Below are positions 1 through 64,000 of a DNA stretch of 64,000 bases, in pieces (the stretch's first letter is position 1; each line of letters begins with the position of its first letter). The stretch spans positions 1 through 64,000 of the forward strand of contig CACJHI010000003.1 in assembly GCA_902593165.1 (NCBI GenBank), read 5' to 3'. The notes under the pieces were generated by a model. The model had not been told where the DNA came from and made no database searches. It was given only the letters and a program-made list of their open reading frames with translations. The position numbers and the translations under genes are program-made. This stretch comes from an uncultured Bacteroidota bacterium (GTDB lineage Bacteria > Bacteroidota > Bacteroidia > Flavobacteriales > Flavobacteriaceae).

Positions 1-136
1 AGTCATTAACAAGATCTTGTGGAAGAATTCTTTCCTCAAATGAATAACTATCAGAACCATCTTTTTTTATCATTCTGATTGCTTTTGCAAGTTTTTTTGA
101 GCCAGTTTGTAAACTAGCAACAGCTTTTTTTGCCAT
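1..136 (-). CDS. DUF4295-family small protein (partial)
   Basis: The first 45 codons read from an ATG at 136, and the gene runs off the left edge. The N-terminus (MAKKAVASLQTGSKKLAKAI) matches the short, basic DUF4295 proteins of Bacteroidota, which are normally about 50 residues and encoded directly after rpmB and rpmG. Function is unknown; its place beside two ribosomal protein genes suggests a link to translation (inference). It starts one base after the rpmG stop, so it is surely in that operon. In Bacteroidota ftsY commonly follows, but it would lie outside the window. Confidence 0.8.
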   Translation of the reverse strand, partial: MAKKAVASLQTGSKKLAKAIRMIKKDGSDSYSFEERILPQDLVND

Positions 137-137
137 C

Positions 138-320
138 TTATTTTATTTCTTTGTGAACAGTCATTTTCTTCAGAATAGGATTGAATTTCTTAATTTCTAA
201 TCTATCTGGAGAATTTTTTTTATTCTTAGTTGTTATATATCTAGAAGTACCTGGCTTACCAGAGTCTTTATGCTCAGTACACTCCAAAATTACTTGAACT
301 CTATTACCTTTTTTTGCCAT
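138..320 (-). CDS. rpmG: 50S ribosomal protein L33 (bL33)
   Basis: This 60-residue basic protein has the bL33 signature: an N-terminal [17 protein letters not shown] stretch followed by the [15 protein letters not shown] segment and a lysine-rich end. It is a component of the large ribosomal subunit near the E site. The length is normal for the family. The zinc-ribbon Cys pairs of the C+ form are absent; only one Cys is seen. It lies one base downstream of rpmB and one base upstream of the DUF4295 gene, so the three genes form one transcription unit. Confidence 0.95.
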
Positions 321-321
321 T

Positions 322-558
322 TTACTTAATTAAACCTTGTTTTCTAGCTTCTTTTAATACTTCCGAAATACCTTTTTTATTAATAGTTTTCAAAGCAGAT
401 GCTGAAACCTTAAGAGTAACCCATTTATTCTCTTCAGGAATGAAGAAACGTTTCTTAATAAGATTTACATCAAATCTTCTTTTTGTCCTATTCAATGACT
501 TAGAAACATTGTTTCCAAACATGACTTTTTTCCCAGTAATTTCACAAGTCTTAGACAT
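322..558 (-). CDS. rpmB: 50S ribosomal protein L28 (bL28)
   Basis: This 78-residue protein begins [19 protein letters not shown], the usual bL28 start, and contains the conserved basic tract around [10 protein letters not shown]. It is a structural protein of the large subunit. It is the first gene of the rpmB-rpmG-DUF4295 unit. A TAnnTTTG element at 583-590 lies a short distance upstream on the same strand and is the likely promoter. Length and sequence are ordinary. Confidence 0.95.
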
Positions 559-582
559 AACGCACTAATTTTTTGTAACGTG

Positions 583-590
583 CAAAACTA
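583..590 (-). promoter_or_regulatory. TAnnTTTG -7 promoter element for rpmB operon
   Basis: Read on the minus strand this is TAGTTTTG, an exact match to the Bacteroidota -7 consensus. It lies 24 bases before the rpmB ATG in the only gap between rpmB and the upstream gene. The place 19 bases further upstream reads TTTT rather than TTTG, so the -33 element is weak. Confidence 0.5.
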
Positions 591-619
591 ATGTATTTAA
601 GTTTAATAAAAAAATAATT

Positions 620-1087
620 TTATTGCTTAATAATTTTATCGAAAAAAAGCTGAAAAGAGCTATTTGTTGCTTCAAGAATAAATTCCTCTCTATTGCAATT
701 AAAATGAAATTTCTGACAGAAAATCTCATTATTAGATAAAATAGCAATAAAGCAGTCACCTAGATTTGTTTCAGGTGAGTCAACAGAGGGCCCAGCATTA
801 CCAGTAATTGCTATTGAATAATCAGTGTTAAATTTTTCTTTTACACTCTCAGCCATTTTAACAGTAATTTCTTGACTTACTGTAGAATAATTATCCAATT
901 CACTTTCACTGATTTGAAGAATATTTTTTTTGGAATATCTAGTATAAGAAACAATTGAACCAATAAAGATTTTTGATGCACCTGGAATTTTAGATATAGA
1001 TGATGATAAATTTCCACCAGTACAACTTTCAGCAAAAGAAATTGTTTTATTATTAGACTTTAAATAATCAAATACCTTATCAATCAT
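620..1087 (-). CDS. pncC: CinA C-terminal-domain protein (NMN amidohydrolase-like)
   Basis: The 155-residue protein corresponds to the stand-alone CinA C-terminal domain. It has the ESCTGGNLSSSIS motif holding the catalytic Ser/Thr region near residues 20-32, GSIVSYTRYSK in the middle, and a GNAGPS loop near residue 98. The family deamidates nicotinamide mononucleotide to nicotinate mononucleotide in NAD salvage. The N-terminal molybdopterin-binding-like domain of full CinA is absent. It ends the run of minus-strand genes that starts at 3778, being one base downstream of the FAH-family gene. Family assignment is firm; the precise substrate is inferred. Confidence 0.82.
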   Translation of the reverse strand: MIDKVFDYLKSNNKTISFAESCTGGNLSSSISKIPGASKIFIGSIVSYTRYSKKNILQISESELDNYSTVSQEITVKMAESVKEKFNTDYSIAITGNAGPSVDSPETNLGDCFIAILSNNEIFCQKFHFNCNREEFILEATNSSFQLFFDKIIKQ

Positions 1088-1088
1088 T

Positions 1089-1700
1089 TTATTTTACTTT
1101 AAGTGTAAACATTTTATCTGCAGATATAAATCCCTCTAGGATATCACCACTCTCCACTCTCGAAACTCCAGATGGTGTTCCTGTAAAAATTAGATCCCCT
1201 ATTTTCAGGGTAAAGTATTGAGAGACATAAGATATTAGTTCATCTATTTTCCATAACATGTCAGATGAACAACCTGACTGAACTAATTCATTATTTTTTT
1301 TTAGACTAAATTTTATAGATGATAAATCCTCTAAATTATTTTTATTTACAAATTTGCCTACCATACAAGAGTTATCAAAAGCTTTTGACTTTTCCCAGGG
1401 ATGACCTTTCTCTTTTAAGTTATTTTGAATGTCCCTTGCTGTGAAATCAATTCCTAGTCCTATCTCGTCATAATACTTATGAGAAAAAGAATTATCTATA
1501 TGTTTCCCCACCTTATTTATTTTAACAACTAATTCAACTTCATGATGAATATCATCTGAAAAAGAAGGAATAATAAAGTTTTGATTTTTTGCAATTACTG
1601 CAGAATCTGGTTTTAAAAAAACTACAGGTTTTTTAGGCTTTTGATTTGACAATTCCTTTATATGATCACTGTAATTTCTACCTATACAAATAATTTTCAC
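1089..1700 (-). CDS. Fumarylacetoacetate hydrolase family protein
   Basis: This 203-residue single-domain FAH-fold protein shows the motifs CIGRNYSDHIKE at the N-terminus, a HHEVELVVKI segment with the metal-binding acidic residues near 52-54, GIDFTARDIQ around 86-95, and IFTGTPSGVSRV near the C-terminus. Members are Mg-dependent hydrolases, decarboxylases or isomerases of acylpyruvates and related 2-oxo acids. Oxaloacetate decarboxylase and acylpyruvase activities are common in this size class, but the substrate cannot be read here. The start is GTG at 1700. The gene lies between the pncC-like gene (1 base) and the exonuclease (4 bases). Confidence 0.82.
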   Translation of the reverse strand: MKIICIGRNYSDHIKELSNQKPKKPVVFLKPDSAVIAKNQNFIIPSFSDDIHHEVELVVKINKVGKHIDNSFSHKYYDEIGLGIDFTARDIQNNLKEKGHPWEKSKAFDNSCMVGKFVNKNNLEDLSSIKFSLKKNNELVQSGCSSDMLWKIDELISYVSQYFTLKIGDLIFTGTPSGVSRVESGDILEGFISADKMFTLKVK

Positions 1701-1704
1701 CTTA

Positions 1705-2472
1705 CTACTCGTTGATTAAACTTAATTTTAATTTTGTAAAAATCTTCTTGGTATATTCAGGAAAATCTCCTTTCATTATCCAAGAATAATAACCTTTATC
1801 AGATTTAAACACATCTGTAACCTTTTGACCAGCATATTTTCCAAAGGCAAATATTGCATCATTATCCGAATCAATTCTAATTTTACCTGCAAAATCAAGG
1901 TTATTATTTCTTTTAGTGTATTCACTCAAAAAATCCATATTTGGTTCTAAATCATCATATCTGTCTAATTGTGCTTTAAATACTTCATATGTTGCAATTG
2001 TATCATCAAGAGCAGAGTGGGCATTCTCTAAGTCTTTATTACAGTAAAATTTTAAAGCTGCTGAAAGGTTTCTAGGTTCCTTTTTATGATAAATTACTTG
2101 ACTATCTATCATTCTAATTCGAGAAAAATCAAAATCAATATCTGCTCTAATTAACTCTTCAACTAAGATTGGAATGTCAAACTTGATTGCGTTGAATCCA
2201 GCCAGATCACAACCCTTAATAAATTGATAAATTTCATTTGAATAATGAGCAAAATTTGGTTCTTTCTCTACCATCTGATTTGAAATTCCGTGCACTTGTG
2301 TTGCCTGAAAAGAGATATCCATTTCAGGATTAATTCTCCATACCTTTTGAGACTCTTGATTATTAATATCTACCCTCAGAATGGCAATTTCAACAATCCT
2401 ATCTTTACCAACCTTAGCACCAGTTGTTTCAAGATCGAAAAAGCAAATTGGTCTATCTAGCTTGACTCTCAT
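1705..2472 (-). CDS. DnaQ-like 3'-5' exonuclease (DEDDh)
   Basis: The N-terminal 170 residues form a DEDDh exonuclease: CFFDLETTGAKVGKDRIVEIA (Exo I, with the Asp and Glu), GFNAIKFDIPIL (Exo II) and NAHSALDDTIATYEVF (Exo III, with His and Asp). The remaining C-terminal part includes a short FAFGKYAGQKVTDV segment of the kind found in exonuclease accessory domains. Such proteins trim 3' ends of DNA or RNA and may serve as proofreading or repair nucleases. The specific target is unknown. It is one base downstream of the E2 gene. Confidence 0.85.
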   Translation of the reverse strand: MRVKLDRPICFFDLETTGAKVGKDRIVEIAILRVDINNQESQKVWRINPEMDISFQATQVHGISNQMVEKEPNFAHYSNEIYQFIKGCDLAGFNAIKFDIPILVEELIRADIDFDFSRIRMIDSQVIYHKKEPRNLSAALKFYCNKDLENAHSALDDTIATYEVFKAQLDRYDDLEPNMDFLSEYTKRNNNLDFAGKIRIDSDNDAIFAFGKYAGQKVTDVFKSDKGYYSWIMKGDFPEYTKKIFTKLKLSLINE

Positions 2473-2473
2473 A

Positions 2474-3778
2474 CTAAATTGTTTGGTTCATATCCCATTC
2501 TTCAAGATATTCAGCAACCCTTTTAACAAAGCTGCCACCAACTGAACCATTTATAATTCTATGATCGTAAGTATGAGATAGAATAAGTTTCTTTCTAATA
2601 CCAATGAAATCTCCTTTATCTGTTTCAATTACAGATGGTAACTTCCTTATTACACCTATAGCTAGAATTCCAACTTGAGGTTGGTTAATGATTGGTGTTC
2701 CCATTATTGAACCAAAATTTCCAACATTTGTCACAGTATATGTTCCATCAGAAATTTCCTCAGGTTTTAGTGAGTTAGATCTAGCTCTACCTGATAAATC
2801 ATTAACAGCTAATGTTAGACCTTTTAAATTCAGGTGATCTGCATTCTTTATTACTGGCACAATCAAGTTTCCATTTTCTACAGCTGTGGCCATACCAATA
2901 TTTATAGATTTTTTGATTATGATTTTTTCATCAACTATAGAACTATTTAAAATTGGATAATCTTTTAGTGATTTTACAACTGCATCGATAAAAAGTGGCG
3001 TAAATGTAAGTTTCTGACCCTCATTCTCAAAAAATGATTTTTTATATTTTTCTCTCCAATCCCATAAATTAGTTACATCAACTTCAACAAAAGATTGAAC
3101 ATGAGCAGAGATCTTTTTACTATTTGACATATGGTCAAAAATAATCTTACCCATTCTATCAAGTTCTAAAATTTGATCCTCTCTTGAAGAATTTATTTCA
3201 GGTGAAATATTATCATCTACAATATTAGATCTAGAGCTAACATAGGATAATATATCCTGCTTAGTAACTCTCCCATCTTTTCCACTACCCACTATTGAAT
3301 CAAGTTCTTGATTGCTAATTTTTTCTTTTTTTGCAATATTTTTTACTAATGGTGAATAGAACTTATCAGTCTTAGTCTCATCTTTGAGACTATCAATTGG
3401 ATTTTCTTTATCTAATAATTCTAGTGATGGAATGTCACCTAATTCAATTTCATCTGATGGTTCCTCATCACTCTCTACTTGAATAATTTCTTTTTTTGTC
3501 TCTTTTGGTTTAATTATTGGTTGGTCATTATCAATCATTTCTGTTTCAATCTCAGCTATAACCTCTCCAACTTTAACTATATCATCTACCTCAAAGTTTT
3601 TTTTAATAAGTTTTCCTTTGTATTCAGAGGGGACATCCGAGTCTACTTTGTCTGTAGCGATTTCAACTAAAGACTCATCAATTTCAACAGTATCACCTAC
3701 ATCTTTTAACCATTTGGTTATAGTTGCTTCAGCAATACTTTCTCCCATCTTTGGAAGTTTTAATAGATATTTTCCCAT
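2474..3778 (-). CDS. 2-oxo acid dehydrogenase E2 (dihydrolipoamide acyltransferase)
   Basis: 434 residues in classic E2 order. A lipoyl domain (1-78) carries the lipoylated lysine at about residue 44 in ATDKVDSDV. An acidic, flexible linker of about 60 residues follows. The peripheral subunit-binding domain (about 140-182) includes GSGKDGRVTKQDIL, and a catalytic acyltransferase domain begins near 205. The active-site His is in DHRIINGS near residue 406; the usual Asp of DHRxxDG is Asn here. It transfers acyl groups to CoA within pyruvate, 2-oxoglutarate or branched-chain dehydrogenase complexes; sequence alone does not decide which. No E1 or E3 gene is adjacent. Confidence 0.88.
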   Translation of the reverse strand: MGKYLLKLPKMGESIAEATITKWLKDVGDTVEIDESLVEIATDKVDSDVPSEYKGKLIKKNFEVDDIVKVGEVIAEIETEMIDNDQPIIKPKETKKEIIQVESDEEPSDEIELGDIPSLELLDKENPIDSLKDETKTDKFYSPLVKNIAKKEKISNQELDSIVGSGKDGRVTKQDILSYVSSRSNIVDDNISPEINSSREDQILELDRMGKIIFDHMSNSKKISAHVQSFVEVDVTNLWDWREKYKKSFFENEGQKLTFTPLFIDAVVKSLKDYPILNSSIVDEKIIIKKSINIGMATAVENGNLIVPVIKNADHLNLKGLTLAVNDLSGRARSNSLKPEEISDGTYTVTNVGNFGSIMGTPIINQPQVGILAIGVIRKLPSVIETDKGDFIGIRKKLILSHTYDHRIINGSVGGSFVKRVAEYLEEWDMNQTI

Positions 3779-3792
3779 TAGAATAGTATTTG

Positions 3793-3800
3793 CAAATTTA
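3793..3800 (-). promoter_or_regulatory. TAnnTTTG -7 element upstream of E2 gene
   Basis: The minus strand reads TAAATTTG, an exact match to the Bacteroidota -7 consensus, in the 35-base gap between recR and the E2 gene. It would place transcription start only about 10 bases before the E2 ATG at 3778. No clear -33 TTTG is seen. Confidence 0.45.
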
Positions 3801-3813
3801 CAATATTAAATTA

Positions 3814-4434
3814 TTACTGATTTGAAATATTACTTTCATATGGACGTCTGTTCTGAATACTCCTTGCTAATGTGACTTCATCAGTATATTCTAATTGATC
3901 TCCAACAGGAATTCCTCTTGCTAGAACTGAAACTTTAACATCAAGTTTATTTAATATTTTAAATAAGTAAAAACTAGTTGTATCTGCTTCTATAGTTGCG
4001 CTCAAGGCAAAAATTACTTCATTAATTTTTTTATCAATAATCTTTTTTTCAAGACTTGTTATATGTAAGTCCTCGGGTCCTATGCCTTCAATTGGAGATA
4101 TGACTCCACCCAAAACATGATATAGACCATTATAAAGGTTAGTGTTTTCTATTGCTATCACATCTCTAATATCTTCAACTACGCATATTATTGATTGATC
4201 TCTTGAAGAATTAGAGCATATGTCGCAAATATCTTTATCTGAAATATTATGACATTCAGAACAATGTTTTATTTGTGTCTTAAAGTCAAAAATACTTTCA
4301 GACAAATCTCTGGAGTATTCTTTTGGTTTTCTCAAAATTTCTAATGCAATTCTCAGTGCAGATCGTTTTCCAATTCCGGATAATTGAGAAATATTGTATA
4401 CTAAATTTTCAAGTAGTTTTGATGGAAATTCCAT
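3814..4434 (-). CDS. recR: Recombination protein RecR
   Basis: The 206-residue protein has the RecR layout: an N-terminal helix-hairpin-helix (LSGIGKRSALRIA), a zinc finger with four Cys (CSECHNISDKDICDIC, about 57-72), a Toprim domain (ICVVEDIRDVIAIENT), and the C-terminal VSVLARGIPVGDQLEYTDEVT segment. RecR acts with RecF and RecO to load RecA at single-strand gaps. Length is normal. It faces away from the symporter gene at 4485 across a 50-base divergent spacer. Confidence 0.96.
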   Translation of the reverse strand: MEFPSKLLENLVYNISQLSGIGKRSALRIALEILRKPKEYSRDLSESIFDFKTQIKHCSECHNISDKDICDICSNSSRDQSIICVVEDIRDVIAIENTNLYNGLYHVLGGVISPIEGIGPEDLHITSLEKKIIDKKINEVIFALSATIEADTTSFYLFKILNKLDVKVSVLARGIPVGDQLEYTDEVTLARSIQNRRPYESNISNQ

Positions 4435-4484
4435 TAAGCTAATTTAGAGATATTCGTTGTAAGTTCTTTTGTATATTTATAAAA

Positions 4485-5939
4485 ATGTTATCTCCACAAA
4501 TTATTTTGGTTGCAATTGTATCTTATTTTTTGATACTAACTGCTATTTCTTATTTTACAGGTAAAGAGGATAATAATGAAACATTTTTTAACGCAAAGAG
4601 AAGCTCAAATTGGGCTGTTGTTGCATTTGGAATGGTTGGAGCTTCCCTTTCAGGAGTAACTTTTATTTCAGTACCTGGATGGGTTGGTGAATCTCAATTT
4701 ACATACTTTCAAGTTGTAATAGGTTACTTAATTGGATATTTAATAGTTGCCAACCTTTTGTTACCAATTTATTATAATCTTGGGTTAACATCTATATATG
4801 AATATTTATATGACAGATTCGGAAAAAAATCTCATTTAGTTGGATCAATTTCATTTTTAATATCAAGAGTTTTAGGTGCTTCTTTTAGATTATATCTAGT
4901 TGCAATTGTTCTTCAAGAATTTGTTCTGGACGATTTTGGAATACCTTATGAAATAACTGTAATTATATCAATTCTATTAATATGGTTATATACAAGAAGA
5001 GGAGGAATAAAAACAATAGTTTGGACGGATACTATACAGACAACTTTAATGATACTTGCAGTTGTTCTGTCAATTCACTACATAAATAAAGATATTGGTT
5101 GGACATTTGCAGAGTTTGTTACTTCAAGTGAATTCCAAGAATTTAATAAAATATTTGTGACAGATAGTATTATGGAAAGAAGTTACTTTTTAAAGTCAAT
5201 TATTGGAGGGGCTTTCATAACAATTTGTATGACAGGTCTTGATCAAGATATGATGCAAAAAAATCTTACTTGTAAGAACATTAAAGAAGCAAAGAAGAAT
5301 ATGATTGTTTTTAGCTTTATTTTGACAGCTGTTACATTCCTATTTATAGTTCTAGGAGCGCTATTATATATATATTCTAATCAGAATGGTATAAATATTC
5401 CATTAGTTGATAATAGTCCTAGAACTGATCTTCTATTCCCTGAAATTGCATTAAGATCTGGACTTGGTGGGTTTTTAGGTATAACTTTTATACTTGGCCT
5501 GATAGCTGCAGCATATAGTAGTGCTGATAGTGCATTAACCTCTCTAACTACATCTTTTTGTGTAGACATATTAAAAATAGATAGTAATAAATCCAGTTCA
5601 AAAAGAACTAGAAAATATGTACATGTATTAATGAGTGCTTTACTTATTGCAGTAGTAATCTTTTTCAGATATTACCTAGATAAAAATGTTATTGATAGTC
5701 TCCTAACTGTTGCTCAGTATACATATGGACCACTTCTTGGTCTATTTGCTTTTGGAATATTTACAAATTATAAAATAGACGACAACAAGGTCTATTTTGT
5801 AGTAATAATTAATATAATTCTAATAATATTGATTGGAAATATTCCTGCAGAACTAATTGGAGGTTACACAATAGGTTATGAACTTCTGCCATTCAATGGA
5901 TTAATAAACTTCATTGGGCTTTATTTGATTAGAAAATAA
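4485..5939 (+). CDS. Sodium:solute symporter (SSS/SLC5 family)
   Basis: This 484-residue protein has about a dozen strongly hydrophobic segments and SSS-family motifs, including FGMVGASLSGVTFISVPGWV near residues 50-70 (TM2 region of the Na+ site) and YSSADSALTSLTTSFCVDIL in the second repeat, where the Ser/Thr-rich TM9 contributes to Na+ binding. It should be an inner-membrane Na+-coupled importer. The substrate is unknown; many Bacteroidota paralogues annotate loosely as sugar, proline or sialic acid transporters. It has its own promoter region in the divergent gap with recR and is followed 61 bases later by htpG. Confidence 0.85.
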   Translation: MLSPQIILVAIVSYFLILTAISYFTGKEDNNETFFNAKRSSNWAVVAFGMVGASLSGVTFISVPGWVGESQFTYFQVVIGYLIGYLIVANLLLPIYYNLGLTSIYEYLYDRFGKKSHLVGSISFLISRVLGASFRLYLVAIVLQEFVLDDFGIPYEITVIISILLIWLYTRRGGIKTIVWTDTIQTTLMILAVVLSIHYINKDIGWTFAEFVTSSEFQEFNKIFVTDSIMERSYFLKSIIGGAFITICMTGLDQDMMQKNLTCKNIKEAKKNMIVFSFILTAVTFLFIVLGALLYIYSNQNGINIPLVDNSPRTDLLFPEIALRSGLGGFLGITFILGLIAAAYSSADSALTSLTTSFCVDILKIDSNKSSSKRTRKYVHVLMSALLIAVVIFFRYYLDKNVIDSLLTVAQYTYGPLLGLFAFGIFTNYKIDDNKVYFVVIINIILIILIGNIPAELIGGYTIGYELLPFNGLINFIGLYLIRK

Positions 5940-6000
5940 TGTCAATTTGTCATATTTATTGATTGGTATTTTTTTTGCAATAACTTAATTAAAAATTATT

Positions 6001-7866
6001 ATGGCTAAAGGAAAAATTAATGTTTCTGTTGAGAATATATTTCCACTGATAAAAAAGTTTTTATATAGTGATCAAGAAATTTTTTTGAGAGAGCTTATTT
6101 CAAATGCTACAGATGCTCTAACAAAAATTCAGCATTTATCTAGTATTGGAGAAGTTAAAGGGGAAATCGGGGATCTTGGAGTTGAAGTTAAGGTAGATAA
6201 AAAGAAGAAAACGCTTCATATTATTGACAATGGAGTTGGAATGACTTCTGATGAAGTAAAAAAATATATCAACGATGTTGCTTTTTCAGGAGCTGAAGAA
6301 TTTCTAGAAAAATATAAAGAAACTTCAAATGATACTGGAATAATTGGTCATTTTGGTCTAGGTTTTTATTCTTCATTTATGGTTGCTGATAAAGTTGAAA
6401 TAATTACTAAATCCTTCAAAGATGACCCTGCAGCACACTGGATATGTGATGGTTCACCTGAATATAGCTTGAAAAAGAGTGATAAGAAAGACAGGGGTAC
6501 TGAAGTTATTCTTCATGTCTCAAAAGATTCAAAAGATTATCTTGAAGAAAGTAAGATTACAGAGCTTCTTAATAAGTATAACAAGTTTATGCCACATCCA
6601 ATTAAATTTGGAACTAAGGAAGAAACTGTTCCAGGAAAAGATGAAGAAAAAGATGAAAAGAAAACTGTTGATAATATCATTAATAACCCAAATCCAGCAT
6701 GGACAAGACCCCCATCTGAGTTAAAAGATGAAGATTATAAACAATTTTACAGAGAGTTATATCCATTCCAATTTGAAGAACCATTATTTCATATTCATCT
6801 TAATGTTGATTATCCATTTAATCTAACAGGTATATTATATTTTCCGAAAATATCTAATGATCTTAATCTTCAAAAAGATAGAATTCAGCTTTATCAGAAT
6901 CAGGTTTTTGTTACTGATAACGTAGAAGGAATTGTACCCGAGTTTTTAGGATTATTAAAAGGAGTTATAGATTCCCCAGATATTCCTCTTAACGTATCTA
7001 GAAGTTATCTTCAATCAGATACATCAGTAAAGAAAATAACCAATTATATTACAAGAAAAGTTGCAGACAAGTTAAGCTCAATATTCAAAAATGAAAGGGA
7101 AAATCTTGAAAGCAAATGGAATGATATCAAAGTTGTTATTGAATATGGAATGCTTACAGAAGATAAATTTTATGATAAGGCTGAAACCTTTAATTTATAT
7201 CCTTCAGTTGATGAAAAGTATTACACATATCAGGAGTTAGAGGATAAAACCAAAGATTTACAGACTGATAAAGATGGAAACCTAATCATTTTATATGCTC
7301 AGAATAAAGATGAACAGTACACCTACATTGAATCTGCAAAGGAAAAAGGCTATGAAGTATTATTGTTAGATTCACCTATCATACCCCATCTGATTCAGAA
7401 ACTTGAATCTAAAAAAGAAAAACTCAAGTTCTCAAGAGTTGATTCTGATACGTTAGAAAATCTTATTAAAAAGGATGATCAAATAATCTCAAAATTGTCA
7501 GATGAAGAAAAAGAAAAGTTAAAACCAATGATTGAGAATGCAGTTTCTGATGATAAATATACAGTTCAACTTGAGCCTTTAGACAGTAAGTCTTTACCTT
7601 TTATGCTTGCTCAACCAGAGTTTATGAGAAGAATGAAGGAAATGCAACAGACGGGTGGTGGAGGAATGGGAAGTATGCCAGACATGTTCTCTTTAATTGT
7701 AAATACTAACCATGAATTAGTGAGTAAAATATTAAATACAAGGACTGAGAAAAAAAGAAATAGTCTAATAAAACAGTCTGTAGATCTTGCTAAACTTTCT
7801 CAAAATACTCTAACTGGTAAGGAACTAACTGAATTTATAAACAGAAGTATAGATCTAATCAAATAA
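6001..7866 (+). CDS. htpG: Chaperone protein HtpG (Hsp90)
   Basis: 621 residues with the GHKL ATPase domain at the N-terminus: FLRELISNATDALTKI, DNGVGMTSDE, and GHFGLGFYSSFMVADKV. The middle domain includes FNLTGILYFPKI and LNVSRSYLQSD, and the C-terminal dimerisation domain follows. A lysine/glutamate-rich charged stretch near residues 215-225 interrupts the N/M junction, like a short version of the eukaryotic linker. HtpG is an ATP-dependent cytosolic chaperone. Its last 12 bases overlap the convergent nuclease gene. A possible promoter, TTTG-N20-TTTTTTTG, is visible upstream but is not an exact match. Confidence 0.96.
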   Translation: MAKGKINVSVENIFPLIKKFLYSDQEIFLRELISNATDALTKIQHLSSIGEVKGEIGDLGVEVKVDKKKKTLHIIDNGVGMTSDEVKKYINDVAFSGAEEFLEKYKETSNDTGIIGHFGLGFYSSFMVADKVEIITKSFKDDPAAHWICDGSPEYSLKKSDKKDRGTEVILHVSKDSKDYLEESKITELLNKYNKFMPHPIKFGTKEETVPGKDEEKDEKKTVDNIINNPNPAWTRPPSELKDEDYKQFYRELYPFQFEEPLFHIHLNVDYPFNLTGILYFPKISNDLNLQKDRIQLYQNQVFVTDNVEGIVPEFLGLLKGVIDSPDIPLNVSRSYLQSDTSVKKITNYITRKVADKLSSIFKNERENLESKWNDIKVVIEYGMLTEDKFYDKAETFNLYPSVDEKYYTYQELEDKTKDLQTDKDGNLIILYAQNKDEQYTYIESAKEKGYEVLLLDSPIIPHLIQKLESKKEKLKFSRVDSDTLENLIKKDDQIISKLSDEEKEKLKPMIENAVSDDKYTVQLEPLDSKSLPFMLAQPEFMRRMKEMQQTGGGGMGSMPDMFSLIVNTNHELVSKILNTRTEKKRNSLIKQSVDLAKLSQNTLTGKELTEFINRSIDLIK

Positions 7867-8625
7867 ATAATTTAGGATTTTAGCTAGTCTAATTCCGCCA
7901 ATTAATAGAAGATCTTTTACAGCTCCAAAATTTTTGTATTGGTATTCATAACCTAGTTTATCATCAATAGATACATCAGCATATATCTTGTTAGTATATT
8001 CATGAATCTCATCTACCCAATTCAGGACATCACCTCTTTTAAAATCATTAGCTTCTTCTGTAAATAAAAGGAAGTCTGGATTTGGAAGATTTAATGCCAG
8101 TTCACTGTAGCTCATATTATGACTATTAATCATTTCAGAGTCCCATACCCGATGAAGATTTGAATTTCTTCCAAACCATTTTACATATATTCTATTGGCA
8201 CCTCTATCCTCATACCTTCCAATATGAAGTGGCTGATGAAGATCACCAACAAAATGGACAAGTAATTTTAGATAGAATGATTTATCTGTATCAGATACTG
8301 AGTCACTCTCTAAGATATCTATACATTTATTTATAGCAATAAAAACATCTCCCCTCACTGAAGGAGTAATGTCTTCATATTCATCATCCAATTCCATATT
8401 TAAAAAATGCCAATCATAGTACATGTCATACCTACTATCAGATTTTATATCATCAGCATATGTTGAAGCATTAACTAAAGTCTCTCCATTAAGTATATTA
8501 TCAATTTGTAATCTAGCATTATCTGTTAAATAATTACTTGCAACTTCTGCAATAACTCTGTGGCCAGTCGATCCCCAATTTATAGTTGAGAGGATACTAA
8601 GAATAATAACAATTAAAAATCTCAA
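7855..8625 (-). CDS. S1/P1-type nuclease, secreted
   Basis: The 256-residue protein has a signal peptide (about 1-16). Cleavage before Trp17 would leave the mature N-terminal Trp that ligates zinc in P1 nuclease, with His22 five residues later as in P1 (Trp1, His6). Other zinc ligands are visible: YDWHF, HFVGDLHQPLHIG and NLHRVWD. The family degrades single-stranded DNA and RNA and has 3'-nucleotidase activity, here probably in the periplasm for phosphate or nucleotide scavenging. The start appears to be TTG at 8625; no ATG precedes the signal peptide. It converges on htpG with a 12-base overlap. Confidence 0.88.
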   Translation of the reverse strand: MRFLIVIILSILSTINWGSTGHRVIAEVASNYLTDNARLQIDNILNGETLVNASTYADDIKSDSRYDMYYDWHFLNMELDDEYEDITPSVRGDVFIAINKCIDILESDSVSDTDKSFYLKLLVHFVGDLHQPLHIGRYEDRGANRIYVKWFGRNSNLHRVWDSEMINSHNMSYSELALNLPNPDFLLFTEEANDFKRGDVLNWVDEIHEYTNKIYADVSIDDKLGYEYQYKNFGAVKDLLLIGGIRLAKILNYLFD

Positions 8626-8646
8626 AATTTTTAGATTAATTTAAAT

Positions 8647-8654
8647 CAAATATA
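8647..8654 (-). promoter_or_regulatory. TAnnTTTG -7 element for S1/P1 nuclease
   Basis: The minus strand reads TATATTTG, 21 bases before the TTG start of the nuclease gene, in the divergent spacer shared with the DUF5916 gene. It is an exact match to the Bacteroidota -7 consensus and supports the assigned TTG start. Confidence 0.5.
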
Positions 8655-8717
8655 ATACTCTAATAAGTATTATCTTATTTAGCTGTAAAATATTAATTTT
8701 AGATCTTAAAAAACTAA

Positions 8718-10910
8718 TTGAAAAATCACATTACCTTATTGTTGATTACTATTTGCAAGATTTTATCTGCACAAGATTATACTGTAAAATATACAAGTGA
8801 TGATATAACAATTGACGGGGTTGAATCAGAAAAAGTTTGGGAAAAAGCAAATATTGGAAATGATTTTTGGCAATGGAGACCTTCAGACAACGTAAAAGCA
8901 ATAAAACAGACTGAATTTAAAGCAGTTTTTGATGATGAAAACCTATACTTTCTTGTTAAATCATTTACAAAAGAAAAAGAATTTACTGTTTACTCTTTAA
9001 AAAGAGACTTTAGTACAGCAAGCGCAGACTATGTTCAATTAATCTTTGATACATTTAGTGATGCTACAAACGCATTCCAGTTTCAGACAAATCATCTTGG
9101 TCTCAAAGGTGATGTTTTAGTTTCTGGAGGAAATCGAGACTATAGGACTGATAGAAATTCTTCATGGGATGCAATTTGGTACGTGGAATCAAAATTATAC
9201 GATGACTATTATTTAACAGAAATCAAAATTCCGTTTAATCAACTCTATTTTATGAATGGAACAAAAAAATGGAGATTTAATATGTATAGAAGTGATACTC
9301 AATCATTAGAACACTCAACATGGGTTAATATTCCGCAAAATCAGAGTATTGGTAATCTTGCATATATGGGTGAATTTAATTTTGAAGAACCATTAGGTAA
9401 TTCTAAAAAACCAGTTACTATAATACCATATATCAATGCTATTCAAAGTAAAAATTTTGATAAAGACTTTTTATCAAAAGATTTTGATTATGGCTTGGAT
9501 CTTAAAATTCCAATTGGTAATTCACTTAATATTGATGCAACAATAAATCCTGATTTCTCTCAAGTTGAAGTCGATGATCAGATTGTAAATATAACTAAGT
9601 GGGAGACTAGGTTGCCTGAGAAAAGACAGTTTTTTACTCAAAACTCTGATTTATTTTCAAATTTTGGAACAAGAGAATCTCAAGCATTTTTTTCCAGAAG
9701 GATAGGAGTCGCAAAGAATAAGGACGATGAAACAGTTGAAAATAAAATTTTGGCTGGGGTTAGATTGAGTGGAAAGATTAATAGTTCAACAAGAATTGGT
9801 CTACTAAATGTTCTTACTACTGAAGATATTGAAAACGAAATACCTCAAAATAATAATACTCTTTTAACTTTTAATAAAAAAGTTTTTTCAAGATCAAACT
9901 TTTCATTTTTTCTATTAAACAGAGAGAATACAAAAAAATATGATTTTGTTGATGATTCTAAAAGATATAATAGAGTCATTGGTGCTGAATATAACCTCGC
10001 TAACAATGATGGAAGTTGGAGCGGAAAGGCATTTATTCATAAATCCATTTTACCGGATAAGAGTGATAACAAAAAAAGCTTAAATACCTCATTAAGGATT
10101 ACAAGAAATTCAAGAAATCATTTTATAAACTTCTATTCTGCATATGTTGGTGATAATCATAGATCAGATCTTGGTTATTTTAGAAGGTATGGTGTTTATA
10201 AGTTTGAACCAACATATAAGTATAGAATCTATCCAAATAATCAAAAAATTTTAAATATTGAAATTGGCCATTTCACTTCTTTCGTATTTAGACCTCTTTT
10301 TCAAAATAAACAAGAACTGACATACAATCAAACGTCAATAGATATAAATTATTTAAATCAAGCTGAGCTAAATTTTGAAAGAAGACAGCGAAAAGATTAT
10401 TTATTTTTCCCATTTGACCCTACCAGAACAGATGGAGCTATTCCTCTTCCAGCAAACAGATATTATGATTTTACAGACTATTCAATTTCATATAAATCTC
10501 CTAGCAGAAATCTTTTTACTTCAAATTCAGAGATTTCATATGGATCATTTTATAATGGAACTAAATTTTCACTTCAAAGTAGATTATCTTATAGAAGGCA
10601 GCCCATTTTTAATATGTCGTTAAGATTTAATTATGACTCTATTGAACTGCCTAAGCCATACACAACCAGAAATATTTGGCTTATAAGTCCAAAATTTGAA
10701 CTTACATTTACAAAACAATTATATTGGACAACATATGTACAATATTCGAATCAATCAGAAAATTTAGGGATTAATTCAAGGTTTCAATGGAGGTTTGCTC
10801 CATTATCTGACTTATATTTGGTATATAATGATAATTATTATACAAGTGATAAAATCACACCTCAACTTAGATCAATAAATTTAAAACTTACATACTGGAT
10901 AAATATATAA
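8718..10910 (+). CDS. DUF5916 / CBM9-like outer-membrane-associated protein
   Basis: 730 residues. A signal peptide (about 1-19) is followed by a carbohydrate-binding-family-9-like beta domain (about 20-215; ITIDGVESEKVWEKA, FKAVFDDENLYFLVKSF, LTEIKIPFNQL). A long C-terminal DUF5916 region follows, rich in alternating aromatic beta strands and ending in NLKLTYWINI, which resembles an outer-membrane barrel. These proteins are frequent in Bacteroidota; the function is not established. The start codon is TTG at 8718, which gives a proper signal peptide, and no ATG is available nearby. The DUF4369 lipoprotein follows after one base, so the two are probably co-transcribed. Confidence 0.78.
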   Translation: MKNHITLLLITICKILSAQDYTVKYTSDDITIDGVESEKVWEKANIGNDFWQWRPSDNVKAIKQTEFKAVFDDENLYFLVKSFTKEKEFTVYSLKRDFSTASADYVQLIFDTFSDATNAFQFQTNHLGLKGDVLVSGGNRDYRTDRNSSWDAIWYVESKLYDDYYLTEIKIPFNQLYFMNGTKKWRFNMYRSDTQSLEHSTWVNIPQNQSIGNLAYMGEFNFEEPLGNSKKPVTIIPYINAIQSKNFDKDFLSKDFDYGLDLKIPIGNSLNIDATINPDFSQVEVDDQIVNITKWETRLPEKRQFFTQNSDLFSNFGTRESQAFFSRRIGVAKNKDDETVENKILAGVRLSGKINSSTRIGLLNVLTTEDIENEIPQNNNTLLTFNKKVFSRSNFSFFLLNRENTKKYDFVDDSKRYNRVIGAEYNLANNDGSWSGKAFIHKSILPDKSDNKKSLNTSLRITRNSRNHFINFYSAYVGDNHRSDLGYFRRYGVYKFEPTYKYRIYPNNQKILNIEIGHFTSFVFRPLFQNKQELTYNQTSIDINYLNQAELNFERRQRKDYLFFPFDPTRTDGAIPLPANRYYDFTDYSISYKSPSRNLFTSNSEISYGSFYNGTKFSLQSRLSYRRQPIFNMSLRFNYDSIELPKPYTTRNIWLISPKFELTFTKQLYWTTYVQYSNQSENLGINSRFQWRFAPLSDLYLVYNDNYYTSDKITPQLRSINLKLTYWINI

Positions 10911-10911
10911 T

Positions 10912-11598
10912 ATGAAAAAAACACTTTTAATCTTGTCAAGCATATTAGTTGTTGGGTGTAGCTCAAATAAAGATAGAATGACAGTATCGGGAAATGTCGA
11001 CGGATTAATGAAGGGAACTTTATACCTTCAAGCTCAAAAAGATTCTCTTTTGGTTAATTTAGACTCAATAAATCTTAGGGGTGATGGAAACTATAAGTTA
11101 AGCACAGACATAATTGAACCTGATATTTATTATCTATATCTAGACAAACAAGATGGTGATTCATTAAATGATATTATTACTTTCTTTGGAAATAAAGGGG
11201 ATATACAAATCAATACAAGACTATCAACTTTTGATTCTAGTTTTGAAATTTCTGGATCAGAAAACAGTGATCTTCTAAATGAATACAACTCAATAATAAG
11301 AAAGTATAATATGCAAAATCTAGATTTACTAGAAATATTTTATAATGCACAAATTGAAAATAATCAAACAAGAATAGATTCTGTTAATTCCGAATTGGAG
11401 AACTTGATAAGAAAAAAATATTTATATACTTTGAACTTTTCAATAACTAATTCAGCAAATGAAATATCACCCTATATAGCTGTAAGTCAAATACCTGATG
11501 CAAATGTTGATTTACTTCGTAAAGTATATGATACTCTACCAGAGAGTATACAAGATTCTAAATACGGAAAAATTTTAAAAGAAATTACAATTGATTAA
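10912..11598 (+). CDS. DUF4369-domain lipoprotein lacking the thioredoxin domain
   Basis: 228 residues with a lipoprotein signal (lipobox LVVGCSS, Cys16) and a DUF4369-type beta domain (about 23-115; VSGNVDGLMKGTLYL). A helical region follows and ends in SIQDSKYGKILKEI. In Bacteroidota this arrangement usually precedes a TlpA/ResA-like thioredoxin domain with a CxxC. Here the protein stops where that domain would begin, and no CxxC is seen. It may be a stand-alone envelope binding module or a truncated oxidoreductase. The stop shares the TTAA at 11595-11598 with the convergent QueD-family gene. Confidence 0.7.
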   Translation: MKKTLLILSSILVVGCSSNKDRMTVSGNVDGLMKGTLYLQAQKDSLLVNLDSINLRGDGNYKLSTDIIEPDIYYLYLDKQDGDSLNDIITFFGNKGDIQINTRLSTFDSSFEISGSENSDLLNEYNSIIRKYNMQNLDLLEIFYNAQIENNQTRIDSVNSELENLIRKKYLYTLNFSITNSANEISPYIAVSQIPDANVDLLRKVYDTLPESIQDSKYGKILKEITID

Positions 11599-12002
11599 CC
11601 ACTATACTCTACAAAGTTTCTAGGTGTTTCGTATAGAGTAATTTTTAATTTATAATTATCATCAAAATGAGGGATAAGTCTATTATAAATTAAAACTGCA
11701 ATATTCTCAGCAGAAGGATTTGATGATTTGAAGTCATCAATATCTAGATTCAAGTTTTTATGATCCAGATAATCTTCAACTTCCACTTTGATAATATTTT
11801 TAAGTTTACCAAGATCATATACATATCCTGTTTCTTGATTAATCTCACCTGTTAAACTAACTATTAACTCGTAATTATGGCCATGATAATTTTCATTAGC
11901 ACATTTACCAAAGACTTCTTTGTTTTTCGTGTCATTCCAATCAGGTCTGAACAATTTATGAGCTGCATTAAAGTGAGCTTTTCTACTTACAGTTACTTTC
12001 AT
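11595..12002 (-). CDS. queD: 6-pyruvoyl-tetrahydropterin synthase / QueD family
   Basis: 135 residues with all PTPS-fold landmarks: zinc-binding His residues in FNAAHKL and NYHGHNYEL, the catalytic Cys in FGKCANE (about residue 33), YDLGKLKNII, LDHKNLNLD and a C-terminal LYETPRNFVEY with the pterin-anchoring Glu. QueD makes 6-carboxy-tetrahydropterin for queuosine; PTPS makes pyruvoyl-tetrahydropterin. The spacing resembles both. No other queuosine gene lies nearby. It overlaps idi by four bases (ATGA), so the two form one unit downstream of rpoC. Confidence 0.82.
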   Translation of the reverse strand: MKVTVSRKAHFNAAHKLFRPDWNDTKNKEVFGKCANENYHGHNYELIVSLTGEINQETGYVYDLGKLKNIIKVEVEDYLDHKNLNLDIDDFKSSNPSAENIAVLIYNRLIPHFDDNYKLKITLYETPRNFVEYSG

Positions 12003-12517
12003 TTTTTTAAATAATTATAAAAATACTCAAAAGCTATTTTAAACCAAACTGTATAATTATCTTCATTCTTCATAATATCATTATTTAATGTTTCCATATC
12101 AACCCATTTGAAATCTTCAGCTTCATCTTTATTCAATATAGGGTCATTATCACAGACACCATAAAATACATGATCAAATTCGTGCTCGGTTAATTGATTA
12201 TCAAGTTCAGCTTTATAAATAAAGTCATAGACTTTTCTTAAACTTGTTTTTATACCCATCTCTTCATCAAGTCTTCTATTAGCTGCATCTAATGTCTCTT
12301 CACCTTCTCTTGGGTGACTACAACATGTATTTGTCCATAAACCGCCTGAGTGATATTTTGAAGAAGCTCTTTTTTGAAGTAAAAGCTCATATTTAGAATT
12401 AAAAATAAAAATTGAAAAGGCTCTATGTAAAACACCCTTCTCATGAGCTTCAAGCTTTGGCATTAATCCAACTTGATTGTCATTTTTATCAACAAGAATT
12501 ACCTTATCTTCTGACAT
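11999..12517 (-). CDS. idi: Isopentenyl-diphosphate delta-isomerase, type I
   Basis: 172-residue Nudix-fold protein with the type I IDI hallmarks: WTNTCCSHPREGE (active-site Cys66 and metal-binding His68), the Nudix-like RRLDEEMGI helix, and ELTEHEFDHVFYG with the catalytic Glu. It interconverts isopentenyl and dimethylallyl diphosphate. The isomerase is essential when isoprenoids come from the mevalonate route, which agrees with mvaD and a GHMP kinase elsewhere in this window. The ATG lies nine bases after the rpoC stop, with no terminator visible between. Confidence 0.93.
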   Translation of the reverse strand: MSEDKVILVDKNDNQVGLMPKLEAHEKGVLHRAFSIFIFNSKYELLLQKRASSKYHSGGLWTNTCCSHPREGEETLDAANRRLDEEMGIKTSLRKVYDFIYKAELDNQLTEHEFDHVFYGVCDNDPILNKDEAEDFKWVDMETLNNDIMKNEDNYTVWFKIAFEYFYNYLKK

Positions 12518-12526
12518 TGAGTTAAA

Positions 12527-15500
12527 TTAATAATTTAGCTCTTCTTCCTCTTTATTGATTAGTAAGCTATTATACTCATCTTTAGGGCCAACAATTATAT
12601 CGTCGTATTTTCTCATTCCTGTACCTGCAGGAATTTTATGACCAACAATTACATTCTCTTTTAAACCTTCTAGCATATCATTTTTTCCATTAACTGCAGC
12701 CTCATTTAACACTTTCGTAGTTTCCTGGAAAGATGCTGCTGAAATAAATGATTTTGTTTGAAGAGATGCTCTTGTGATACCCTGAAGTTGAGTTGAAGCA
12801 GTTGCAGGTTTTGCATCTCTTGCATCAACTAGCTTTTTATCATCCCTTTTTAACATTGAGTTCTCATCTCTCAAGTGCCTAGCAGAAACAAGCTGTCCAA
12901 CTTTTAGATTTTCACTGTCACCAGAATCTTCAACAACTTTCATACCATATAATTTATCATTTTGAGCAATAAACTCGTCTTTATATGTAAGTTGATCTTC
13001 TAGAAATAGAGTATCTCCAGTATCAATAATCTTAACTTTTCTCATCATTTGTCTAACTACAACCTCAAAATGCTTATCATTAATTTTAACACCTTGAAGT
13101 CTGTAGACCTCTTGGACTTCATTAACAAGATATTGTTGAACAGCAGAAGGTCCTTTAATATTAAGGATATCATTAGGAGTAATTGATCCATCTGATAAAG
13201 GCATACCTGCTTTAATAAAGTCATTTTCTTGAACAAGAATCTGATTTGATAGCTTAACTAAATATTTTTTAATATCACCAAACTTAGATTCAACAATGAT
13301 TTCTCTATTACCTCTTTTAATCTTTCCAAAAGATACAACTCCATCAATTTCAGAAACTACAGCTGGGTTAGATGGGTTTCTTGCTTCAAATAATTCAGTA
13401 ACTCTAGGTAAACCACCAGTAATATCACCTGATTTAGCTGACTTTCTTGGAATTTTAACTAGAATTTTACCCTTTTCAATTGATTCATCTTCATCAACCA
13501 TAATATGAGCACCAACAGGTAGGTTATATGATCTCAAGGTTACACCTTTTTTATCTTGAATAAGAAGTGTAGGAATTAATTTTTTATCTCTTGAATCAGT
13601 AATAACTTTTTCTTTGAATCCAGTTTGCTCGTCAATTTCAACTTGATAAGTTTTACCAACTTCAATATTTTCATAAACAATTTTTCCTGAAAATTCAGAA
13701 ACAATCACACCATTGAATGGATCCCACTGACACACGATATCACCTTTCGATAACTTTTGCCCATTTTTTATGTTAAGATATGAACCATAAGGTATGTTAT
13801 TAGTACTTAAAACATTTTTTGTTTTAGAGTCTAAAATCTTGATTTCTGTAGTTCTAGATATAACAATATTAGAGGAATTACCTTCGTTATCTTTAGTCTT
13901 GACGACTTTTAAGTCATCAATTTCAGCAACACCATCAAATCTTGATATTAAAGAATTCTCTTCAGAAATATTTCCAGCAACACCTCCTACGTGGAAAGTT
14001 CTTAAAGTTAATTGAGTTCCTGGCTCACCGATAGATTGAGCTGCTACAACACCTACTGCTTCACCAATCTGAACAGGTTTTCCAGTTGCAAGATTCCTTC
14101 CATAACAACTAGCACAAATTCCCTTTTTAGTCTCACATGTTAATGCAGATCTAACTTCAACAGATGTAATAAGAGTATTTTCAATTTTACTTACAGTGTC
14201 TTCTTCTATTAATTTACCACCTTCTATTATCAGTTCATTAGTAGAAGGATCAATTATATCATTAAGTGCAACTCTTCCAAGAATTCTTTCACCTAATGTC
14301 TCTACAATCTCTTCGTTCTTTTTAAGAGCAGTAACCTCAATTCCTCTTAGTGTACCACAATCAAATTCGTTAACAATTACATCCTGAGATACATCAACAA
14401 GTCTTCTAGTTAAGTATCCAGCATCAGCAGTTTTCAGTGCAGTATCAGCTAAACCTTTTCTAGCACCGTGAGTAGAGATAAAGTATTCTAAAATAGATAG
14501 ACCCTCTTTAAAATTGGATAAAATAGGATTTTCGATAATTTCACCTCCACCAATATTTGATTTTTTTGGTTTTGCCATTAATCCCCTCATCCCAGTTAAC
14601 TGTCTTATTTGTTCTTTTGAACCTCTGGCTCCTGAATCAAGCATCATATAAACTGAATTAAATCCTTGCTGATCCTCACTAATTTGTTTCATAGCAAGCT
14701 CGGTAAGTGTAGCATTAGCAGATGTCCAAACATCAATAACCTGATTATATCTTTCATTATTGGTTATAAGACCCATATTATAGTTACCAATAATTCCATC
14801 AACCTGAGTGTTTGCATCGTCTATAAGATGTTGTTTCTGTTCAGGTATAATAATATCCCCTAAACTAAACGACAGTCCACCTCTAAATGCAAATGTGTAT
14901 CCAAGGTCCTTAATTTTATCTAGAAATTCTGCTGTTTCAGGTACAGATGTTACATGTAGAATTTGTCCAATAATTTCTCTAAGATTTTTCTTTGTAAGAA
15001 CTTCATTAAAGAAACCTGCTTTTTCTGGAACAACTTCATTAAAGAAAATTCTTCCTGGTGTAGTCTCTATAATTTCATAAGAATCATCAGATTCAGTTGT
15101 CTTAATCTTACATTTAATTATAGCATTTAAATCAACAATTTTTTCATTATATGCCATATTTACCTCTTCTGGAGAATAGAAAGTGAGTCCTTCACCTTTT
15201 AATTTATGTGATTCAGAAGATTTTCTTGATTTTGTCATATAATAAAGACCTAAAACCATATCCTGAGATGGAACTGTAATAGGGGAACCATTTGCTGGAT
15301 TCAATATGTTATGTGAACCAAGCATTAGAAGCTGAGCCTCTAGTATAGCTTCTGGACCCAATGGAAGGTGAACAGCCATTTGATCACCATCAAAGTCAGC
15401 ATTGAAAGCAGTACATGTTAATGGGTGTAATTGAATAGCTTTTCCTTCAATAAGTTTTGGTTGAAATGCCTGTATACCAAGTCTATGAAGAGTAGGAGCT

Positions 15501-16825
15501 CTATTAAGTAAAACAGGGTGACCTTTTAACACATTCTCTAATATATCCCATACAACAGGTTCTCTTCGATCTATAATTTTTTTAGCAGATTTAACTGTTT
15601 TTACTATTCCCCTTTCAATAAGTTTTCTAATTATGAAAGGTTTGTATAATTCTGCTGCCATATCTTTAGGCAAACCACATTCGTATAATTTTAATTCTGG
15701 ACCAACAACAATTACTGATCTAGCCGAATAGTCCACTCTCTTTCCAAGAAGGTTTTGTCTAAAACGTCCTTGTTTTCCTTTTAATGAGTCAGACAATGAT
15801 TTTAATGGTCTATTAGATTCTGTCTTAACTGCTGAAGATTTTCTTGTATTATCAAATAAAGAATCTACAGACTCTTGAAGCATCCTTTTTTCATTTCTTA
15901 ATATTACTTCAGGAGCCTTAATTTCAACTAATCTCTTTAATCTGTTATTTCTAATAATTACTCTTCTATAAAGATCATTAAGATCAGAAGTAGCAAACCT
16001 TCCTCCATCTAGTGGAACTAGAGGTCTTAATTCAGGTGGAATAACAGGGATTACCTTAACTACCATCCATTCTGGAAGGTTTTCCTTTCTTTCATTTCCC
16101 TCTCTAAATGATTCAACAACCTGAAGTCTTTTTAAAGCTTCTGTTTTTCTTTGTTTTGAAGTCTCATTATTTGCTTTGTGTCTTAGCTCATATGAAAGTT
16201 CCTCTAAATCAATTCGTGAAAGTAATTCAATCAGACATTCAGCACCCATTTTTGCAATAAATTTCCTTTCATCAGCATCTTCTAAAAACTGATTATCAGC
16301 AGGGAGAGACTCCATAATTGTTAGATATTCTTCCTCTGTTAAAAAGTCCATTTTATTAACTGGCTCACCCTCAGCGTTCTTTGCTTCACCTGGTTGAATA
16401 ACAACATATCTTTCATAATAGATGATCATGTCAAGTTTCTTAGAAGGAAGTCCTAAAAGATATCCGATTTTATTAGGTAAAGATTTAAAATACCAGATAT
16501 GAGCAACTGGTACAACCAAATTAATATGACCTACTCTATCTCTTCTCACTTTCTTTTCAGTTACCTCAACACCACATCGATCACATACTATACCTTTATA
16601 TCTAATTCTTTTGTATTTACCACATGCACATTCATAATCTTTGACAGGCCCAAAGATTCTCTCACAGAACAAACCATCTCTTTCAGGTTTATGTGTTCTA
16701 TAATTTATTGTCTCAGGTTTAAGAACCTCTCCTCTAGAATTACCAAGGATAACTTCGGGAGAAGATAGACCGATTGAAATCGTATTAAACTTCTTTTGTG
16801 TCAATAACTCGTTATTTTTTGCCAT
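12527..16825 (-). CDS. rpoC: DNA-directed RNA polymerase subunit beta'
   Basis: 1432 residues, the usual length for Bacteroidota. Visible landmarks are the N-terminal zinc ribbon (CACGKYKR and CDRCG), the catalytic Mg-binding [12 protein letters not shown] near residue 475, the second zinc site (CASCYGRN near residue 910), the bridge/trigger region [16 protein letters not shown], and the C-terminal [11 protein letters not shown]. It forms the active site of RNA polymerase together with RpoB. It follows rpoB after 15 bases, and idi follows after 9 bases. Confidence 0.98.
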
Positions 16826-16840
16826 TTTTTATTTTGTAAT

Positions 16841-19800
16841 TTATTTTTCCTCTAATCTAATGTCTAAACCAAGACCTTTTAATTCATGCATTAATACATT
16901 GAATGATTCCGGGAGCCCAGCTTCAGGGAGGTTTTCACCTTTCACAATTGATTCATAAGCTTTTGCCCTACCTATAACATCATCTGATTTTATAGTTAAA
17001 ATTTCTTGAAGTGCACTTGATGCTCCATATGCTTCAAGAGCCCAAACCTCCATCTCACCAAATCTTTGACCACCAAACTGAGCTTTCCCTCCAAGAGGTT
17101 GCTGAGTTATTAAACTGTATGGACCAATAGATCTAGAGTGCATTTTATCATCAACCATATGTCCAAGTTTTAACATATAAATAACCCCTACAGTAGCAGC
17201 TTGATCAAATTTTTCCCCAGTACCACCATCATAAAGATAAGTGTGACCAAATCGAGGTACTCCTGCTTCATCAGTAAGCTCATTTATTTCATCAAGTGTA
17301 GCTCCATCAAAAATTGGTGTCGAAAACTTTCTGCCAAGTTCCTTTCCTGCCCATCCAAGAACAGTTTCATAGATTTGACCAATATTCATCCTAGAAGGTA
17401 CACCTAGTGGATTTAAAACAATATCTACTGGCGTTCCATCTTCAAGGAAAGGCATATCTTCTTGTCTAACAATTCTTGCAACAATACCCTTATTCCCGTG
17501 TCTACCAGCCATCTTATCACCAACTTTAAGTTTTCTTTTCTTTGCAATATAGACCTTAGCAAGTTTTTTGATTCCAGGAGGTAGTTCATCTCCTACACTA
17601 ATTGTAAATTTTTCTCTTCTAAGAGAACCTTGAATATCATTTTCTTGTATTCTGTAATTGTGAAGAAGAGTAGATATCGTAGTGTTTAAATCATCAGATG
17701 TTGTCCAAACTCCCTTTGTAAGATGTGTATAGTCTTCAACATTTGCTAACATCTTATTAGAGAATTTCTTTCCTTTTACTAGCACTTCATCACCAAGATC
17801 GTTGAATACACCTTGACAAGTCTTTCCATTAACAACAGATGAAAGTTTATTAACAAGTTTAAGCCTTAAATCCTCAAGAATTTTATCATATTTAGTTTCT
17901 AACAACTCTAAATCAACTTTATCTTGAGACCTTCTTCTTTTATCTTTGAATGATCTAACAAATAATTTCTTGTCAATAACAATTCCGTTGAGCGATGGAG
18001 GTGCTTTTAATGAAGCATCTTTAACGTCTCCTGCCTTATCTCCAAATATTGCTCTTAGTAATTTTTCTTCTGGTGTTGGATCTGATTCACCTTTAGGAGT
18101 TATTTTACCAATAAGAATGTCACCAGGTGTAACATCAGCACCTACTCTAATCATACCATTTTCATCAAGTTCTTTAGTGGCTTCTTCACTAACATTTGGA
18201 ATATCATCAGTAAGCTCTTCTGTACCTAGCTTAGTATCTCTTACATCCAGAGAATATTCGTCTATATGAATTGAAGTAAAGATATCCTCTCTTACAACTT
18301 TCTCTGATATAACAATAGCATCCTCGAAGTTGTAACCTTTCCAAGGCATAAAGGCAACTTTAAGATTTCTTCCAAGAGCAAGCTCACCTTTTTGGGTTGC
18401 ATAACCTTCACAAAGGACTTGACCTTTTACTACTTGATCACCTTTGCTTACAATTGGTCTTAAATTTATACATGAGCCTTGATTTGTTTTTTGAAATTTA
18501 ATAAGATCATAAACCTTAGTATCATCATCAAAGCTTAATAACTTTTCATTATTTGAGAGTTTGTATTTAATTACAATTTTATTAGCATCAACATAATCAA
18601 CTACACCATCTCTTTCAGCATTTATTAACACTCTAGAATCAGTAGCTACTGATTTCTCAAGTCCTGTCCCAACTATTGGGGACTCAGGTTTTAAAAGAGG
18701 CACGGCTTGACGCATCATATTTGACCCCATTAATGCACGGTTAGCATCATCATGTTCTAAGAAAGGAATTAATGAAGCAGATATTGATGCAATTTGATTA
18801 GGAGCCACATCAGTATAATTGATATTGTCTGGTGTCACAACGGGAAAGTCTGCCTGATCTCTTGCAATAACTTTTTCAGCTTTTATTTTACCAGAATTAT
18901 CATAGTTAATATTAGCTTGTGCAATTAACTTATTCTCTTCTTCTTCTGCAGATAAATAAGTTATATTTTTAAGATCAATCTTACCGTTTTTTACTTGTCT
19001 GTATGGTGTCTCAATAAATCCAAGGTTATTAACTCTTGCATATACTGATAAAGATGAAATAAGACCAATATTTGGACCTTCAGGAGTTTCAATTGGACAT
19101 AGTCTTCCATAATGTGTATAATGAACATCTCTTACCTCAAATCCTGCTCTTTCCCTAGATAATCCTCCAGGACCAAGAGCAGAAAGTCTTCTTTTATGAG
19201 TAATCTCAGCAAGTGGATTTGTTTGATCCATAAACTGAGAAAGTTGATTTGTTCCAAAAAAAGTATTAATTACAGAAGATAAAGTTTTTGCATTAATCAG
19301 ATCAATAGGTGTAAACACTTCATTGTCTCTAACATTCATTCTCTCTCTAATAGTTCTTGCCATTCTTGCAAGCCCAACACCAAATTGAGATGAAAGTTGT
19401 TCACCTACCGTTCTAACTCTTCTATTTGAGAGGTGATCAATATCATCGATTTCTGCTTTTGAGTTTATTAACTCTATAAGATATTTAATAATTGTAGTAA
19501 TGTCTAATCTAGTTAAAGTTCTCTCTTCCATATCAACATCAAGATTTAACTTCTTATTCATTCTGTATCTTCCTACTTCTCCAAGATTATATCTTTGATC
19601 AGAGAAGAATAATTTATCAATTATACCTCTAGCAGTTTCTTCATCAGGTGGCTCTGCATTTCTCAATTGCCTATAGATATATTCAACTGCTTCTTTCTCT
19701 GTGTTTGTTTGATCCTTTTGAAGAGTATTATAAATAATAGCATAATCTGAATTTTGAGCATCTTCTTTATGAATCAATATAGTCTTAACATCTGCGTCAA

Positions 19801-20650
19801 GTATCTGCTCAATGTGATCTTTTTCTATAACGGTATCTCTGTCAATTATAATTTCATTTCTTTCAATTGAGATAACTTCTCCAGTATCTTCATCAACGAA
19901 ATCTTCATGCCAAGTTCTTAGAACTCTAGCAGCTAATTTTCTGTTAAGTGCTTTCTTTAATCCAGCTTTTGTTACTTTAATTTCTTCAGCTAGATCAAAA
20001 ATTTCTAATATCTCCTTGTCACCCTGATATCCAATAGCCCTAAATAATGTAGTAACAGGCAATTTTTTCTTTCTATCAATATATGCATACATTACATTAT
20101 TAATATCAGTAGCAAACTCAATCCATGAACCTTTAAAAGGTATCACCCTTGCAGAGTAAAGCTTAGTTCCATTAGCATGGAAAGACTGTCCAAAAAATAC
20201 ACCTGGAGATCTATGAAGTTGAGAGACTACAACTCTTTCAGCACCATTAATAATAAAAGTTCCACTTGGAGTCATATAAGGAATAGACCCTAAAAAAACA
20301 TCTTGTACTATTGTTTCAAAATCTTCATGTTCTACATCAGTACAATAAAGTTTTAACCGTGCTTTTAAAGGAACAGAATAACTTAAACCTCTTTGAATAC
20401 ACTCATGCATTGAGTACCTAGGTGGATCAACAAAATAATCTAAAAACTCCAGCACAAACTGATTTCTTGCATCAGTTATGGGAAAGTTTTCTTTAAATGT
20501 GTTAAATAAACCCTCTTCTACTCTTTCATCAGACTTTGTCTCGAGTTGGAAGAAATCTTTAAATGATTTAATCTGAATATCTAAAAAATCAGTTTCAACA
20601 TTTACAGTTTTGGTATTAGAAAAATTTGTTCTCAATTTATTATTAGTCAT
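16841..20650 (-). CDS. rpoB: DNA-directed RNA polymerase subunit beta
   Basis: 1269 residues. Landmarks include the rifampicin-region sequences [20 protein letters not shown] and [20 protein letters not shown], the [17 protein letters not shown] motif, [16 protein letters not shown] near residue 1046, and the C-terminal [18 protein letters not shown]. Together with RpoC it forms the core catalytic centre. A 77-base gap to rplL contains a strong hairpin (20677-20707), which may set the ratio of rpoBC to ribosomal protein transcripts. Confidence 0.98.
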
Positions 20651-20676
20651 ATTTTAGAGTTTTATTCAAACAAGCA

Positions 20677-20707
20677 TAGGCCTTTAGATAAAATTTCTAA
20701 AAGCCTA
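20677..20707 (-). promoter_or_regulatory. Hairpin between rplL and rpoB (possible attenuator or processing site)
   Basis: An inverted repeat of about 12 base pairs pairs positions 20677-20688 with 20696-20707 around a 7-base loop, with one G-T pair. It sits in the 77-base gap between rplL and rpoB. No long T tract follows on the minus strand, so it is not a full intrinsic terminator. Its place matches the partial attenuator and RNase III site known in the Escherichia coli rplL-rpoB gap; equivalent function is inferred. Confidence 0.5.
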
Positions 20708-20727
20708 AAAAATGAAGTTATTTTAAC

Positions 20728-21108
20728 TTACTTAAGTTCAACCTCAGCTCCAGCTTCTTCAAGTGATTTCTTTAGTCCTTCAGCATCGTCTTTTGATACT
20801 GCTTCCTTAATTGAGCTAGGAGTATTATCAACTAGATCTTTAGCTTCTTTAAGCCCTAATCCAGTTAACTCCTTGACCAATTTAACTACTGCAAGTTTTG
20901 AGCCTCCAGCTGATTTTAAAACAACATCAAATTCTGATTTTGCTTCAGCTGCGTCATCTCCACCAGCACCAGGACCTGCTGCTACCGCTACTGCTGCTGC
21001 TGCTGCAGGTTCGATACCATATTCATCTTTAAGAATATCAGCTAATTCGTTAACTTCTTTTACCGTTAAACCAACTAACTGTTCCGCGACTTTTTTTAGA
21101 TCTGCCAT
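20728..21108 (-). CDS. rplL: 50S ribosomal protein L7/L12 (bL12)
   Basis: 126 residues with the N-terminal dimerisation helix region ([19 protein letters not shown]), an Ala/Gly-rich hinge (about 35-52), and the globular C-terminal domain ([32 protein letters not shown]). It forms the ribosomal stalk that recruits translation factors. It follows rplJ after 41 bases, as in the standard rplKAJL order. Confidence 0.97.
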
Positions 21109-21149
21109 TATTAGAGTTTTTAATTATTAATTATTATTATACTTAACTT

Positions 21150-21824
21150 TTATTCAGATTCATCTTTTGACTCATCCTCAGAGGTTTGTTCCTCTGCGTT
21201 ATTTTTTTCATCTTCAGCTTTTGCGTCCTCTGCAGCTGGCTCTTCAGCCTTTGATTTTTCTGCAGCCGGCTTTTCAGCTTTTACCTCCTCTACTTTTGCC
21301 TCCTCTACAGGTTTTTCACTTAGTGTCTTTACAAGTCCAGCAATTTTTCCGCTACTAGATTTTAATGCAGAAATAACATTTTTAGCTGGGGATTGAAGGA
21401 TTGAAATAATCTCTCCAATAACTTCTTCTTTTGATTTTAATTTAAATAGTGCATCTATGTGTTCATCCCCGATATAAATCGCCTCATCAACAAATGCACC
21501 TTTTAATATAGGCTTGTCACCGTCCTTTCTAAATTTCTTGATAACTTTTGCAGGACTATTTCCAACATCTGAAAGCATTATCGTTGTGTTACCTTTTAAT
21601 AAATCTTTAAGTTCACCAAAATCACCTTCAGATTCACTCATAGCTCTTTCAAGAAAAGTATTCTTAACAACTGAGAGCTTTACATTAGAATTAAAACACT
21701 CTCTTCGAAGCTTACTTGTTTCAACAGAATCAAGACCTGCTATATCAGTCAGATAAATTGACTTATAATCATTAAGTTGGCCTTTTAACTCCTCTACAAC
21801 TTTAACTTTTTCTTCTTTATTCAT
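21150..21824 (-). CDS. rplJ: 50S ribosomal protein L10 (uL10) with long acidic C-terminal tail
   Basis: The first 170 or so residues are ordinary uL10 (MNKEEKVKVVEELKGQLNDY, LSVVKNTFLERAM). They end in the helix that holds the L12 dimers. After that a tail of about 54 residues made almost wholly of Ala, Glu, Lys, Asp and Ser in imperfect repeats (about 171-224) extends the protein to 224 residues, against about 170-175 in most bacteria. The role of the tail is unknown. It lies in rplKAJL order, 9 bases after rplA. Confidence 0.95.
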   Translation of the reverse strand: MNKEEKVKVVEELKGQLNDYKSIYLTDIAGLDSVETSKLRRECFNSNVKLSVVKNTFLERAMSESEGDFGELKDLLKGNTTIMLSDVGNSPAKVIKKFRKDGDKPILKGAFVDEAIYIGDEHIDALFKLKSKEEVIGEIISILQSPAKNVISALKSSSGKIAGLVKTLSEKPVEEAKVEEVKAEKPAAEKSKAEEPAAEDAKAEDEKNNAEEQTSEDESKDESE

Positions 21825-21833
21825 CTTTAATAA

Positions 21834-22523
21834 TTATTCAAATTTTGATTCGATAGCAATACCAGGACTCATTGTACTTGACATAGAAATACTTTTAATA
21901 TATGTACCCTTAGATCCTGATGGTTTGAGCTTAATGATTGTCTTAATGAGTTCGTTAGCATTATCTTTAATCTTATCAGCGGTAAAAGAAACTTTACCAA
22001 CAGATGCATGGATAATCCCAGTTTTATCTACTTTAAAATCAATCTTACCTCCTTTGATATCAGTAACTGCTTTTGCAATGTCCATAGTTACAGTTCCAGT
22101 CTTTGGATTTGGCATCAAACCTCTAGGACCTAAAACTTTACCTAATGGACCTAGTTTACCCATAACACTTGGCATTGTTACAATAACATCAACATCTACC
22201 CAACCTTTTTTAATTTTTTCAATATAGTCATCTAATCCAACGAGATCAGCACCTGCTTTTTTTGCTTCATCTTCTTTGTCAGGAGTTACAAGCGCTAAAA
22301 GCTTAAGTGATTTACCAGTCCCATGAGGAAGTGCTACTACACCTCTGACCATTTCATTTGCTTTTTTTGGATCAACACCAAGTCTAACAGCTAAGTCTAC
22401 AGAAGAATCAAATTTCGTAGTAGTAATTTCTTTTACAAGAGAAGAAGCTTCTTCAACACTGTAAGCCTTTTCAGAGTCTACCTTTTCAATTGAAATCTTT
22501 CTATTTTTAGTTAATTTTGCCAT
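21834..22523 (-). CDS. rplA: 50S ribosomal protein L1 (uL1)
   Basis: 229 residues of standard length with the conserved [10 protein letters not shown] signature around residues 127-136 (after [15 protein letters not shown]) and the [15 protein letters not shown]-like N-terminal block (here [15 protein letters not shown]). uL1 binds 23S rRNA in the mobile stalk and, in many bacteria, represses its own operon. It starts two bases after rplK ends. Confidence 0.97.
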
Positions 22524-22525
22524 AA

Positions 22526-22969
22526 TTATTTAACTGGAGGTTCTCCTCCGTTTACTTTAATACCCATTGATCTAGCTGTACCCGCCACCATTAGCATTGC
22601 AGATTCTACAGTAAATGCATTTAAGTCAACCATCTTGTCTTCAGCTATTTTTTTTACTTGGTCCCATGAAACAGTAGCAACCTTTTCTCTATTTGGCTCA
22701 CCTGAACCTTTTTTCTTTTTTGCTGCTTCTAATAATTGAACAGCTGCAGGCGGTGTTTTAATAATAAAATCAAAACTTTTATCCTTGAAAACACTTATAA
22801 CAACAGGTAAAACTTTACCTGGCTTATCTTGACTTCTAGAATTAAATTGTTTACAAAATTCCATTATATTAACCCCTGCTGCACCAAGTGCAGGTCCTAC
22901 AGGTGGAGATGGGTTAGCTGCTCCTCCTCTTATCTGTAATTTTAGTACTTTATCTACTTCCTTTGCCAT
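22526..22969 (-). CDS. rplK: 50S ribosomal protein L11 (uL11)
   Basis: 147 residues with the canonical [20 protein letters not shown] block in the N-terminal domain and the rRNA-binding C-terminal domain ([32 protein letters not shown]). It forms the GTPase-associated centre with 23S rRNA. It follows nusG after two bases. Confidence 0.98.
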
Positions 22970-22971
22970 AA

Positions 22972-23523
22972 TTATAATTTTTCAACTTGCATGTAACTTA
23001 ATTCTAGTGGAGTTTTTCTTCCAAATATTTTAACCATTACTTCAAGTTTTCTTTTCTCTTCGTTAACATTGTCAATTGATCCCGTAAATCCATTAAAAGG
23101 ACCGTCAATAACTTTTACACTTTCACCGATAGTAAATGGAATATTAATTTGTTCACCTGAAATAGCTAATTCATCAACTTTTCCTAACATTCTATTGACT
23201 TCCGACTGTCTAAGTGGAATTGGCTCACCACCTTTAGTCTCTCCTAGGAAACCTAGAACATTAGAGACTGATTTAATTACATGTAAAATTTCTCCAGAAA
23301 TATCTGCCTTCATCATTATATATCCAGGAAAATAAGTTTTTTCCTTTGAAATCTTTTTCCCTTTTCTAATTTGAACTACTTTCTCAGTAGGAACTAGCAT
23401 TTCTTCAATTTGTTTGTCAAGAGAAACTCTGGAAACTTCAGTCATTATATAGTCCTTTATCTTAACTTCTTGACCAGTCACGACTCTTATTACATACCAT
23501 TTTTTTTCTGCTACTTCCACCAT
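22972..23523 (-). CDS. nusG: Transcription termination/antitermination factor NusG
   Basis: 183 residues. The N-terminal NGN domain ([48 protein letters not shown]) is followed by a C-terminal KOW domain ([20 protein letters not shown]). It couples RNA polymerase to ribosomes and Rho. It starts at the secE stop codon, with no gap, in the usual secE-nusG-rplK order. Confidence 0.97.
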
Positions 23524-23715
23524 CTATCCTATTAAATTGAAATAAAGTTTAACTACTCTAGAGAGAATTGAATCAGCTCCCCATATTACCAATGAGAAAA
23601 TCACTGAAAAAACTATCACTAAAGCAGATAGGTTTAACAATTCTGAACGGGGGGTCCATTTAACGTTATCCCTCAGTTCTGTTACAGATTCCTTTATAAA
23701 GTTTATAATCGACAT
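23524..23715 (-). CDS. secE: Preprotein translocase subunit SecE
   Basis: A 63-residue single-span SecE: an amphipathic N-terminal helix (INFIKESVTELRDNVKWTPR) followed by one transmembrane segment (LSALVIVFSVIFSLVIWGAD). It stabilises SecY in the inner membrane. I chose ATG at 23715; ATG at 23718 is equally possible. Longer readings run into tRNA-Trp, whose 3' end lies 14 bases upstream, and are not real. The first residues of the usual KWPTW motif read KWTPR here. Confidence 0.9.
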   Translation of the reverse strand: MSIINFIKESVTELRDNVKWTPRSELLNLSALVIVFSVIFSLVIWGADSILSRVVKLYFNLIG

Positions 23716-23729
23716 CATCTTTATTTGTG

Positions 23730-23802
23730 CACGGGTTGAGAGACTCGAACTCCCGACACCTGGTTTTGGAGACCAGTGCTCTACCAACTGAGCTAAACCC
23801 GT
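23730..23802 (-). tRNA. tRNA-Trp (CCA)
   Basis: The minus strand folds as a 73-base cloverleaf: 7-bp acceptor stem ACGGGTT/AACCCGT with discriminator G, D-arm TAGCTCAGTTGGTAGAGC, anticodon loop CTCCAAA (anticodon CCA), and T-arm with GTTCGAG. The 3' CCA is not encoded. It sits between tuf and secE, its standard place in Bacteroidota. Confidence 0.96.
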
Positions 23803-23871
23803 TTATATTTTACACAAAAGGTATCAAGCAAAAAATGCAAGACACCCTTAGAGTTAATTAAACTTTGTTTT

Positions 23872-25059
23872 TTAGTCTAAAAGTTCAGTCACCTGACCTG
23901 CACCGACGGTTCTACCACCTTCACGGATTGCAAATCTTAGACCAACATTTAGAGCAATAGGTGATATTAACTCAACCTCAATAGTTAAGTTATCACCCGG
24001 CATCACCATCTCTACACCACTTGGAAGCACAATATTACCTGTAACATCTGTAGTTCTAACATAGAACTGAGGGCGATAATTGTTGTGGAATGGAGTATGA
24101 CGACCACCTTCTTCTTTTTTCAAGATATACACCTCAGCCTTAAATTTAGCATGAGGAGTAACAGAGCCTGGCTTACAAATAACCATACCTCTTGAAATAT
24201 CAGTTTTTTCAATACCTCTTAAAAGGATACCAGCATTATCACCAGCCTCTCCCTTATCAAGAATTTTTCTGAACATCTCAATACCTGTTATTGTTGACTT
24301 GAGCTTTTCAGCTCCCATACCAATAATATCTACTTCATCACCAGAATTTGCTATACCAGTTTCAATTCTACCAGTTGCAACTGTTCCTCTTCCAGTTATT
24401 GAGAATACATCTTCTACAGGCATAAGAAAGTCTTTATCAACTTCTCTTTTTGGAAGCTCAATGTAGCTATCTACACCTTCCATAAGTTTTAGAACACTAT
24501 CAACCCATTTTTGTTCACCATTAAGAGCTCCAAGAGCAGAACCAAGAACTACAGGAGTATTATCTCCATCATAATCATAAAAAGATAAAAGATCTCTAAC
24601 TTCCATTTCAACTAATTCTAAAAGTTCAGCATCATCTACCATATCAGCTTTATTTAAAAAAGCAACAATTCTAGGTATACCAACTTGTCTTCCTAATAGT
24701 ATGTGCTCTCTAGTCTGTGGCATTGGTCCATCAGTTGCAGCAACAACTAATATTGCACCATCCATTTGAGCAGCACCAGTAACCATGTTCTTAACATAAT
24801 CAGCGTGACCAGGACAATCTACGTGAGCGTAGTGACGGTTAGCTGTTTGATATTCAACATGAGATGTGTTAATTGTAATACCACGTTCTTTTTCTTCAGG
24901 TGCATTATCAATTGAATCAAAGCTTCTAGCTTCTGAGAATCCAGCGTCTGCTAGTACTTTAGTAATTGCAGCTGTAAGAGTAGTTTTTCCGTGATCAACG
25001 TGACCGATAGTACCAATGTTTAAGTGGGGTTTCGATCTATCAAAATTTTCTTTAGCCAT
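23872..25059 (-). CDS. tuf: Elongation factor Tu
   Basis: 395 residues from the ATG at 25059, which gives the standard [20 protein letters not shown] start; in-frame codons further upstream lack family similarity. G1 [10 protein letters not shown]3 DCPGHADYV and G4 NKADMVDD are intact, followed by the two beta-barrel domains ([25 protein letters not shown]). It delivers aminoacyl-tRNA to the ribosome. In many Bacteroidota tuf directly follows tRNA-Thr; here it has its own upstream region with a TAAATTTG box at 25093-25100. Confidence 0.98.
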
Positions 25060-25092
25060 AACAGTATTTTTTTCTTGTTTTTTTACGAGCTG

Positions 25093-25100
25093 CAAATTTA
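25093..25100 (-). promoter_or_regulatory. TAnnTTTG -7 element for tuf
   Basis: The minus strand reads TAAATTTG, 33 bases before the tuf ATG. It is an exact match to the Bacteroidota -7 consensus. It suggests that tuf, tRNA-Trp and the downstream translation genes are transcribed from here rather than from the tRNA cluster 12 kb away. Confidence 0.5.
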
Positions 25101-25196
25101 TAATTTTTTTCTTATAAAATAACTGATTTGTATTTTTTTTTTGCTTAAGGTTAAAAAAATATAATTTTCACTAAGTTTATAAGTAAATACAATACT

Positions 25197-26198
25197 TTGA
25201 AAAGAAGAAAGTTTATAAATAATATTTTTATTTCATCTCTTGGACTAAGCTCAATTAGTTTGACAAATCCATTCCTCAAATCAAGTGATTTTCCATATAA
25301 ATTGTCATTAGCTCAATTTTCACTTTTTCGTCTTGAAATTTCAGGAAAACTAGATCCTATGAATTTTGCAAAAATTTCAAACGAACTAGGATTCCAAGGC
25401 CTAGAATACCTTCAAGGGTCATATGCTGGCGGACTTTTTGGAAAGAAAAAAGAAATTACATTAGAAAGCATGAAAAAATTAGCTATGGATTTAAACAAAA
25501 GAGCAGAGGACTATGGAATGGAGAATATTTTAATAATGATTGACATTGGACCAGACCTTGGAAGTAAAGTGGACAATTTGGATCCATACTATCCATGGAT
25601 TGATTGCGCAAGTGAGATGAATTGTCATTCTGTGAGAGTTAATTTAAGAGGTTCTGATGATAATCTTCCTCAATGGACTCAAAATTCAATTGAAAACTTA
25701 AGCAAGTTGTGCGAATATGCAAAACCGTTAAATATTAATGTTATAGTTGAAAACCATGGTGGTTTTTCATCAAATGCAGATTACCTTGTAAATGTAATTG
25801 ATAATGTTAATCACGAAAATGTTGGCACTCTCCCAGACTTCGGTAATTTTTGCATAAAACAAGATCCAAAAAAATCTGAGGAGATATCAAAATTATTTAC
25901 TCAGGGTGGTATAAAAGATTCAACTAGACCTCCCACACTATACGATACTTGTGCAGAAAGATTTGACATGTATGATGGAATTGAAAAGTTGATGAAATTT
26001 GCTAAAGGAGTAAGTGCAAAAACCCATGGATTTGATTCAAATGGCAATGATGTAGATATTGATTACAAGAAAATGCTTCAAATTGTTAAAGATTCTGGTT
26101 ATTCAGGTTTTATTGGAGTTGAAGCTCAAGCTTTTACAATGGATCCAATAGAAGCAATAAAAGCATCAAAAAAATTATTACTAAATTCATATAGTTAA
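25197..26198 (+). CDS. Sugar phosphate isomerase/epimerase-like TIM barrel, Tat-exported
   Basis: 333 residues. The N-terminus has a twin-arginine-type signal (KRRKFINN, then a hydrophobic segment to about residue 22). The body is a xylose-isomerase-like TIM barrel with the probable divalent metal ligands Glu185 (IVENHGG), Asp214 (LPDFGNF), His277 (AKTHGF) and Glu309 (IGVEA). Such proteins isomerise or epimerise sugars, or cleave inositol derivatives; the substrate is not decidable here. The start is TTG at 25197, which gives the expected signal; the first internal ATG would delete it. Two small membrane protein genes follow. Confidence 0.8.
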   Translation: MKRRKFINNIFISSLGLSSISLTNPFLKSSDFPYKLSLAQFSLFRLEISGKLDPMNFAKISNELGFQGLEYLQGSYAGGLFGKKKEITLESMKKLAMDLNKRAEDYGMENILIMIDIGPDLGSKVDNLDPYYPWIDCASEMNCHSVRVNLRGSDDNLPQWTQNSIENLSKLCEYAKPLNINVIVENHGGFSSNADYLVNVIDNVNHENVGTLPDFGNFCIKQDPKKSEEISKLFTQGGIKDSTRPPTLYDTCAERFDMYDGIEKLMKFAKGVSAKTHGFDSNGNDVDIDYKKMLQIVKDSGYSGFIGVEAQAFTMDPIEAIKASKKLLLNSYS

Positions 26199-26207
26199 AA
26201 AAAGAAT

Positions 26208-26585
26208 ATGAAATTAATATCTAAAATCTTATCAGTAGTTGTAGGACTAACAGTAATTAATGTTTGGCTTTTTAGATCTAACAGATCAACATCCTATAGA
26301 GGAGGTGATGCCACAAACCTTCTTGAAGAATTTGAAGTTTACGGATTAGATGATTATTTTCTAATTATTGGCATTGTTAAGGTTTCACTTGCAGTTATGC
26401 TACTATTAAGTTTATACTTTAAAAAATTAAGCTTTTTTGCTTCATCAGGGATTGCAATCATGATGCTTGTTGCAGTTTATATGCATATTCATGTTGGAGA
26501 TGAACTTATTAAATCTATGCCAGCATCAGTAATGCTTGCTAGTTGCCTAATAATAGCCTTCTCCTCAAAAAAATCTGTTAAATGA
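26208..26585 (+). CDS. DoxX-like small membrane protein
   Basis: 125 residues with four hydrophobic segments (about 5-19, 50-68, 74-92 and 105-120) in the pattern of DoxX-like inner-membrane proteins, including FLIIGIVKVSLAVMLLLSLY and AVYMHIHVGDEL with a pair of His residues. The biochemical role of this family is unclear. It starts nine bases after the TIM-barrel gene and is likely co-transcribed with it. Confidence 0.6.
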   Translation: MKLISKILSVVVGLTVINVWLFRSNRSTSYRGGDATNLLEEFEVYGLDDYFLIIGIVKVSLAVMLLLSLYFKKLSFFASSGIAIMMLVAVYMHIHVGDELIKSMPASVMLASCLIIAFSSKKSVK

Positions 26586-26609
26586 TTTTACAGCTATTGT
26601 GAGATATAA

Positions 26610-26617
26610 TATATTTG
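26610..26617 (+). promoter_or_regulatory. TAnnTTTG -7 element
   Basis: TATATTTG, an exact Bacteroidota -7 consensus, ends 21 bases before the ATG at 26639. A TTTA lies 19 bases upstream as a weak -33. The TTG inside the box can be mistaken for a start codon of the next gene. Confidence 0.45.
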
Positions 26618-26638
26618 GACCAATCAATAATTATAAAA

Positions 26639-26995
26639 ATGGAAATTAAAAGCATTCAAAAATTTAATTTAATCAACTCAATAGCACTTATATCTATGTC
26701 GGCTTGGGGGTATATAGACACTAATTCATTCACTGCTCTTATTCCTGCTGCTTTTGGATTTATTTTACTTGTTCTAGGGACAATGCTTACTAATGAGAAA
26801 CTTGTTAAATTATCTGCTCACTTAGTTGTTCTATTTACTTTATTGATTTTACTTGCATTAGTTATCCAAGTATTACCTGGAGTTTTTGACAGAGGTGGAA
26901 TTGGTTTGATTAGAGTTGTGCTAATGATTTCAACCTGTTCAATTGCAATGATCGTATTCGTGAAAAGTTTTATTGATAACAGAAAATCACGTTAA
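26639..26995 (+). CDS. Small four-helix membrane protein, unknown function
   Basis: 118 residues from ATG 26639. Four hydrophobic segments are visible (about 10-25, 30-46, 56-76 and 87-106), with short loops and a basic C-terminus (DNRKSR). I do not recognise a named family with confidence. A reading from TTG 26615 would add eight residues, but that TTG belongs to a TAnnTTTG promoter box, so the ATG is preferred. Neighbours are the DoxX-like gene upstream and a small basic protein downstream. Confidence 0.6.
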   Translation: MEIKSIQKFNLINSIALISMSAWGYIDTNSFTALIPAAFGFILLVLGTMLTNEKLVKLSAHLVVLFTLLILLALVIQVLPGVFDRGGIGLIRVVLMISTCSIAMIVFVKSFIDNRKSR

Positions 26996-27025
26996 TATCT
27001 TGATTCTATTTTGTATCTTTTAGAT

Positions 27026-27181
27026 ATGAAAAAAATGGACAAGTCATACCTTCAAAAAAAGATTAATAAGCTTAACAAAAAAATTCACAGAGCAGAGTCT
27101 CAAAATGAAGAAAATAAAACATGGTGGAGGAAGTTAAAACTTTCTAAGCTTAAACATAGACTTAACCATACCAATTCATAA
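27026..27181 (+). CDS. Small basic coiled-coil protein, unknown function
   Basis: 51 residues, beginning MKKMDKSYLQKKINKLNKKI and ending with a Trp-Trp-Arg and Lys/Leu-rich segment (WWRKLKLSKLKHRLN). It is predicted to be nearly all helical and is strongly basic. The closing LKLSKLKHRL faintly recalls the DUF465/YdcH C-terminal motif, but the resemblance is too short to rely on. The stop at 27181 is one base before the subtilase ATG, which suggests co-transcription. Codon use matches that of the neighbours, so it is probably real. Confidence 0.55.
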   Translation: MKKMDKSYLQKKINKLNKKIHRAESQNEENKTWWRKLKLSKLKHRLNHTNS

Positions 27182-27182
27182 A

Positions 27183-28766
27183 ATGAAAAAAATATCCTTA
27201 CTATTATTTACGATTTTAATTTATTCCTGTAGTTCAGTAAAATTTACTAACGACTACCTTACTGCTTCTTCTCTTAACATCAAAGCAGAATTTGATGAAA
27301 AGCAAAAAAAGAATTGGCATAATCTTGATCTTGAAAAAGATTCGATTCCAGGTATGAGTATTGAAAGAGCACACACTGAACTTCTAAAGGGCCTAAAGGG
27401 GAAAAAAGTTGTAGTAGCAGTAATTGATGCTGGGATTGATATTAATCATGAAGATCTTAGCGAAGTAATCTGGGTAAATAAAGATGAAATTCCAAATAAC
27501 GGGATTGATGATGATAAAAATGGATATGTAGATGATGTGAATGGATGGAATTTCCTTGGAGACTCATATAATGAAACTCTTGAGATGTCAAGAATTATTA
27601 GGGATGATTTAACTAATTACAGAAATTTTAAGTCTGCAATTAGTACGGTAGAAAAAAAAGTTAAAGAGTCTAAACAATCGTTAGATTTTTATAAAAAAAT
27701 TATAGAAGACTATAAAGATGCAACTAAAATTATTTCTGATTACCTAGGAAAAGATGATTTCGTTCAGTCGGACATATTAAAAATAAATTCTAAGGATTCA
27801 TTGATTCAAAAGTCCAAAGAATTAATTTCATTTTATAATTCAAGAGATCTTGACCTTGATTATCTTGAAGAGGGTGTTGAGTATTTCTCTGATCAAATAA
27901 ATTACCATTATAATGTAGAATTTAACGGAAGGGCAGTTGTGGGTGATGATATTTATGATATAAATGATATTGATTATGGCAACTCAAAAGTCCTTCATTC
28001 TAAAAACTCAGAAAGCCATGGTACACATGTATCCGGTATTATTGGTGGTATAAGAAATAATTCGATTGGAAATAAGGGAATAAATAATAATGTTGAAATC
28101 ATGGCAATTAGAGCTGTACCTAACGGAGACGAATATGATAAGGACATTGCTCTTGGAATAAGATATGCTGTAGATAATGGAGCAAAAATAATTAACATGA
28201 GCTTTGGAAAGTCATTCTCAACTAATCCTGAGTGGGTTATTGACGCTATTAAATATGCTGCTAAAAATGATGTTTTAATTGTTCATGCTGCTGGAAATGA
28301 TGCAAAAGATTTAGATGAAATACAAAATGAAAATTATCCAAATGATCAGTATCTAGGCAAAGATGAATTCTCAGATAACTTTATTAATGTTGGAGCTAGT
28401 TCAATTGAATTTAATGAAAATATTATTGCTGTTTTTTCAAATTATGGTCTTAAAAATGTAGACATATTTGCCCCAGGCAACAGAGTATATTCATTGATGC
28501 CAGATAATGAGTATGCATATCAAAGTGGAACTTCCATGGCAGCCCCATCACTAACTGGTGTAGCATCAATTTTACTGTCATATTTCCCTAAGCTATCTGC
28601 ATCTAAATTGAAAGAGATTATTTTAGAAAGTGGTGTAGATGTAAATCTAAATGTCAAAATACCTGGTAAGGATGGACAAACAGATTTTAAATCATTATCA
28701 AAAACAGGTAAAATTGTGAATGCTTACAATGCTTTAATCCTGGCTTCAAAAAGTAAGAAGAAATAA
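27183..28766 (+). CDS. S8 subtilisin-like serine protease, lipoprotein
   Basis: 527 residues. A lipoprotein signal (lipobox Cys16) is followed by a subtilase domain with Asp82 (VIDAGID), His279 (SHGTHVSG), the oxyanion Asn372 (HAAGND) and Ser451 (SGTSMAAP), so the catalytic triad is complete. The Asp-to-His distance of about 197 residues is much longer than in simple subtilases; a lysine-rich helical insertion covers about 130-255. This arrangement is typical of Bacteroidota envelope S8 proteases. It probably acts in the periplasm or on the outer membrane. Confidence 0.88.
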   Translation: MKKISLLLFTILIYSCSSVKFTNDYLTASSLNIKAEFDEKQKKNWHNLDLEKDSIPGMSIERAHTELLKGLKGKKVVVAVIDAGIDINHEDLSEVIWVNKDEIPNNGIDDDKNGYVDDVNGWNFLGDSYNETLEMSRIIRDDLTNYRNFKSAISTVEKKVKESKQSLDFYKKIIEDYKDATKIISDYLGKDDFVQSDILKINSKDSLIQKSKELISFYNSRDLDLDYLEEGVEYFSDQINYHYNVEFNGRAVVGDDIYDINDIDYGNSKVLHSKNSESHGTHVSGIIGGIRNNSIGNKGINNNVEIMAIRAVPNGDEYDKDIALGIRYAVDNGAKIINMSFGKSFSTNPEWVIDAIKYAAKNDVLIVHAAGNDAKDLDEIQNENYPNDQYLGKDEFSDNFINVGASSIEFNENIIAVFSNYGLKNVDIFAPGNRVYSLMPDNEYAYQSGTSMAAPSLTGVASILLSYFPKLSASKLKEIILESGVDVNLNVKIPGKDGQTDFKSLSKTGKIVNAYNALILASKSKKK

Positions 28767-28770
28767 GCAT

Positions 28771-29799
28771 CTACTTATTGGCAAGCTGACCACATGCAGC
28801 ATCGATGTCTTTTCCTCTAGATCTTCTTACAGTAACAGTAATATTATTCTTTTCAAGAAGATCTTTGTAAAGGTTAATCATGTTTTCACTAGCTGATTTA
28901 AAATTTTCATCACCGATTGAGTTATACTCTATTAGATTTACTTTGGATGGAATTGATTTACAATATTTAATTAATGCTGAAATATGCTCAATACTATCAT
29001 TAATATCTTTCCAGACTATATACTCAAAGGTTATCCTTCTCTTTGTTTTAGAATACCAATATGTTAGAGAGTCTTTAATCTCTTCTAATGAAAACTTTTT
29101 AGAGAATGGCATTATAAGATTTCTAGTTTCTTCAATGGCTGAATGCAGAGAAAGAGCCAGATTAACTCTGAGATTTTCGTCAGCTAACTTTTTTATCATT
29201 TTTGGAATACCAGAAGTAGAAACTACAATCCTCTTTTGAGATATGTTAAGTCCTTTATCTGATGATATTTTTTCTATTGATTTTATGAGATTATTATAAT
29301 TCATAAGAGGTTCACCCATTCCCATAAATACAATATTTGAAAGAGATCTATTGAAATACTTTAAACTCTGATTATTTATTGTTACAACCTGATCATAAAT
29401 TTCATCAGGATTAAGGTTTCTCATTCTTTTTAATTTTGAAGTAGCACAAAAATTGCAATCAAGACTACATCCAACCTGTGAGGAAACACATGCAGTAGTT
29501 CTATCATCTGTTGGAATTAAAACTGATTCTACAGTATAATCATCGAAAAGTTTTACCGCATTTTTAATAGTTCCATCTGAACTTTTTTGAATCTTATCGA
29601 CCTCAATATGGTTAATTACAAAATGAGAATCTAGCATGAATCTAAGCTCTTTTGAAAGATTGGTCATCTCATCAAAGGAATGAGAAGATTTTTTCCATAT
29701 CCATTCGTAGACTTGCTTTCCCCTATATGAGTCAAAACCTTTTTCTTTAAAGAAATCAATTATTTGATCTTCAGATAAATTTCTAATATCAATTTTCAT
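28771..29799 (-). CDS. rlmN: Dual-specificity RNA methyltransferase RlmN
   Basis: 342 residues with the radical-SAM cluster motif CSLDCNFC (Cys111, 115, 118), the methyl-carrying Cys336 near the end (DAACGQL) and Cys104 seven residues before the cluster, matching the E. coli C118/C355 layout. It methylates C2 of A2503 in 23S rRNA and A37 in some tRNAs. It converges on the subtilase gene with a four-base gap. Confidence 0.95.
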   Translation of the reverse strand: MKIDIRNLSEDQIIDFFKEKGFDSYRGKQVYEWIWKKSSHSFDEMTNLSKELRFMLDSHFVINHIEVDKIQKSSDGTIKNAVKLFDDYTVESVLIPTDDRTTACVSSQVGCSLDCNFCATSKLKRMRNLNPDEIYDQVVTINNQSLKYFNRSLSNIVFMGMGEPLMNYNNLIKSIEKISSDKGLNISQKRIVVSTSGIPKMIKKLADENLRVNLALSLHSAIEETRNLIMPFSKKFSLEEIKDSLTYWYSKTKRRITFEYIVWKDINDSIEHISALIKYCKSIPSKVNLIEYNSIGDENFKSASENMINLYKDLLEKNNITVTVRRSRGKDIDAACGQLANK

Positions 29800-29826
29800 T
29801 TCGAGCGTAAATTTAAACTAATTAGT

Positions 29827-29834
29827 TAGATTTG
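29827..29834 (+). promoter_or_regulatory. TAnnTTTG -7 element for SDR gene
   Basis: TAGATTTG ends five bases before the ATG at 29840. If transcription starts at the usual distance after the box, the SDR mRNA would be leaderless or nearly so. Confidence 0.45.
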
Positions 29835-29839
29835 CTTCT

Positions 29840-30637
29840 ATGAAAAATTCTTATGCTTTAGTTACAGGCGCAACATCAGGGATAGGACTAGAGATTTCTA
29901 GAGATCTTGCTGTAAGAGGATATAATTTAATATTAGTTGCAAGAACAAAAGAAAACTTAAGTAAAACATCTAGAGAATTAATTAAAGAGTATAATATTAA
30001 ATGTGATTACTTTTCTTCTGATCTGACTTTAATTAACTCCCCTGAGGAAATTTATCAGTTTACTAATCAAAAACAATATAACATTGAAATTCTTATCAAT
30101 AATGCTGGATATGCATTACCAAACGCATTCCATATTAATTCGATGGAAGATGAAGAGAAATGTTTAAGAGTATTGGGAACTTCTGTTATTGCTCTTACAA
30201 AAAAGTATATTAATGATATGATATCAAATGGTGGTGGAAAGATAATGATTGTCTCTTCCGTAGCTGCATTTGCTCCGGCCTCCTCTCTTCAATCTCTTTA
30301 TGGTCCAGTAAAAACTTTTATGAACAGATTTAGCGAATCCTTAAATTTTTACAACAAATACGGGATTACATCAACTGCGGTCTGCCCAGGTTATACAGTT
30401 ACAAACTTTCACACAGCAAGCGGTGTTCAGGAGGAAATGGACAGTGTACCTAGTTTTTTAAAGAAAAGTGCAAAGAGAATTGCAAAGGAAGGAGTTGATG
30501 CAATGTTAAAGGGGAAAAAAGTATCTGTTCCAACTAAAACGTGGAAAATAATTGTATTCTTATTAAAAATTATACCTCATTCTGTTTTTAGCTTAGTAAG
30601 TGGTTTATTGGCCCCTGGCAGGTATGACGATATTTAA
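29840..30637 (+). CDS. Short-chain dehydrogenase/reductase (classical SDR)
   Basis: 265 residues. Cofactor motif TGATSGIGLEI at residues 8-18, NNAG at about 88-91, and the catalytic Ser in IVSSVAAF with Tyr-x-x-x-Lys (YGPVK) are intact. An extra C-terminal segment (IVFLLKIIPHSVFSLVSGLL) is hydrophobic, as in DltE-like or membrane-associated SDRs that act on lipids. The substrate is unknown. It shares its TTAA stop with the convergent SDR at 30634. Confidence 0.85.
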   Translation: MKNSYALVTGATSGIGLEISRDLAVRGYNLILVARTKENLSKTSRELIKEYNIKCDYFSSDLTLINSPEEIYQFTNQKQYNIEILINNAGYALPNAFHINSMEDEEKCLRVLGTSVIALTKKYINDMISNGGGKIMIVSSVAAFAPASSLQSLYGPVKTFMNRFSESLNFYNKYGITSTAVCPGYTVTNFHTASGVQEEMDSVPSFLKKSAKRIAKEGVDAMLKGKKVSVPTKTWKIIVFLLKIIPHSVFSLVSGLLAPGRYDDI

Positions 30638-31413
30638 TATGATTTTAGAAGACCCCCATCAATTGGAATTGAAGCTCCATTAATATAAGATGCCTTATCA
30701 GAACTAAGAAAAGATACTAGATATCCATATTCCTCAGTTTTTCCTAGTCTATTTAGTGGTACTAAAGACTTCATCTTCTCTAAGACTTCGTCCTCAGATA
30801 TATTTAAGGATTTTGATTTCTCTTTATTTAGTTCTTTAATTCTCTCAGTGTCAAAATATCCAGTTAAGATTGAGTTAATAGTGATTCCATCTTTACCTAT
30901 GTCAACTGATAAGCTTTTCGCCCAAGCAACGACTGCAGACCTTATACTATTTGATAGCACAAGATAATTAAGAGGTTCCTTCACAGATACTGAGGTAACA
31001 TTAATTATTCTACCCCATTTATTTTTTTGCATATGTGGAATAACTAATGATGTAGTATGCACGACACTTTTAAATAATAAATCAAATGCTTCTTGATAAG
31101 AATCAATATTTTTCGATAATGAATTTCCAGCTGAAGGACCCTGCGTATTATTTACTAAAATATCTACTTGATTATTTTTAATATATTTTTCTATCTTAAT
31201 TTTATACTCCTCAAATTTTGAAAAATCCACAACTAAATAACTATGACTTTCAGAGTTGGGAAGTTGGCCAACAATTTCTTTTAGTTTAGTTTCATTTCTT
31301 GCCATAAGACAAACTCTTGCTCCAGAATTTGCCAGTTCAGTTGCAATACCTAGTCCAATCCCTTTACTGCTTCCTCCTATTAAAGCATTTTTTCCTGTTA
31401 AATCTATTTTCAT
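30634..31413 (-). CDS. SDR-family oxidoreductase with non-canonical active site
   Basis: 259 residues. The NAD(P) motif GGSSKGIGLGIA is clear and the FabG-like C-terminus (YINGASIPIDGGL) is present. The usual YxxxK is replaced: the aligned block reads YLVLSNSIRSAVVAWAKSL, with Leu-Ser-Asn-Ser-Ile-Arg where Tyr and Lys should be. A divergent SDR subgroup with this LSNxxR motif is widespread; its chemistry is unclear to me. It overlaps the cupin gene by four bases, so the two may serve one pathway. Confidence 0.78.
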   Translation of the reverse strand: MKIDLTGKNALIGGSSKGIGLGIATELANSGARVCLMARNETKLKEIVGQLPNSESHSYLVVDFSKFEEYKIKIEKYIKNNQVDILVNNTQGPSAGNSLSKNIDSYQEAFDLLFKSVVHTTSLVIPHMQKNKWGRIINVTSVSVKEPLNYLVLSNSIRSAVVAWAKSLSVDIGKDGITINSILTGYFDTERIKELNKEKSKSLNISEDEVLEKMKSLVPLNRLGKTEEYGYLVSFLSSDKASYINGASIPIDGGLLKSY

Positions 31414-31721
31414 CCCAAGTCATCTCTTTTTGGACTAAAAACATCCATTAATATACACTCACTAATAGCTCTTCCTGAATGAGGGACGTTTGATGGTATA
31501 AGAAATGTAGATCCCTTACTACAAATATTCTTTTTACCATCTATTGTGAATTCAAATTCACCCTCAATAACGTGCATTAATTGTTCATTTACATGATTAT
31601 GCTCTGGAAGGCTAGCCCCCTTATCAATCTCCCAATACACCCAAGTGAATTCAGAGCCGTGTATTATCCTTCCATGGAAACCTGGCATTATTTCATTTGA
31701 ATTTAATTCTTTAATATTCAT
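31410..31721 (-). CDS. Single-domain cupin protein
   Basis: 103 residues forming one cupin barrel: motif 1 (LPEHNHVNEQLMHVIEGEFE, with two His and a Glu) and motif 2 (STFLIPSNVPHSGRAIS, with His). The metal ligands are present, so it could be a small metalloenzyme or a sugar or ligand binder. It overlaps the SDR gene by four bases (ATGA) and follows a 39-residue membrane peptide gene. Confidence 0.8.
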   Translation of the reverse strand: MNIKELNSNEIMPGFHGRIIHGSEFTWVYWEIDKGASLPEHNHVNEQLMHVIEGEFEFTIDGKKNICSKGSTFLIPSNVPHSGRAISECILMDVFSPKRDDLG

Positions 31722-31741
31722 ATTTAGTTATTTATGTTTTA

Positions 31742-31861
31742 TCATAGTAATCCTATCAAATAAAAAAGTAATACCACGATAATAATAACAATAAAGAAAC
31801 TAATTATAATTCTTTTTGCAACCTTTATCACTATACTATTTTTTTGATTTTTTTGGTTCAT
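31742..31861 (-). CDS. 39-residue single-span membrane protein
   Basis: From ATG 31861 the minus strand encodes a 39-residue peptide: a polar, lysine-rich N-terminus (MNQKNQKNSIVIKVAKR), then one long hydrophobic segment ending in LLFYLIGLL. The positive-inside rule puts the N-terminus in the cytoplasm. The stop lies 20 bases before the cupin ATG. Small single-span proteins of this type are common and poorly annotated in flavobacteria. In this AT-rich sequence it could be chance, so confidence is moderate. Confidence 0.4.
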   Translation of the reverse strand: MNQKNQKNSIVIKVAKRIIISFFIVIIIVVLLFYLIGLL

Positions 31862-31965
31862 CGATAAACTCTTGGACTTTAATTTTTTAAATTAAACAAA
31901 AATTCTAATTTTATACAATAACTAAACAAAATCAACAAAACTTTTTAATTTAAACTTTTATCTAA

Positions 31966-33654
31966 ATGAGTGGGACTTTTGAATTATTAGATTATCTAAT
32001 CTTTGGGCTTTATGCTATAACTATATTAGGAATAGGTTTATGGGTCTCACGAGATAAAAAAGGAAAGCAAAAAAATGCTGAAGATTATTTTCTAGCTAGC
32101 AAATCTCTTCCATGGTGGGCAGTTGGAGCCTCCTTAATTGCTGCAAATATTTCTGCTGAACAATTTATTGGTATGTCGGGATCAGGATTTGCTCTTGGTT
32201 TAGCTATTGCATCTTATGAATGGATGGCTGCAATTACTCTTTTAGTTGTAGGTAAATATTTCCTTCCAATTTTTATTGAAAAAGGTCTTTATACAATCCC
32301 AGAATTTATTGAGAAAAGATATAGCACTAACCTAAAAACAATACTTGCTATTTTCTGGATTGCACTTTTTGTATTCGTAAATTTAACAACAGTATTATTT
32401 TTAGGAGGAAAGGCTCTTGACACTATTATTGGTGTTGGTGATGGATCTATTCTATTAAATAGCATTATTGGACTTGGGTTATTTGCTGCTGCATATTCCC
32501 TCTGGGGAGGACTAGCCTCCGTTGCTTGGACAGATGTCATTCAAGTAGTTATTTTAATTTTTGGAGGTCTTTTAATGACATATTTTGCTCTTGCTAACGT
32601 AACAGATTCAGGAAGCTTTATTGACGGTATGAAGTATGTGTATGAAAAAGCACCAGAAAGATTTTCAATGATATTGTCTCAAGGAGAAATTATAAAACCA
32701 AATGGCGGTGATGCCTGGTGGGATCTTCCAGGACTTGCAGTATTAATTGGAGGTATGTGGGTAGCTAATCTATATTATTGGGGGTTTAATCAATATATAA
32801 TTCAAAGAACACTAGCAGCAAAAAGTCTCGCCGAGGGTCAGAAAGGTATTGTTTTTGCAGCTTTCCTAAAATTAATAATCCCAGTTATCGTTGTTTTACC
32901 AGGTATTATAGCATATGTAATGAATATAGATGACACAGGTATGCTCACAACTGCATCTGTTGACCCAGGCTTTATAGGCGCTGCAGGAAATTTTGCAAAC
33001 GATAATGCTGCACCTTGGTTAATTAAAAATTTTATTCCTGTTGGTGTAAAAGGCTTAATTCTTGCTGCACTTGCTGCTGCAATTGTTTCTTCATTAGCTT
33101 CAATGTTAAACTCTACATCTACGATTTTTACAATGGATATATATAAGTCTCATTTCAATAAAAATGCTTCGGATGCTAAAATGGTATCAGTTGGAAGGAT
33201 TACTGCAGTTGTAGCTTTAATTATTGCAATAATAATTGCACCTCAGTTAGGAAGTCTTGGGCAAGTATTTATATTTATTCAAGAGTATACTGGAGTTGTA
33301 AGCCCAGGGATCTTAGCAGTGTTTTTAATGGGTCTATTTTATAAAAAGGCCACAAATAATGGTGCCATATGGGGAGCCATATTATCAATCCCTATAGCTA
33401 TGTACTTTAAAGTTGCGCCTAAAGCGTGGAGTGATGCTTCAATTTTTGTTGAATTACCATTTATGCATCAAATGGGTTACACATGTATTGTTACTCTTGC
33501 TATAATAGCACTTATAAGTTATCTGGATGGAAATCAAGATGACCCAAAAGGTATAAATCTTACAAAAAAATTATTTGCAACAAATAAGACATTTAATATT
33601 GGAGCATTTAGTGTACTACTTATCACAGCATTTTTATATGCAATGTTTTGGTAA
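31966..33654 (+). CDS. Sodium/sugar-type symporter (SSS family, SGLT-like)
   Basis: 562 residues with about 14 hydrophobic segments. The N-terminal LASKSLPWWAVGASLIAANI and EQFIGMSGSGFALG blocks and the YSLWGGLASVAWTDVIQV block are those of the vSGLT-like branch of SSS transporters. ALAAAIVSSLASMLNSTSTI supplies the Na+-site Ser/Thr. It likely imports a sugar or sugar-like compound with Na+; the substrate is unproven. The BspA-like lipoprotein begins 13 bases downstream. Confidence 0.85.
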   Translation: MSGTFELLDYLIFGLYAITILGIGLWVSRDKKGKQKNAEDYFLASKSLPWWAVGASLIAANISAEQFIGMSGSGFALGLAIASYEWMAAITLLVVGKYFLPIFIEKGLYTIPEFIEKRYSTNLKTILAIFWIALFVFVNLTTVLFLGGKALDTIIGVGDGSILLNSIIGLGLFAAAYSLWGGLASVAWTDVIQVVILIFGGLLMTYFALANVTDSGSFIDGMKYVYEKAPERFSMILSQGEIIKPNGGDAWWDLPGLAVLIGGMWVANLYYWGFNQYIIQRTLAAKSLAEGQKGIVFAAFLKLIIPVIVVLPGIIAYVMNIDDTGMLTTASVDPGFIGAAGNFANDNAAPWLIKNFIPVGVKGLILAALAAAIVSSLASMLNSTSTIFTMDIYKSHFNKNASDAKMVSVGRITAVVALIIAIIIAPQLGSLGQVFIFIQEYTGVVSPGILAVFLMGLFYKKATNNGAIWGAILSIPIAMYFKVAPKAWSDASIFVELPFMHQMGYTCIVTLAIIALISYLDGNQDDPKGINLTKKLFATNKTFNIGAFSVLLITAFLYAMFW

Positions 33655-33667
33655 GTAACGGTTTATT

Positions 33668-35581
33668 ATGAAAAAGTTTTTATCCTGTATAGCTTTAGTT
33701 TCTCTAATATTTATAAACTCATGTAATAAGGATGAGATAAATGAATTAGAAAAAAGAAATGAGGAGTTAATAGCCCAAACTTCTAGATTACAAGAACAAA
33801 TTAGTAAGCTGACTAATGAAGTTAATAATCTTACAAATGATGTAACAAATCTTTCATCTAACAATAATGATTTATCCAATAAAATTATATCTCTTCAAAA
33901 TACAATAGATGAACTTGAGGAAGAATTAAATAACATGACAAATGATTATGAACAGTCTGAATTAGAAAATAGTAATCTATATGATGAATATTTGAGTATT
34001 GTGAACAGCAGAAATGAACTTCAAGCTCAATTAGACAACCTTGTAAATGAGATCAATTCAATATCCTGTCCCTTGATTGAATTATCAAGCTCTGATATGG
34101 CTAATGAACAAATGTTTTGTACAGGTCAAAGGATTAGTCCAGTAAAATTATTATATGATGATGCAATTTACTCTGTTTCATTTATTCAAGATTCAATACC
34201 AAATGGTATTTCTATAGTAAATGTAAACGGTACTGTTTCAGTTGATGGATTTGTTTTTTCTGGTATTAAAGATCTTTATGCATTTGATCTAAAATTTGAA
34301 AGTGATCAGTGTGAAAAAATTGAGAGAATAGTACTTGCAAGAAGTCCTAATAGTCCTTCAATTGAAGTATCAGGTGATTTATATAGATCTGCGGTAACAG
34401 GAAATCAAATACAACCCATTGAAATATCATATGGGGGGTCTGCAGAAGGTCTAAGTTTCTCAGGACTTCCAGAGGGTCTAACATATTCAATTAGTGGAAC
34501 AACATACAAGATTGAAGGAATAATAAATGAAAGTGGTCCTCAATCATTCACTGTCTCCACTGTGAATCAAGGTGGTTGTGGAGAATTATCGGAGACCATT
34601 AACTTTGATGTAGAACAAGGCACACAAACATCAACTCCAATCCAACCTCCAACTGGAGGAGTTGGTGGAGGAGGAGGTGGAGGAGGAAGTGGATCTACTG
34701 CTCAATATCAATTAACAGTTAATGCCGATGGAAATGGATCCGTCTCATCTTCAGGAGGGACATACAATGATGGTACAAGTATCAGTGTAATAGCAAATCC
34801 TAACACTGGTTATACATTTGTAAATTGGACTGATAGTTCAGGCAATGAGCTTAGTACTAATTCGACTTACACTTTTAACATAACTAGCAACACAACAATT
34901 ACTGCAAACTTTGAGGAACTCATGTTTTATTTACATCCAAATGGAGTAACAATTTTATGTCCAAATGCTTCAGTTGGAGCTGTTGGTACTGTAAATGGAG
35001 TTCAATATACCAAGGTTGATAGATCTACTCTAATTGATAAGAGAAATGCTGGTGAAAATTTAGCTTTAGTTTGTACATCCGGTATAACTGATTTGAATTC
35101 TATGTTTAGAAAAAAGGGTCAAAATGCAAATACATTAGGAGCTGGTATTGGTAATTGGGATACATCAAGCAATACATCTATGTCTAGAATTTTTGCAAAC
35201 GGTAATTTTAATCAAGATATCAGTAATTGGGATACATCAAATGTTGTAAATATGTATAATGCATTCCAAGGTGCTTCATCGTTTAATCAAGATATAAGTG
35301 GATGGGATACAGGTAAAGTTACAACAATGAGACAGACCTTTAGAAGAGCTGATAGATTTAATCAAGACATAAGTGGATGGGTAATAAGTAATGTTGATGA
35401 TATGAGGGGATTTCTAAAAGACACAGAAGACTTTAATCAAGATCTCAGCGGTTGGAATGTTGATGGTGTAACACAATGTGCTGAGTTTATTTTAAATGCT
35501 ATTTCAATGACTGAGTCCAAGATACCAAACTTTACAAATTGTGATCCTAGCTTTGAGTATTCTAACTCAGATCCAAATTAA
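33668..35581 (+). CDS. Mosaic surface lipoprotein: coiled coil, Ig-like, InlB-B repeat and BspA (DUF285) repeats
   Basis: 637 residues. Lipobox Cys19 (IFINSCN) is followed by a Leu/Asn-rich coiled coil (about 21-137) and Cys-containing Ig-like beta regions (about 138-320). A glycine linker (about 331-342, eight Gly in a row) leads to a divergent InlB B-repeat (about 346-417; TANPNTGY-type, here IANPNTGYTFVNW, ITANFEE) and then BspA/DUF285 repeats (about 470-610; NWDTSNV, FNQDISGWDT, FNQDLSGWNV). It is probably displayed on the outer membrane for adhesion or polymer contact. The gene lies 13 bases after the symporter and shares its TTAA stop with the MFS gene. Confidence 0.82.
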   Translation: MKKFLSCIALVSLIFINSCNKDEINELEKRNEELIAQTSRLQEQISKLTNEVNNLTNDVTNLSSNNNDLSNKIISLQNTIDELEEELNNMTNDYEQSELENSNLYDEYLSIVNSRNELQAQLDNLVNEINSISCPLIELSSSDMANEQMFCTGQRISPVKLLYDDAIYSVSFIQDSIPNGISIVNVNGTVSVDGFVFSGIKDLYAFDLKFESDQCEKIERIVLARSPNSPSIEVSGDLYRSAVTGNQIQPIEISYGGSAEGLSFSGLPEGLTYSISGTTYKIEGIINESGPQSFTVSTVNQGGCGELSETINFDVEQGTQTSTPIQPPTGGVGGGGGGGGSGSTAQYQLTVNADGNGSVSSSGGTYNDGTSISVIANPNTGYTFVNWTDSSGNELSTNSTYTFNITSNTTITANFEELMFYLHPNGVTILCPNASVGAVGTVNGVQYTKVDRSTLIDKRNAGENLALVCTSGITDLNSMFRKKGQNANTLGAGIGNWDTSSNTSMSRIFANGNFNQDISNWDTSNVVNMYNAFQGASSFNQDISGWDTGKVTTMRQTFRRADRFNQDISGWVISNVDDMRGFLKDTEDFNQDLSGWNVDGVTQCAEFILNAISMTESKIPNFTNCDPSFEYSNSDPN

Positions 35582-36894
35582 TTTCTAATTAATTTTTTAC
35601 TTAATTCTTCAAGAGATACACCTTTTGTCTCTGGCATTATAAAATGGGTAAAAAGTAATTGAAGAACCATCATAAAAGCAAAAAATGCAAATACGATTCC
35701 AGGACCTATCCATCCAAATAGGAAAGGCACAAATGATGGTATAATAGCAGCTAAAACCCAATGAGTTGAAATTCCAAATGACTGACCATAGCTCCTAATA
35801 TGATTCGGAAAGATCTCAGAAATATATACCCAGATTATAGCCCCCTGTCCAATTGCGTGTGATGCTATAAATAAAAATAGAAAAATAGGAAGTGCTATTC
35901 CACCCCAATCTAAAATAAAAGATAGACTTATTAGGGTTAGTGATATTATATAACCTATTGAGCCAATGTACATAAGTACTTTTCTTCCAAGTTTATCAAT
36001 TAAGCCAATTCCTACTAATGTGAATATTACGTTAGTCAAACCGATCCCAATACTGTTTAATAGTGCTGCACTTTGGCCTAGACCTCCCTCTTCAAATATT
36101 CTGGGGGCATAATATAAAAATGCATTTATCCCAGAGAATTGGTTGAAAGCTGCGACTAGAAATGCAAGAGTTAGAATAAAGCTGTATTTTTTTTGAAATA
36201 TTGATTCTGATTTAACACTTGACTTTTTATCTTTTAATATTTCACTTATTAATTCATCTGCATCATCCTTAGAATATGCATCTCTAATAATTTTTTCTGC
36301 TTGACCTTCTTGGTTATTTAGATAAAGCCACCTTGGACTTTTTGGAATAGAAAAAACAAGAATAGTATAAAATATAGCAGGTATAGCTTCAACTCCCATC
36401 ATATACCTCCAATCATTTTCACCAATTCCACTAAGAACGTAATTTGAAAGAAATGCAATTAAAATTCCAGTAACAAGATTAAACTGGTAGAGTCCAACTA
36501 ATCTTCCTCTATTTTTTGCAGGAGCAATTTCTGAAATATATGCTGGAGCTGCAATACCAGAAACTCCAACACCTACTCCACCTATAAACCTGAATACTGC
36601 AAAAGTAATTGAATCATTTGCAAAAGCTGAGCCAATTGCAGATATAGAATAGAATATACCAATCCAAATTAAAGTGGTTTTTCTTCCAAACTTCCTAGTT
36701 GGAATTCCTCCAAAAATAGCTCCAAAAACTGTTCCCCATAATGCCATAGCCATTACAACAGAACCGTGAAAAATATCAGAAGAATTCCACAGCTCCTGTA
36801 GTTTTTGATCTGCTCCTGAGATAACAACTGTATCAAATCCAAAAAGGAAACCTGCTAGTGCAGCAGTTAAAGACCATTTTGTAAGCTTGCTCAT
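35578..36894 (-). CDS. Sugar porter family MFS transporter
   Basis: 438 residues with twelve hydrophobic segments and sugar-porter signatures: FGFDTVVISGA in TM1, GRKTTLIW after TM2, RFIGGVGVGVSG, SPRWLYL, QFSGINAFLYYAPRIF in TM7 and the C-terminal PETKGVSLEEL. It should transport a hexose, pentose or polyol, likely with H+. The ATG lies 19 bases after the 3' end of tRNA-Thr(GGT), with no clear promoter between, so it may be transcribed through the tRNA. Confidence 0.92.
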   Translation of the reverse strand: MSKLTKWSLTAALAGFLFGFDTVVISGADQKLQELWNSSDIFHGSVVMAMALWGTVFGAIFGGIPTRKFGRKTTLIWIGIFYSISAIGSAFANDSITFAVFRFIGGVGVGVSGIAAPAYISEIAPAKNRGRLVGLYQFNLVTGILIAFLSNYVLSGIGENDWRYMMGVEAIPAIFYTILVFSIPKSPRWLYLNNQEGQAEKIIRDAYSKDDADELISEILKDKKSSVKSESIFQKKYSFILTLAFLVAAFNQFSGINAFLYYAPRIFEEGGLGQSAALLNSIGIGLTNVIFTLVGIGLIDKLGRKVLMYIGSIGYIISLTLISLSFILDWGGIALPIFLFLFIASHAIGQGAIIWVYISEIFPNHIRSYGQSFGISTHWVLAAIIPSFVPFLFGWIGPGIVFAFFAFMMVLQLLFTHFIMPETKGVSLEELSKKLIRN

Positions 36895-36913
36895 ACTTAA
36901 ATATAAAAAAATG

Positions 36914-36985
36914 AGCCAATAACGAGATTTGAACTCGTGACCTTTTCCTTACCAAGGAAACGCTCTACCCCTGAGCTATATCGGC
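36914..36985 (-). tRNA. tRNA-Thr (GGT)
   Basis: 72-base cloverleaf on the minus strand: acceptor GCCGATA/TATTGGC with one G-T pair and discriminator T, D-arm TAGCTCAGGGGTAGAGC, anticodon stem TTTCC/GGAAA with loop TTGGTAA (anticodon GGT), T-loop GTTCAAATC. The 3' CCA is not encoded. In many Bacteroidota this tRNA directly precedes tuf; here an MFS gene follows. Confidence 0.95.
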
Positions 36986-37002
36986 AACTTTATAGTAAGA
37001 TA

Positions 37003-38196
37003 TTAATAAATAGAATATACTGCCTCTCTAAAATCATTTTGAATGTCCTGACTATATTCTCTAGCCCTTGTCATGAATAGACCAAAAAGATTTTTTTCAT
37101 TATCAATCCAAAAATGTGTATTATGATATCCTGACCACCCATAAATTCCTTTAGATGAGTTTCTACCATCTTCCTCTGGATCTTCAAGGACAAACAAAGA
37201 GAATGCATTATAAAAGCCATCAGTACCTTCAGAATGTTTTTCTGTCATCAAATCAATACTAGATTGTGAGATTATCCTGTTTCCATTTAACTCTCCATCG
37301 TTTAGTAACATTTTACAGAATTTTGCATAATCTTCAAGAGTTGACACTAAGCCCTCTCCACCAAAATAAGCATGATTATCAATCTGATAATGAAGCTCAT
37401 CATAAGAATTTGTAAATTCTTTTATTGACTGAGAGTTTAAGAATAAAGGTTGGAATCTTTCTCTTTCTTCAGCAGTCAAGTAAAATTTTGTATTGACCAT
37501 ATTAAGCGGGTCAAATATCCTTTCCTTCAAATATTCATAAAAACTTTTTTTAGTTACAACTTCAACAATTCTACCTAAAATAGCTTGATTTATTCCATAT
37601 ACATACCTTGAACCTGGCTCATACTCTAAGGGCTCTTTAGATACATCTTCAACAAAATCTTTTAAATTATCATACTTCTCATGAGAAATGAACCTACCCA
37701 TAGCCTCCCCAGGCTGAAGTCTGTATATTTTCCAATTGTAATATTTATACCCTGATCTATGTGTCATTAAATGTATAATTTTTAAAGAATTATTACAGTC
37801 ATATATCTCATCAACCTTTCCTTTACATTTGATATTTTTAAAGCTTGGGATATAATCTGAAACATCATCATTAAAGTCTATTAAACCATCTTCAAACAAA
37901 GTCATCATTGCAACTATTGTTATCGGCTTTGACATGGACCATACAGGGAATATTGTATTATCGTCTATATTTTTATCTCCTTCTTTACCCGAATTGATGA
38001 TTTTCTTATAAACAACTTTATCATCCTTGAAAACCATTGCAACATTAGAGCCAGTAGTTTCATCTTCAATGAGTTGTTTTTGAAATTTTTGAATTGCATT
38101 AGTTCCAGTCTCATTGTTTGATTGACAGGAAGCTAAAATTAATAACAGTGAGAGATAATACAAGTGAGTCTTAGATGTTTTAAATAATGTAACCAT
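37003..38196 (-). CDS. Beta-lactamase-fold serine hydrolase lipoprotein (class C / family VIII esterase-like)
   Basis: 397 residues from ATG 38196, giving a lipoprotein signal with lipobox LILASCQS. Longer readings enter tRNA-Gly and are rejected. The nucleophile motif SxxK is SMSK (WSMSKPITI). The second motif region reads EPGSRYVYGINQAILGRIVE, the Tyr pattern of family VIII esterases rather than YxN of AmpC. HNTHFW-type residues occur near the C-terminus. It is more likely an esterase or peptidase than a drug-resistance enzyme. The gene lies between tRNA-Gly (18 bases) and tRNA-Thr (17 bases). Confidence 0.82.
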   Translation of the reverse strand: MVTLFKTSKTHLYYLSLLLILASCQSNNETGTNAIQKFQKQLIEDETTGSNVAMVFKDDKVVYKKIINSGKEGDKNIDDNTIFPVWSMSKPITIVAMMTLFEDGLIDFNDDVSDYIPSFKNIKCKGKVDEIYDCNNSLKIIHLMTHRSGYKYYNWKIYRLQPGEAMGRFISHEKYDNLKDFVEDVSKEPLEYEPGSRYVYGINQAILGRIVEVVTKKSFYEYLKERIFDPLNMVNTKFYLTAEERERFQPLFLNSQSIKEFTNSYDELHYQIDNHAYFGGEGLVSTLEDYAKFCKMLLNDGELNGNRIISQSSIDLMTEKHSEGTDGFYNAFSLFVLEDPEEDGRNSSKGIYGWSGYHNTHFWIDNEKNLFGLFMTRAREYSQDIQNDFREAVYSIY

Positions 38197-38214
38197 TAGA
38201 ATTGAAGTTTTTTG

Positions 38215-38287
38215 AGCGGGAGACGAGGGTCGAACTCGCGACATTCAGCTTGGAAGGCTGACGCTCTACCAACTGAGCTACTCCCGC
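38215..38287 (-). tRNA. tRNA-Gly (TCC)
   Basis: 73-base cloverleaf on the minus strand: acceptor GCGGGAG/CTCCCGC with discriminator T, anticodon stem TCAGC/GCTGA with loop CTTCCAA (anticodon TCC), T-loop GTTCGAC. No encoded CCA. It is the third member of the Thr-Tyr-Gly cluster. Confidence 0.95.
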
Positions 38288-38296
38288 ATTAAGATG

Positions 38297-38378
38297 TGGG
38301 GAGAGCAGGATTCGAACCTACGAAGGCGTAGCCAACAGTTTTACAGACTGCTCTCGTTGACCGCTTGAGTATCTCCCC
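38297..38378 (-). tRNA. tRNA-Tyr (GTA)
   Basis: 82-base class II tRNA on the minus strand: acceptor GGGGAGA/TCTCCCC with discriminator A, anticodon loop CTGTAAA (anticodon GTA), a long variable arm, and T-loop GTTCGAATC. It lies nine bases before tRNA-Gly and 18 bases after tRNA-Thr(TGT). Confidence 0.95.
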
Positions 38379-38396
38379 AATTTCAAGATTTCAAAG

Positions 38397-38470
38397 AGCC
38401 GATGGAGGGACTCGAACCCACGACCTGCTGATTACAAATCAGCTGCTCTAGCCAGCTGAGCTACATCGGC
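38397..38470 (-). tRNA. tRNA-Thr (TGT)
   Basis: 74-base cloverleaf on the minus strand: acceptor GCCGATG/CATCGGC with discriminator T, anticodon stem CTGAT/ATCAG with loop TTGTA (anticodon TGT), T-loop GTTCGAGTC. It is the first tRNA of the cluster. Confidence 0.95.
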
Positions 38471-38490
38471 TTGTTATAAAAAACTGAGTG

Positions 38491-38521
38491 CAAAATAAAA
38501 GCTTTTTTCCGCTCAAACAAA
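38491..38521 (-). promoter_or_regulatory. Promoter of the tRNA-Thr-Tyr-Gly cluster
   Basis: On the minus strand TTTG (38518-38521) is separated by exactly 19 bases from TTATTTTG (38491-38498), one mismatch from TAnnTTTG. This is the best -33/-7 pair in the window. It lies 20 bases before tRNA-Thr(TGT). Confidence 0.5.
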
Positions 38522-38546
38522 GTAAAAAGAAATAAATTTTTAAATA

Positions 38547-39434
38547 TTATTTTGCTCTTGGATGTGAGTTTTTAAAGACTTCTTTTATTCTTTCCATACT
38601 GGTATGACTATACACTTGTGTTGCTGATAAACTTGAATGACCTAATAATTCTTTTACTGAATTTATATCAGCACCTTCATTAATTAAATGAGTTGCAAAG
38701 CTATGTCTTAATACATGTGGAGCCTTTTTAACTTTTGGGGAAACCAGCTTAAAATATTCATTAACTGTTCTGTAAACATATTTCTCTGAAAGTTTTCTAC
38801 CAGACCTTGAAACAAAAAGATATTCAAGATTTTTTTTATTAAATTCTTGTGATCTTAAATAAAGATAATCGATTATTGATTTTTTTAATTTTGGCAACAT
38901 TGGAATAATTCTTTCCTTGCTTCTTTTTCCCATAATTCTTATAGTTGAGGAATCCATATTAATATCAGATTCTTTAATATTGATAAGTTCTATTCTCCTA
39001 ACTCCTGTAAAATAAAAGAATGTAATAATCGTTTTTTGCAGGACTCCTCTAAAATCATTTTTAAATGAATCACTATCTAATAAGGAATTTATTTCTTCCT
39101 TTGAAAAAGGAACCTGAATTTTTTTTGACTGTTTTAGTGGACTATGAGCTAAAAGTGGTGAAGAAGCTATTGTATCAGTCTTAACTAAGAATTTGTAAAA
39201 AGATTTTAGACTAGAAACTTTTCTATTTATTGATCTATTTGATAAATTTTTGTTCACTAACTCGACTATCCATGATCTTATAGCCTTATATTCAGCATGT
39301 TCAATAGGATATTTATCAAAGTTTTCATTAATAAAATTTTTAAATTCTATTAAATCTTTTTTGTACGCAGACAATGTATTTGAGGAATAGTTTTTTTCTA
39401 TTTGTAGATAATCAATAAACTTTTCAATTAACAT
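38547..39434 (-). CDS. xerC: Tyrosine recombinase XerC/XerD family
   Basis: 295 residues, the normal Xer length. An N-terminal SAM-like core-binding domain (about 1-88) is followed by the catalytic domain with Arg146 (TGVRRIEL), Lys170 or Lys173 (GKRSKER), His240-x-x-Arg243 (HVLRHSF), His266 (LLGHSS) and the nucleophile Tyr275 (TQVYSHT). It likely resolves chromosome dimers at dif. Its place between rpsU and the tRNA cluster is the conserved Bacteroidota position, so it is housekeeping and not a mobile integrase. Whether it is XerC or XerD is not decided. Confidence 0.9.
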   Translation of the reverse strand: MLIEKFIDYLQIEKNYSSNTLSAYKKDLIEFKNFINENFDKYPIEHAEYKAIRSWIVELVNKNLSNRSINRKVSSLKSFYKFLVKTDTIASSPLLAHSPLKQSKKIQVPFSKEEINSLLDSDSFKNDFRGVLQKTIITFFYFTGVRRIELINIKESDINMDSSTIRIMGKRSKERIIPMLPKLKKSIIDYLYLRSQEFNKKNLEYLFVSRSGRKLSEKYVYRTVNEYFKLVSPKVKKAPHVLRHSFATHLINEGADINSVKELLGHSSLSATQVYSHTSMERIKEVFKNSHPRAK

Positions 39435-39478
39435 GTCACATCTAAGTTACAATGTTATCGAAAAAAAAGTGAGGGATA

Positions 39479-39673
39479 TTATAGATTTTCTTGATCCTTA
39501 AGCCTCTGAATGTATTGAGCTTTTTTGATCTTAGTTCTGTGAACTATAGATGGCTTAACAAACTGTTTTCTATCTCTAAGAGACCTCATAACACCTGTTT
39601 TATCAAACTTACGCTTAAATCTCTTTAAAGCTTTGTCAATATTCTCGCCGTCTTTAATTGGTATAATTAACAT
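39479..39673 (-). CDS. rpsU: 30S ribosomal protein S21 (bS21)
   Basis: 64 residues with the bS21 pattern (MLIIPIKDGENIDKALKRFK, then RKFDKTGVMRSLRDRKQF). It is a small-subunit protein near the anti-Shine-Dalgarno region. A TATATTTG box at 39695-39702 lies 21 bases upstream. It precedes xerC by 44 bases. Confidence 0.96.
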   Translation of the reverse strand: MLIIPIKDGENIDKALKRFKRKFDKTGVMRSLRDRKQFVKPSIVHRTKIKKAQYIQRLKDQENL

Positions 39674-39694
39674 CTAAAATTTATTTTTCGAACG

Positions 39695-39702
39695 CAAATA
39701 TA
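39695..39702 (-). promoter_or_regulatory. TAnnTTTG -7 element for rpsU
   Basis: TATATTTG on the minus strand, exact Bacteroidota -7 consensus, ends 21 bases before the rpsU ATG. No convincing -33 is seen. Confidence 0.5.
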
Positions 39703-39725
39703 AATAATTGTATTTAATAAGCTTA

Positions 39726-41222
39726 TTAATTTCTGCTATTAATTGCATTAACATACTTAGAAAGTTCCTCCTTAACTTTAGGGAACAGAATAAATAACCC
39801 AATCATATTTGGAAAAACAAGAGCTAAAATCATAGCATCTGAAAATGCCCATACTGATGACATATCACCTGCGGCTCCTATAACAATAAAAACTAAAAAG
39901 AGTAACTTATAAGTAAGATCTGATATTTTACCCTTTCCGAATACATACATCCAAGATTGAAGACCGTAGTATGACCATGAAATCATTGTTGATAGAGCAA
40001 ATAATACAACTGCTATTGCAAGAAAAGGTCCTGAAAAAGAAATATATTCTGCAAATGCTGCCGATGTTAGACCTGCACCCTCAAGTTGTTGACCATTCAC
40101 CATTACAGCGGAGGATCCTTCAACTAAATTACCATAAGTAAATAATGTATTATCTCCGTTAAAAATTATAATAACAAGAGCAGTCATAGTACATATTACA
40201 ACAGTATCAATGAATGGTTCTAATAAAGCAACTAGACCTTCAGAAGCTGGATAACTTGTTATAACAGCAGAGTGAGCAATTGAAGCTGAACCTGCACCTG
40301 CCTCATTTGAAAAGGCACCTCTTCTAAATCCTTGGATTAGAACTCCAATGAAACCACCCACTGCAGCAGTTGGAGCAAATGCGCCATTTATTATCATTGC
40401 AAATGCATCATCTACAAAAGATAAATTTGAAAAAATAATATAAAGACATGCGAGGACATACATTCCTGCCATAAATGGAACTATTTTTTCAGTTACTGAT
40501 GCAATTCTTTTTATACCCCCAATTATTATAATTCCCACTACAACCATCATTATAATACCTACAATAGTTCTAGCTGAACCGCCTGTTAAACCGAATAAGT
40601 CAACCATCTGAAGTGCAGCTTGATTAGACTGAGCTGCATTACCACCTCCAAATGAAGCACCAATACATAAAACTGCAAAAATTACTGCTAAAACTTTACC
40701 AAACTTTTCAAAACCTCTCTCCTTTAATCCCTTCGAGAGGTAATACATAGGCCCCCCATAAACTGTTCCATCCTCTCCAACATCTCTGTATTTGACCCCA
40801 AGTGTACATTCAACAAATTTTGATGACATACCAAGAAGTCCACATAAAATCATCCAGAAGGTAGCACCAGGACCACCTATAGCAATAGCCATTGCAACAC
40901 CAGCAATATTACCATTACCCACAGTACCAGATACTGCCGTAGCTAGAGCTTGAAAGTGACTGACTTCTCCACTCCCTTTCCTTTTTTCATCTAATGCATC
41001 ATATCTTCCCATAACTGTTCTTAAGGAAAGTCCAAATCCACGAATATTAATAAATCCAAAGTAAAGTGTAAAGAATGCAGCACCACCTACCAATAAGAAA
41101 ATTATTGTTGGTATCCCTGTTCCAAAAAATTCATGAAGGATTAATCCCTCCCAGAAATTAGATATTGGTTGAAATGCTTCATTAATTCTCTCATCTATTC
41201 CTAATTTTTCTTGTAAAGCCAT
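39726..41222 (-). CDS. Alanine/glycine:cation symporter (AGCS family)
   Basis: 498 residues from ATG 41222. About ten to twelve hydrophobic segments and strong AGCS signatures are present: ATAVSGTVGNGNIAGVAMAI, GGPGATFWMILCGLLGMSSK, FRRGAFSNEAGAGSASIAHS and WSYYGLQSW. It imports Ala or Gly with Na+. An in-frame TTG ten codons upstream (41252) lies within a TATATTTG promoter box, so the ATG is the better start. Confidence 0.92.
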   Translation of the reverse strand: MALQEKLGIDERINEAFQPISNFWEGLILHEFFGTGIPTIIFLLVGGAAFFTLYFGFINIRGFGLSLRTVMGRYDALDEKRKGSGEVSHFQALATAVSGTVGNGNIAGVAMAIAIGGPGATFWMILCGLLGMSSKFVECTLGVKYRDVGEDGTVYGGPMYYLSKGLKERGFEKFGKVLAVIFAVLCIGASFGGGNAAQSNQAALQMVDLFGLTGGSARTIVGIIMMVVVGIIIIGGIKRIASVTEKIVPFMAGMYVLACLYIIFSNLSFVDDAFAMIINGAFAPTAAVGGFIGVLIQGFRRGAFSNEAGAGSASIAHSAVITSYPASEGLVALLEPFIDTVVICTMTALVIIIFNGDNTLFTYGNLVEGSSAVMVNGQQLEGAGLTSAAFAEYISFSGPFLAIAVVLFALSTMISWSYYGLQSWMYVFGKGKISDLTYKLLFLVFIVIGAAGDMSSVWAFSDAMILALVFPNMIGLFILFPKVKEELSKYVNAINSRN

Positions 41223-41249
41223 AGTTTGTAAATCAAAATCTCTAAGGGT

Positions 41250-41257
41250 CAAATATA
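41250..41257 (-). promoter_or_regulatory. TAnnTTTG -7 element for AGCS symporter
   Basis: The minus strand reads TATATTTG, exact -7 consensus, ending 27 bases before ATG 41222. It argues against the upstream TTG at 41252 as a start codon. Confidence 0.45.
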
Positions 41258-41315
41258 AAATAAATCCCAGGAGATGAGTAATAATTGAGAAATAAAAATA
41301 AAATGTTTGATTAAT

Positions 41316-41624
41316 TTATATTTTTGGACCAGTCCATTCAGAAATTCCACCTAACAAATTATAAAGATTTTCAAATCCAAAAGACTTCATGATTTGACAT
41401 GCCTGAACACTTCTTACTCCAGAGTGACAATAAACATAATAATTTTTAGCTTTATCAAGCTGTTGAATACCATCCATAAATAATTGAGGATCCCTAATAT
41501 TTAAAAGTTTAGAATTAGGGATATGTGACTCTCCAAATTCATCATCTGTTCTAACATCCAATAGGCATGAATTTTTATCTTTTTCCAATATTTCAATTAG
41601 TTCATCTGAAGTAAGATTGATCAT
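41316..41624 (-). CDS. Rhodanese-like domain protein
   Basis: 102 residues, one rhodanese domain: LLDVRTDDEFGESHIPNSKL (the DVR..E..HIPGA-type motif) and the active-site loop VYCHSGVRS with Cys66. It has no signal peptide. Such single-domain proteins carry persulfide sulfur in the cytosol. It is a single gene, with 113 bases to the next plus-strand gene at 41737. Confidence 0.88.
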   Translation of the reverse strand: MINLTSDELIEILEKDKNSCLLDVRTDDEFGESHIPNSKLLNIRDPQLFMDGIQQLDKAKNYYVYCHSGVRSVQACQIMKSFGFENLYNLLGGISEWTGPKI

Positions 41625-41736
41625 GTTGTTTTTTTTGGTAAAATAAGAAAATCAAATAGTATTTTAAAAAAAACTTGACTTATACTTTTTTTAGTTTAAT
41701 TCTAATTATGTATTTTGGGCTTAAATATATTTATCT

Positions 41737-41910
41737 ATGAAATATTTTCAAAAATCTGATATCTTTTTAATTGGTGCTGCATTTATCTCTTTTGTCTTAT
41801 CAGTTTCTTTATGGTTTTATGGTTATAAAGATGAAGGACTATTTGTTGGATTATGGGTTCCTTCAATTCTTTCTTTTGGTTGTTATTTTAAACAAATGCT
41901 AAACAAATAA
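41737..41910 (+). CDS. 57-residue conserved-looking membrane protein
   Basis: From ATG 41737: MKYFQKSDIFLIGAAFISFV followed by two hydrophobic segments separated by a short charged loop (YGYKDEGLF), ending KQMLNK. It is a two-span inner-membrane protein of unknown function. It resembles small flavobacterial membrane proteins I have seen next to similar genes, but I cannot name a family. The stop is one base before the ATG at 41912, which supports its reality. Confidence 0.6.
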   Translation: MKYFQKSDIFLIGAAFISFVLSVSLWFYGYKDEGLFVGLWVPSILSFGCYFKQMLNK

Positions 41911-41911
41911 A

Positions 41912-42139
41912 ATGGGAGATACATTTATTTTTATAATGGGTTTAGTTTGTACTGGAGCAGTTGTTGCGGCAACTTTTCTATCTATAAATGAACTCAAAGA
42001 TGTAAATGAACCTCAGCTTGAAACAATGGACATGGCCGAGGGTACGAAAAAGCATCTAAAACTTATATCTACAGCAATATTTATAATTATAGGTTTTGTT
42101 TCTGTAGGTTTATTTTGTTTTTATTTTATATTTGCCTAA
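41912..42139 (+). CDS. 75-residue two-span membrane protein, unknown function
   Basis: Two hydrophobic segments (about 4-25 and 49-74) flank a charged, acidic loop (NELKDVNEPQLETMDMAEGTKK). No family is recognised. The gene follows the 57-residue gene after one base. Its last codons contain the TATATTTG element at 42127-42134, and its TAA overlaps the ATG of the trp leader peptide (TAATG), so it may be translationally coupled to the leader if read through. Confidence 0.65.
   Translation: MGDTFIFIMGLVCTGAVVAATFLSINELKDVNEPQLETMDMAEGTKKHLKLISTAIFIIIGFVSVGLFCFYFIFA
42127..42134 (+). promoter_or_regulatory. trpL: TAnnTTTG -7 element at trp leader
   Basis: TATATTTG, exact Bacteroidota -7 consensus, inside the final codons of the 75-residue protein gene. 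It ends four bases before the leader-peptide ATG at 42139, so the trp transcript would start at or very near that ATG. No good -33 TTTG is found at 19-21 bases. Confidence 0.5.
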
Positions 42140-42183
42140 TGAAATTAATTAAGAAATACTGGTGGTGGAATTGCGAAATCTGA
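42139..42183 (+). CDS. trpL: trp operon leader peptide (three Trp codons)
   Basis: ATG 42139 to TGA 42183 encodes the 14-residue peptide MKLIKKYWWWNCEI with three consecutive TGG codons at 42160-42168. It lies 60 bases before trpE and directly before an intrinsic terminator, the arrangement of ribosome-mediated attenuation leaders. When charged tRNA-Trp is scarce the ribosome should stall on the TGG codons. The ATG shares one base with the preceding stop codon. Confidence 0.85.
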   Translation: MKLIKKYWWWNCEI

Positions 42184-42225
42184 TTAATCGTGAATAAAAC
42201 TGTTGTATAATAGCTTGTCTCACGA
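42171..42225 (+). promoter_or_regulatory. Alternative pairing segments of the trp attenuator
   Basis: Three 6-base segments can pair in two ways. TTGCGA (42171-42176) with TCGTGA (42188-42193) forms an early hairpin, and TCGTGA with TCACGA (42220-42225) is an exact complement that would disrupt the terminator. A second option, CTGTTG (42200-42205) with CGACAG (42223-42228), does the same. Pairings were found by eye; energies were not computed. Confidence 0.5.
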
Positions 42226-42239
42226 CAGGCTTTTTTTTT
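42212..42239 (+). terminator. Intrinsic terminator (trp attenuator)
   Basis: Stem AGCTTGTC (42212-42219) with GACAGGCT (42224-42231), loop TCAC, followed by a run of nine T (42231-42239). One T-G pair; otherwise complete. It ends three bases before the trpE ATG, so termination here would silence the whole trp operon. Confidence 0.85.
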
Positions 42240-42242
42240 GCT

Positions 42243-43643
42243 ATGAAAAGAATAAAACTAAATAATTATCATAAAAAAATCTTTGCAGATACAATTACTC
42301 CTGTAGAGGTATATTTAAAGATTAGAGATATTTTTCCTAATAGTCTATTGCTAGAAAATAGTGATTACATGTTAGCGAATAATAATTACTCATTCATTTG
42401 TTTCAATCAAATTGGATTTATAAAAATAAAAAACAGTGAAGTTCACTGTTCTTATCCTGAAGGGGAAGATGAATCTAGAATGTTAGCTAAGGATGAAAAA
42501 ATTTCAACTGTAATACATAATTATCTTGAAAAGTTTGATACAACAAATTCTGAGTTCAAATTTTTGAATAATGGACTTTTTGGATATATGAGTCATGAAT
42601 CAGTTAAATATTTTGACTCAGTTAAAATTGAAAATAAAGATGACTTTGATATTCCAGATATTTATTATGGTCTATACCAGAATATAATAGCAATTAGCCA
42701 GTACAATCATGAGGCACATATCTTTTGTAATTCTGTCAAAGAATCTCATAATATAGACTACGTAGAGTCTATTCTTAATAATAAAAGTTATTCAGTTTTT
42801 AACTTTAAGAAATCAGGGAAATCTGAATCACCAATTACAGATGATGAATATATTGATTATGTCAAAAGAGCTAAGGATCATTGTAAAAGAGGAGATGTTT
42901 TTCAATTGGTTTTATCAAGAAGATTCAAACAAAAATTTAGTGGTGATGAATTTAATGTATATAGAGCACTTAGATCAATAAACCCCTCACCTTATCTCTT
43001 CTTTTTTGATTATGGCGATTTTAAAATTTTTGGTAGCTCACCAGAGGCTCAAATTATTATTAAAGATGGGAAATCAGAAATTCATCCCATTGCAGGAACA
43101 TTTAAAAGAACTGGTAATGATGAGGAAGATCAAAAAACAGCAAAAGAGTTAGCAGAAGACCCAAAAGAAAACTCTGAACATATTATGTTAGTTGACTTAG
43201 CTAGAAATGATCTAAGTAGAAGCGGTAACAATGTAAAGATTGAGAAAAATAGAGAGGTTCAGTTTTATTCTCATGTAATTCACCTTGTGTCTAAAGTTAC
43301 CTCAATACTCAAGGAAAACATAAAGTCTTTTCAAGTTGTTGAGGATACTTTTCCTGCTGGTACATTATCTGGAGCACCAAAACATAGGGCTCTTGAACTT
43401 ATCGAAAAATATGAAAAAGTAAATAGGAACTTTTACGGTGGAGCAATTGGATATATAGATTTTAACGGGAATTTTAATCATGCAATTATTATAAGATCAT
43501 TTTTTAGTAAAAATAATGTATTGAATTATCAGGCAGGAGCAGGAATTGTGATTGATTCGATTCCTGAAAAAGAATTAGAAGAAGTAAAAAATAAACTAGG
43601 TGCATTAGATAAAGCTTTGGAAGAGGCTGAAAAGATAAAATGA
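42243..43643 (+). CDS. trpE: Anthranilate synthase component I
   Basis: 466 residues with the chorismate-binding domain in the C-terminal half: GDVFQLVLSRRF, PSPYLFFFDYGDFKIFGSSPE, IHPIAGTFKRTG, ENSEHIMLVDLARNDLSRS, FPAGTLSGAPKHRALELIEK and YGGAIGYIDFNG. The N-terminal Trp feedback site reads LLENSD where LLES is usual. It makes anthranilate from chorismate with TrpG. First structural gene of the attenuated trp operon; it overlaps trpG by four bases. Confidence 0.97.
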   Translation: MKRIKLNNYHKKIFADTITPVEVYLKIRDIFPNSLLLENSDYMLANNNYSFICFNQIGFIKIKNSEVHCSYPEGEDESRMLAKDEKISTVIHNYLEKFDTTNSEFKFLNNGLFGYMSHESVKYFDSVKIENKDDFDIPDIYYGLYQNIIAISQYNHEAHIFCNSVKESHNIDYVESILNNKSYSVFNFKKSGKSESPITDDEYIDYVKRAKDHCKRGDVFQLVLSRRFKQKFSGDEFNVYRALRSINPSPYLFFFDYGDFKIFGSSPEAQIIIKDGKSEIHPIAGTFKRTGNDEEDQKTAKELAEDPKENSEHIMLVDLARNDLSRSGNNVKIEKNREVQFYSHVIHLVSKVTSILKENIKSFQVVEDTFPAGTLSGAPKHRALELIEKYEKVNRNFYGGAIGYIDFNGNFNHAIIIRSFFSKNNVLNYQAGAGIVIDSIPEKELEEVKNKLGALDKALEEAEKIK

Positions 43644-44206
43644 AAAAGATTTTTCTAATAGATAACTATGATTCGTTTACATATAACCTTTTATATTATG
43701 TAGAGGAACTCGGGTGTGAAATAACAGTTAAAAGAAATGATATGTTTGAACTTGATGAAATTAAAAAGTATGATGCTGTTCTTATTTCACCAGGTCCGGG
43801 GATCCCATCTGAAGCAGGTAAGATATTAGATGTAATAAAAATGTATTACGATAAAAAAAACATTCTTGGAGTCTGTTTAGGTCAACAAGCTATTGCTGAA
43901 GCTTTTGGGGGAACCTTAAGAAATTTAAAGAAAGTTTATCATGGAGTTTCGTCTAAAATAAGAGTTACTGATTCAGATTTAATCTTTAATAATATTGAAT
44001 CCGAACTAGAAGTTGGAAGATATCATTCGTGGATAGTTGACAAACCAATTCCCAATGACTTTAAAGTAACTTCTATTGATGAGAATGGAGAAATAATGTC
44101 AATTAAACACAAAGATTATAATGTTAGAGGTGTTCAGTTCCATCCTGAATCAGTTTTGACACCAAAAGGAAAAATAATATTAAAGAATTGGATAAATAGC
44201 CTATGA
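43640..44206 (+). CDS. trpG: Anthranilate synthase component II (glutamine amidotransferase)
   Basis: 188-residue class I amidotransferase: DNYDSFTYNL at the N-terminus, LISPGPGIPSEAG, the nucleophile Cys79 in GVCLGQQAIAEAFGG and the His168-Pro-Glu170 pair in VQFHPESVLTPKG. The usual GHQ after the nucleophile is GQQ. It supplies ammonia to TrpE. It overlaps trpE and trpD by four bases each. Confidence 0.96.
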   Translation: MKKIFLIDNYDSFTYNLLYYVEELGCEITVKRNDMFELDEIKKYDAVLISPGPGIPSEAGKILDVIKMYYDKKNILGVCLGQQAIAEAFGGTLRNLKKVYHGVSSKIRVTDSDLIFNNIESELEVGRYHSWIVDKPIPNDFKVTSIDENGEIMSIKHKDYNVRGVQFHPESVLTPKGKIILKNWINSL

Positions 44207-45195
44207 AAAAAGTATTAAACAGATTGACACAATATGAAACATTAACAGAAGACGAGTCAAGAAATATAATTATTGAAATTTCTGAGGGTAAACTTAATAC
44301 AAGTGAAATATCATCTTTTTTGACAGTTTTTATGATCAGAAATATAACTATTGAGGAGCTAAATGGGTTTAGAAAAGCTTTAATTGAACTATCTCTTAAA
44401 ATTGATCTTGAAGAGTTCGACCCAATTGATTTATGTGGAACGGGTGGAGACGAAAAAGATACTTTTAATATTTCAACGTTGGCTTCATTTGTAACAGCTG
44501 GTTCAGGAGTTAAAGTAGCAAAACATGGAAACTATGGAGTTTCTTCAAGCTGTGGATCAAGTAATGTTTTAGAAAGTCTAGGTCTAAATTTTAATAATGA
44601 TTCTAATAAAATTAAGGAAGCGGTTGATAAAGCAAATATATGCTTTTTACATGCCCCTCTTTTTCACCCTGCAATGAAGAATGTTGCACCAGTTAGAAAG
44701 GAACTAGGATTAAAAACTTTTTTTAATATGCTGGGACCAATGGTTAACCCATCTATACCAAAAAAGCAGATTGTAGGAGTATATAATCTTGAATTAGCTA
44801 GGATTTATAATTATTTATATCAGCTTACAGACATCAATTATAATATTATTCATTCATTGGATGGTTATGATGAAATATCTTTAACTGGCAATACTAAGGT
44901 TTACTCTAGAAAAAGTGAATTTATTTTAGAATCTGAAGATTTTAATTTAAAGAATATTAACCCTATGGATATTAAAGGGGGAATTGATATAAAATCATCA
45001 TCGAAGATTTTTATGAATGTTTTAAATGGAGATGGATCAAATCATCAAGAGAATGTGGTTTGCGCAAATGCATCTTTAGCAATTGCAATCTCAAAGAAAA
45101 TTTCAATTTTAGATGCTTTTGAAGAAGCAAAAGAATCTATTAAAAGCGGAAAAGCTTTAAAATGTTTTAATAATCTCATAAATATTATGAAATGA
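44203..45195 (+). CDS. trpD: Anthranilate phosphoribosyltransferase
   Basis: 330 residues with the PRPP-binding motif CGTGGDEKDTFNIST and KHGNYGVSSSCGSSNVLE, then FLHAPLFHPAMKNVAPVRKE. It joins anthranilate and PRPP. Length is normal. Four-base overlaps on both sides with trpG and trpC. Confidence 0.97.
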   Translation: MKKVLNRLTQYETLTEDESRNIIIEISEGKLNTSEISSFLTVFMIRNITIEELNGFRKALIELSLKIDLEEFDPIDLCGTGGDEKDTFNISTLASFVTAGSGVKVAKHGNYGVSSSCGSSNVLESLGLNFNNDSNKIKEAVDKANICFLHAPLFHPAMKNVAPVRKELGLKTFFNMLGPMVNPSIPKKQIVGVYNLELARIYNYLYQLTDINYNIIHSLDGYDEISLTGNTKVYSRKSEFILESEDFNLKNINPMDIKGGIDIKSSSKIFMNVLNGDGSNHQENVVCANASLAIAISKKISILDAFEEAKESIKSGKALKCFNNLINIMK

Positions 45196-45983
45196 AAATT
45201 CTTGATAAGATTGTTAGAGATAAGAAATTGGAGGTGGACAAATTATCCTCAAATAGTTCTATAAAAGAACTTGAGAGTACTAGTCTATTTTCTAGACAAT
45301 GTATCTCTCTAAAAGATTCAATTCTTAATAGTTCTGGAGGGATAATATGTGAATTTAAAAGAAGATCTCCATCAAATAATAATATTAATTATAAATCTAA
45401 TATATCTGAGGTTGTAAAGGGATACCAAAAAGCTGGAGCTGCTGGACTATCAATATTGACTAATAAACAATATTTTGATGGTGATATTCAAGATATTCTT
45501 GAAATAAGAGACATTACAAGTATACCTATTTTAAGGAAAGAATTCATTATTAGTGAGTATCAAATAATCGAGGCGAAGTCAATTGGATCAGATGCAATTT
45601 TATTAATAGCATCAATATTATCAAAAGAAGAGATTAAAAATTATAGTTCATTAGCAAAAAATATAGGCCTTGAAGTACTTTTTGAGATTCATGATGCTGA
45701 GGAATTAGAAAAAATATCTGGGGAGAATATTGATATTATTGGAGTTAATAACAGAAATCTTGACACATTAGAAATTGATTTACAAAATAGTGTTGATCTA
45801 TATAATAAGATTCCTAATAGTTTTGTAAAAATATCTGAAAGTGGCATTAGTGAAGTTGAATCAATCTTAAAGCTAAGAGAAGTTGGTTATCAAGGATTTT
45901 TAATTGGTGAAAACTTTATGAGAACAGATGATCCATTTGTGTCAGCTTATAATTTTATTAAAGAGGTTGAAAATGAAATTTAA
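45192..45983 (+). CDS. trpC: Indole-3-glycerol phosphate synthase
   Basis: 263 residues, a TIM barrel with the IGPS signatures CEFKRRSPS, LSILTNKQYFDGD, ILRKEFIISEYQI and IGVNNRNLDTLEID, and SESGI near the end. It closes the indole ring. It is a stand-alone enzyme, not fused to TrpF. The last 11 bases overlap trpF. Confidence 0.96.
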   Translation: MKILDKIVRDKKLEVDKLSSNSSIKELESTSLFSRQCISLKDSILNSSGGIICEFKRRSPSNNNINYKSNISEVVKGYQKAGAAGLSILTNKQYFDGDIQDILEIRDITSIPILRKEFIISEYQIIEAKSIGSDAILLIASILSKEEIKNYSSLAKNIGLEVLFEIHDAEELEKISGENIDIIGVNNRNLDTLEIDLQNSVDLYNKIPNSFVKISESGISEVESILKLREVGYQGFLIGENFMRTDDPFVSAYNFIKEVENEI

Positions 45984-46599
45984 AATTTGTGGACTATTTA
46001 ATAATGAGAACATAAGCCAAGTAGCTGAATTAAATCCAGACTATATTGGTCATATTTTTTGGGAAAAATCAGTTAGATACGTGAAGAGTTTAACCCCAAG
46101 CCTTAATAAAGAGATTAAAAAAACTGGTGTCTTTTTTAATTCAGACACTGAAAATATAATTAATAAAATTAATGAGCATAATTTAGCTTGTGTTCAATTA
46201 CACGGTGATGAATCACCAAAATTTTGTAGAAAGATTTTAGATACAGGGACACAGGTCATTAAGTCGTTTAGAGTAGATGATAATTTTGATTTTAGCATTT
46301 TGAGGAACTATGAAAATTATTGTGATTTATTTTTATTTGACTCAAAATCAGAACTTCCTGGTGGAACCGGCAAGTCATTTAATTGGAAAAATTTAAAAAA
46401 ATATGACCTAAAAAAGGATTTCTTTATTAGTGGTGGAATAGGGCTTCATTCTATTGAATCACTAATTGAGCTATTTCAAATGGATCTTCCTATTTATGGT
46501 ATAGATGTTAATAGTAGATTTGAGGATGACAACTATTTAAAGAAAATTGATGAATTAAAAACTTTCATAGAAATAATAAAAAATGAAATATACAGTTGA
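45973..46599 (+). CDS. trpF: Phosphoribosylanthranilate isomerase
   Basis: 208 residues from ATG 45973, which gives the family start MKFKICGL with the catalytic Cys; a longer upstream reading is a trpC shadow. CVQLHGDE and GGTGKSFNW and SGGI mark the phosphate-binding barrel. It catalyses the Amadori step. It overlaps trpC by 11 bases and trpB by 17 bases, so translation is probably coupled. Confidence 0.94.
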   Translation: MKFKICGLFNNENISQVAELNPDYIGHIFWEKSVRYVKSLTPSLNKEIKKTGVFFNSDTENIINKINEHNLACVQLHGDESPKFCRKILDTGTQVIKSFRVDDNFDFSILRNYENYCDLFLFDSKSELPGGTGKSFNWKNLKKYDLKKDFFISGGIGLHSIESLIELFQMDLPIYGIDVNSRFEDDNYLKKIDELKTFIEIIKNEIYS

Positions 46600-47764
46600 T
46601 AAAAAGGGGTTTTATGGAAATTATGGAGGTGCTTTTGTACCTGAAATGCTATTTCCAAACCTTGACGAATTAGAAAAAAATTATAATGAGATTATTAATG
46701 ATCCGAGTTTCCAAGAGGATTATAATAAGCTCTTAAAGGATTATGTAGGGAGACCTACTCCATTGTATTTTGCTGAAAGAATGTCAGAAAAATATAAATG
46801 TAAAATTTACTTTAAACGAGAAGACTTGTGTCATACAGGTGCACACAAAATAAATAATACAGTTGGTCAAATTTTACTTGCTAAAAGATTAGGAAAAAAA
46901 AGAATTATTGCTGAAACAGGAGCGGGTCAACATGGAGTTGCAACTGCAACAGTTTGTGCATTAGCAGGAATTGAATGTGTTATATATATGGGTGCTGTTG
47001 ATATCAAAAGGCAGGCTCCAAATGTTGCTAGAATGAAAATGTTAGGTGCAAGTATTGTTGCTGCTGAATCAGGAAGTAAGACACTTAAAGATGCCACCAA
47101 TGAAGCAATTAGAGATTGGATCAATAACCCTATAACTACTCACTACATAATTGGTTCAGTTGTAGGCCCTCATCCTTATCCAGATATGGTTGCTAAGTTT
47201 CAATCTATAGTTTCAGAAGAGATTAAGTCACAATTATATGAAAAAGAGGGAACTGAAAGTCCTGACTATTTAATAGCTAATATAGGAGGTGGAAGCAATG
47301 CTGCTGGATTATATTATCATTATTTAGAAGATGAAAAAGTAAAAATTATTTCCGTTGAAGCAGCTGGAGAAGGTGTTAAATCTGGAAAAAGTGCTGCAAC
47401 ATCAGTTCTTGGAAAAACTGGTATTATTCATGGAAGTAAAACATTATTAATGCAGACTAAAGATGGACAAATAATTGAACCTTACTCCATTTCTGCTGGC
47501 TTGGATTATCCAGGTGTAGGCCCTCTTCATGCTCATTTACTTGAAAGCAAAAGAGCCGATTTTATGTCAATAACAGATAGTGATGCTATGCTTGCAGGGC
47601 TAGAAGTTTCTAAACTTGAGGGTATCATCCCTGCAATAGAAACTGCCCATGCTTTTGCTGCATTTAAGTATTTAGATTTTAAACCTAATGAAATAATAGT
47701 TGTTAACTTTTCTGGAAGGGGCGACAAGGATTTAAACACATACATTGATTATTTTAATTTATAA
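46583..47764 (+). CDS. trpB: Tryptophan synthase beta chain
   Basis: 393 residues. The PLP lysine is Lys89 in HTGAHKINNTVGQ, and the phosphate-binding loop is GGGSNAAG. YGGAFVPEML, ETGAGQHGVATAT and HAFAAFKY are conserved. It is the standard TrpB1 type and needs TrpA. It overlaps trpF by 17 bases and trpA by one base (TAATG). Confidence 0.98.
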   Translation: MKYTVDKKGFYGNYGGAFVPEMLFPNLDELEKNYNEIINDPSFQEDYNKLLKDYVGRPTPLYFAERMSEKYKCKIYFKREDLCHTGAHKINNTVGQILLAKRLGKKRIIAETGAGQHGVATATVCALAGIECVIYMGAVDIKRQAPNVARMKMLGASIVAAESGSKTLKDATNEAIRDWINNPITTHYIIGSVVGPHPYPDMVAKFQSIVSEEIKSQLYEKEGTESPDYLIANIGGGSNAAGLYYHYLEDEKVKIISVEAAGEGVKSGKSAATSVLGKTGIIHGSKTLLMQTKDGQIIEPYSISAGLDYPGVGPLHAHLLESKRADFMSITDSDAMLAGLEVSKLEGIIPAIETAHAFAAFKYLDFKPNEIIVVNFSGRGDKDLNTYIDYFNL

Positions 47765-48525
47765 TGAATAGAATAGATAAGAAATTAAGAGAAGAAGGAA
47801 AGTTATTATCAATATACTTTACTGCAGGATTCCCTAATCTTAATGATACTGCAGATATCATAATTAAGCTTCAAGAATCAGGTGTTGATATGATTGAAAT
47901 AGGCCTTCCATTTAGTGATCCCCTTGCAGATGGTCCCACAATTCAAGATAGCTCTATGAGTGCTATAAATAATGGGATGAATACAGACATACTGTTTAAT
48001 CAATTAAAAGATATAAGAGATAAGGTTTCCATTCCATTAATTATAATGGGGTATTTTAATCCTATCCTTCAATATGGTGTTGAAAAATTTTGCAAAAAGT
48101 GTAATGAGATTGGAATTGATGGATTAATTATACCTGATTTGCCAATTGATTATTATTTAGAAAATTACAAGTCAATATTTGAAAAGAATAAACTTTATAA
48201 TATGTTTTTAATAGCTCCACAGACTTCTGATGATAGGATTAGAAAAATCGACTCAATTTCTAAAGGGTTTATTTATATGGTAAGTTCTTCTAGTATTACA
48301 GGCTCAAAAAATTCTTTTAGCTCTGAGCAAATAAATTATTTTGAAAGAATTGAAAAAATGAACTTACATACACCAAGAATAATTGGTTTTGGAGTTGGAA
48401 ATAAAGAAACATTTAATGTTACAGTAAATTATTCTAAAGGGGCAATAATTGGATCTGCATTTATAAAAAATCTTCATGAAAATGGTGTCGATTCAATAGA
48501 TTCATTTATTAAATCAATAAGATAA
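47764..48525 (+). CDS. trpA: Tryptophan synthase alpha chain
   Basis: 253 residues, a TIM barrel. The catalytic acids are Glu45 (MIEIGLPFSDPLADG) and Asp56, matching E. coli Glu49 and Asp60. MGYFNPILQYG and GLIIPDLP are conserved. It cleaves indole-3-glycerol phosphate and channels indole to TrpB. Last trp gene; ubiE starts after one base. Confidence 0.97.
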   Translation: MNRIDKKLREEGKLLSIYFTAGFPNLNDTADIIIKLQESGVDMIEIGLPFSDPLADGPTIQDSSMSAINNGMNTDILFNQLKDIRDKVSIPLIIMGYFNPILQYGVEKFCKKCNEIGIDGLIIPDLPIDYYLENYKSIFEKNKLYNMFLIAPQTSDDRIRKIDSISKGFIYMVSSSSITGSKNSFSSEQINYFERIEKMNLHTPRIIGFGVGNKETFNVTVNYSKGAIIGSAFIKNLHENGVDSIDSFIKSIR

Positions 48526-48526
48526 A

Positions 48527-49231
48527 ATGAATAATAATAAATCCTCAAATTTTTTACATATAAAAAACATCTTTGAATCTATATCTAGTGAATATGATTT
48601 TATGAATGATTTAATGACTTTTAAAAATCATTCTAAATGGAAAAAAGAAATAGCTGAAATTGCAAAATATTCATCTCCTAAGAAAATTCTTGATGTTGCT
48701 ACTGGCACTGGGGATATTGCAATAAACCTTAGCAAAATTAAAGGCTCAAAGATCGAAGGGGTTGATGTATCTGGCAATATGCTTAAAATAGCACGTAAAA
48801 AAATTGACGAATTAAAAATTGATAATATAGTTCTTAAAACATGTGAAGCTGAGAATTTAGTTTTCGAAGATAATCACTTTGATATTGTATCAATTGGGTA
48901 TGGAGTTAGGAACTTTAGCAATTTAAAAAAAGGTTTAAGTGAAAGTTATAGAGTTTTAAAGAAAGATGGAAAGTTAATAATACTTGAAACTTCAATCCCA
49001 GAAAACTTGATAATTAGGTTCATGTATACCATAATAACTAGTATATACATTCCATTAATTGCTTTTATTTTTTCGGGAAAAACAAAAGCATACCTTTACT
49101 TATTAGATTCTACAAAAAAATTTCCTCCAAAAAATAAATTCATAGAGATGCTTTACAGAACAGGTTTTGAAAAAGTTGAAACAAGAAAAAAACTTTATGG
49201 CGCCTCTACAATTTATATTATATCAAAATAA
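48527..49231 (+). CDS. ubiE: Demethylmenaquinone methyltransferase
   Basis: 234 residues of the UbiE/MenG family: YDFMNDLMTFKNHSKWKKE at the N-terminus, SAM-binding ILDVATGTGDIAINL, and FDIVSIGYGVRNFSNLKKGL with YRVLKKDGKLIILE. It makes menaquinone from demethylmenaquinone, the main quinone in Bacteroidota. It lies one base after trpA and so appears to ride on the trp operon. Confidence 0.93.
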   Translation: MNNNKSSNFLHIKNIFESISSEYDFMNDLMTFKNHSKWKKEIAEIAKYSSPKKILDVATGTGDIAINLSKIKGSKIEGVDVSGNMLKIARKKIDELKIDNIVLKTCEAENLVFEDNHFDIVSIGYGVRNFSNLKKGLSESYRVLKKDGKLIILETSIPENLIIRFMYTIITSIYIPLIAFIFSGKTKAYLYLLDSTKKFPPKNKFIEMLYRTGFEKVETRKKLYGASTIYIISK

Positions 49232-49262
49232 AATTAATACCAGATTAATTAATATTTATTTT
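49225..49262. terminator. AT-only hairpin between ubiE and gnd
   Basis: Positions 49225-49238 can pair with 49248-49262, with one bulged base and a loop of nine. The arms end in A and T runs, so it could act in both directions between these convergent genes; both stop codons fall inside it. It has almost no GC pairs and may be weak. Confidence 0.3.
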
Positions 49263-50585
49263 GTGAGATCCAAATTGGTTTCGTTGAGCCTGAATTAATT
49301 TTGTACTAAGAGATAAGCTAGAGATTTGATTTATATAACTCAATGCTTCACTAAAACATGGAAGAGATACATCATTTTTTAATGACAGATTCAAAACATC
49401 AATCAGTCTAGGTTTAAGTTTATTAAGAATTTTGAATATTTTTTTATCATCAAGGATATTATCAACTGAATAATCTTTGTATAAAGTATTAATTAGATCT
49501 GATTTTATAATGCTTCCATTTGACCAAACATTCAAAGCCTTTGAAATACTAATATCCCATCCATAATTTTGATTTGCAGAATCAATTAATAAAAATGCTT
49601 GAACATAGTTTATTAGTCTACAAAAACTATATGCATCAGCTAATGAGCTAATGTTGATGTCATATTCATTAATGTCTTTTTTTATTGAATTACTGAACTT
49701 TAATCTTACATTATTATTTTTTGAAATAAACCTAGAATCTAGAGCAGCATTTAGCATACTCAATGAGCATCCAAGATCAACTCCGTATTTTAACATCCAC
49801 CTACCAGTCCCGTTATCATCAGCTTTATCATCAATTATATCTAATAAAAAGTTACCATCTCTTTTTTCCAAAAGTTTGGTAGACGATATTTCAAGTAAAT
49901 AACTATTTAAATCCGATTTACTCCATTTTTTAAAAATTTTTGCAATATCATCATATTCGTATTTATTAGATTTAATCATAAGGTAATATATTGATGATAT
50001 AAGTTGCATCTCAACATATTCTATGCCATTATGAACCATTTTAACAAAATGACCTTGGTTAGAATCTCCAAATAATTCAAAGCTTTTTGTGTTATTAATT
50101 GTGTTAGATGTTATTTTAGAAAAAATATTTTTTACTTCTTTGAATGCCTTTAAATCTCCACCTATCATTATTGAAGGGCCTTTAAGAACTCCTTCAACTC
50201 CCCCAGAAATACCCATGCCGAGATATAATAAGTTTTTTGAATTAATTTTTTGATGATTTTTAAAACTTACAGTTGGATTAGTATTACCTGCATCAATTAA
50301 TATGTCATTTGAATCAAGGTTTTTAACACAGAGAGAAATTACTTCATCTAACGAGGGACCAGATGGAACAAGGACTAAAACTTTTCTGGGCGATGAGATA
50401 GAACTGATGAATTTATTTATATCATTAAATATTAAAGAGGATTCTAATTCTGAATAATGAGTTTTAATATCTGTAGATGTATCAAAGCTTTTATCATATA
50501 GAGAAACTTTAATACCATTTGATGACATATTTCTTGCCAAGCTTGTCCCTATTCTACCTACTCCAATTATTCCAAAATCAGTCAT
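49245..50585 (-). CDS. gnd: 6-phosphogluconate dehydrogenase, decarboxylating
   Basis: 446 residues, a divergent but complete Gnd. NAD(P)-binding GVGRIGTSLARN; substrate motifs SGGVEGVLKGPSIMIGGD, HFVKMVHNGIEYVEMQLI and GTGRWMLKYGVDLG; and the C-terminal tail LIQAQRNQFGSH that closes over the partner's active site. It converts 6-phosphogluconate to ribulose 5-phosphate with reduction of NAD(P). It begins directly at the end of gntK. Shorter than the usual 468 or so, mostly in loops. Confidence 0.9.
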   Translation of the reverse strand: MTDFGIIGVGRIGTSLARNMSSNGIKVSLYDKSFDTSTDIKTHYSELESSLIFNDINKFISSISSPRKVLVLVPSGPSLDEVISLCVKNLDSNDILIDAGNTNPTVSFKNHQKINSKNLLYLGMGISGGVEGVLKGPSIMIGGDLKAFKEVKNIFSKITSNTINNTKSFELFGDSNQGHFVKMVHNGIEYVEMQLISSIYYLMIKSNKYEYDDIAKIFKKWSKSDLNSYLLEISSTKLLEKRDGNFLLDIIDDKADDNGTGRWMLKYGVDLGCSLSMLNAALDSRFISKNNNVRLKFSNSIKKDINEYDINISSLADAYSFCRLINYVQAFLLIDSANQNYGWDISISKALNVWSNGSIIKSDLINTLYKDYSVDNILDDKKIFKILNKLKPRLIDVLNLSLKNDVSLPCFSEALSYINQISSLSLSTKLIQAQRNQFGSHKININ

Positions 50586-51068
50586 TTATAATTCAGATTT
50601 AATTTTTTCAACAATAATATCAGGACTTTCAGTGATATCAATAAATTTACAATAATCAGGATATTCAATTATATTAAACTGAGAATCAAGTAAATCAGAC
50701 TTAAAAAAATGATCTTCTCTGCTGTCAAGTCTCTTTTTTATTAAATCAAATGTTCCTTTAAGACAGAACCAATCTATATCTCCATGAACGCCATTTATCA
50801 GTGCTTGTCTGTAGGCCTCTTTTAAAGCAGAACAAGCAACTACAACGTTTTTGTTCTTTAGTCTATTTATCTCGACAAAAATATCTTTAATCCATAACTC
50901 TCTATCATTATCATTTAATGGAATGTTATTATTCATTTTTTCAATATTTTCATTTGAGTGTAAATCATCTCCCTCGATAAATTCGAATTTTAAATCTAAA
51001 GAAAGTTTTTTTCCAATTAAAGATTTACCAGAACCACTTACACCAAATAAAATTATGACTTTACCCAT
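50586..51068 (-). CDS. gntK: Gluconokinase, GntK type
   Basis: 160 residues with Walker A GVSGSGKSLIGKKL, the GDDLHSNENIEKMNNNIPLNDNDR substrate region (shown here only by its family pattern GDxxHxxxNxxKMxxGxPLxDxDR) and VVACSALKEAYR. It phosphorylates gluconate to 6-phosphogluconate, the substrate of the adjacent gnd product. It follows the GHMP kinase gene after five bases. Confidence 0.92.
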   Translation of the reverse strand: MGKVIILFGVSGSGKSLIGKKLSLDLKFEFIEGDDLHSNENIEKMNNNIPLNDNDRELWIKDIFVEINRLKNKNVVVACSALKEAYRQALINGVHGDIDWFCLKGTFDLIKKRLDSREDHFFKSDLLDSQFNIIEYPDYCKFIDITESPDIIVEKIKSEL

Positions 51069-51073
51069 ATCGG

Positions 51074-51958
51074 TTATATCTGATAAAACTTGAATTCAGA
51101 AAAACTTGAATTTATTTGATTATCAAAATCATATGCTAGAAAGAAACCTCCTCCTCCAGAACCACAAAGTTTCATGTAATATGAATCATTTTTTATCCCT
51201 TCTTTCCATTTATGTTTTATTTTTTCAGGGATCATTTCCTGAAAATTATAAAATGTATCTTTTGATAGTTCTTTAACTGAGTTTCTAAACAATTCAGAAG
51301 AGTTTATTATGTGCTCAATACATTGATTATTATTATTAATAAACTTACTATTAAAGAAAAGTCTAAATTCACTATCACTCATTTTATCTTCAAATGTCTT
51401 AATCATTTTTTTTGTTGATGATACTATTTGACTGTCTATTATATATACTTTAAAATCTTTAAAAGCTATTTTGTCAATGGGTTTTATTTTTTTATTTGAA
51501 TATAGCGTTGGTTTATTAAAGTATGATACAGCAGGATCAAACCCAGAGGAATTCCCATGAAATTTTGATTCAACTAATGACATAATTTTTTTTAATTCTG
51601 AATTAGAAAATGATTTTAGATCAACTTTAGAATATCTTGATATAACTGAAGAAACTAGAGCTCCACTACTTCCAAGCCCACTTCCAATTGGAATATTGCT
51701 ATCAAAATATAGACCTGAATCAATTTCTTTTTTTAAATTATCTGAGTTAATTATATTATTTAGATACTCTTCTTGAATAATATACTCATATAAAGATTCT
51801 ATATTTCTATTTGATATTTTTTGATCTTCTGATAGATGATCTGATTTAGAAAGAGATCCATTAAATTTTTTGTAAGGAATAGATAAAGCGTTTGAATCAT
51901 GCATAATACCATACTCACCAAATAATAAGATTTTTGAGTTAAAAGAGATACTATCCAT
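51074..51958 (-). CDS. GHMP-family kinase, probable mevalonate kinase
   Basis: 294 residues with the GHMP ATP loop PIGSGLGSSGA (90-100), FHGNSSGFDPAVS with the likely catalytic Asp141, and the C-terminal GSGGGGFFLAY motif. The pattern fits the short mevalonate kinases annotated in flavobacteria; phosphomevalonate kinase is the alternative. It overlaps mvaD by one base. No separate third GHMP kinase of the pathway lies in the window. Confidence 0.78.
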   Translation of the reverse strand: MDSISFNSKILLFGEYGIMHDSNALSIPYKKFNGSLSKSDHLSEDQKISNRNIESLYEYIIQEEYLNNIINSDNLKKEIDSGLYFDSNIPIGSGLGSSGALVSSVISRYSKVDLKSFSNSELKKIMSLVESKFHGNSSGFDPAVSYFNKPTLYSNKKIKPIDKIAFKDFKVYIIDSQIVSSTKKMIKTFEDKMSDSEFRLFFNSKFINNNNQCIEHIINSSELFRNSVKELSKDTFYNFQEMIPEKIKHKWKEGIKNDSYYMKLCGSGGGGFFLAYDFDNQINSSFSEFKFYQI

Positions 51959-53031
51959 TATATAATTTTTGCTGAACCACTGCCAAGACTATCATATATA
52001 CACATCTTAGATTTACAGAATTTTAATAACTCATCTTCAATAAACTTTTTTACTTCACTTTTAATATTATTAGGATAAAGCAGATGAACATTTGAGCCAG
52101 CATCAAGTGTAAAACAAACGGGATTTTTAGTTTCTCTTCTATATTCTAAGATTCTTTGAATAACTTCTAATGTATTTGGTTTCATTAAAATAAAGTATGG
52201 ACTTGATGATAACATTAAAGAGTGAATCATTAAAGCCTCTGACTCTGTTATGTTTATAAACTCATCTAAATGTCCAGACTTTAAGACATCTTTAAGTCTA
52301 GCAATATTTTTTTTCGCCTCACTGAACCTTATCTTCGAAAATGGATTTTGATTCATTAACTTATGTCCAATTGAACTTGATATTTTCTTAACTCCTGGAT
52401 CAATTACAAGAATTGTATTTTGATATTCTTGGAATATCTGATCAATATCTTCTGAGATGTTAATTGCAAATAAATTGGAACTTCCGGGATAAGAATTTGA
52501 CTCACCCCAAATAGTGACTGGCCCCTCTATACTTCTAGATGCACTTCCTGAACCAAGCCTAGCTATAAATGATTTCTTTTTTAAATAATATGAGTCGTCT
52601 TGTTGATTGGAATTTAACTTTTCAATATCAACTAGACATGATGCTAATGCAGACATTGATGATGCGGATGAAGCAATTCCACTACTATGAGGAAAATTAT
52701 TTTCTGATTTTATATTAATATCATGATTTTTTAAAAAGCTAAAATATTTTTCAATGTCAGTCATGAATAATTTAATTTTTTGACCAAACTCATGATCTTT
52801 AATACCATCAAATTCAAAACCAATAGAATTGGCTTTATTTTTTTTAGGTTTAAATTCCACAGAAGTTGTTGTGAAGGACTTAGACAGAGTAAAACTAATT
52901 GATGGATTCTGAGGTATTTGATTATCTTTTTTTCCCCAATATTTAACTAATGCAATATTACTAGGTGAATTCCATTTTACAATTCCTTCAGACAAGAAAT
53001 TATCAATATTGACAAAATCCTTTTCAATCAT
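51958..53031 (-). CDS. mvaD: Diphosphomevalonate decarboxylase
   Basis: 357 residues of the MDD family: SNIALVKYWGKKD near the N-terminus, FPHSSGIASSASSMSALA as the phosphate loop, GSGSASRSIEGPVTIW, and the C-terminal DAGSNVHLL carrying the catalytic Asp. It produces isopentenyl diphosphate from mevalonate diphosphate. With idi (11999-12517) it shows that this organism uses the mevalonate route. First gene of the mvaD-kinase-gntK-gnd unit. Confidence 0.93.
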   Translation of the reverse strand: MIEKDFVNIDNFLSEGIVKWNSPSNIALVKYWGKKDNQIPQNPSISFTLSKSFTTTSVEFKPKKNKANSIGFEFDGIKDHEFGQKIKLFMTDIEKYFSFLKNHDINIKSENNFPHSSGIASSASSMSALASCLVDIEKLNSNQQDDSYYLKKKSFIARLGSGSASRSIEGPVTIWGESNSYPGSSNLFAINISEDIDQIFQEYQNTILVIDPGVKKISSSIGHKLMNQNPFSKIRFSEAKKNIARLKDVLKSGHLDEFINITESEALMIHSLMLSSSPYFILMKPNTLEVIQRILEYRRETKNPVCFTLDAGSNVHLLYPNNIKSEVKKFIEDELLKFCKSKMCIYDSLGSGSAKII

Positions 53032-53127
53032 TTAAATATTGTTAAAAATCATTTAAATATAGTAAAGTTAAACTCTAAGATAAATTTTATTTGTTTAATT
53101 TGAATTGAAATTAATTTCTTAGATAAA

Positions 53128-54231
53128 TTGAAAAAATCTGCATTTAAGTTCACTAATTACAAGGAACCTAATCTTTCTCCTTTCGAGAAACTATTTAATA
53201 TTTTTAAGGAACTTATTATACATACCTCTGGAGACTTTGACGAGGCTATCGATTGGCTAAGAGAATTAGATAAAGAATATCAATTAACAGATGAGAATTA
53301 TACAATTGATGACTTTATTAATGATCTTTTAAATAAAGGATATATTACTAAACAAGTACAAAGTGGAGAAGAGAAAACTAAAATTAGCTCCAAAACAGAA
53401 AGGCTTCTAAGAAAACATGTCCTGAAGCATCTATTTGGTAAACTGAAAAAGACAAAAAAAGGAAATCATAGAACAAAGTTTTCTTCATCAGGATCTGATG
53501 ATAATCTTAATATAAAAGGTTTTGAATATGGAGATCCTCTTGACAGAATATTATTGACTGAGAGTTTAAGAAATGCTATAATCTCATCTGGCGAAGAAGA
53601 TTTAACACTTAAGAAAGAAGATATTGTAGTATGGGACTCAAACCACAATTCTCAGATGAGTACTGTGTTAATGATTGATATTAGTCACAGTATGATTCTT
53701 TATGGCGAGGACAGAATTACTCCAGCAAAAAAAGTTGCCATGGCTTTAGTTGAATACATAAAAACTAAATTTCCAAAAGACACCATTGATATTTTATCTT
53801 TTGGAGATGAAGCAAAACCAATTAGTATTAAAGATCTGCCCTATTTAAAAGTAGGACCGTATCATACAAATACTGTTGCAGGGCTTGACCTAGCATTTGA
53901 TATTTTAAGAAGAAAGAAGAATAATAATAAACAAATCTTTATGATAACTGATGGTAAGCCCAGTTGTATGTTTACAAAAGATGGATTTTATAAAAATAGC
54001 GCTGGTCTAGACAATTTCATTCTCGATCAGTGTTACAATAGGGCTAGGATTGCAAAAAAAAATAATATACCTATTACAACATTTATGATTGCTAGTGATC
54101 CCTACTTGCAAACATTTGTAAAAAAATTCTCAGAAGTAAATAATGGGAAGGCTTTTTATACTGGTCTAGATGGTTTAAGTGAAATGGTATTTGAAGATTA
54201 TGATAAAAACAGAAGACAAAAATTAAGATAA
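53128..54231 (+). CDS. VWA-domain protein
   Basis: 367 residues. A helical N-terminal region (about 1-110) is followed by a von Willebrand A domain (about 175-355) with a MIDAS of Asp184-x-Ser186-x-Ser188 (IDISHS), Thr247 or Thr249 (YHTNTVAGL) and Asp275 (ITDGKPS). No signal peptide, so it is cytosolic. The start is TTG 53128, since no upstream in-frame ATG exists. It overlaps the AAA+ gene by one base, and the two should act together as a MoxR-VWA pair. The target is unknown. Confidence 0.8.
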   Translation: MKKSAFKFTNYKEPNLSPFEKLFNIFKELIIHTSGDFDEAIDWLRELDKEYQLTDENYTIDDFINDLLNKGYITKQVQSGEEKTKISSKTERLLRKHVLKHLFGKLKKTKKGNHRTKFSSSGSDDNLNIKGFEYGDPLDRILLTESLRNAIISSGEEDLTLKKEDIVVWDSNHNSQMSTVLMIDISHSMILYGEDRITPAKKVAMALVEYIKTKFPKDTIDILSFGDEAKPISIKDLPYLKVGPYHTNTVAGLDLAFDILRRKKNNNKQIFMITDGKPSCMFTKDGFYKNSAGLDNFILDQCYNRARIAKKNNIPITTFMIASDPYLQTFVKKFSEVNNGKAFYTGLDGLSEMVFEDYDKNRRQKLR

Positions 54232-55691
54232 TGAATAAACCTAAAATCAAAACCCTTGGTGAATTAAAATCATCAGATTACAGTTATAAATCTTTAAATC
54301 AGGAGATTACCGATAATTTAAGGGATAACCTCTCAAAAGGGGTTAATGTATTTTCTGATCTAATTGGATATGAAGAGACTGTAATTCCAAGTGTGGAAAG
54401 AGCATTCCTTTCAAATCACAGTATTAACCTTCTTGGTCTAAGAGGTCAAGCTAAAACCAAACTGGCAAGGACTTGTGTAAATCTTTTAGATGAATGGATC
54501 CCAATAATTAAAGGGTCAGAAACTAATGATGATCCACTCAAACCAATTTTTAAAAGCTCTATAGAAAAGATTAAATCTGATGGAGACAAAACTCAAATCG
54601 ATTGGCTCCATAGAAATGAAAGATTTTATGAGAAACTTGCAACTCCAGATGTAACAGTATCTGATTTAATTGGTGATATTGATCCAATAAAAGCAACAAA
54701 TCTTAAATTATCCTATTCTAACGAAGAAGTTATTCACTTTGGATTAATACCAAGAGCTCACAGATGTATTTTTGTACTTAATGAATTACCGGATTTACAA
54801 CCAAGAATTCAAGTTTCACTTTTTTCGATTCTAGAGGAAAAAGAAATTCAAATCAGAGGCTTTAAAGTTAGACTTCCTCTAGATATTCAATTTATTTTTA
54901 CTTCAAATCCAGAAGACTATACTAACAGAGGCACAATTGTAACTCCCTTGAAAGACAGAGTTGGCTCTCAAATATTGACTCATTATCCAGAATCAATAGA
55001 AGTTGCAAAAAAAATTACTAAACAAGAATCAAAGATTAAGTCTGATTTAGGCTTAAAAATTCATATTCCAGAAGTTGCTAGAGATATAATTGAGCAAATA
55101 TCTTTTGAAGCAAGAGAAAGTGATCTTGTTGATAGAAAAAGTGGAGTAAGTGCAAGAATGAGTATAACTAGTTTACAAAACTTAGTTTCATCTGCTGAAA
55201 GACGAATGATAATTAATAATGAAGAAAATACATCAATAAGAATGTCTGATTTCAGCTCAGTTATTTCCTCAATAAATGGAAAAGTAGAACTAGTCTATGA
55301 GGGAGAAGAAGAGGGTGCAGAACAAGTATCTTATAATCTAATTTCATCTGCTGTAAAATCAATATTTAATAAATACTTCCCAAAGATTGAAAAATTGACT
55401 AAACCTGATGATATAACACCATATGACTCAATCTTAAAATGGTTCTCTAGCAAGCAACTTGTAATTAATGACAACCTAAAAAATAAAGAATATGAGGATT
55501 TACTTAATCAAGTTGACGATGCAAAAAAGCTAATTGAAGAGTTTATCCCTGAATTGAATAAAGATGATAAGTTATTCTTTATTGAATTTATTTTGTGGGG
55601 TCTTGAGAGTTATAATAAGTTATCAATTTTAAGAACTAATAACGGTATAGAGTATAAAGATCCGTTCAATAATTTTATAAATAAAATTTAA
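54231..55691 (+). CDS. MoxR/Mg-chelatase-like AAA+ ATPase
   Basis: 486 residues. Walker A is GLRGQAKTK (69-77). The Walker B region reads IFVLNELPDL, with Asn-Glu in place of Asp-Glu; sensor 1 is FIFTSNPEDY, and an arginine occurs at PLKDRVGS. The helical C-terminal half resembles the ChlI/MoxR lid. It probably remodels or inserts cofactors into a target together with the upstream VWA protein. Its TAA shares the TTAA at 55688-55691 with the convergent reductase gene. Confidence 0.82.
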   Translation: MNKPKIKTLGELKSSDYSYKSLNQEITDNLRDNLSKGVNVFSDLIGYEETVIPSVERAFLSNHSINLLGLRGQAKTKLARTCVNLLDEWIPIIKGSETNDDPLKPIFKSSIEKIKSDGDKTQIDWLHRNERFYEKLATPDVTVSDLIGDIDPIKATNLKLSYSNEEVIHFGLIPRAHRCIFVLNELPDLQPRIQVSLFSILEEKEIQIRGFKVRLPLDIQFIFTSNPEDYTNRGTIVTPLKDRVGSQILTHYPESIEVAKKITKQESKIKSDLGLKIHIPEVARDIIEQISFEARESDLVDRKSGVSARMSITSLQNLVSSAERRMIINNEENTSIRMSDFSSVISSINGKVELVYEGEEEGAEQVSYNLISSAVKSIFNKYFPKIEKLTKPDDITPYDSILKWFSSKQLVINDNLKNKEYEDLLNQVDDAKKLIEEFIPELNKDDKLFFIEFILWGLESYNKLSILRTNNGIEYKDPFNNFINKI

Positions 55692-56740
55692 TCGATTTTA
55701 CTTATCTGTGATTTTTTTGCTTCTTTTTTAGAACCATCAAAACCTTGAATCCCACTAACTGTTGTGTACTTAAGTGTATTTTTCTTACCTGGATTTAATT
55801 TTGAATATGCACTATGACACATTACTGCTGCTTCATGAAATCCACTTAATATTAACTTAAGCTTTCCAGGATATGTATTAACATCTCCAATAGCATAAAT
55901 ACCATCAATATTTGTTTGATAGTCTAGACTGTTGTTAACTTTTATAGCATTATTTTCAATTTTTAAACCCCAATCTTTTATAGGCCCTAGCTTAGGAACT
56001 AAACCAAATAATGGGATGAAATAGTCAGTCTCAATTTCATTTTCATTTCCGTCGATGTCTACAATAATTGACTCAAGCTTATTATTTCCATTAAGTTTTG
56101 AAACCTGAGCAGGAGTAATTACATCAATTTTTCCTTGATCTTTTAGTTTTTGAACTGAAGCTACAGAGTCATTTGCACCTCTAAATTCATTTCTTCTATG
56201 AATGAGTATAACTTTTTTTGCAATTTCTGAAAGATGAATAGACCAGTCCAAAGCGGAATCTCCTCCACCAGCGATAACTACCGTTTTGTCATTGAACTCA
56301 TTTGGATCTTTGATCATATATAGAATTCCTTTATCCTCATAATCAGTTATATTTGAGATATTTGGTTTTCTTGGAGTAAAAGTCCCAAGTCCTCCTGCTA
56401 TTGCAATTATTTTAGCTGAAATTTCAGTCCCTTTATCAGTAGTAACTTTAAAAGAACCATCATCATGCCTATCGAGGTTCAATGCAGTTTCACCAAGTGT
56501 ATATGAGGGATCAAAAGGCTTAATTTGTTCTAGAAGGTTTTCAATTAAGTCTCCAGCTATAATTTCAGGGTAGCCTGGAATATCATATATAGGTTTTTTT
56601 GGATATAATTCAATACATTGTCCACCTGGCTGAGCTAAAGAGTCAAGTATATGACATTTCATTTTTAAAAGACCTGCTTCAAAAACAGTAAAAAGTCCCG
56701 TAGGACCTCCACCTATTATCAATATATCTGTTTTTATCAT
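55688..56740 (-). CDS. Thioredoxin-reductase-like ferredoxin/flavodoxin-NADP+ reductase
   Basis: 350 residues. FAD motif IIGGGPTGLFTVFEAGL, NADPH motif VIAGGGDSALDWS and a second FAD contact GIYAIGDVNTYPGK are present. The CxxC of thioredoxin reductase is absent, which places it with YumC-type ferredoxin-NADP reductases (FNR2). It passes electrons between NADPH and ferredoxin or flavodoxin. It overlaps the NifU-domain gene by four bases, which suggests a link to Fe-S assembly. Confidence 0.9.
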   Translation of the reverse strand: MIKTDILIIGGGPTGLFTVFEAGLLKMKCHILDSLAQPGGQCIELYPKKPIYDIPGYPEIIAGDLIENLLEQIKPFDPSYTLGETALNLDRHDDGSFKVTTDKGTEISAKIIAIAGGLGTFTPRKPNISNITDYEDKGILYMIKDPNEFNDKTVVIAGGGDSALDWSIHLSEIAKKVILIHRRNEFRGANDSVASVQKLKDQGKIDVITPAQVSKLNGNNKLESIIVDIDGNENEIETDYFIPLFGLVPKLGPIKDWGLKIENNAIKVNNSLDYQTNIDGIYAIGDVNTYPGKLKLILSGFHEAAVMCHSAYSKLNPGKKNTLKYTTVSGIQGFDGSKKEAKKSQISKID

Positions 56741-56979
56741 CCTGAAAGAGGCAATACAGATTTAACTTCTTTGATCTCTGGAGCGTATTTCTTGATAGTA
56801 GTTTCTACTCCATTTTTAAGAGTCATCTGGTTGACTTTACAGTCTGCACAAGCTCCGTGTAGTTTAACTTTTACAGTTGAGTTTTTAACAGACTCTAGAG
56901 AAATATCACCACCATCTTTAATAAGAAATGGTCTAATCTCATCTAGCGCATCTAATATTTTATTTTCTAGTTTACTCAT
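56737..56979 (-). CDS. NifU C-terminal-domain Fe-S scaffold
   Basis: 80 residues forming a single Nfu domain: LDEIRPFLIKDGGDISLESV and the Fe-S-binding Cys pair in GACADCKVNQMTL. Such proteins carry [4Fe-4S] clusters to apo-targets. It overlaps both the reductase and the Mrp ATPase by four bases, so the three are one Fe-S handling unit. Confidence 0.92.
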   Translation of the reverse strand: MSKLENKILDALDEIRPFLIKDGGDISLESVKNSTVKVKLHGACADCKVNQMTLKNGVETTIKKYAPEIKEVKSVLPLSG

Positions 56980-58148
56980 TGCTTTTTAATTGCAGAACAC
57001 CCCACTAAGTTAGTAATTTCAACAATCTTTGTAGGGGGTAACTCTTTATTTCTTATTAATAATTGTTCAACAACATTTTTTGAGATATCATCAAAAATGT
57101 TTGAAACATCACTAGATTCTTGAAGTGAACCAGGTCTTCCAAAGTCAGAAGCCTCTCTTAAACTCTTAAATATTGGTATTTCTCCTAAAAAATTTATATT
57201 CAAATCTTTTGACAAATACTTTACCCCAGCTTCACCAAATATGTAGTGTTTTGTTTCAGAATCTTCAGTTTTAAAATATGCCATGTTTTCAATTAAACCT
57301 AAGATTGGAACAGAAATACTCTCTTGTTGAAACATTTTAATACCTCTTCTAGCATCAGCAAGTGCTACATTTTGTGGTGTACTCACAATAATTGACCCTG
57401 TAATTGGTAAAGATTGAACTAAACTTAAGTGGATATCACCTGTACCAGGAGGTAAATCTAAAAATAGAAAGTCTAATTCACCCCAGTTAGTATCAAAAAT
57501 CATTTGATTAAGAGCTTTTGATGCCATTGGTCCTCTCCATACAACTGCTTGATCAAGTTTTGTAAAGAAACCGATGGACATAATTTTCACGTTGTAACTC
57601 TCAACTGGTTCAATCTTTGATTGATCATTTATTTTAACTGATTTTGGAATGTAACCCTCAACATCCATCATTGTGGGAACAGATGGTCCATAAATATCTG
57701 CATCTAATATCCCTACTTTACATCCTTTTTTGGCAAGTGCAGCAGCCAAATTAATTGTTACAGTCGATTTACCAACACCTCCTTTAGCAGAGGATATTGC
57801 TATAATCGAATCAACTCCTTTTATTTTTTTTGCTTGTGAAGATATTTTTGGACGTTCTGGAGAATCAATCTCATTTCCATCTTCTTTGTCAACTTTAGGT
57901 GATTCAACTTTGGTATTTACATTAATTTTTGCTTTCTCATATATATCATCATGAATAATTTTCATAATATCTACCTCAAGTTTTTTTCTTGCCTGCAAAG
58001 CAGGATTTGATACAACTATATCAATGTCTACTTGGTCTCCAAATACTTGAACATTTTTTAGAATTCCAGAAGAAACTATGTTATCTGAGGAACCAGTCAT
58101 ATTAACTTTTTCAAGTGTTTTTGTTATATTTTGCTTTGTTAAATCCAT
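56976..58148 (-). CDS. Mrp/NBP35-family Fe-S carrier ATPase
   Basis: 390 residues. An N-terminal MIP18/DUF59 domain (about 1-90) is followed by a deviant Walker A P-loop, ISSAKGGVGKSTVTINLA, and FLDLPPGTGDIHLSLVQSLP. The two Cys of the Mrp CxxC are not clear; a single Cys is in LVGCSAIKK at the end. It transfers Fe-S clusters in the cytosol. A TATATTTG box lies 15 bases upstream of the ATG. Confidence 0.92.
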   Translation of the reverse strand: MDLTKQNITKTLEKVNMTGSSDNIVSSGILKNVQVFGDQVDIDIVVSNPALQARKKLEVDIMKIIHDDIYEKAKINVNTKVESPKVDKEDGNEIDSPERPKISSQAKKIKGVDSIIAISSAKGGVGKSTVTINLAAALAKKGCKVGILDADIYGPSVPTMMDVEGYIPKSVKINDQSKIEPVESYNVKIMSIGFFTKLDQAVVWRGPMASKALNQMIFDTNWGELDFLFLDLPPGTGDIHLSLVQSLPITGSIIVSTPQNVALADARRGIKMFQQESISVPILGLIENMAYFKTEDSETKHYIFGEAGVKYLSKDLNINFLGEIPIFKSLREASDFGRPGSLQESSDVSNIFDDISKNVVEQLLIRNKELPPTKIVEITNLVGCSAIKKQ

Positions 58149-58163
58149 AGATAATTTACATTA

Positions 58164-58171
58164 CAAATATA
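58164..58171 (-). promoter_or_regulatory. TAnnTTTG -7 element for mrp-nfu-reductase operon
   Basis: TATATTTG on the minus strand, exact consensus, ending 15 bases before the ATG at 58148. No clear -33 is present. Confidence 0.5.
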
Positions 58172-58209
58172 CATGTAAGTAATAAATTTAATTCTTAAAA
58201 TTTATATAA

Positions 58210-58527
58210 TTATTTTGGATTCCAAAGTTTAATATTAAAGTCAACAACTTTGTCATCATTAACCTCAATTCCTTCATTTTCAAGTAACTGTTTCATTAGA
58301 TCGAAACCTTTAAAATGGTGTTTTCCTGATAATAATCCGTTTCTATTTACAACTCTGTGAGCTGGAATTGATGAATCATTATGACAAGCATTTAGAGCCC
58401 ACCCTACAGTTCTTGCACTAGATGCAGAACCCAATTTTTTTGCAATTAAACCATATGTAGTTACTCTACCAACAGGAATAGTTCTGACTACTTTATAAAC
58501 TCTTTGAAAAAAATCGTTTTTACTCAT
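58210..58527 (-). CDS. Alkyltransferase-like protein (MGMT family without the Cys)
   Basis: 105 residues matching the DNA-binding domain of O6-alkylguanine transferase: VGRVTTYGLIAKKLGSASSARTVG (shown by pattern) and IPAHRVVNRNGLLSG. The active-site Cys of PCHR is Ala (PAHR), the mark of ATL proteins, which bind alkylated guanine and pass it to nucleotide-excision repair. It cannot remove alkyl groups itself. It lies 23 bases before the histidine kinase stop on the same strand. Confidence 0.87.
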   Translation of the reverse strand: MSKNDFFQRVYKVVRTIPVGRVTTYGLIAKKLGSASSARTVGWALNACHNDSSIPAHRVVNRNGLLSGKHHFKGFDLMKQLLENEGIEVNDDKVVDFNIKLWNPK

Positions 58528-58550
58528 ATAGAAAAATAGTAAAGGATATT

Positions 58551-59474
58551 TTATGGTTTTAAAAGAGTAAAAGAAAACTCAGTTCCTATGCCAACTTTAC
58601 TTTTGACAAAAATCTGCTCTTGATGAGCCTCTATTATATGCTTAACAATTGATAGTCCAAGTCCTGAGCCACCCTTTTTTCTTGATCTAGTTTTATCAAT
58701 TCTATAAAACCTTTCAAATAGGCGAGGTAAATGTTCTTCTTCAATCCCCTCTCCATTATCAATTACCCTAACTATTATTCTGTCTTTTTCATATTCATCT
58801 ACTGCAATTTCAGTATATCCATTTTCTTTTCCATATTTAATTGAATTTACAACTAGATTAGTTAGAACCTGAAGGATTCTCTCTTTATCAGCATAAACCA
58901 TTACAGAGTTATTTCTTTCATTTCTAATTCTGAGCTTAGTATTATTTTTTTCTGATTCAAATTCCATCAAGTCATAGACATTATCTATTAATTCGTAAAT
59001 ATTGAAATTAGATTTATCTACTGTTTTAATACCTGACTCAAATTGGGTTATTAAGTCTAGATCCTTTACAATAGATATTATTCGATCTACACCCTTTGCT
59101 GTTCTATTCAAATATTTACTTCTAACTTTCTTGTCTTTCATAGCTCCTTCAAGAAGCGTCAATATATATCCCTGGATTGTAAATAATGGTGTTTTTAATT
59201 CATGTGAAACATTTCCTAAAAATTCTCTTCGATAATTTTCTTGATCCTTTAAAATGTTAATTTCTGAGCTTCTCTGTTCTTCTTTTCTCTTATAACTAAT
59301 TAAAAAGTTTTCCAATACTACACTAACAATTGTAAAAGTTAAAGCAAAATATCCTAAATGATTTAAAGAGAAGTCTCCAAATAAAGAGATAAACAATATA
59401 ATAGTTATTATATGTATTAAGAGTGATGCTCTAAAAGCTTGAGGACTAGGTTGAATTTTAAAAGGAAGATTCAT
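58551..59474 (-). CDS. Sensor histidine kinase (PhoR-like)
   Basis: 307 residues. Two transmembrane segments lie near the N-terminus (about 16-33 and 38-58). A HisKA box follows, NVSHELKTPLFTIQGYI with the phospho-His near residue 99, then the HATPase N, G1 and G2 boxes: LVVNSIKYG, DNGEGIEE, GGSGLGLSIVKHI. No periplasmic sensor domain is evident. It overlaps its response regulator by four bases, so the two form one phosphorelay. Confidence 0.9.
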   Translation of the reverse strand: MNLPFKIQPSPQAFRASLLIHIITIILFISLFGDFSLNHLGYFALTFTIVSVVLENFLISYKRKEEQRSSEINILKDQENYRREFLGNVSHELKTPLFTIQGYILTLLEGAMKDKKVRSKYLNRTAKGVDRIISIVKDLDLITQFESGIKTVDKSNFNIYELIDNVYDLMEFESEKNNTKLRIRNERNNSVMVYADKERILQVLTNLVVNSIKYGKENGYTEIAVDEYEKDRIIVRVIDNGEGIEEEHLPRLFERFYRIDKTRSRKKGGSGLGLSIVKHIIEAHQEQIFVKSKVGIGTEFSFTLLKP

Positions 59475-60163
59475 TCTTCAATAATAAATTTATACCCAAC
59501 TCCTTTAACAGTCTTAAAATATTTATCTCCTATTTTCTTTCTTAATTTTCTAATATGCACATCTATAGTTCTATCTCCAACAACAACTTGTTCTCCCCAT
59601 ACTTTTTCCATGATTTTCTCTCTCTTAAATACCTTATCAGGTTTAGAAGCAAGTAAATGAAGAAGTTCAAACTCTTTTCTTGGTAAGCTAATTGATTTAT
59701 TAGATGTATAAACTTTATATTTTTCTTTATTAATTCTAAGATCACCAAATTCAATTTCATCAACTTCTTTATTAGAGTATTTTTTTGATCTTCTTAAAAG
59801 TCCTTTCACCTTAGATAATAAAATCTTGGGTTTGACTGGTTTTGTTACATAATCATCTGCTCCTGCCTCATAAGCTGCAACATATGAATAATCTTCACCT
59901 CTAGCAGTTAAAAACATGATTAAAGTATCATTAAAGCTTTCATCTGACCTAAGAATTTCACATGCTTCAATACCGTCCATATTTGGCATCATTATATCCA
60001 TTATAATAAGATTTGGATGAGCCTCCTTTGCCTTTTTAACAGCAATTTTACCATCTTTAGCAGTTGATATCTGATATCCCTCATTAGACAAATTATACTT
60101 TAGAATTTCTAAAATATCTGGCTCATCATCAACACAAAGTATTTTTATCTCAGACTTATTCAT
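59471..60163 (-). CDS. Response regulator, OmpR/PhoB type
   Basis: 230 residues. Receiver domain with Asp12, Asp13 and phospho-acceptor Asp56 (IIMDIMMPNMDG), the Thr in FLTARGED and Lys in VTKPVKPK. The C-terminal winged helix includes LPRKEFELLHLLASKPD and VVVGDRTIDVHIRKLRKKIG, with the recognition helix. It is probably PhoB-like, but no pho-box or phosphate gene is nearby, so the stimulus is unproven. Confidence 0.92.
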   Translation of the reverse strand: MNKSEIKILCVDDEPDILEILKYNLSNEGYQISTAKDGKIAVKKAKEAHPNLIIMDIMMPNMDGIEACEILRSDESFNDTLIMFLTARGEDYSYVAAYEAGADDYVTKPVKPKILLSKVKGLLRRSKKYSNKEVDEIEFGDLRINKEKYKVYTSNKSISLPRKEFELLHLLASKPDKVFKREKIMEKVWGEQVVVGDRTIDVHIRKLRKKIGDKYFKTVKGVGYKFIIEE

Positions 60164-60236
60164 AGTTATATTATCAATTTAGTAAATAATACATTAATGA
60201 TTGTAATCAAAATAAAATTTAATGTTGAGGGAACAA

Positions 60237-61529
60237 TTAATTAACAATTACTAAATAGTAATTCTTTTTACCTCTTTGAAGAAGTATATACTTTCCATTT
60301 ATCAAATCATCTTTAGTGATTTTTGTATTTCCAGAGATTTTTTTCTTATTAATTGAAATGGAATTTTCTTTCAGTGCCCTTCTTGCCTCACTAATAGATT
60401 TTAGAAAATTAGTTTCAGTTGCAAGAAGATTTTCAATTTCTATTTCTTGTTTTAATTTTTTTATGGATAGAATATTACTAGGAACCCCATCAAAGATTTC
60501 ATTAAAAGTATTTTCATCAAGAGACTCAAGATCTTCTTTGCTAGATTTTCCAAAAAGAACTTTTGAAGCACTAATTGCATTTTCTAAATCCTTTTGCCCA
60601 TGAACCATAGATGTAACTGTATTTGCAATTTTATTTTGAAGTAATCTTCTAGCTTTATCTTTATTATGCTCTAATATTAATTCTCCAACTTGACTTTCTG
60701 ATAAGAATGTAAATACCTTAATATAGCTTAAAGCATCTTCATCTGATATATTTAACCAGTATTGATAGAACTTATAAACTGAAGTTTTGTTTTTATCTAA
60801 CCAAATATTTCCACCTTCAGACTTTCCAAACTTAGACCCATCAGATTTCTTTATTAAAGGACAAGTCATTGCATATGCTTTTTTATTTTCTTTCCTTCTA
60901 ATAAGTTCACTCCCAGTAGTTATATTTCCCCATTGATCACTTCCACCCATTTGAAGCATACAATTCATATCCTTGAATAGATGTAGGAAATCATATCCTT
61001 GAATAAGTTGGTATGTGAATTCAGTAAATGACATACCTTGTGATGTGTCCTTAGAGATTCTTTTTTTTACAGATTCTTTCGCCATCATGTAGTTTACAGT
61101 TATGTGCTTCCCAATATCTCTAGAAAAGTCAATAATAGAGAACTTACTCATCCAATCATAATTATTTACAAGAATAGCTCTGTTATTTTTTTTGGATTTA
61201 AAATCAAGAAATTTTTCAAATTGAAGCTTTAATTTCTTTTCATTATACTTTAAAATCTTTTTATCTAACAGATTTCTCTCATCAGATTTTCCAGATGGAT
61301 CACCAATCATTCCAGTTGCTCCTCCCAGAAGGACTACTGGAGTATGTCCTGCATTTTGAAAATGTCTTAAAATAAAAATGGGCACAAGGCTTCCAATGTG
61401 TAGTGAATCAGATGTAGGGTCAAATCCTATATATCCAATCGTTTTATTTTTAGATAAATATTCTTCAGTTCCAGGTATTACATCATGTAACATGCCTCTC
61501 CACTTAAGTTCATCTATAAATTCTTTCAT
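60237..61529 (-). CDS. tyrS: Tyrosyl-tRNA synthetase
   Basis: 430 residues. Class I signatures: the HIGH-like DSLHIGSLVP near residue 41 and the KMSKS-like KFGKS near residue 234. The amino-acid pocket includes GGSDQWGNITTG. A C-terminal S4 domain (RRALKENSISINKKKI) binds tRNA. It follows the DUF4296 lipoprotein with a one-base overlap. Its partner tRNA-Tyr is at 38297-38378. Confidence 0.97.
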   Translation of the reverse strand: MKEFIDELKWRGMLHDVIPGTEEYLSKNKTIGYIGFDPTSDSLHIGSLVPIFILRHFQNAGHTPVVLLGGATGMIGDPSGKSDERNLLDKKILKYNEKKLKLQFEKFLDFKSKKNNRAILVNNYDWMSKFSIIDFSRDIGKHITVNYMMAKESVKKRISKDTSQGMSFTEFTYQLIQGYDFLHLFKDMNCMLQMGGSDQWGNITTGSELIRRKENKKAYAMTCPLIKKSDGSKFGKSEGGNIWLDKNKTSVYKFYQYWLNISDEDALSYIKVFTFLSESQVGELILEHNKDKARRLLQNKIANTVTSMVHGQKDLENAISASKVLFGKSSKEDLESLDENTFNEIFDGVPSNILSIKKLKQEIEIENLLATETNFLKSISEARRALKENSISINKKKISGNTKITKDDLINGKYILLQRGKKNYYLVIVN

Positions 61530-61846
61530 TATTTAATATTTTTTAAACTATCAATTGATTTTTGAATCTTTCTCTTAACATTTGAATAAATATTAAAATG
61601 AACTCTAGGATTTCGAGAATAATAAAGTTCACTTTCATAGAATTGTGCACTATCAATATTATGCTTTCTAAAAATTAATTCATCACTTATCATGTTATTA
61701 TCAATTTTTAGGTCATAGCTACTTGATGCATTAAGAATCATGATATCAAAAATAATACTTTCCATTTTTTCCTCACTAATTAAATTTTCTGGAGTATTAG
61801 ATGAACATGCAAATATGAAAATAAGTATTATTAAATATCTTTTCAT
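61529..61846 (-). CDS. DUF4296 lipoprotein
   Basis: 105 residues with a lipoprotein signal (lipobox FIFACSS, Cys14) and a helical body with the DUF4296 pattern: SEEKMESIIFDIMIL and LIFRKHNIDSAQFYESELYY. Function is unknown. It overlaps dihydroorotase by four bases and tyrS by one base. DUF4296 genes next to pyrC are common in Bacteroidota. Confidence 0.8.
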   Translation of the reverse strand: MKRYLIILIFIFACSSNTPENLISEEKMESIIFDIMILNASSSYDLKIDNNMISDELIFRKHNIDSAQFYESELYYSRNPRVHFNIYSNVKRKIQKSIDSLKNIK

Positions 61847-63180
61847 CTGTTAAAGGTTATTTTTTTTCCATAAGGTATTGTATTTACCTTACCATTTTCA
61901 TAAACAATATTTCCATTTAATATTGTTTTATGAATAGAGTTATCAAACTTTTGGCCTTCAAATGGTGACCAGCCACACTTATAAAGCAAAGACTCTTTCG
62001 TAACAAGAGTTGGAGTATTGGAATCGATCAAAACGATATCAGCATAGTATCCTTCCCTTAAAAATCCTCTTTTATTCACCTTAAATATTTTTGCTGGATT
62101 ATGAGCTATTTTTTCTACAATTTTTTCAATTGAAACTCCATATTTTTCGCAGTTTTGCAGAAGAGACAGAATTGTATGTTGAACCATTGGCCCTCCCGAT
62201 GGACAATTTAAATATTTATTATTTTTTTCCTCTATTGTGTGAGGAGCATGATCTGAAGCAATAATATCAATTTTATTATCATTTATAGCTTGCCAGAGTG
62301 CATCTCTATCATTCTTTGATTTTATTGCTGGATTCCATTTAATTTTTGAACCTAGCCTATCATAGTCATCATCTGTAAACCAAAGATGATGAGCACATAC
62401 TTCAGAAGTTATTTTTTTATCATTAAGATCAACTTCACTATCAAATAGATCTAGTTCAATAGCTGTTGAAATATGAAAGACATTTAATCTTGCACCTGTT
62501 TTTTTAGCAAGATTTACAGCAAAATTTGAGCTTTTATAACATGCATCTTCATTTCTAATCTCCGGATGAGCTGATATGGGTATATCTTCACCATAAAGCC
62601 TTGTATAATGTTCAGTATTGTCCTTTATAGTTTGTTCATCTTCACAATGAGCTGATATGGGTAATGATGTACTATTGAAGATATTCTCGATAGAAACCTT
62701 GTTGTCTATTAACATCTTTCCAGTTGAGGAACCCAAAAAAAGTTTAATTCCAGCAACTTGTTTTTTATCTATTTTTCTTATTTCATTTATATTATCATTT
62801 GTTCCTCCAAACATAAATGAAAAATTTGCAAATGAATTATCTGAGGCAATCTTAATCTTATTTTCAAACTCTTTTATAGAAGTCGTGTTTGGAAATGTGT
62901 TTGGCATTTCAAAATATGATGTTACACCACCAGCAATTGCAGCTTTGGACTCAGAACTTATGTCACCTTTGTGTGTCAATCCTGGCTGTCTAAAATGTAC
63001 TTGATCATCAATCATTCCAGGAATAGCTATATATCCTTTTCCATCAATAGTTTTAACGTCATTATCTGACTTAATATTAATACCTATTTTTTTAATAAAC
63101 TCACCCTCAATGTATATATCACTAGCAGCTCTTATACCTTCATTTATTATTACAATATCCTTGATCAGGAGTTTATTCAT
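61843..63180 (-). CDS. pyrC: Dihydroorotase, class I
   Basis: 445-residue amidohydrolase. The metal site reads DDQVHFRQPG rather than DxHVHxRxPG, so the first His of HxH is Gln. The later ligands are present: GIKLFLGSSTGKML (carboxylated Lys), SAHCEDE, VFHIS and ASDHAPHT. The QVH form occurs in Bacteroidota dihydroorotases as I recall them, so it is probably active. It forms dihydroorotate in pyrimidine synthesis. It overlaps the GT2 gene by eight bases. Confidence 0.85.
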   Translation of the reverse strand: MNKLLIKDIVIINEGIRAASDIYIEGEFIKKIGINIKSDNDVKTIDGKGYIAIPGMIDDQVHFRQPGLTHKGDISSESKAAIAGGVTSYFEMPNTFPNTTSIKEFENKIKIASDNSFANFSFMFGGTNDNINEIRKIDKKQVAGIKLFLGSSTGKMLIDNKVSIENIFNSTSLPISAHCEDEQTIKDNTEHYTRLYGEDIPISAHPEIRNEDACYKSSNFAVNLAKKTGARLNVFHISTAIELDLFDSEVDLNDKKITSEVCAHHLWFTDDDYDRLGSKIKWNPAIKSKNDRDALWQAINDNKIDIIASDHAPHTIEEKNNKYLNCPSGGPMVQHTILSLLQNCEKYGVSIEKIVEKIAHNPAKIFKVNKRGFLREGYYADIVLIDSNTPTLVTKESLLYKCGWSPFEGQKFDNSIHKTILNGNIVYENGKVNTIPYGKKITFNR

Positions 63181-63904
63181 CTTTTTTAACTATTGAATCC
63201 AGTTTTAATTTAATAACACCAATTATTGCCTCAAATATAATGCTCTTATTCATTTTAGACTTTCCATGTTCCCGATTAACAAATATTATCTGGTGTTCCA
63301 TAAGTTTGAAATTTTTTTTCCAAAGCTTGAATTTCATTTCTATTTGAAAAGCATATCCATTAAACTTTATTTTATTAATGTTAAGTGAAGATAATGCTTC
63401 ATTTGAATAACCAACAAAGCCTGAGGTTGAATCTTTAACTGGCATAGAAGTAATAATCCTGACATAAATATTTGCAAAGTATGAAAGGAAGATTCTAGAT
63501 AAAGGCCAGTTAATAACACTTACACCTTTTAGATATCGTGAACCAATAGCTACATCACATTCATTATTAATCAGAAGTTTCTTTAAATTTTTTATTTCAT
63601 TTGGATCATGAGAAAGATCAGCATCCATCTCAAAAATATAGGAATATTTATTTTCAAGTGCCCATTTAAATCCCTCTTTATATGCTGAGCCTAAACCATC
63701 TTTCTTATCTCTTGTAATCAAGAATAGTTTATCTATGTTATCATTTTGAAGATTCTTGACAATATTTGATGTACCGTCTGGAGAATTGTCATCAACTACC
63801 AATACAGAGTTGTTGTCATTAATAGAAAAAATTTTATTGATAACATTTACAATATTTTCAGCTTCATTATAGGTCGGTATGATAATTAAACTATTGTCTT
63901 TCAT
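63173..63904 (-). CDS. Polyprenol-phosphate glycosyltransferase (dolichol-phosphate-mannose-synthase-like, GT2)
   Basis: 243 residues, GT-A fold: IIPTYNEAENI, VVDDNSPDGTSNIV and the metal-binding DADLSHDPNEI. KDSTSGFVGYS and REHGKSKM match DPM1-type enzymes. It lacks the C-terminal membrane region of some homologues. It transfers mannose or a related sugar to undecaprenyl phosphate at the cytoplasmic face. First gene of the GT-pyrC-DUF4296-tyrS unit. Confidence 0.88.
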   Translation of the reverse strand: MKDNSLIIIPTYNEAENIVNVINKIFSINDNNSVLVVDDNSPDGTSNIVKNLQNDNIDKLFLITRDKKDGLGSAYKEGFKWALENKYSYIFEMDADLSHDPNEIKNLKKLLINNECDVAIGSRYLKGVSVINWPLSRIFLSYFANIYVRIITSMPVKDSTSGFVGYSNEALSSLNINKIKFNGYAFQIEMKFKLWKKNFKLMEHQIIFVNREHGKSKMNKSIIFEAIIGVIKLKLDSIVKKDE

Positions 63905-63923
63905 TTATTTAGAAGTTATTCCA

Positions 63924-63931
63924 TAGTTTTG
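63924..63931 (+). promoter_or_regulatory. TAnnTTTG -7 element for the right-edge gene
   Basis: TAGTTTTG, exact Bacteroidota -7 consensus, ends 20 bases before ATG 63952 in the divergent gap. Confidence 0.45.
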
Positions 63932-63951
63932 TTATTTATTTGAAAATCAAT

Positions 63952-64000
63952 ATGATTCGAAATCAAGATTTAACCACTCTATTTGTTCTAATTGTATTAT
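63952..64000 (+). CDS. Start of a membrane protein gene (partial; possibly DUF4271)
   Basis: Sixteen codons from ATG 63952 read MIRNQDLTTLFVLIVL and run off the window. The Asn-Gln-Asp then hydrophobic pattern looks like the start of an inner-membrane protein. DUF4271 proteins lie next to this GT2 gene in many Bacteroidota and start similarly; that identification is inference. Confidence 0.4.
   Translation, partial: MIRNQDLTTLFVLIVL

Follow-up and report, generated by a model that had tools for sequence, protein, structure and literature searches.

The trp operon in the analysed stretch of DNA (64,000 nucleotides, hereafter the window) very probably stands under the control of a Bacteroid-trp-like, ribosome-mediated attenuator whose antiterminator would act by capturing the loop of the terminator. 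Our analysis shows that the parts of this element are present, conserved and complementary, and predicts their folds; beyond this we infer the transcription start, the ribosome positions, the timing and the response to tryptophan. The attenuation model first proposed from the letters of this single locus survives the comparison with related loci, as far as computation on sequences and modelled folds can judge it.

The leader, the terminator and their conservation

All features discussed lie on the forward strand. The leader ORF (MKLIKKYWWWNCEI, 14 codons, 42139–42183) runs from an ATG at 42139 to a TGA stop at 42181–42183 and carries three consecutive tryptophan codons (TGGTGGTGG, TGG TGG TGG, 42160–42168), the putative sensor. 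The apparent intrinsic terminator (42212–42239) consists of an 8-bp stem, formed by a 5′ arm (AGCTTGTC, 42212–42219) and a 3′ arm (GACAGGCT, 42224–42231) around a TCAC loop (42220–42223), and a T9 tract (42231–42239) that ends three bases 5′ of the trpE ATG. Two further segments complete the element, TTGCGA (A, 42171–42176) and TCGTGA (B, 42188–42193), and the positions that the sequence-only reading had given for leader ORF, TGG run, stop, segments, hairpin, T9 and trpE all proved exact. The window has, accordingly placed, the short ORF with clustered end-product codons expected of a ribosome-mediated attenuator and, as read from sequence, an intrinsic terminator between leader and first gene. 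Downstream the gene order is trpE-G-D-C-F-B-A, with trpE (42243–43643, ATG at 42243) followed by trpG (43640–44206), trpD (44203–45195), trpC (45192–45983), trpF (45973–46599), trpB (46583–47764) and trpA (47764–48525). The source assembly (1.23 Mb, 28 contigs) is about 75% complete and has MED-G11 among its nearest named relatives, which, judging by isolate names, we take to be marine.

A -7 type box (TATATTTG, TAnnTTTG, 42127–42134) precedes the leader and resembles the -7 consensus given for flavobacteria in PMC9723704, which also describes flavobacterial mRNAs as devoid of Shine-Dalgarno sequences. Of 153 family sequences, 150 have the same motif within 60 nt 5′ of their leader, against 11.6 expected from shuffling, and its place just 5′ of the leader suggests that transcription should start near the leader ATG. 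The box lies within the last codons of a 75-codon ORF (41912–42139) whose TAA overlaps the leader ATG; searches of Pfam and NCBIfam at E ≤ 0.001 gave no match to this ORF. On inspection by eye, the end of the ORF is seen again 5′ of the leader in most of the same-genus loci listed (L011 differs and L005 is cut).

As a single sequence the element folds in an ordinary way (z = +0.5, with 138 of 200 shuffles folding at least equally well), so the fold by itself proves nothing and it is conservation that takes the element beyond chance. A search of 25 same-genus genomes, including the window's own, gave 18 full trpE matches, 2 partial ones (unread) and 5 genomes with none. Leader and terminator are present at all 18 fully matched loci, bearing out the expectation that the TGG run and hairpin would be kept in close relatives. 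Upstream regions were drawn from a set of 60 genomes and a set of 149, of which 134 had trpE at E ≤ 1e-100. Together they gave a first set of 138 (136 from the family and 2 from the order), in which 135 have a Trp-run leader, the exceptions being L082, which is cut by a contig end, L130, where an RF01692 match lies further upstream, and L144 (genome G082, a small flavobacterial genome), where the ~340 nt read 5′ of trpE hold no Trp-run leader. In L130 (genome G091) that match is unusually far from trpE, with other sequence between. A further 23 regions of the family, in a later set, each have a leader and a terminator, and among 80 loci from named records, which partly overlap the other sets, 77 have both and 64 have the exact TCGTGA..TCACGA pair. 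The tryptophan run is WWW in 136 of 154 family leaders and only WW in 18. Judged by sequence, this architecture extends across the family and is not peculiar to the window genome.

These counts leave out L031–L038 (fetched as RF01692 matches, not in the first set), L136 (leader present, terminator outside the fitting rule), L152, L154 and L156 (duplicates of L090, L093 and L097), and L184 and genome G113, which had no upstream sequence. L011, which contains N, was omitted from alignments and folds; L082 was handled manually in the pairing tests and omitted from folds; L028 and L030, from other families of the order, are excluded from the family counts (n = 154 or 156). Covariation was read from a structure-free MAFFT alignment of 134 rows (A1) and from 42 hand-picked out-of-genus sequences (A2). 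In the 134-row alignment 99.7% of the terminator-stem cells are paired and the loop itself is strongly conserved, with T in 124, C in 126, A in 118 and C in 132 of the 134 rows.

Predicted pairing of the linker with the terminator loop

The putative antiterminator strand B is complementary to TCACGA (D, 42220–42225), which spans the loop plus two bases at the start of the 3′ arm. Over 135 sequences the linker pairs with loop plus 3′ arm at a mean of -8.9 kcal/mol, compared with -4.0 for shuffled linkers (shuffles here preserve base composition only), and the fit is significant at p ≤ 0.04 in 111 of the 135, against 13 for the 5′ arm. For the window, none of 50 shuffles did equally well. The conserved contact is loop plus 3′ arm and not the classical antiterminator sharing the 5′ arm of the terminator. 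The claim that the antiterminator engages the loop and 3′ arm instead of the 5′ arm holds for this conserved contact, less so for the predicted fold as a whole, which also takes up four 5′-arm bases through an inner extension (ATAA, 42194–42197, with TTGT, 42215–42218) that is prediction only.

In its true register the B:D helix has 82.6% of its A1 cells paired, compared with 21–48% when slid, with covariation scores of 0.101 and 0.025–0.083, respectively. A1 contains 23 two-sided B:D cells, compared with 5.4 after shuffling (reached in 0 of 500); since sliding by -2 still gives 19, also in 6 pairs as in the true register, the two-sided count alone does not discriminate the register. A2 has 7 two-sided cells, compared with 2.3 after shuffling (0 of 500) and 0–3 when slid, and the number of further pair types was matched by 25 of 500 shuffles. 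Two-sided core changes occur in eight A1 rows, of which only L102 (GTCGCAAT with ATTGCGAC) has all six core pairs standard and is the sole clean in-register double change; the other seven are distant or misaligned, and L027, L143 and others require re-registering. Of the compensatory changes that the sequence-only reading suggested looking for, clean ones are few, and column and row covariation is modest.

Stronger signs than covariation are the conservation of the loop, the G-U cells and the occurrence of TCGTGA in varied coding contexts. All six core pairs are standard in 111 of 134 rows and at least one is broken in 23, and 25 cells at core positions hold one-sided changes that retain G-U, which speaks for pairing in RNA. 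Exact TCGTGA is present in 130 of 154 family sequences, spelling Ser-stop in 63, read in other frames in 29 and lying beyond the stop codon in 38. For 24 family sequences with divergent loops, own linkers were not clearly above those of others in a swap (p 0.054), which we do not count as support. The B:D pairing is weak (-4.3 to -5.1) in L309, L322, L324 and L357. Weak or broken B:D next to an intact terminator, as in L055, L309, L322 and L324, may provide useful natural test cases.

Pairing of A with B exceeds shuffles in 53 of 133 sequences at p ≤ 0.05. A weak hairpin in the spacer, CTGTT/AATAG (42200–42213), is predicted within the antiterminator, but it is not supported as a conserved element (9 of 135 at p ≤ 0.05). 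All the same, the antiterminator as a whole becomes weaker when the spacer is shuffled (57 of 154 sequences at p ≤ 0.05), the capture of the 5′ arm being 0.57 with the native and 0.51 with the shuffled spacer. The best-scoring single duplex in the window and in L018 is CTGTTGT:ACGACAG rather than TCGTGA:TCACGA. These segments (42200–42206 with 42222–42228 in the window) may represent a second antiterminator register, in L018 as well.

Could the attenuator be a classical one, with an antiterminator directed at the 5′ arm and an incidental match to the loop? We consider this improbable. It is true that the 5′ arm is the commoner resolved target outside the family (20 of 45 against 7) and in his and phe leaders (18 of 22 and 20 of 23), that four 5′-arm bases also pair in the fold of the window, and that a duplex with 5′ arm plus loop is the better one in some members (for example L132, L133, L135, L137–L139, L141, L142 and L145). 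However, in the larger family set the 5′ arm fits 10 of 156 trp linkers at p ≤ 0.05 while loop plus 3′ arm fits 130, 78% of 50 shuffles paired with the 5′ arm of the window equally well, and an antiterminator of that kind would not need the conserved loop.

Two other readings separate the hairpin or the repeats from antitermination, and both appear very improbable. If the hairpin mainly controlled translation of trpE, by blocking ribosome entry or reinitiation, the T run ending three bases from the ATG in the window and its close relatives would be well placed; yet a stem followed by a T run is what an intrinsic terminator looks like, and in many other genera the same parts occur with the hairpin at least a dozen bases ahead of the start codon (another close case is L164). 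The other such reading is that TCGTGA and TCACGA serve a DNA-binding regulator as half-sites, with leader and terminator acting apart. They are indeed strongly conserved inverted repeats, but the 25 one-sided changes that retain G-U matter to RNA and not to DNA half-sites, B is placed where a ribosome at the stop codon would cover it, and the pairing is kept with other letters in L102, L172 and L200.

Ribosome position and the proposed switch

To fold, at equilibrium, the free RNA behind the polymerase, we placed the 3′ edge of the ribosome at the textbook distance, 12 nt downstream of the first A-site base. With this edge a ribosome on the third TGG would cover A without reaching B, and one at the stop codon would cover B to its last base. 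For the window, a ribosome on the second or third TGG gives a B:D probability of 1.00 at RNA 3′ ends 42225–42228 and 0.99–1.00 at 42229, with a terminator probability of 0.52–0.54 at 42231; the latter is 0.81 with the ribosome on the first TGG and 1.00 with the ribosome at the stop. In sequence and model, the window would therefore have an antiterminator incompatible with the terminator and released when a ribosome sits on the tryptophan codons.

The same behaviour is predicted across the family. With four nucleotides of the 3′ arm out, 150 of 154 sequences switch in the model; of the exceptions, L041 and L122 still have the loop captured in the stop model, and in L140 and L145 the probability of capture is below 0.5 on the tryptophan codons. 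With six nucleotides out, the mean terminator probability over the 154 sequences is 0.04 on the last tryptophan codon, 0.94 at the stop and 0.82 with a shuffled linker; with eight nucleotides out these values become 0.69 (tryptophan codons), 1.00 and 0.99. Since the terminator still reaches 0.69 on the tryptophan codons at full length, antitermination in this model must be partly kinetic, the antiterminator having a head start. Once B:D had formed, the outer six terminator pairs would require a pseudoknot whose two 3′ strands had no linker to separate them; by reasoning, we judge this to be sterically excluded.

We propose the following sequence of events. Transcription would begin near the leader ATG. 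When charged tRNA-Trp is scarce, the ribosome would wait on the TGG codons (42160–42168) and cover segment A, leaving B (42188–42193) free. As the loop (42220–42223) and the bases 42224–42225 of the 3′ arm leave the polymerase, B would pair with them before the remainder of the 3′ arm emerges, and with B:D in place the terminator hairpin could not nucleate, so that transcription would read through into trpE. When tryptophan is plentiful, the ribosome would reach the stop (42181–42183) and cover B, and the terminator would form.

The weakest step concerns RNA that is not translated, where A:B may sequester B and the terminator may form. In the window without a ribosome, B:D has a probability of 0.96–1.00 at 3′ ends 42225–42228, and A:B (0.73–0.79) accompanies the terminator only from 42230 on, the terminator reaching 0.99 at full length. 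Since B:D dominates at the earlier 3′ ends, termination without translation is not clearly predicted by the model. The suggested TTGCGA:TCGTGA pairing has the weaker support of the two, and without a ribosome the folds keep B:D until almost all of the 3′ arm is out.

If a strand far upstream captures the loop, the kinetic limit would be tight, about the time needed to transcribe the 3′ arm, and such a switch could serve to probe the speed of RNA folding behind a flavobacterial polymerase.

Known relatives and the two predicted antiterminator topologies

The sequence-only reading recognised a ribosome-mediated attenuator, which stands, and missed its known kin: the element is a divergent relative of the Bacteroid-trp leader (RF01692), published in 2010 by Weinberg et al. 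(PMC2864571). Like it, the window element is positioned 5′ of trp biosynthesis genes in Bacteroidota and has a Trp-codon leader. In contrast, the RF01692 model gives the window 19 bits against a cut-off of 49, and no Rfam family reached its gathering score in the scanned stretches 41500–42700 and 42110–42260. A model that we built from 42 out-of-genus sequences, several of them RF01692 matches (R1), finds window positions 42163–42238 at 53.7 bits (E 2.7e-9), the next match in the window having 15.2 bits, and so links the window to sequences that pass RF01692. Therefore, by sequence, the element is homologous to Bacteroid-trp and is not a member by Rfam's own threshold. A second R1 match in the window genome (contig C14, 9407–9492, 28.3 bits) reads as an ordinary gene-end terminator.

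Among 60 family genomes RF01692 had matches in 54 at E ≤ 1, 36 of them over the cut-off; the genome of the window gave no match. A direct scan of 14 loci listed it in 6, on the trp leader, and put it over the cut-off in 3 (L021, L023 and L031); the same-genus locus L007 scored 36.2 bits and the other scanned same-genus loci were unlisted. The Rfam model stops at the 5′ arm of the terminator (GGCUUGUC) and includes neither loop nor 3′ arm nor antiterminator. It therefore cannot show the switch, which is a further difference from the element in the window, and the mechanism above would be a testable one for an RNA family whose Rfam entry, a leader, leaves the switch out of its model.

The enterobacterial trp leader (RF00513), whose antiterminator pairs with the 5′ arm of the terminator, shares with the window the Trp-codon leader peptide, the mutually exclusive pairings and the decision by ribosome position; it differs in that the conserved contact in the window is the loop and the start of the 3′ arm, and the RF00513 model scores the window at 15 bits against a cut-off of 41. 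Actinobacterial trp attenuators (PMC1262725) are similar in having a leader with two or three UGG and alternative hairpins; they differ in sequence, and they are presented as attenuators of the classical form, in which the complementary triples gGCC-rGCy-GGCC are conserved.

Attenuation through leader peptides has precedents in flavobacteria: Bacteroid-trp was named 5′ of the Flavobacterium psychrophilum trp operon (PMC6414381), and a transcriptome study of that species reported strong clues for such attenuation and named hisG and pheA elements (PMC9723704). The literature searched, with the 2010 supplement (PMC2864571) outside its scope, contained no leader-peptide attenuator with an antiterminator on loop plus 3′ arm. 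Within that scope the antiterminator topology, its contrast with the his and phe leaders and its spread look new.

In the same family, leaders with His runs precede hisG and leaders with Phe/Tyr runs precede pheA. We could parse 22 of 23 his and 23 of 28 phe loci: the linker fits the 5′ arm in 18 of 22 his leaders and 20 of 23 phe leaders, and loop plus 3′ arm in none of the 22 his and 1 of the 23 phe leaders. The pairing test is therefore not biased towards loop plus 3′ arm, and the trp leaders differ in topology from the his and phe leaders of Flavobacteriaceae.

Among other Bacteroidia, 55 upstream regions were examined and 45 had leader and terminator (those lacking a leader are L173, L176, L177, L178, L181, L194, L196, L198, L199 and L201). 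By a rule of our own making (p ≤ 0.05, energy margin 1 kcal/mol), the target is the 5′ arm in 20 of the 45, loop plus 3′ arm in 7, including L172 (CGCTGTGA with TCACAGCG) and L200, and neither in 18. When linkers were swapped among 47 outside-family sequences, own linkers performed better than those of others for both targets (p 0.006 for loop plus 3′ arm and 0.0002 for the 5′ arm), and antiterminator topology therefore seems, from sequence, to differ between lineages. We lean towards the view that Flavobacteriaceae trp operons have a distinct class of loop-capture attenuator, which would deny the terminator its nucleation site with a head start of a few nucleotides, that his and phe leaders keep the 5′-arm form, and that topology changed more than once in Bacteroidia. 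Two antiterminator topologies would then exist side by side in one bacterial family.

At the hisG loci (L229–L251), His-run leaders are followed by a terminator and a CTCAAGCG-like segment can pair with its 5′ arm (CGTTTGAG), making up a candidate RNA family; PMC9723704 gives no Rfam match for the hisG element, and hisG was not found in the window's own, ~75% complete, assembly. Among the pheA loci (L252–L279), the window genome's own leader (L255), which is rich in Phe/Tyr and lies 5′ of pheA, fits the 5′ arm.
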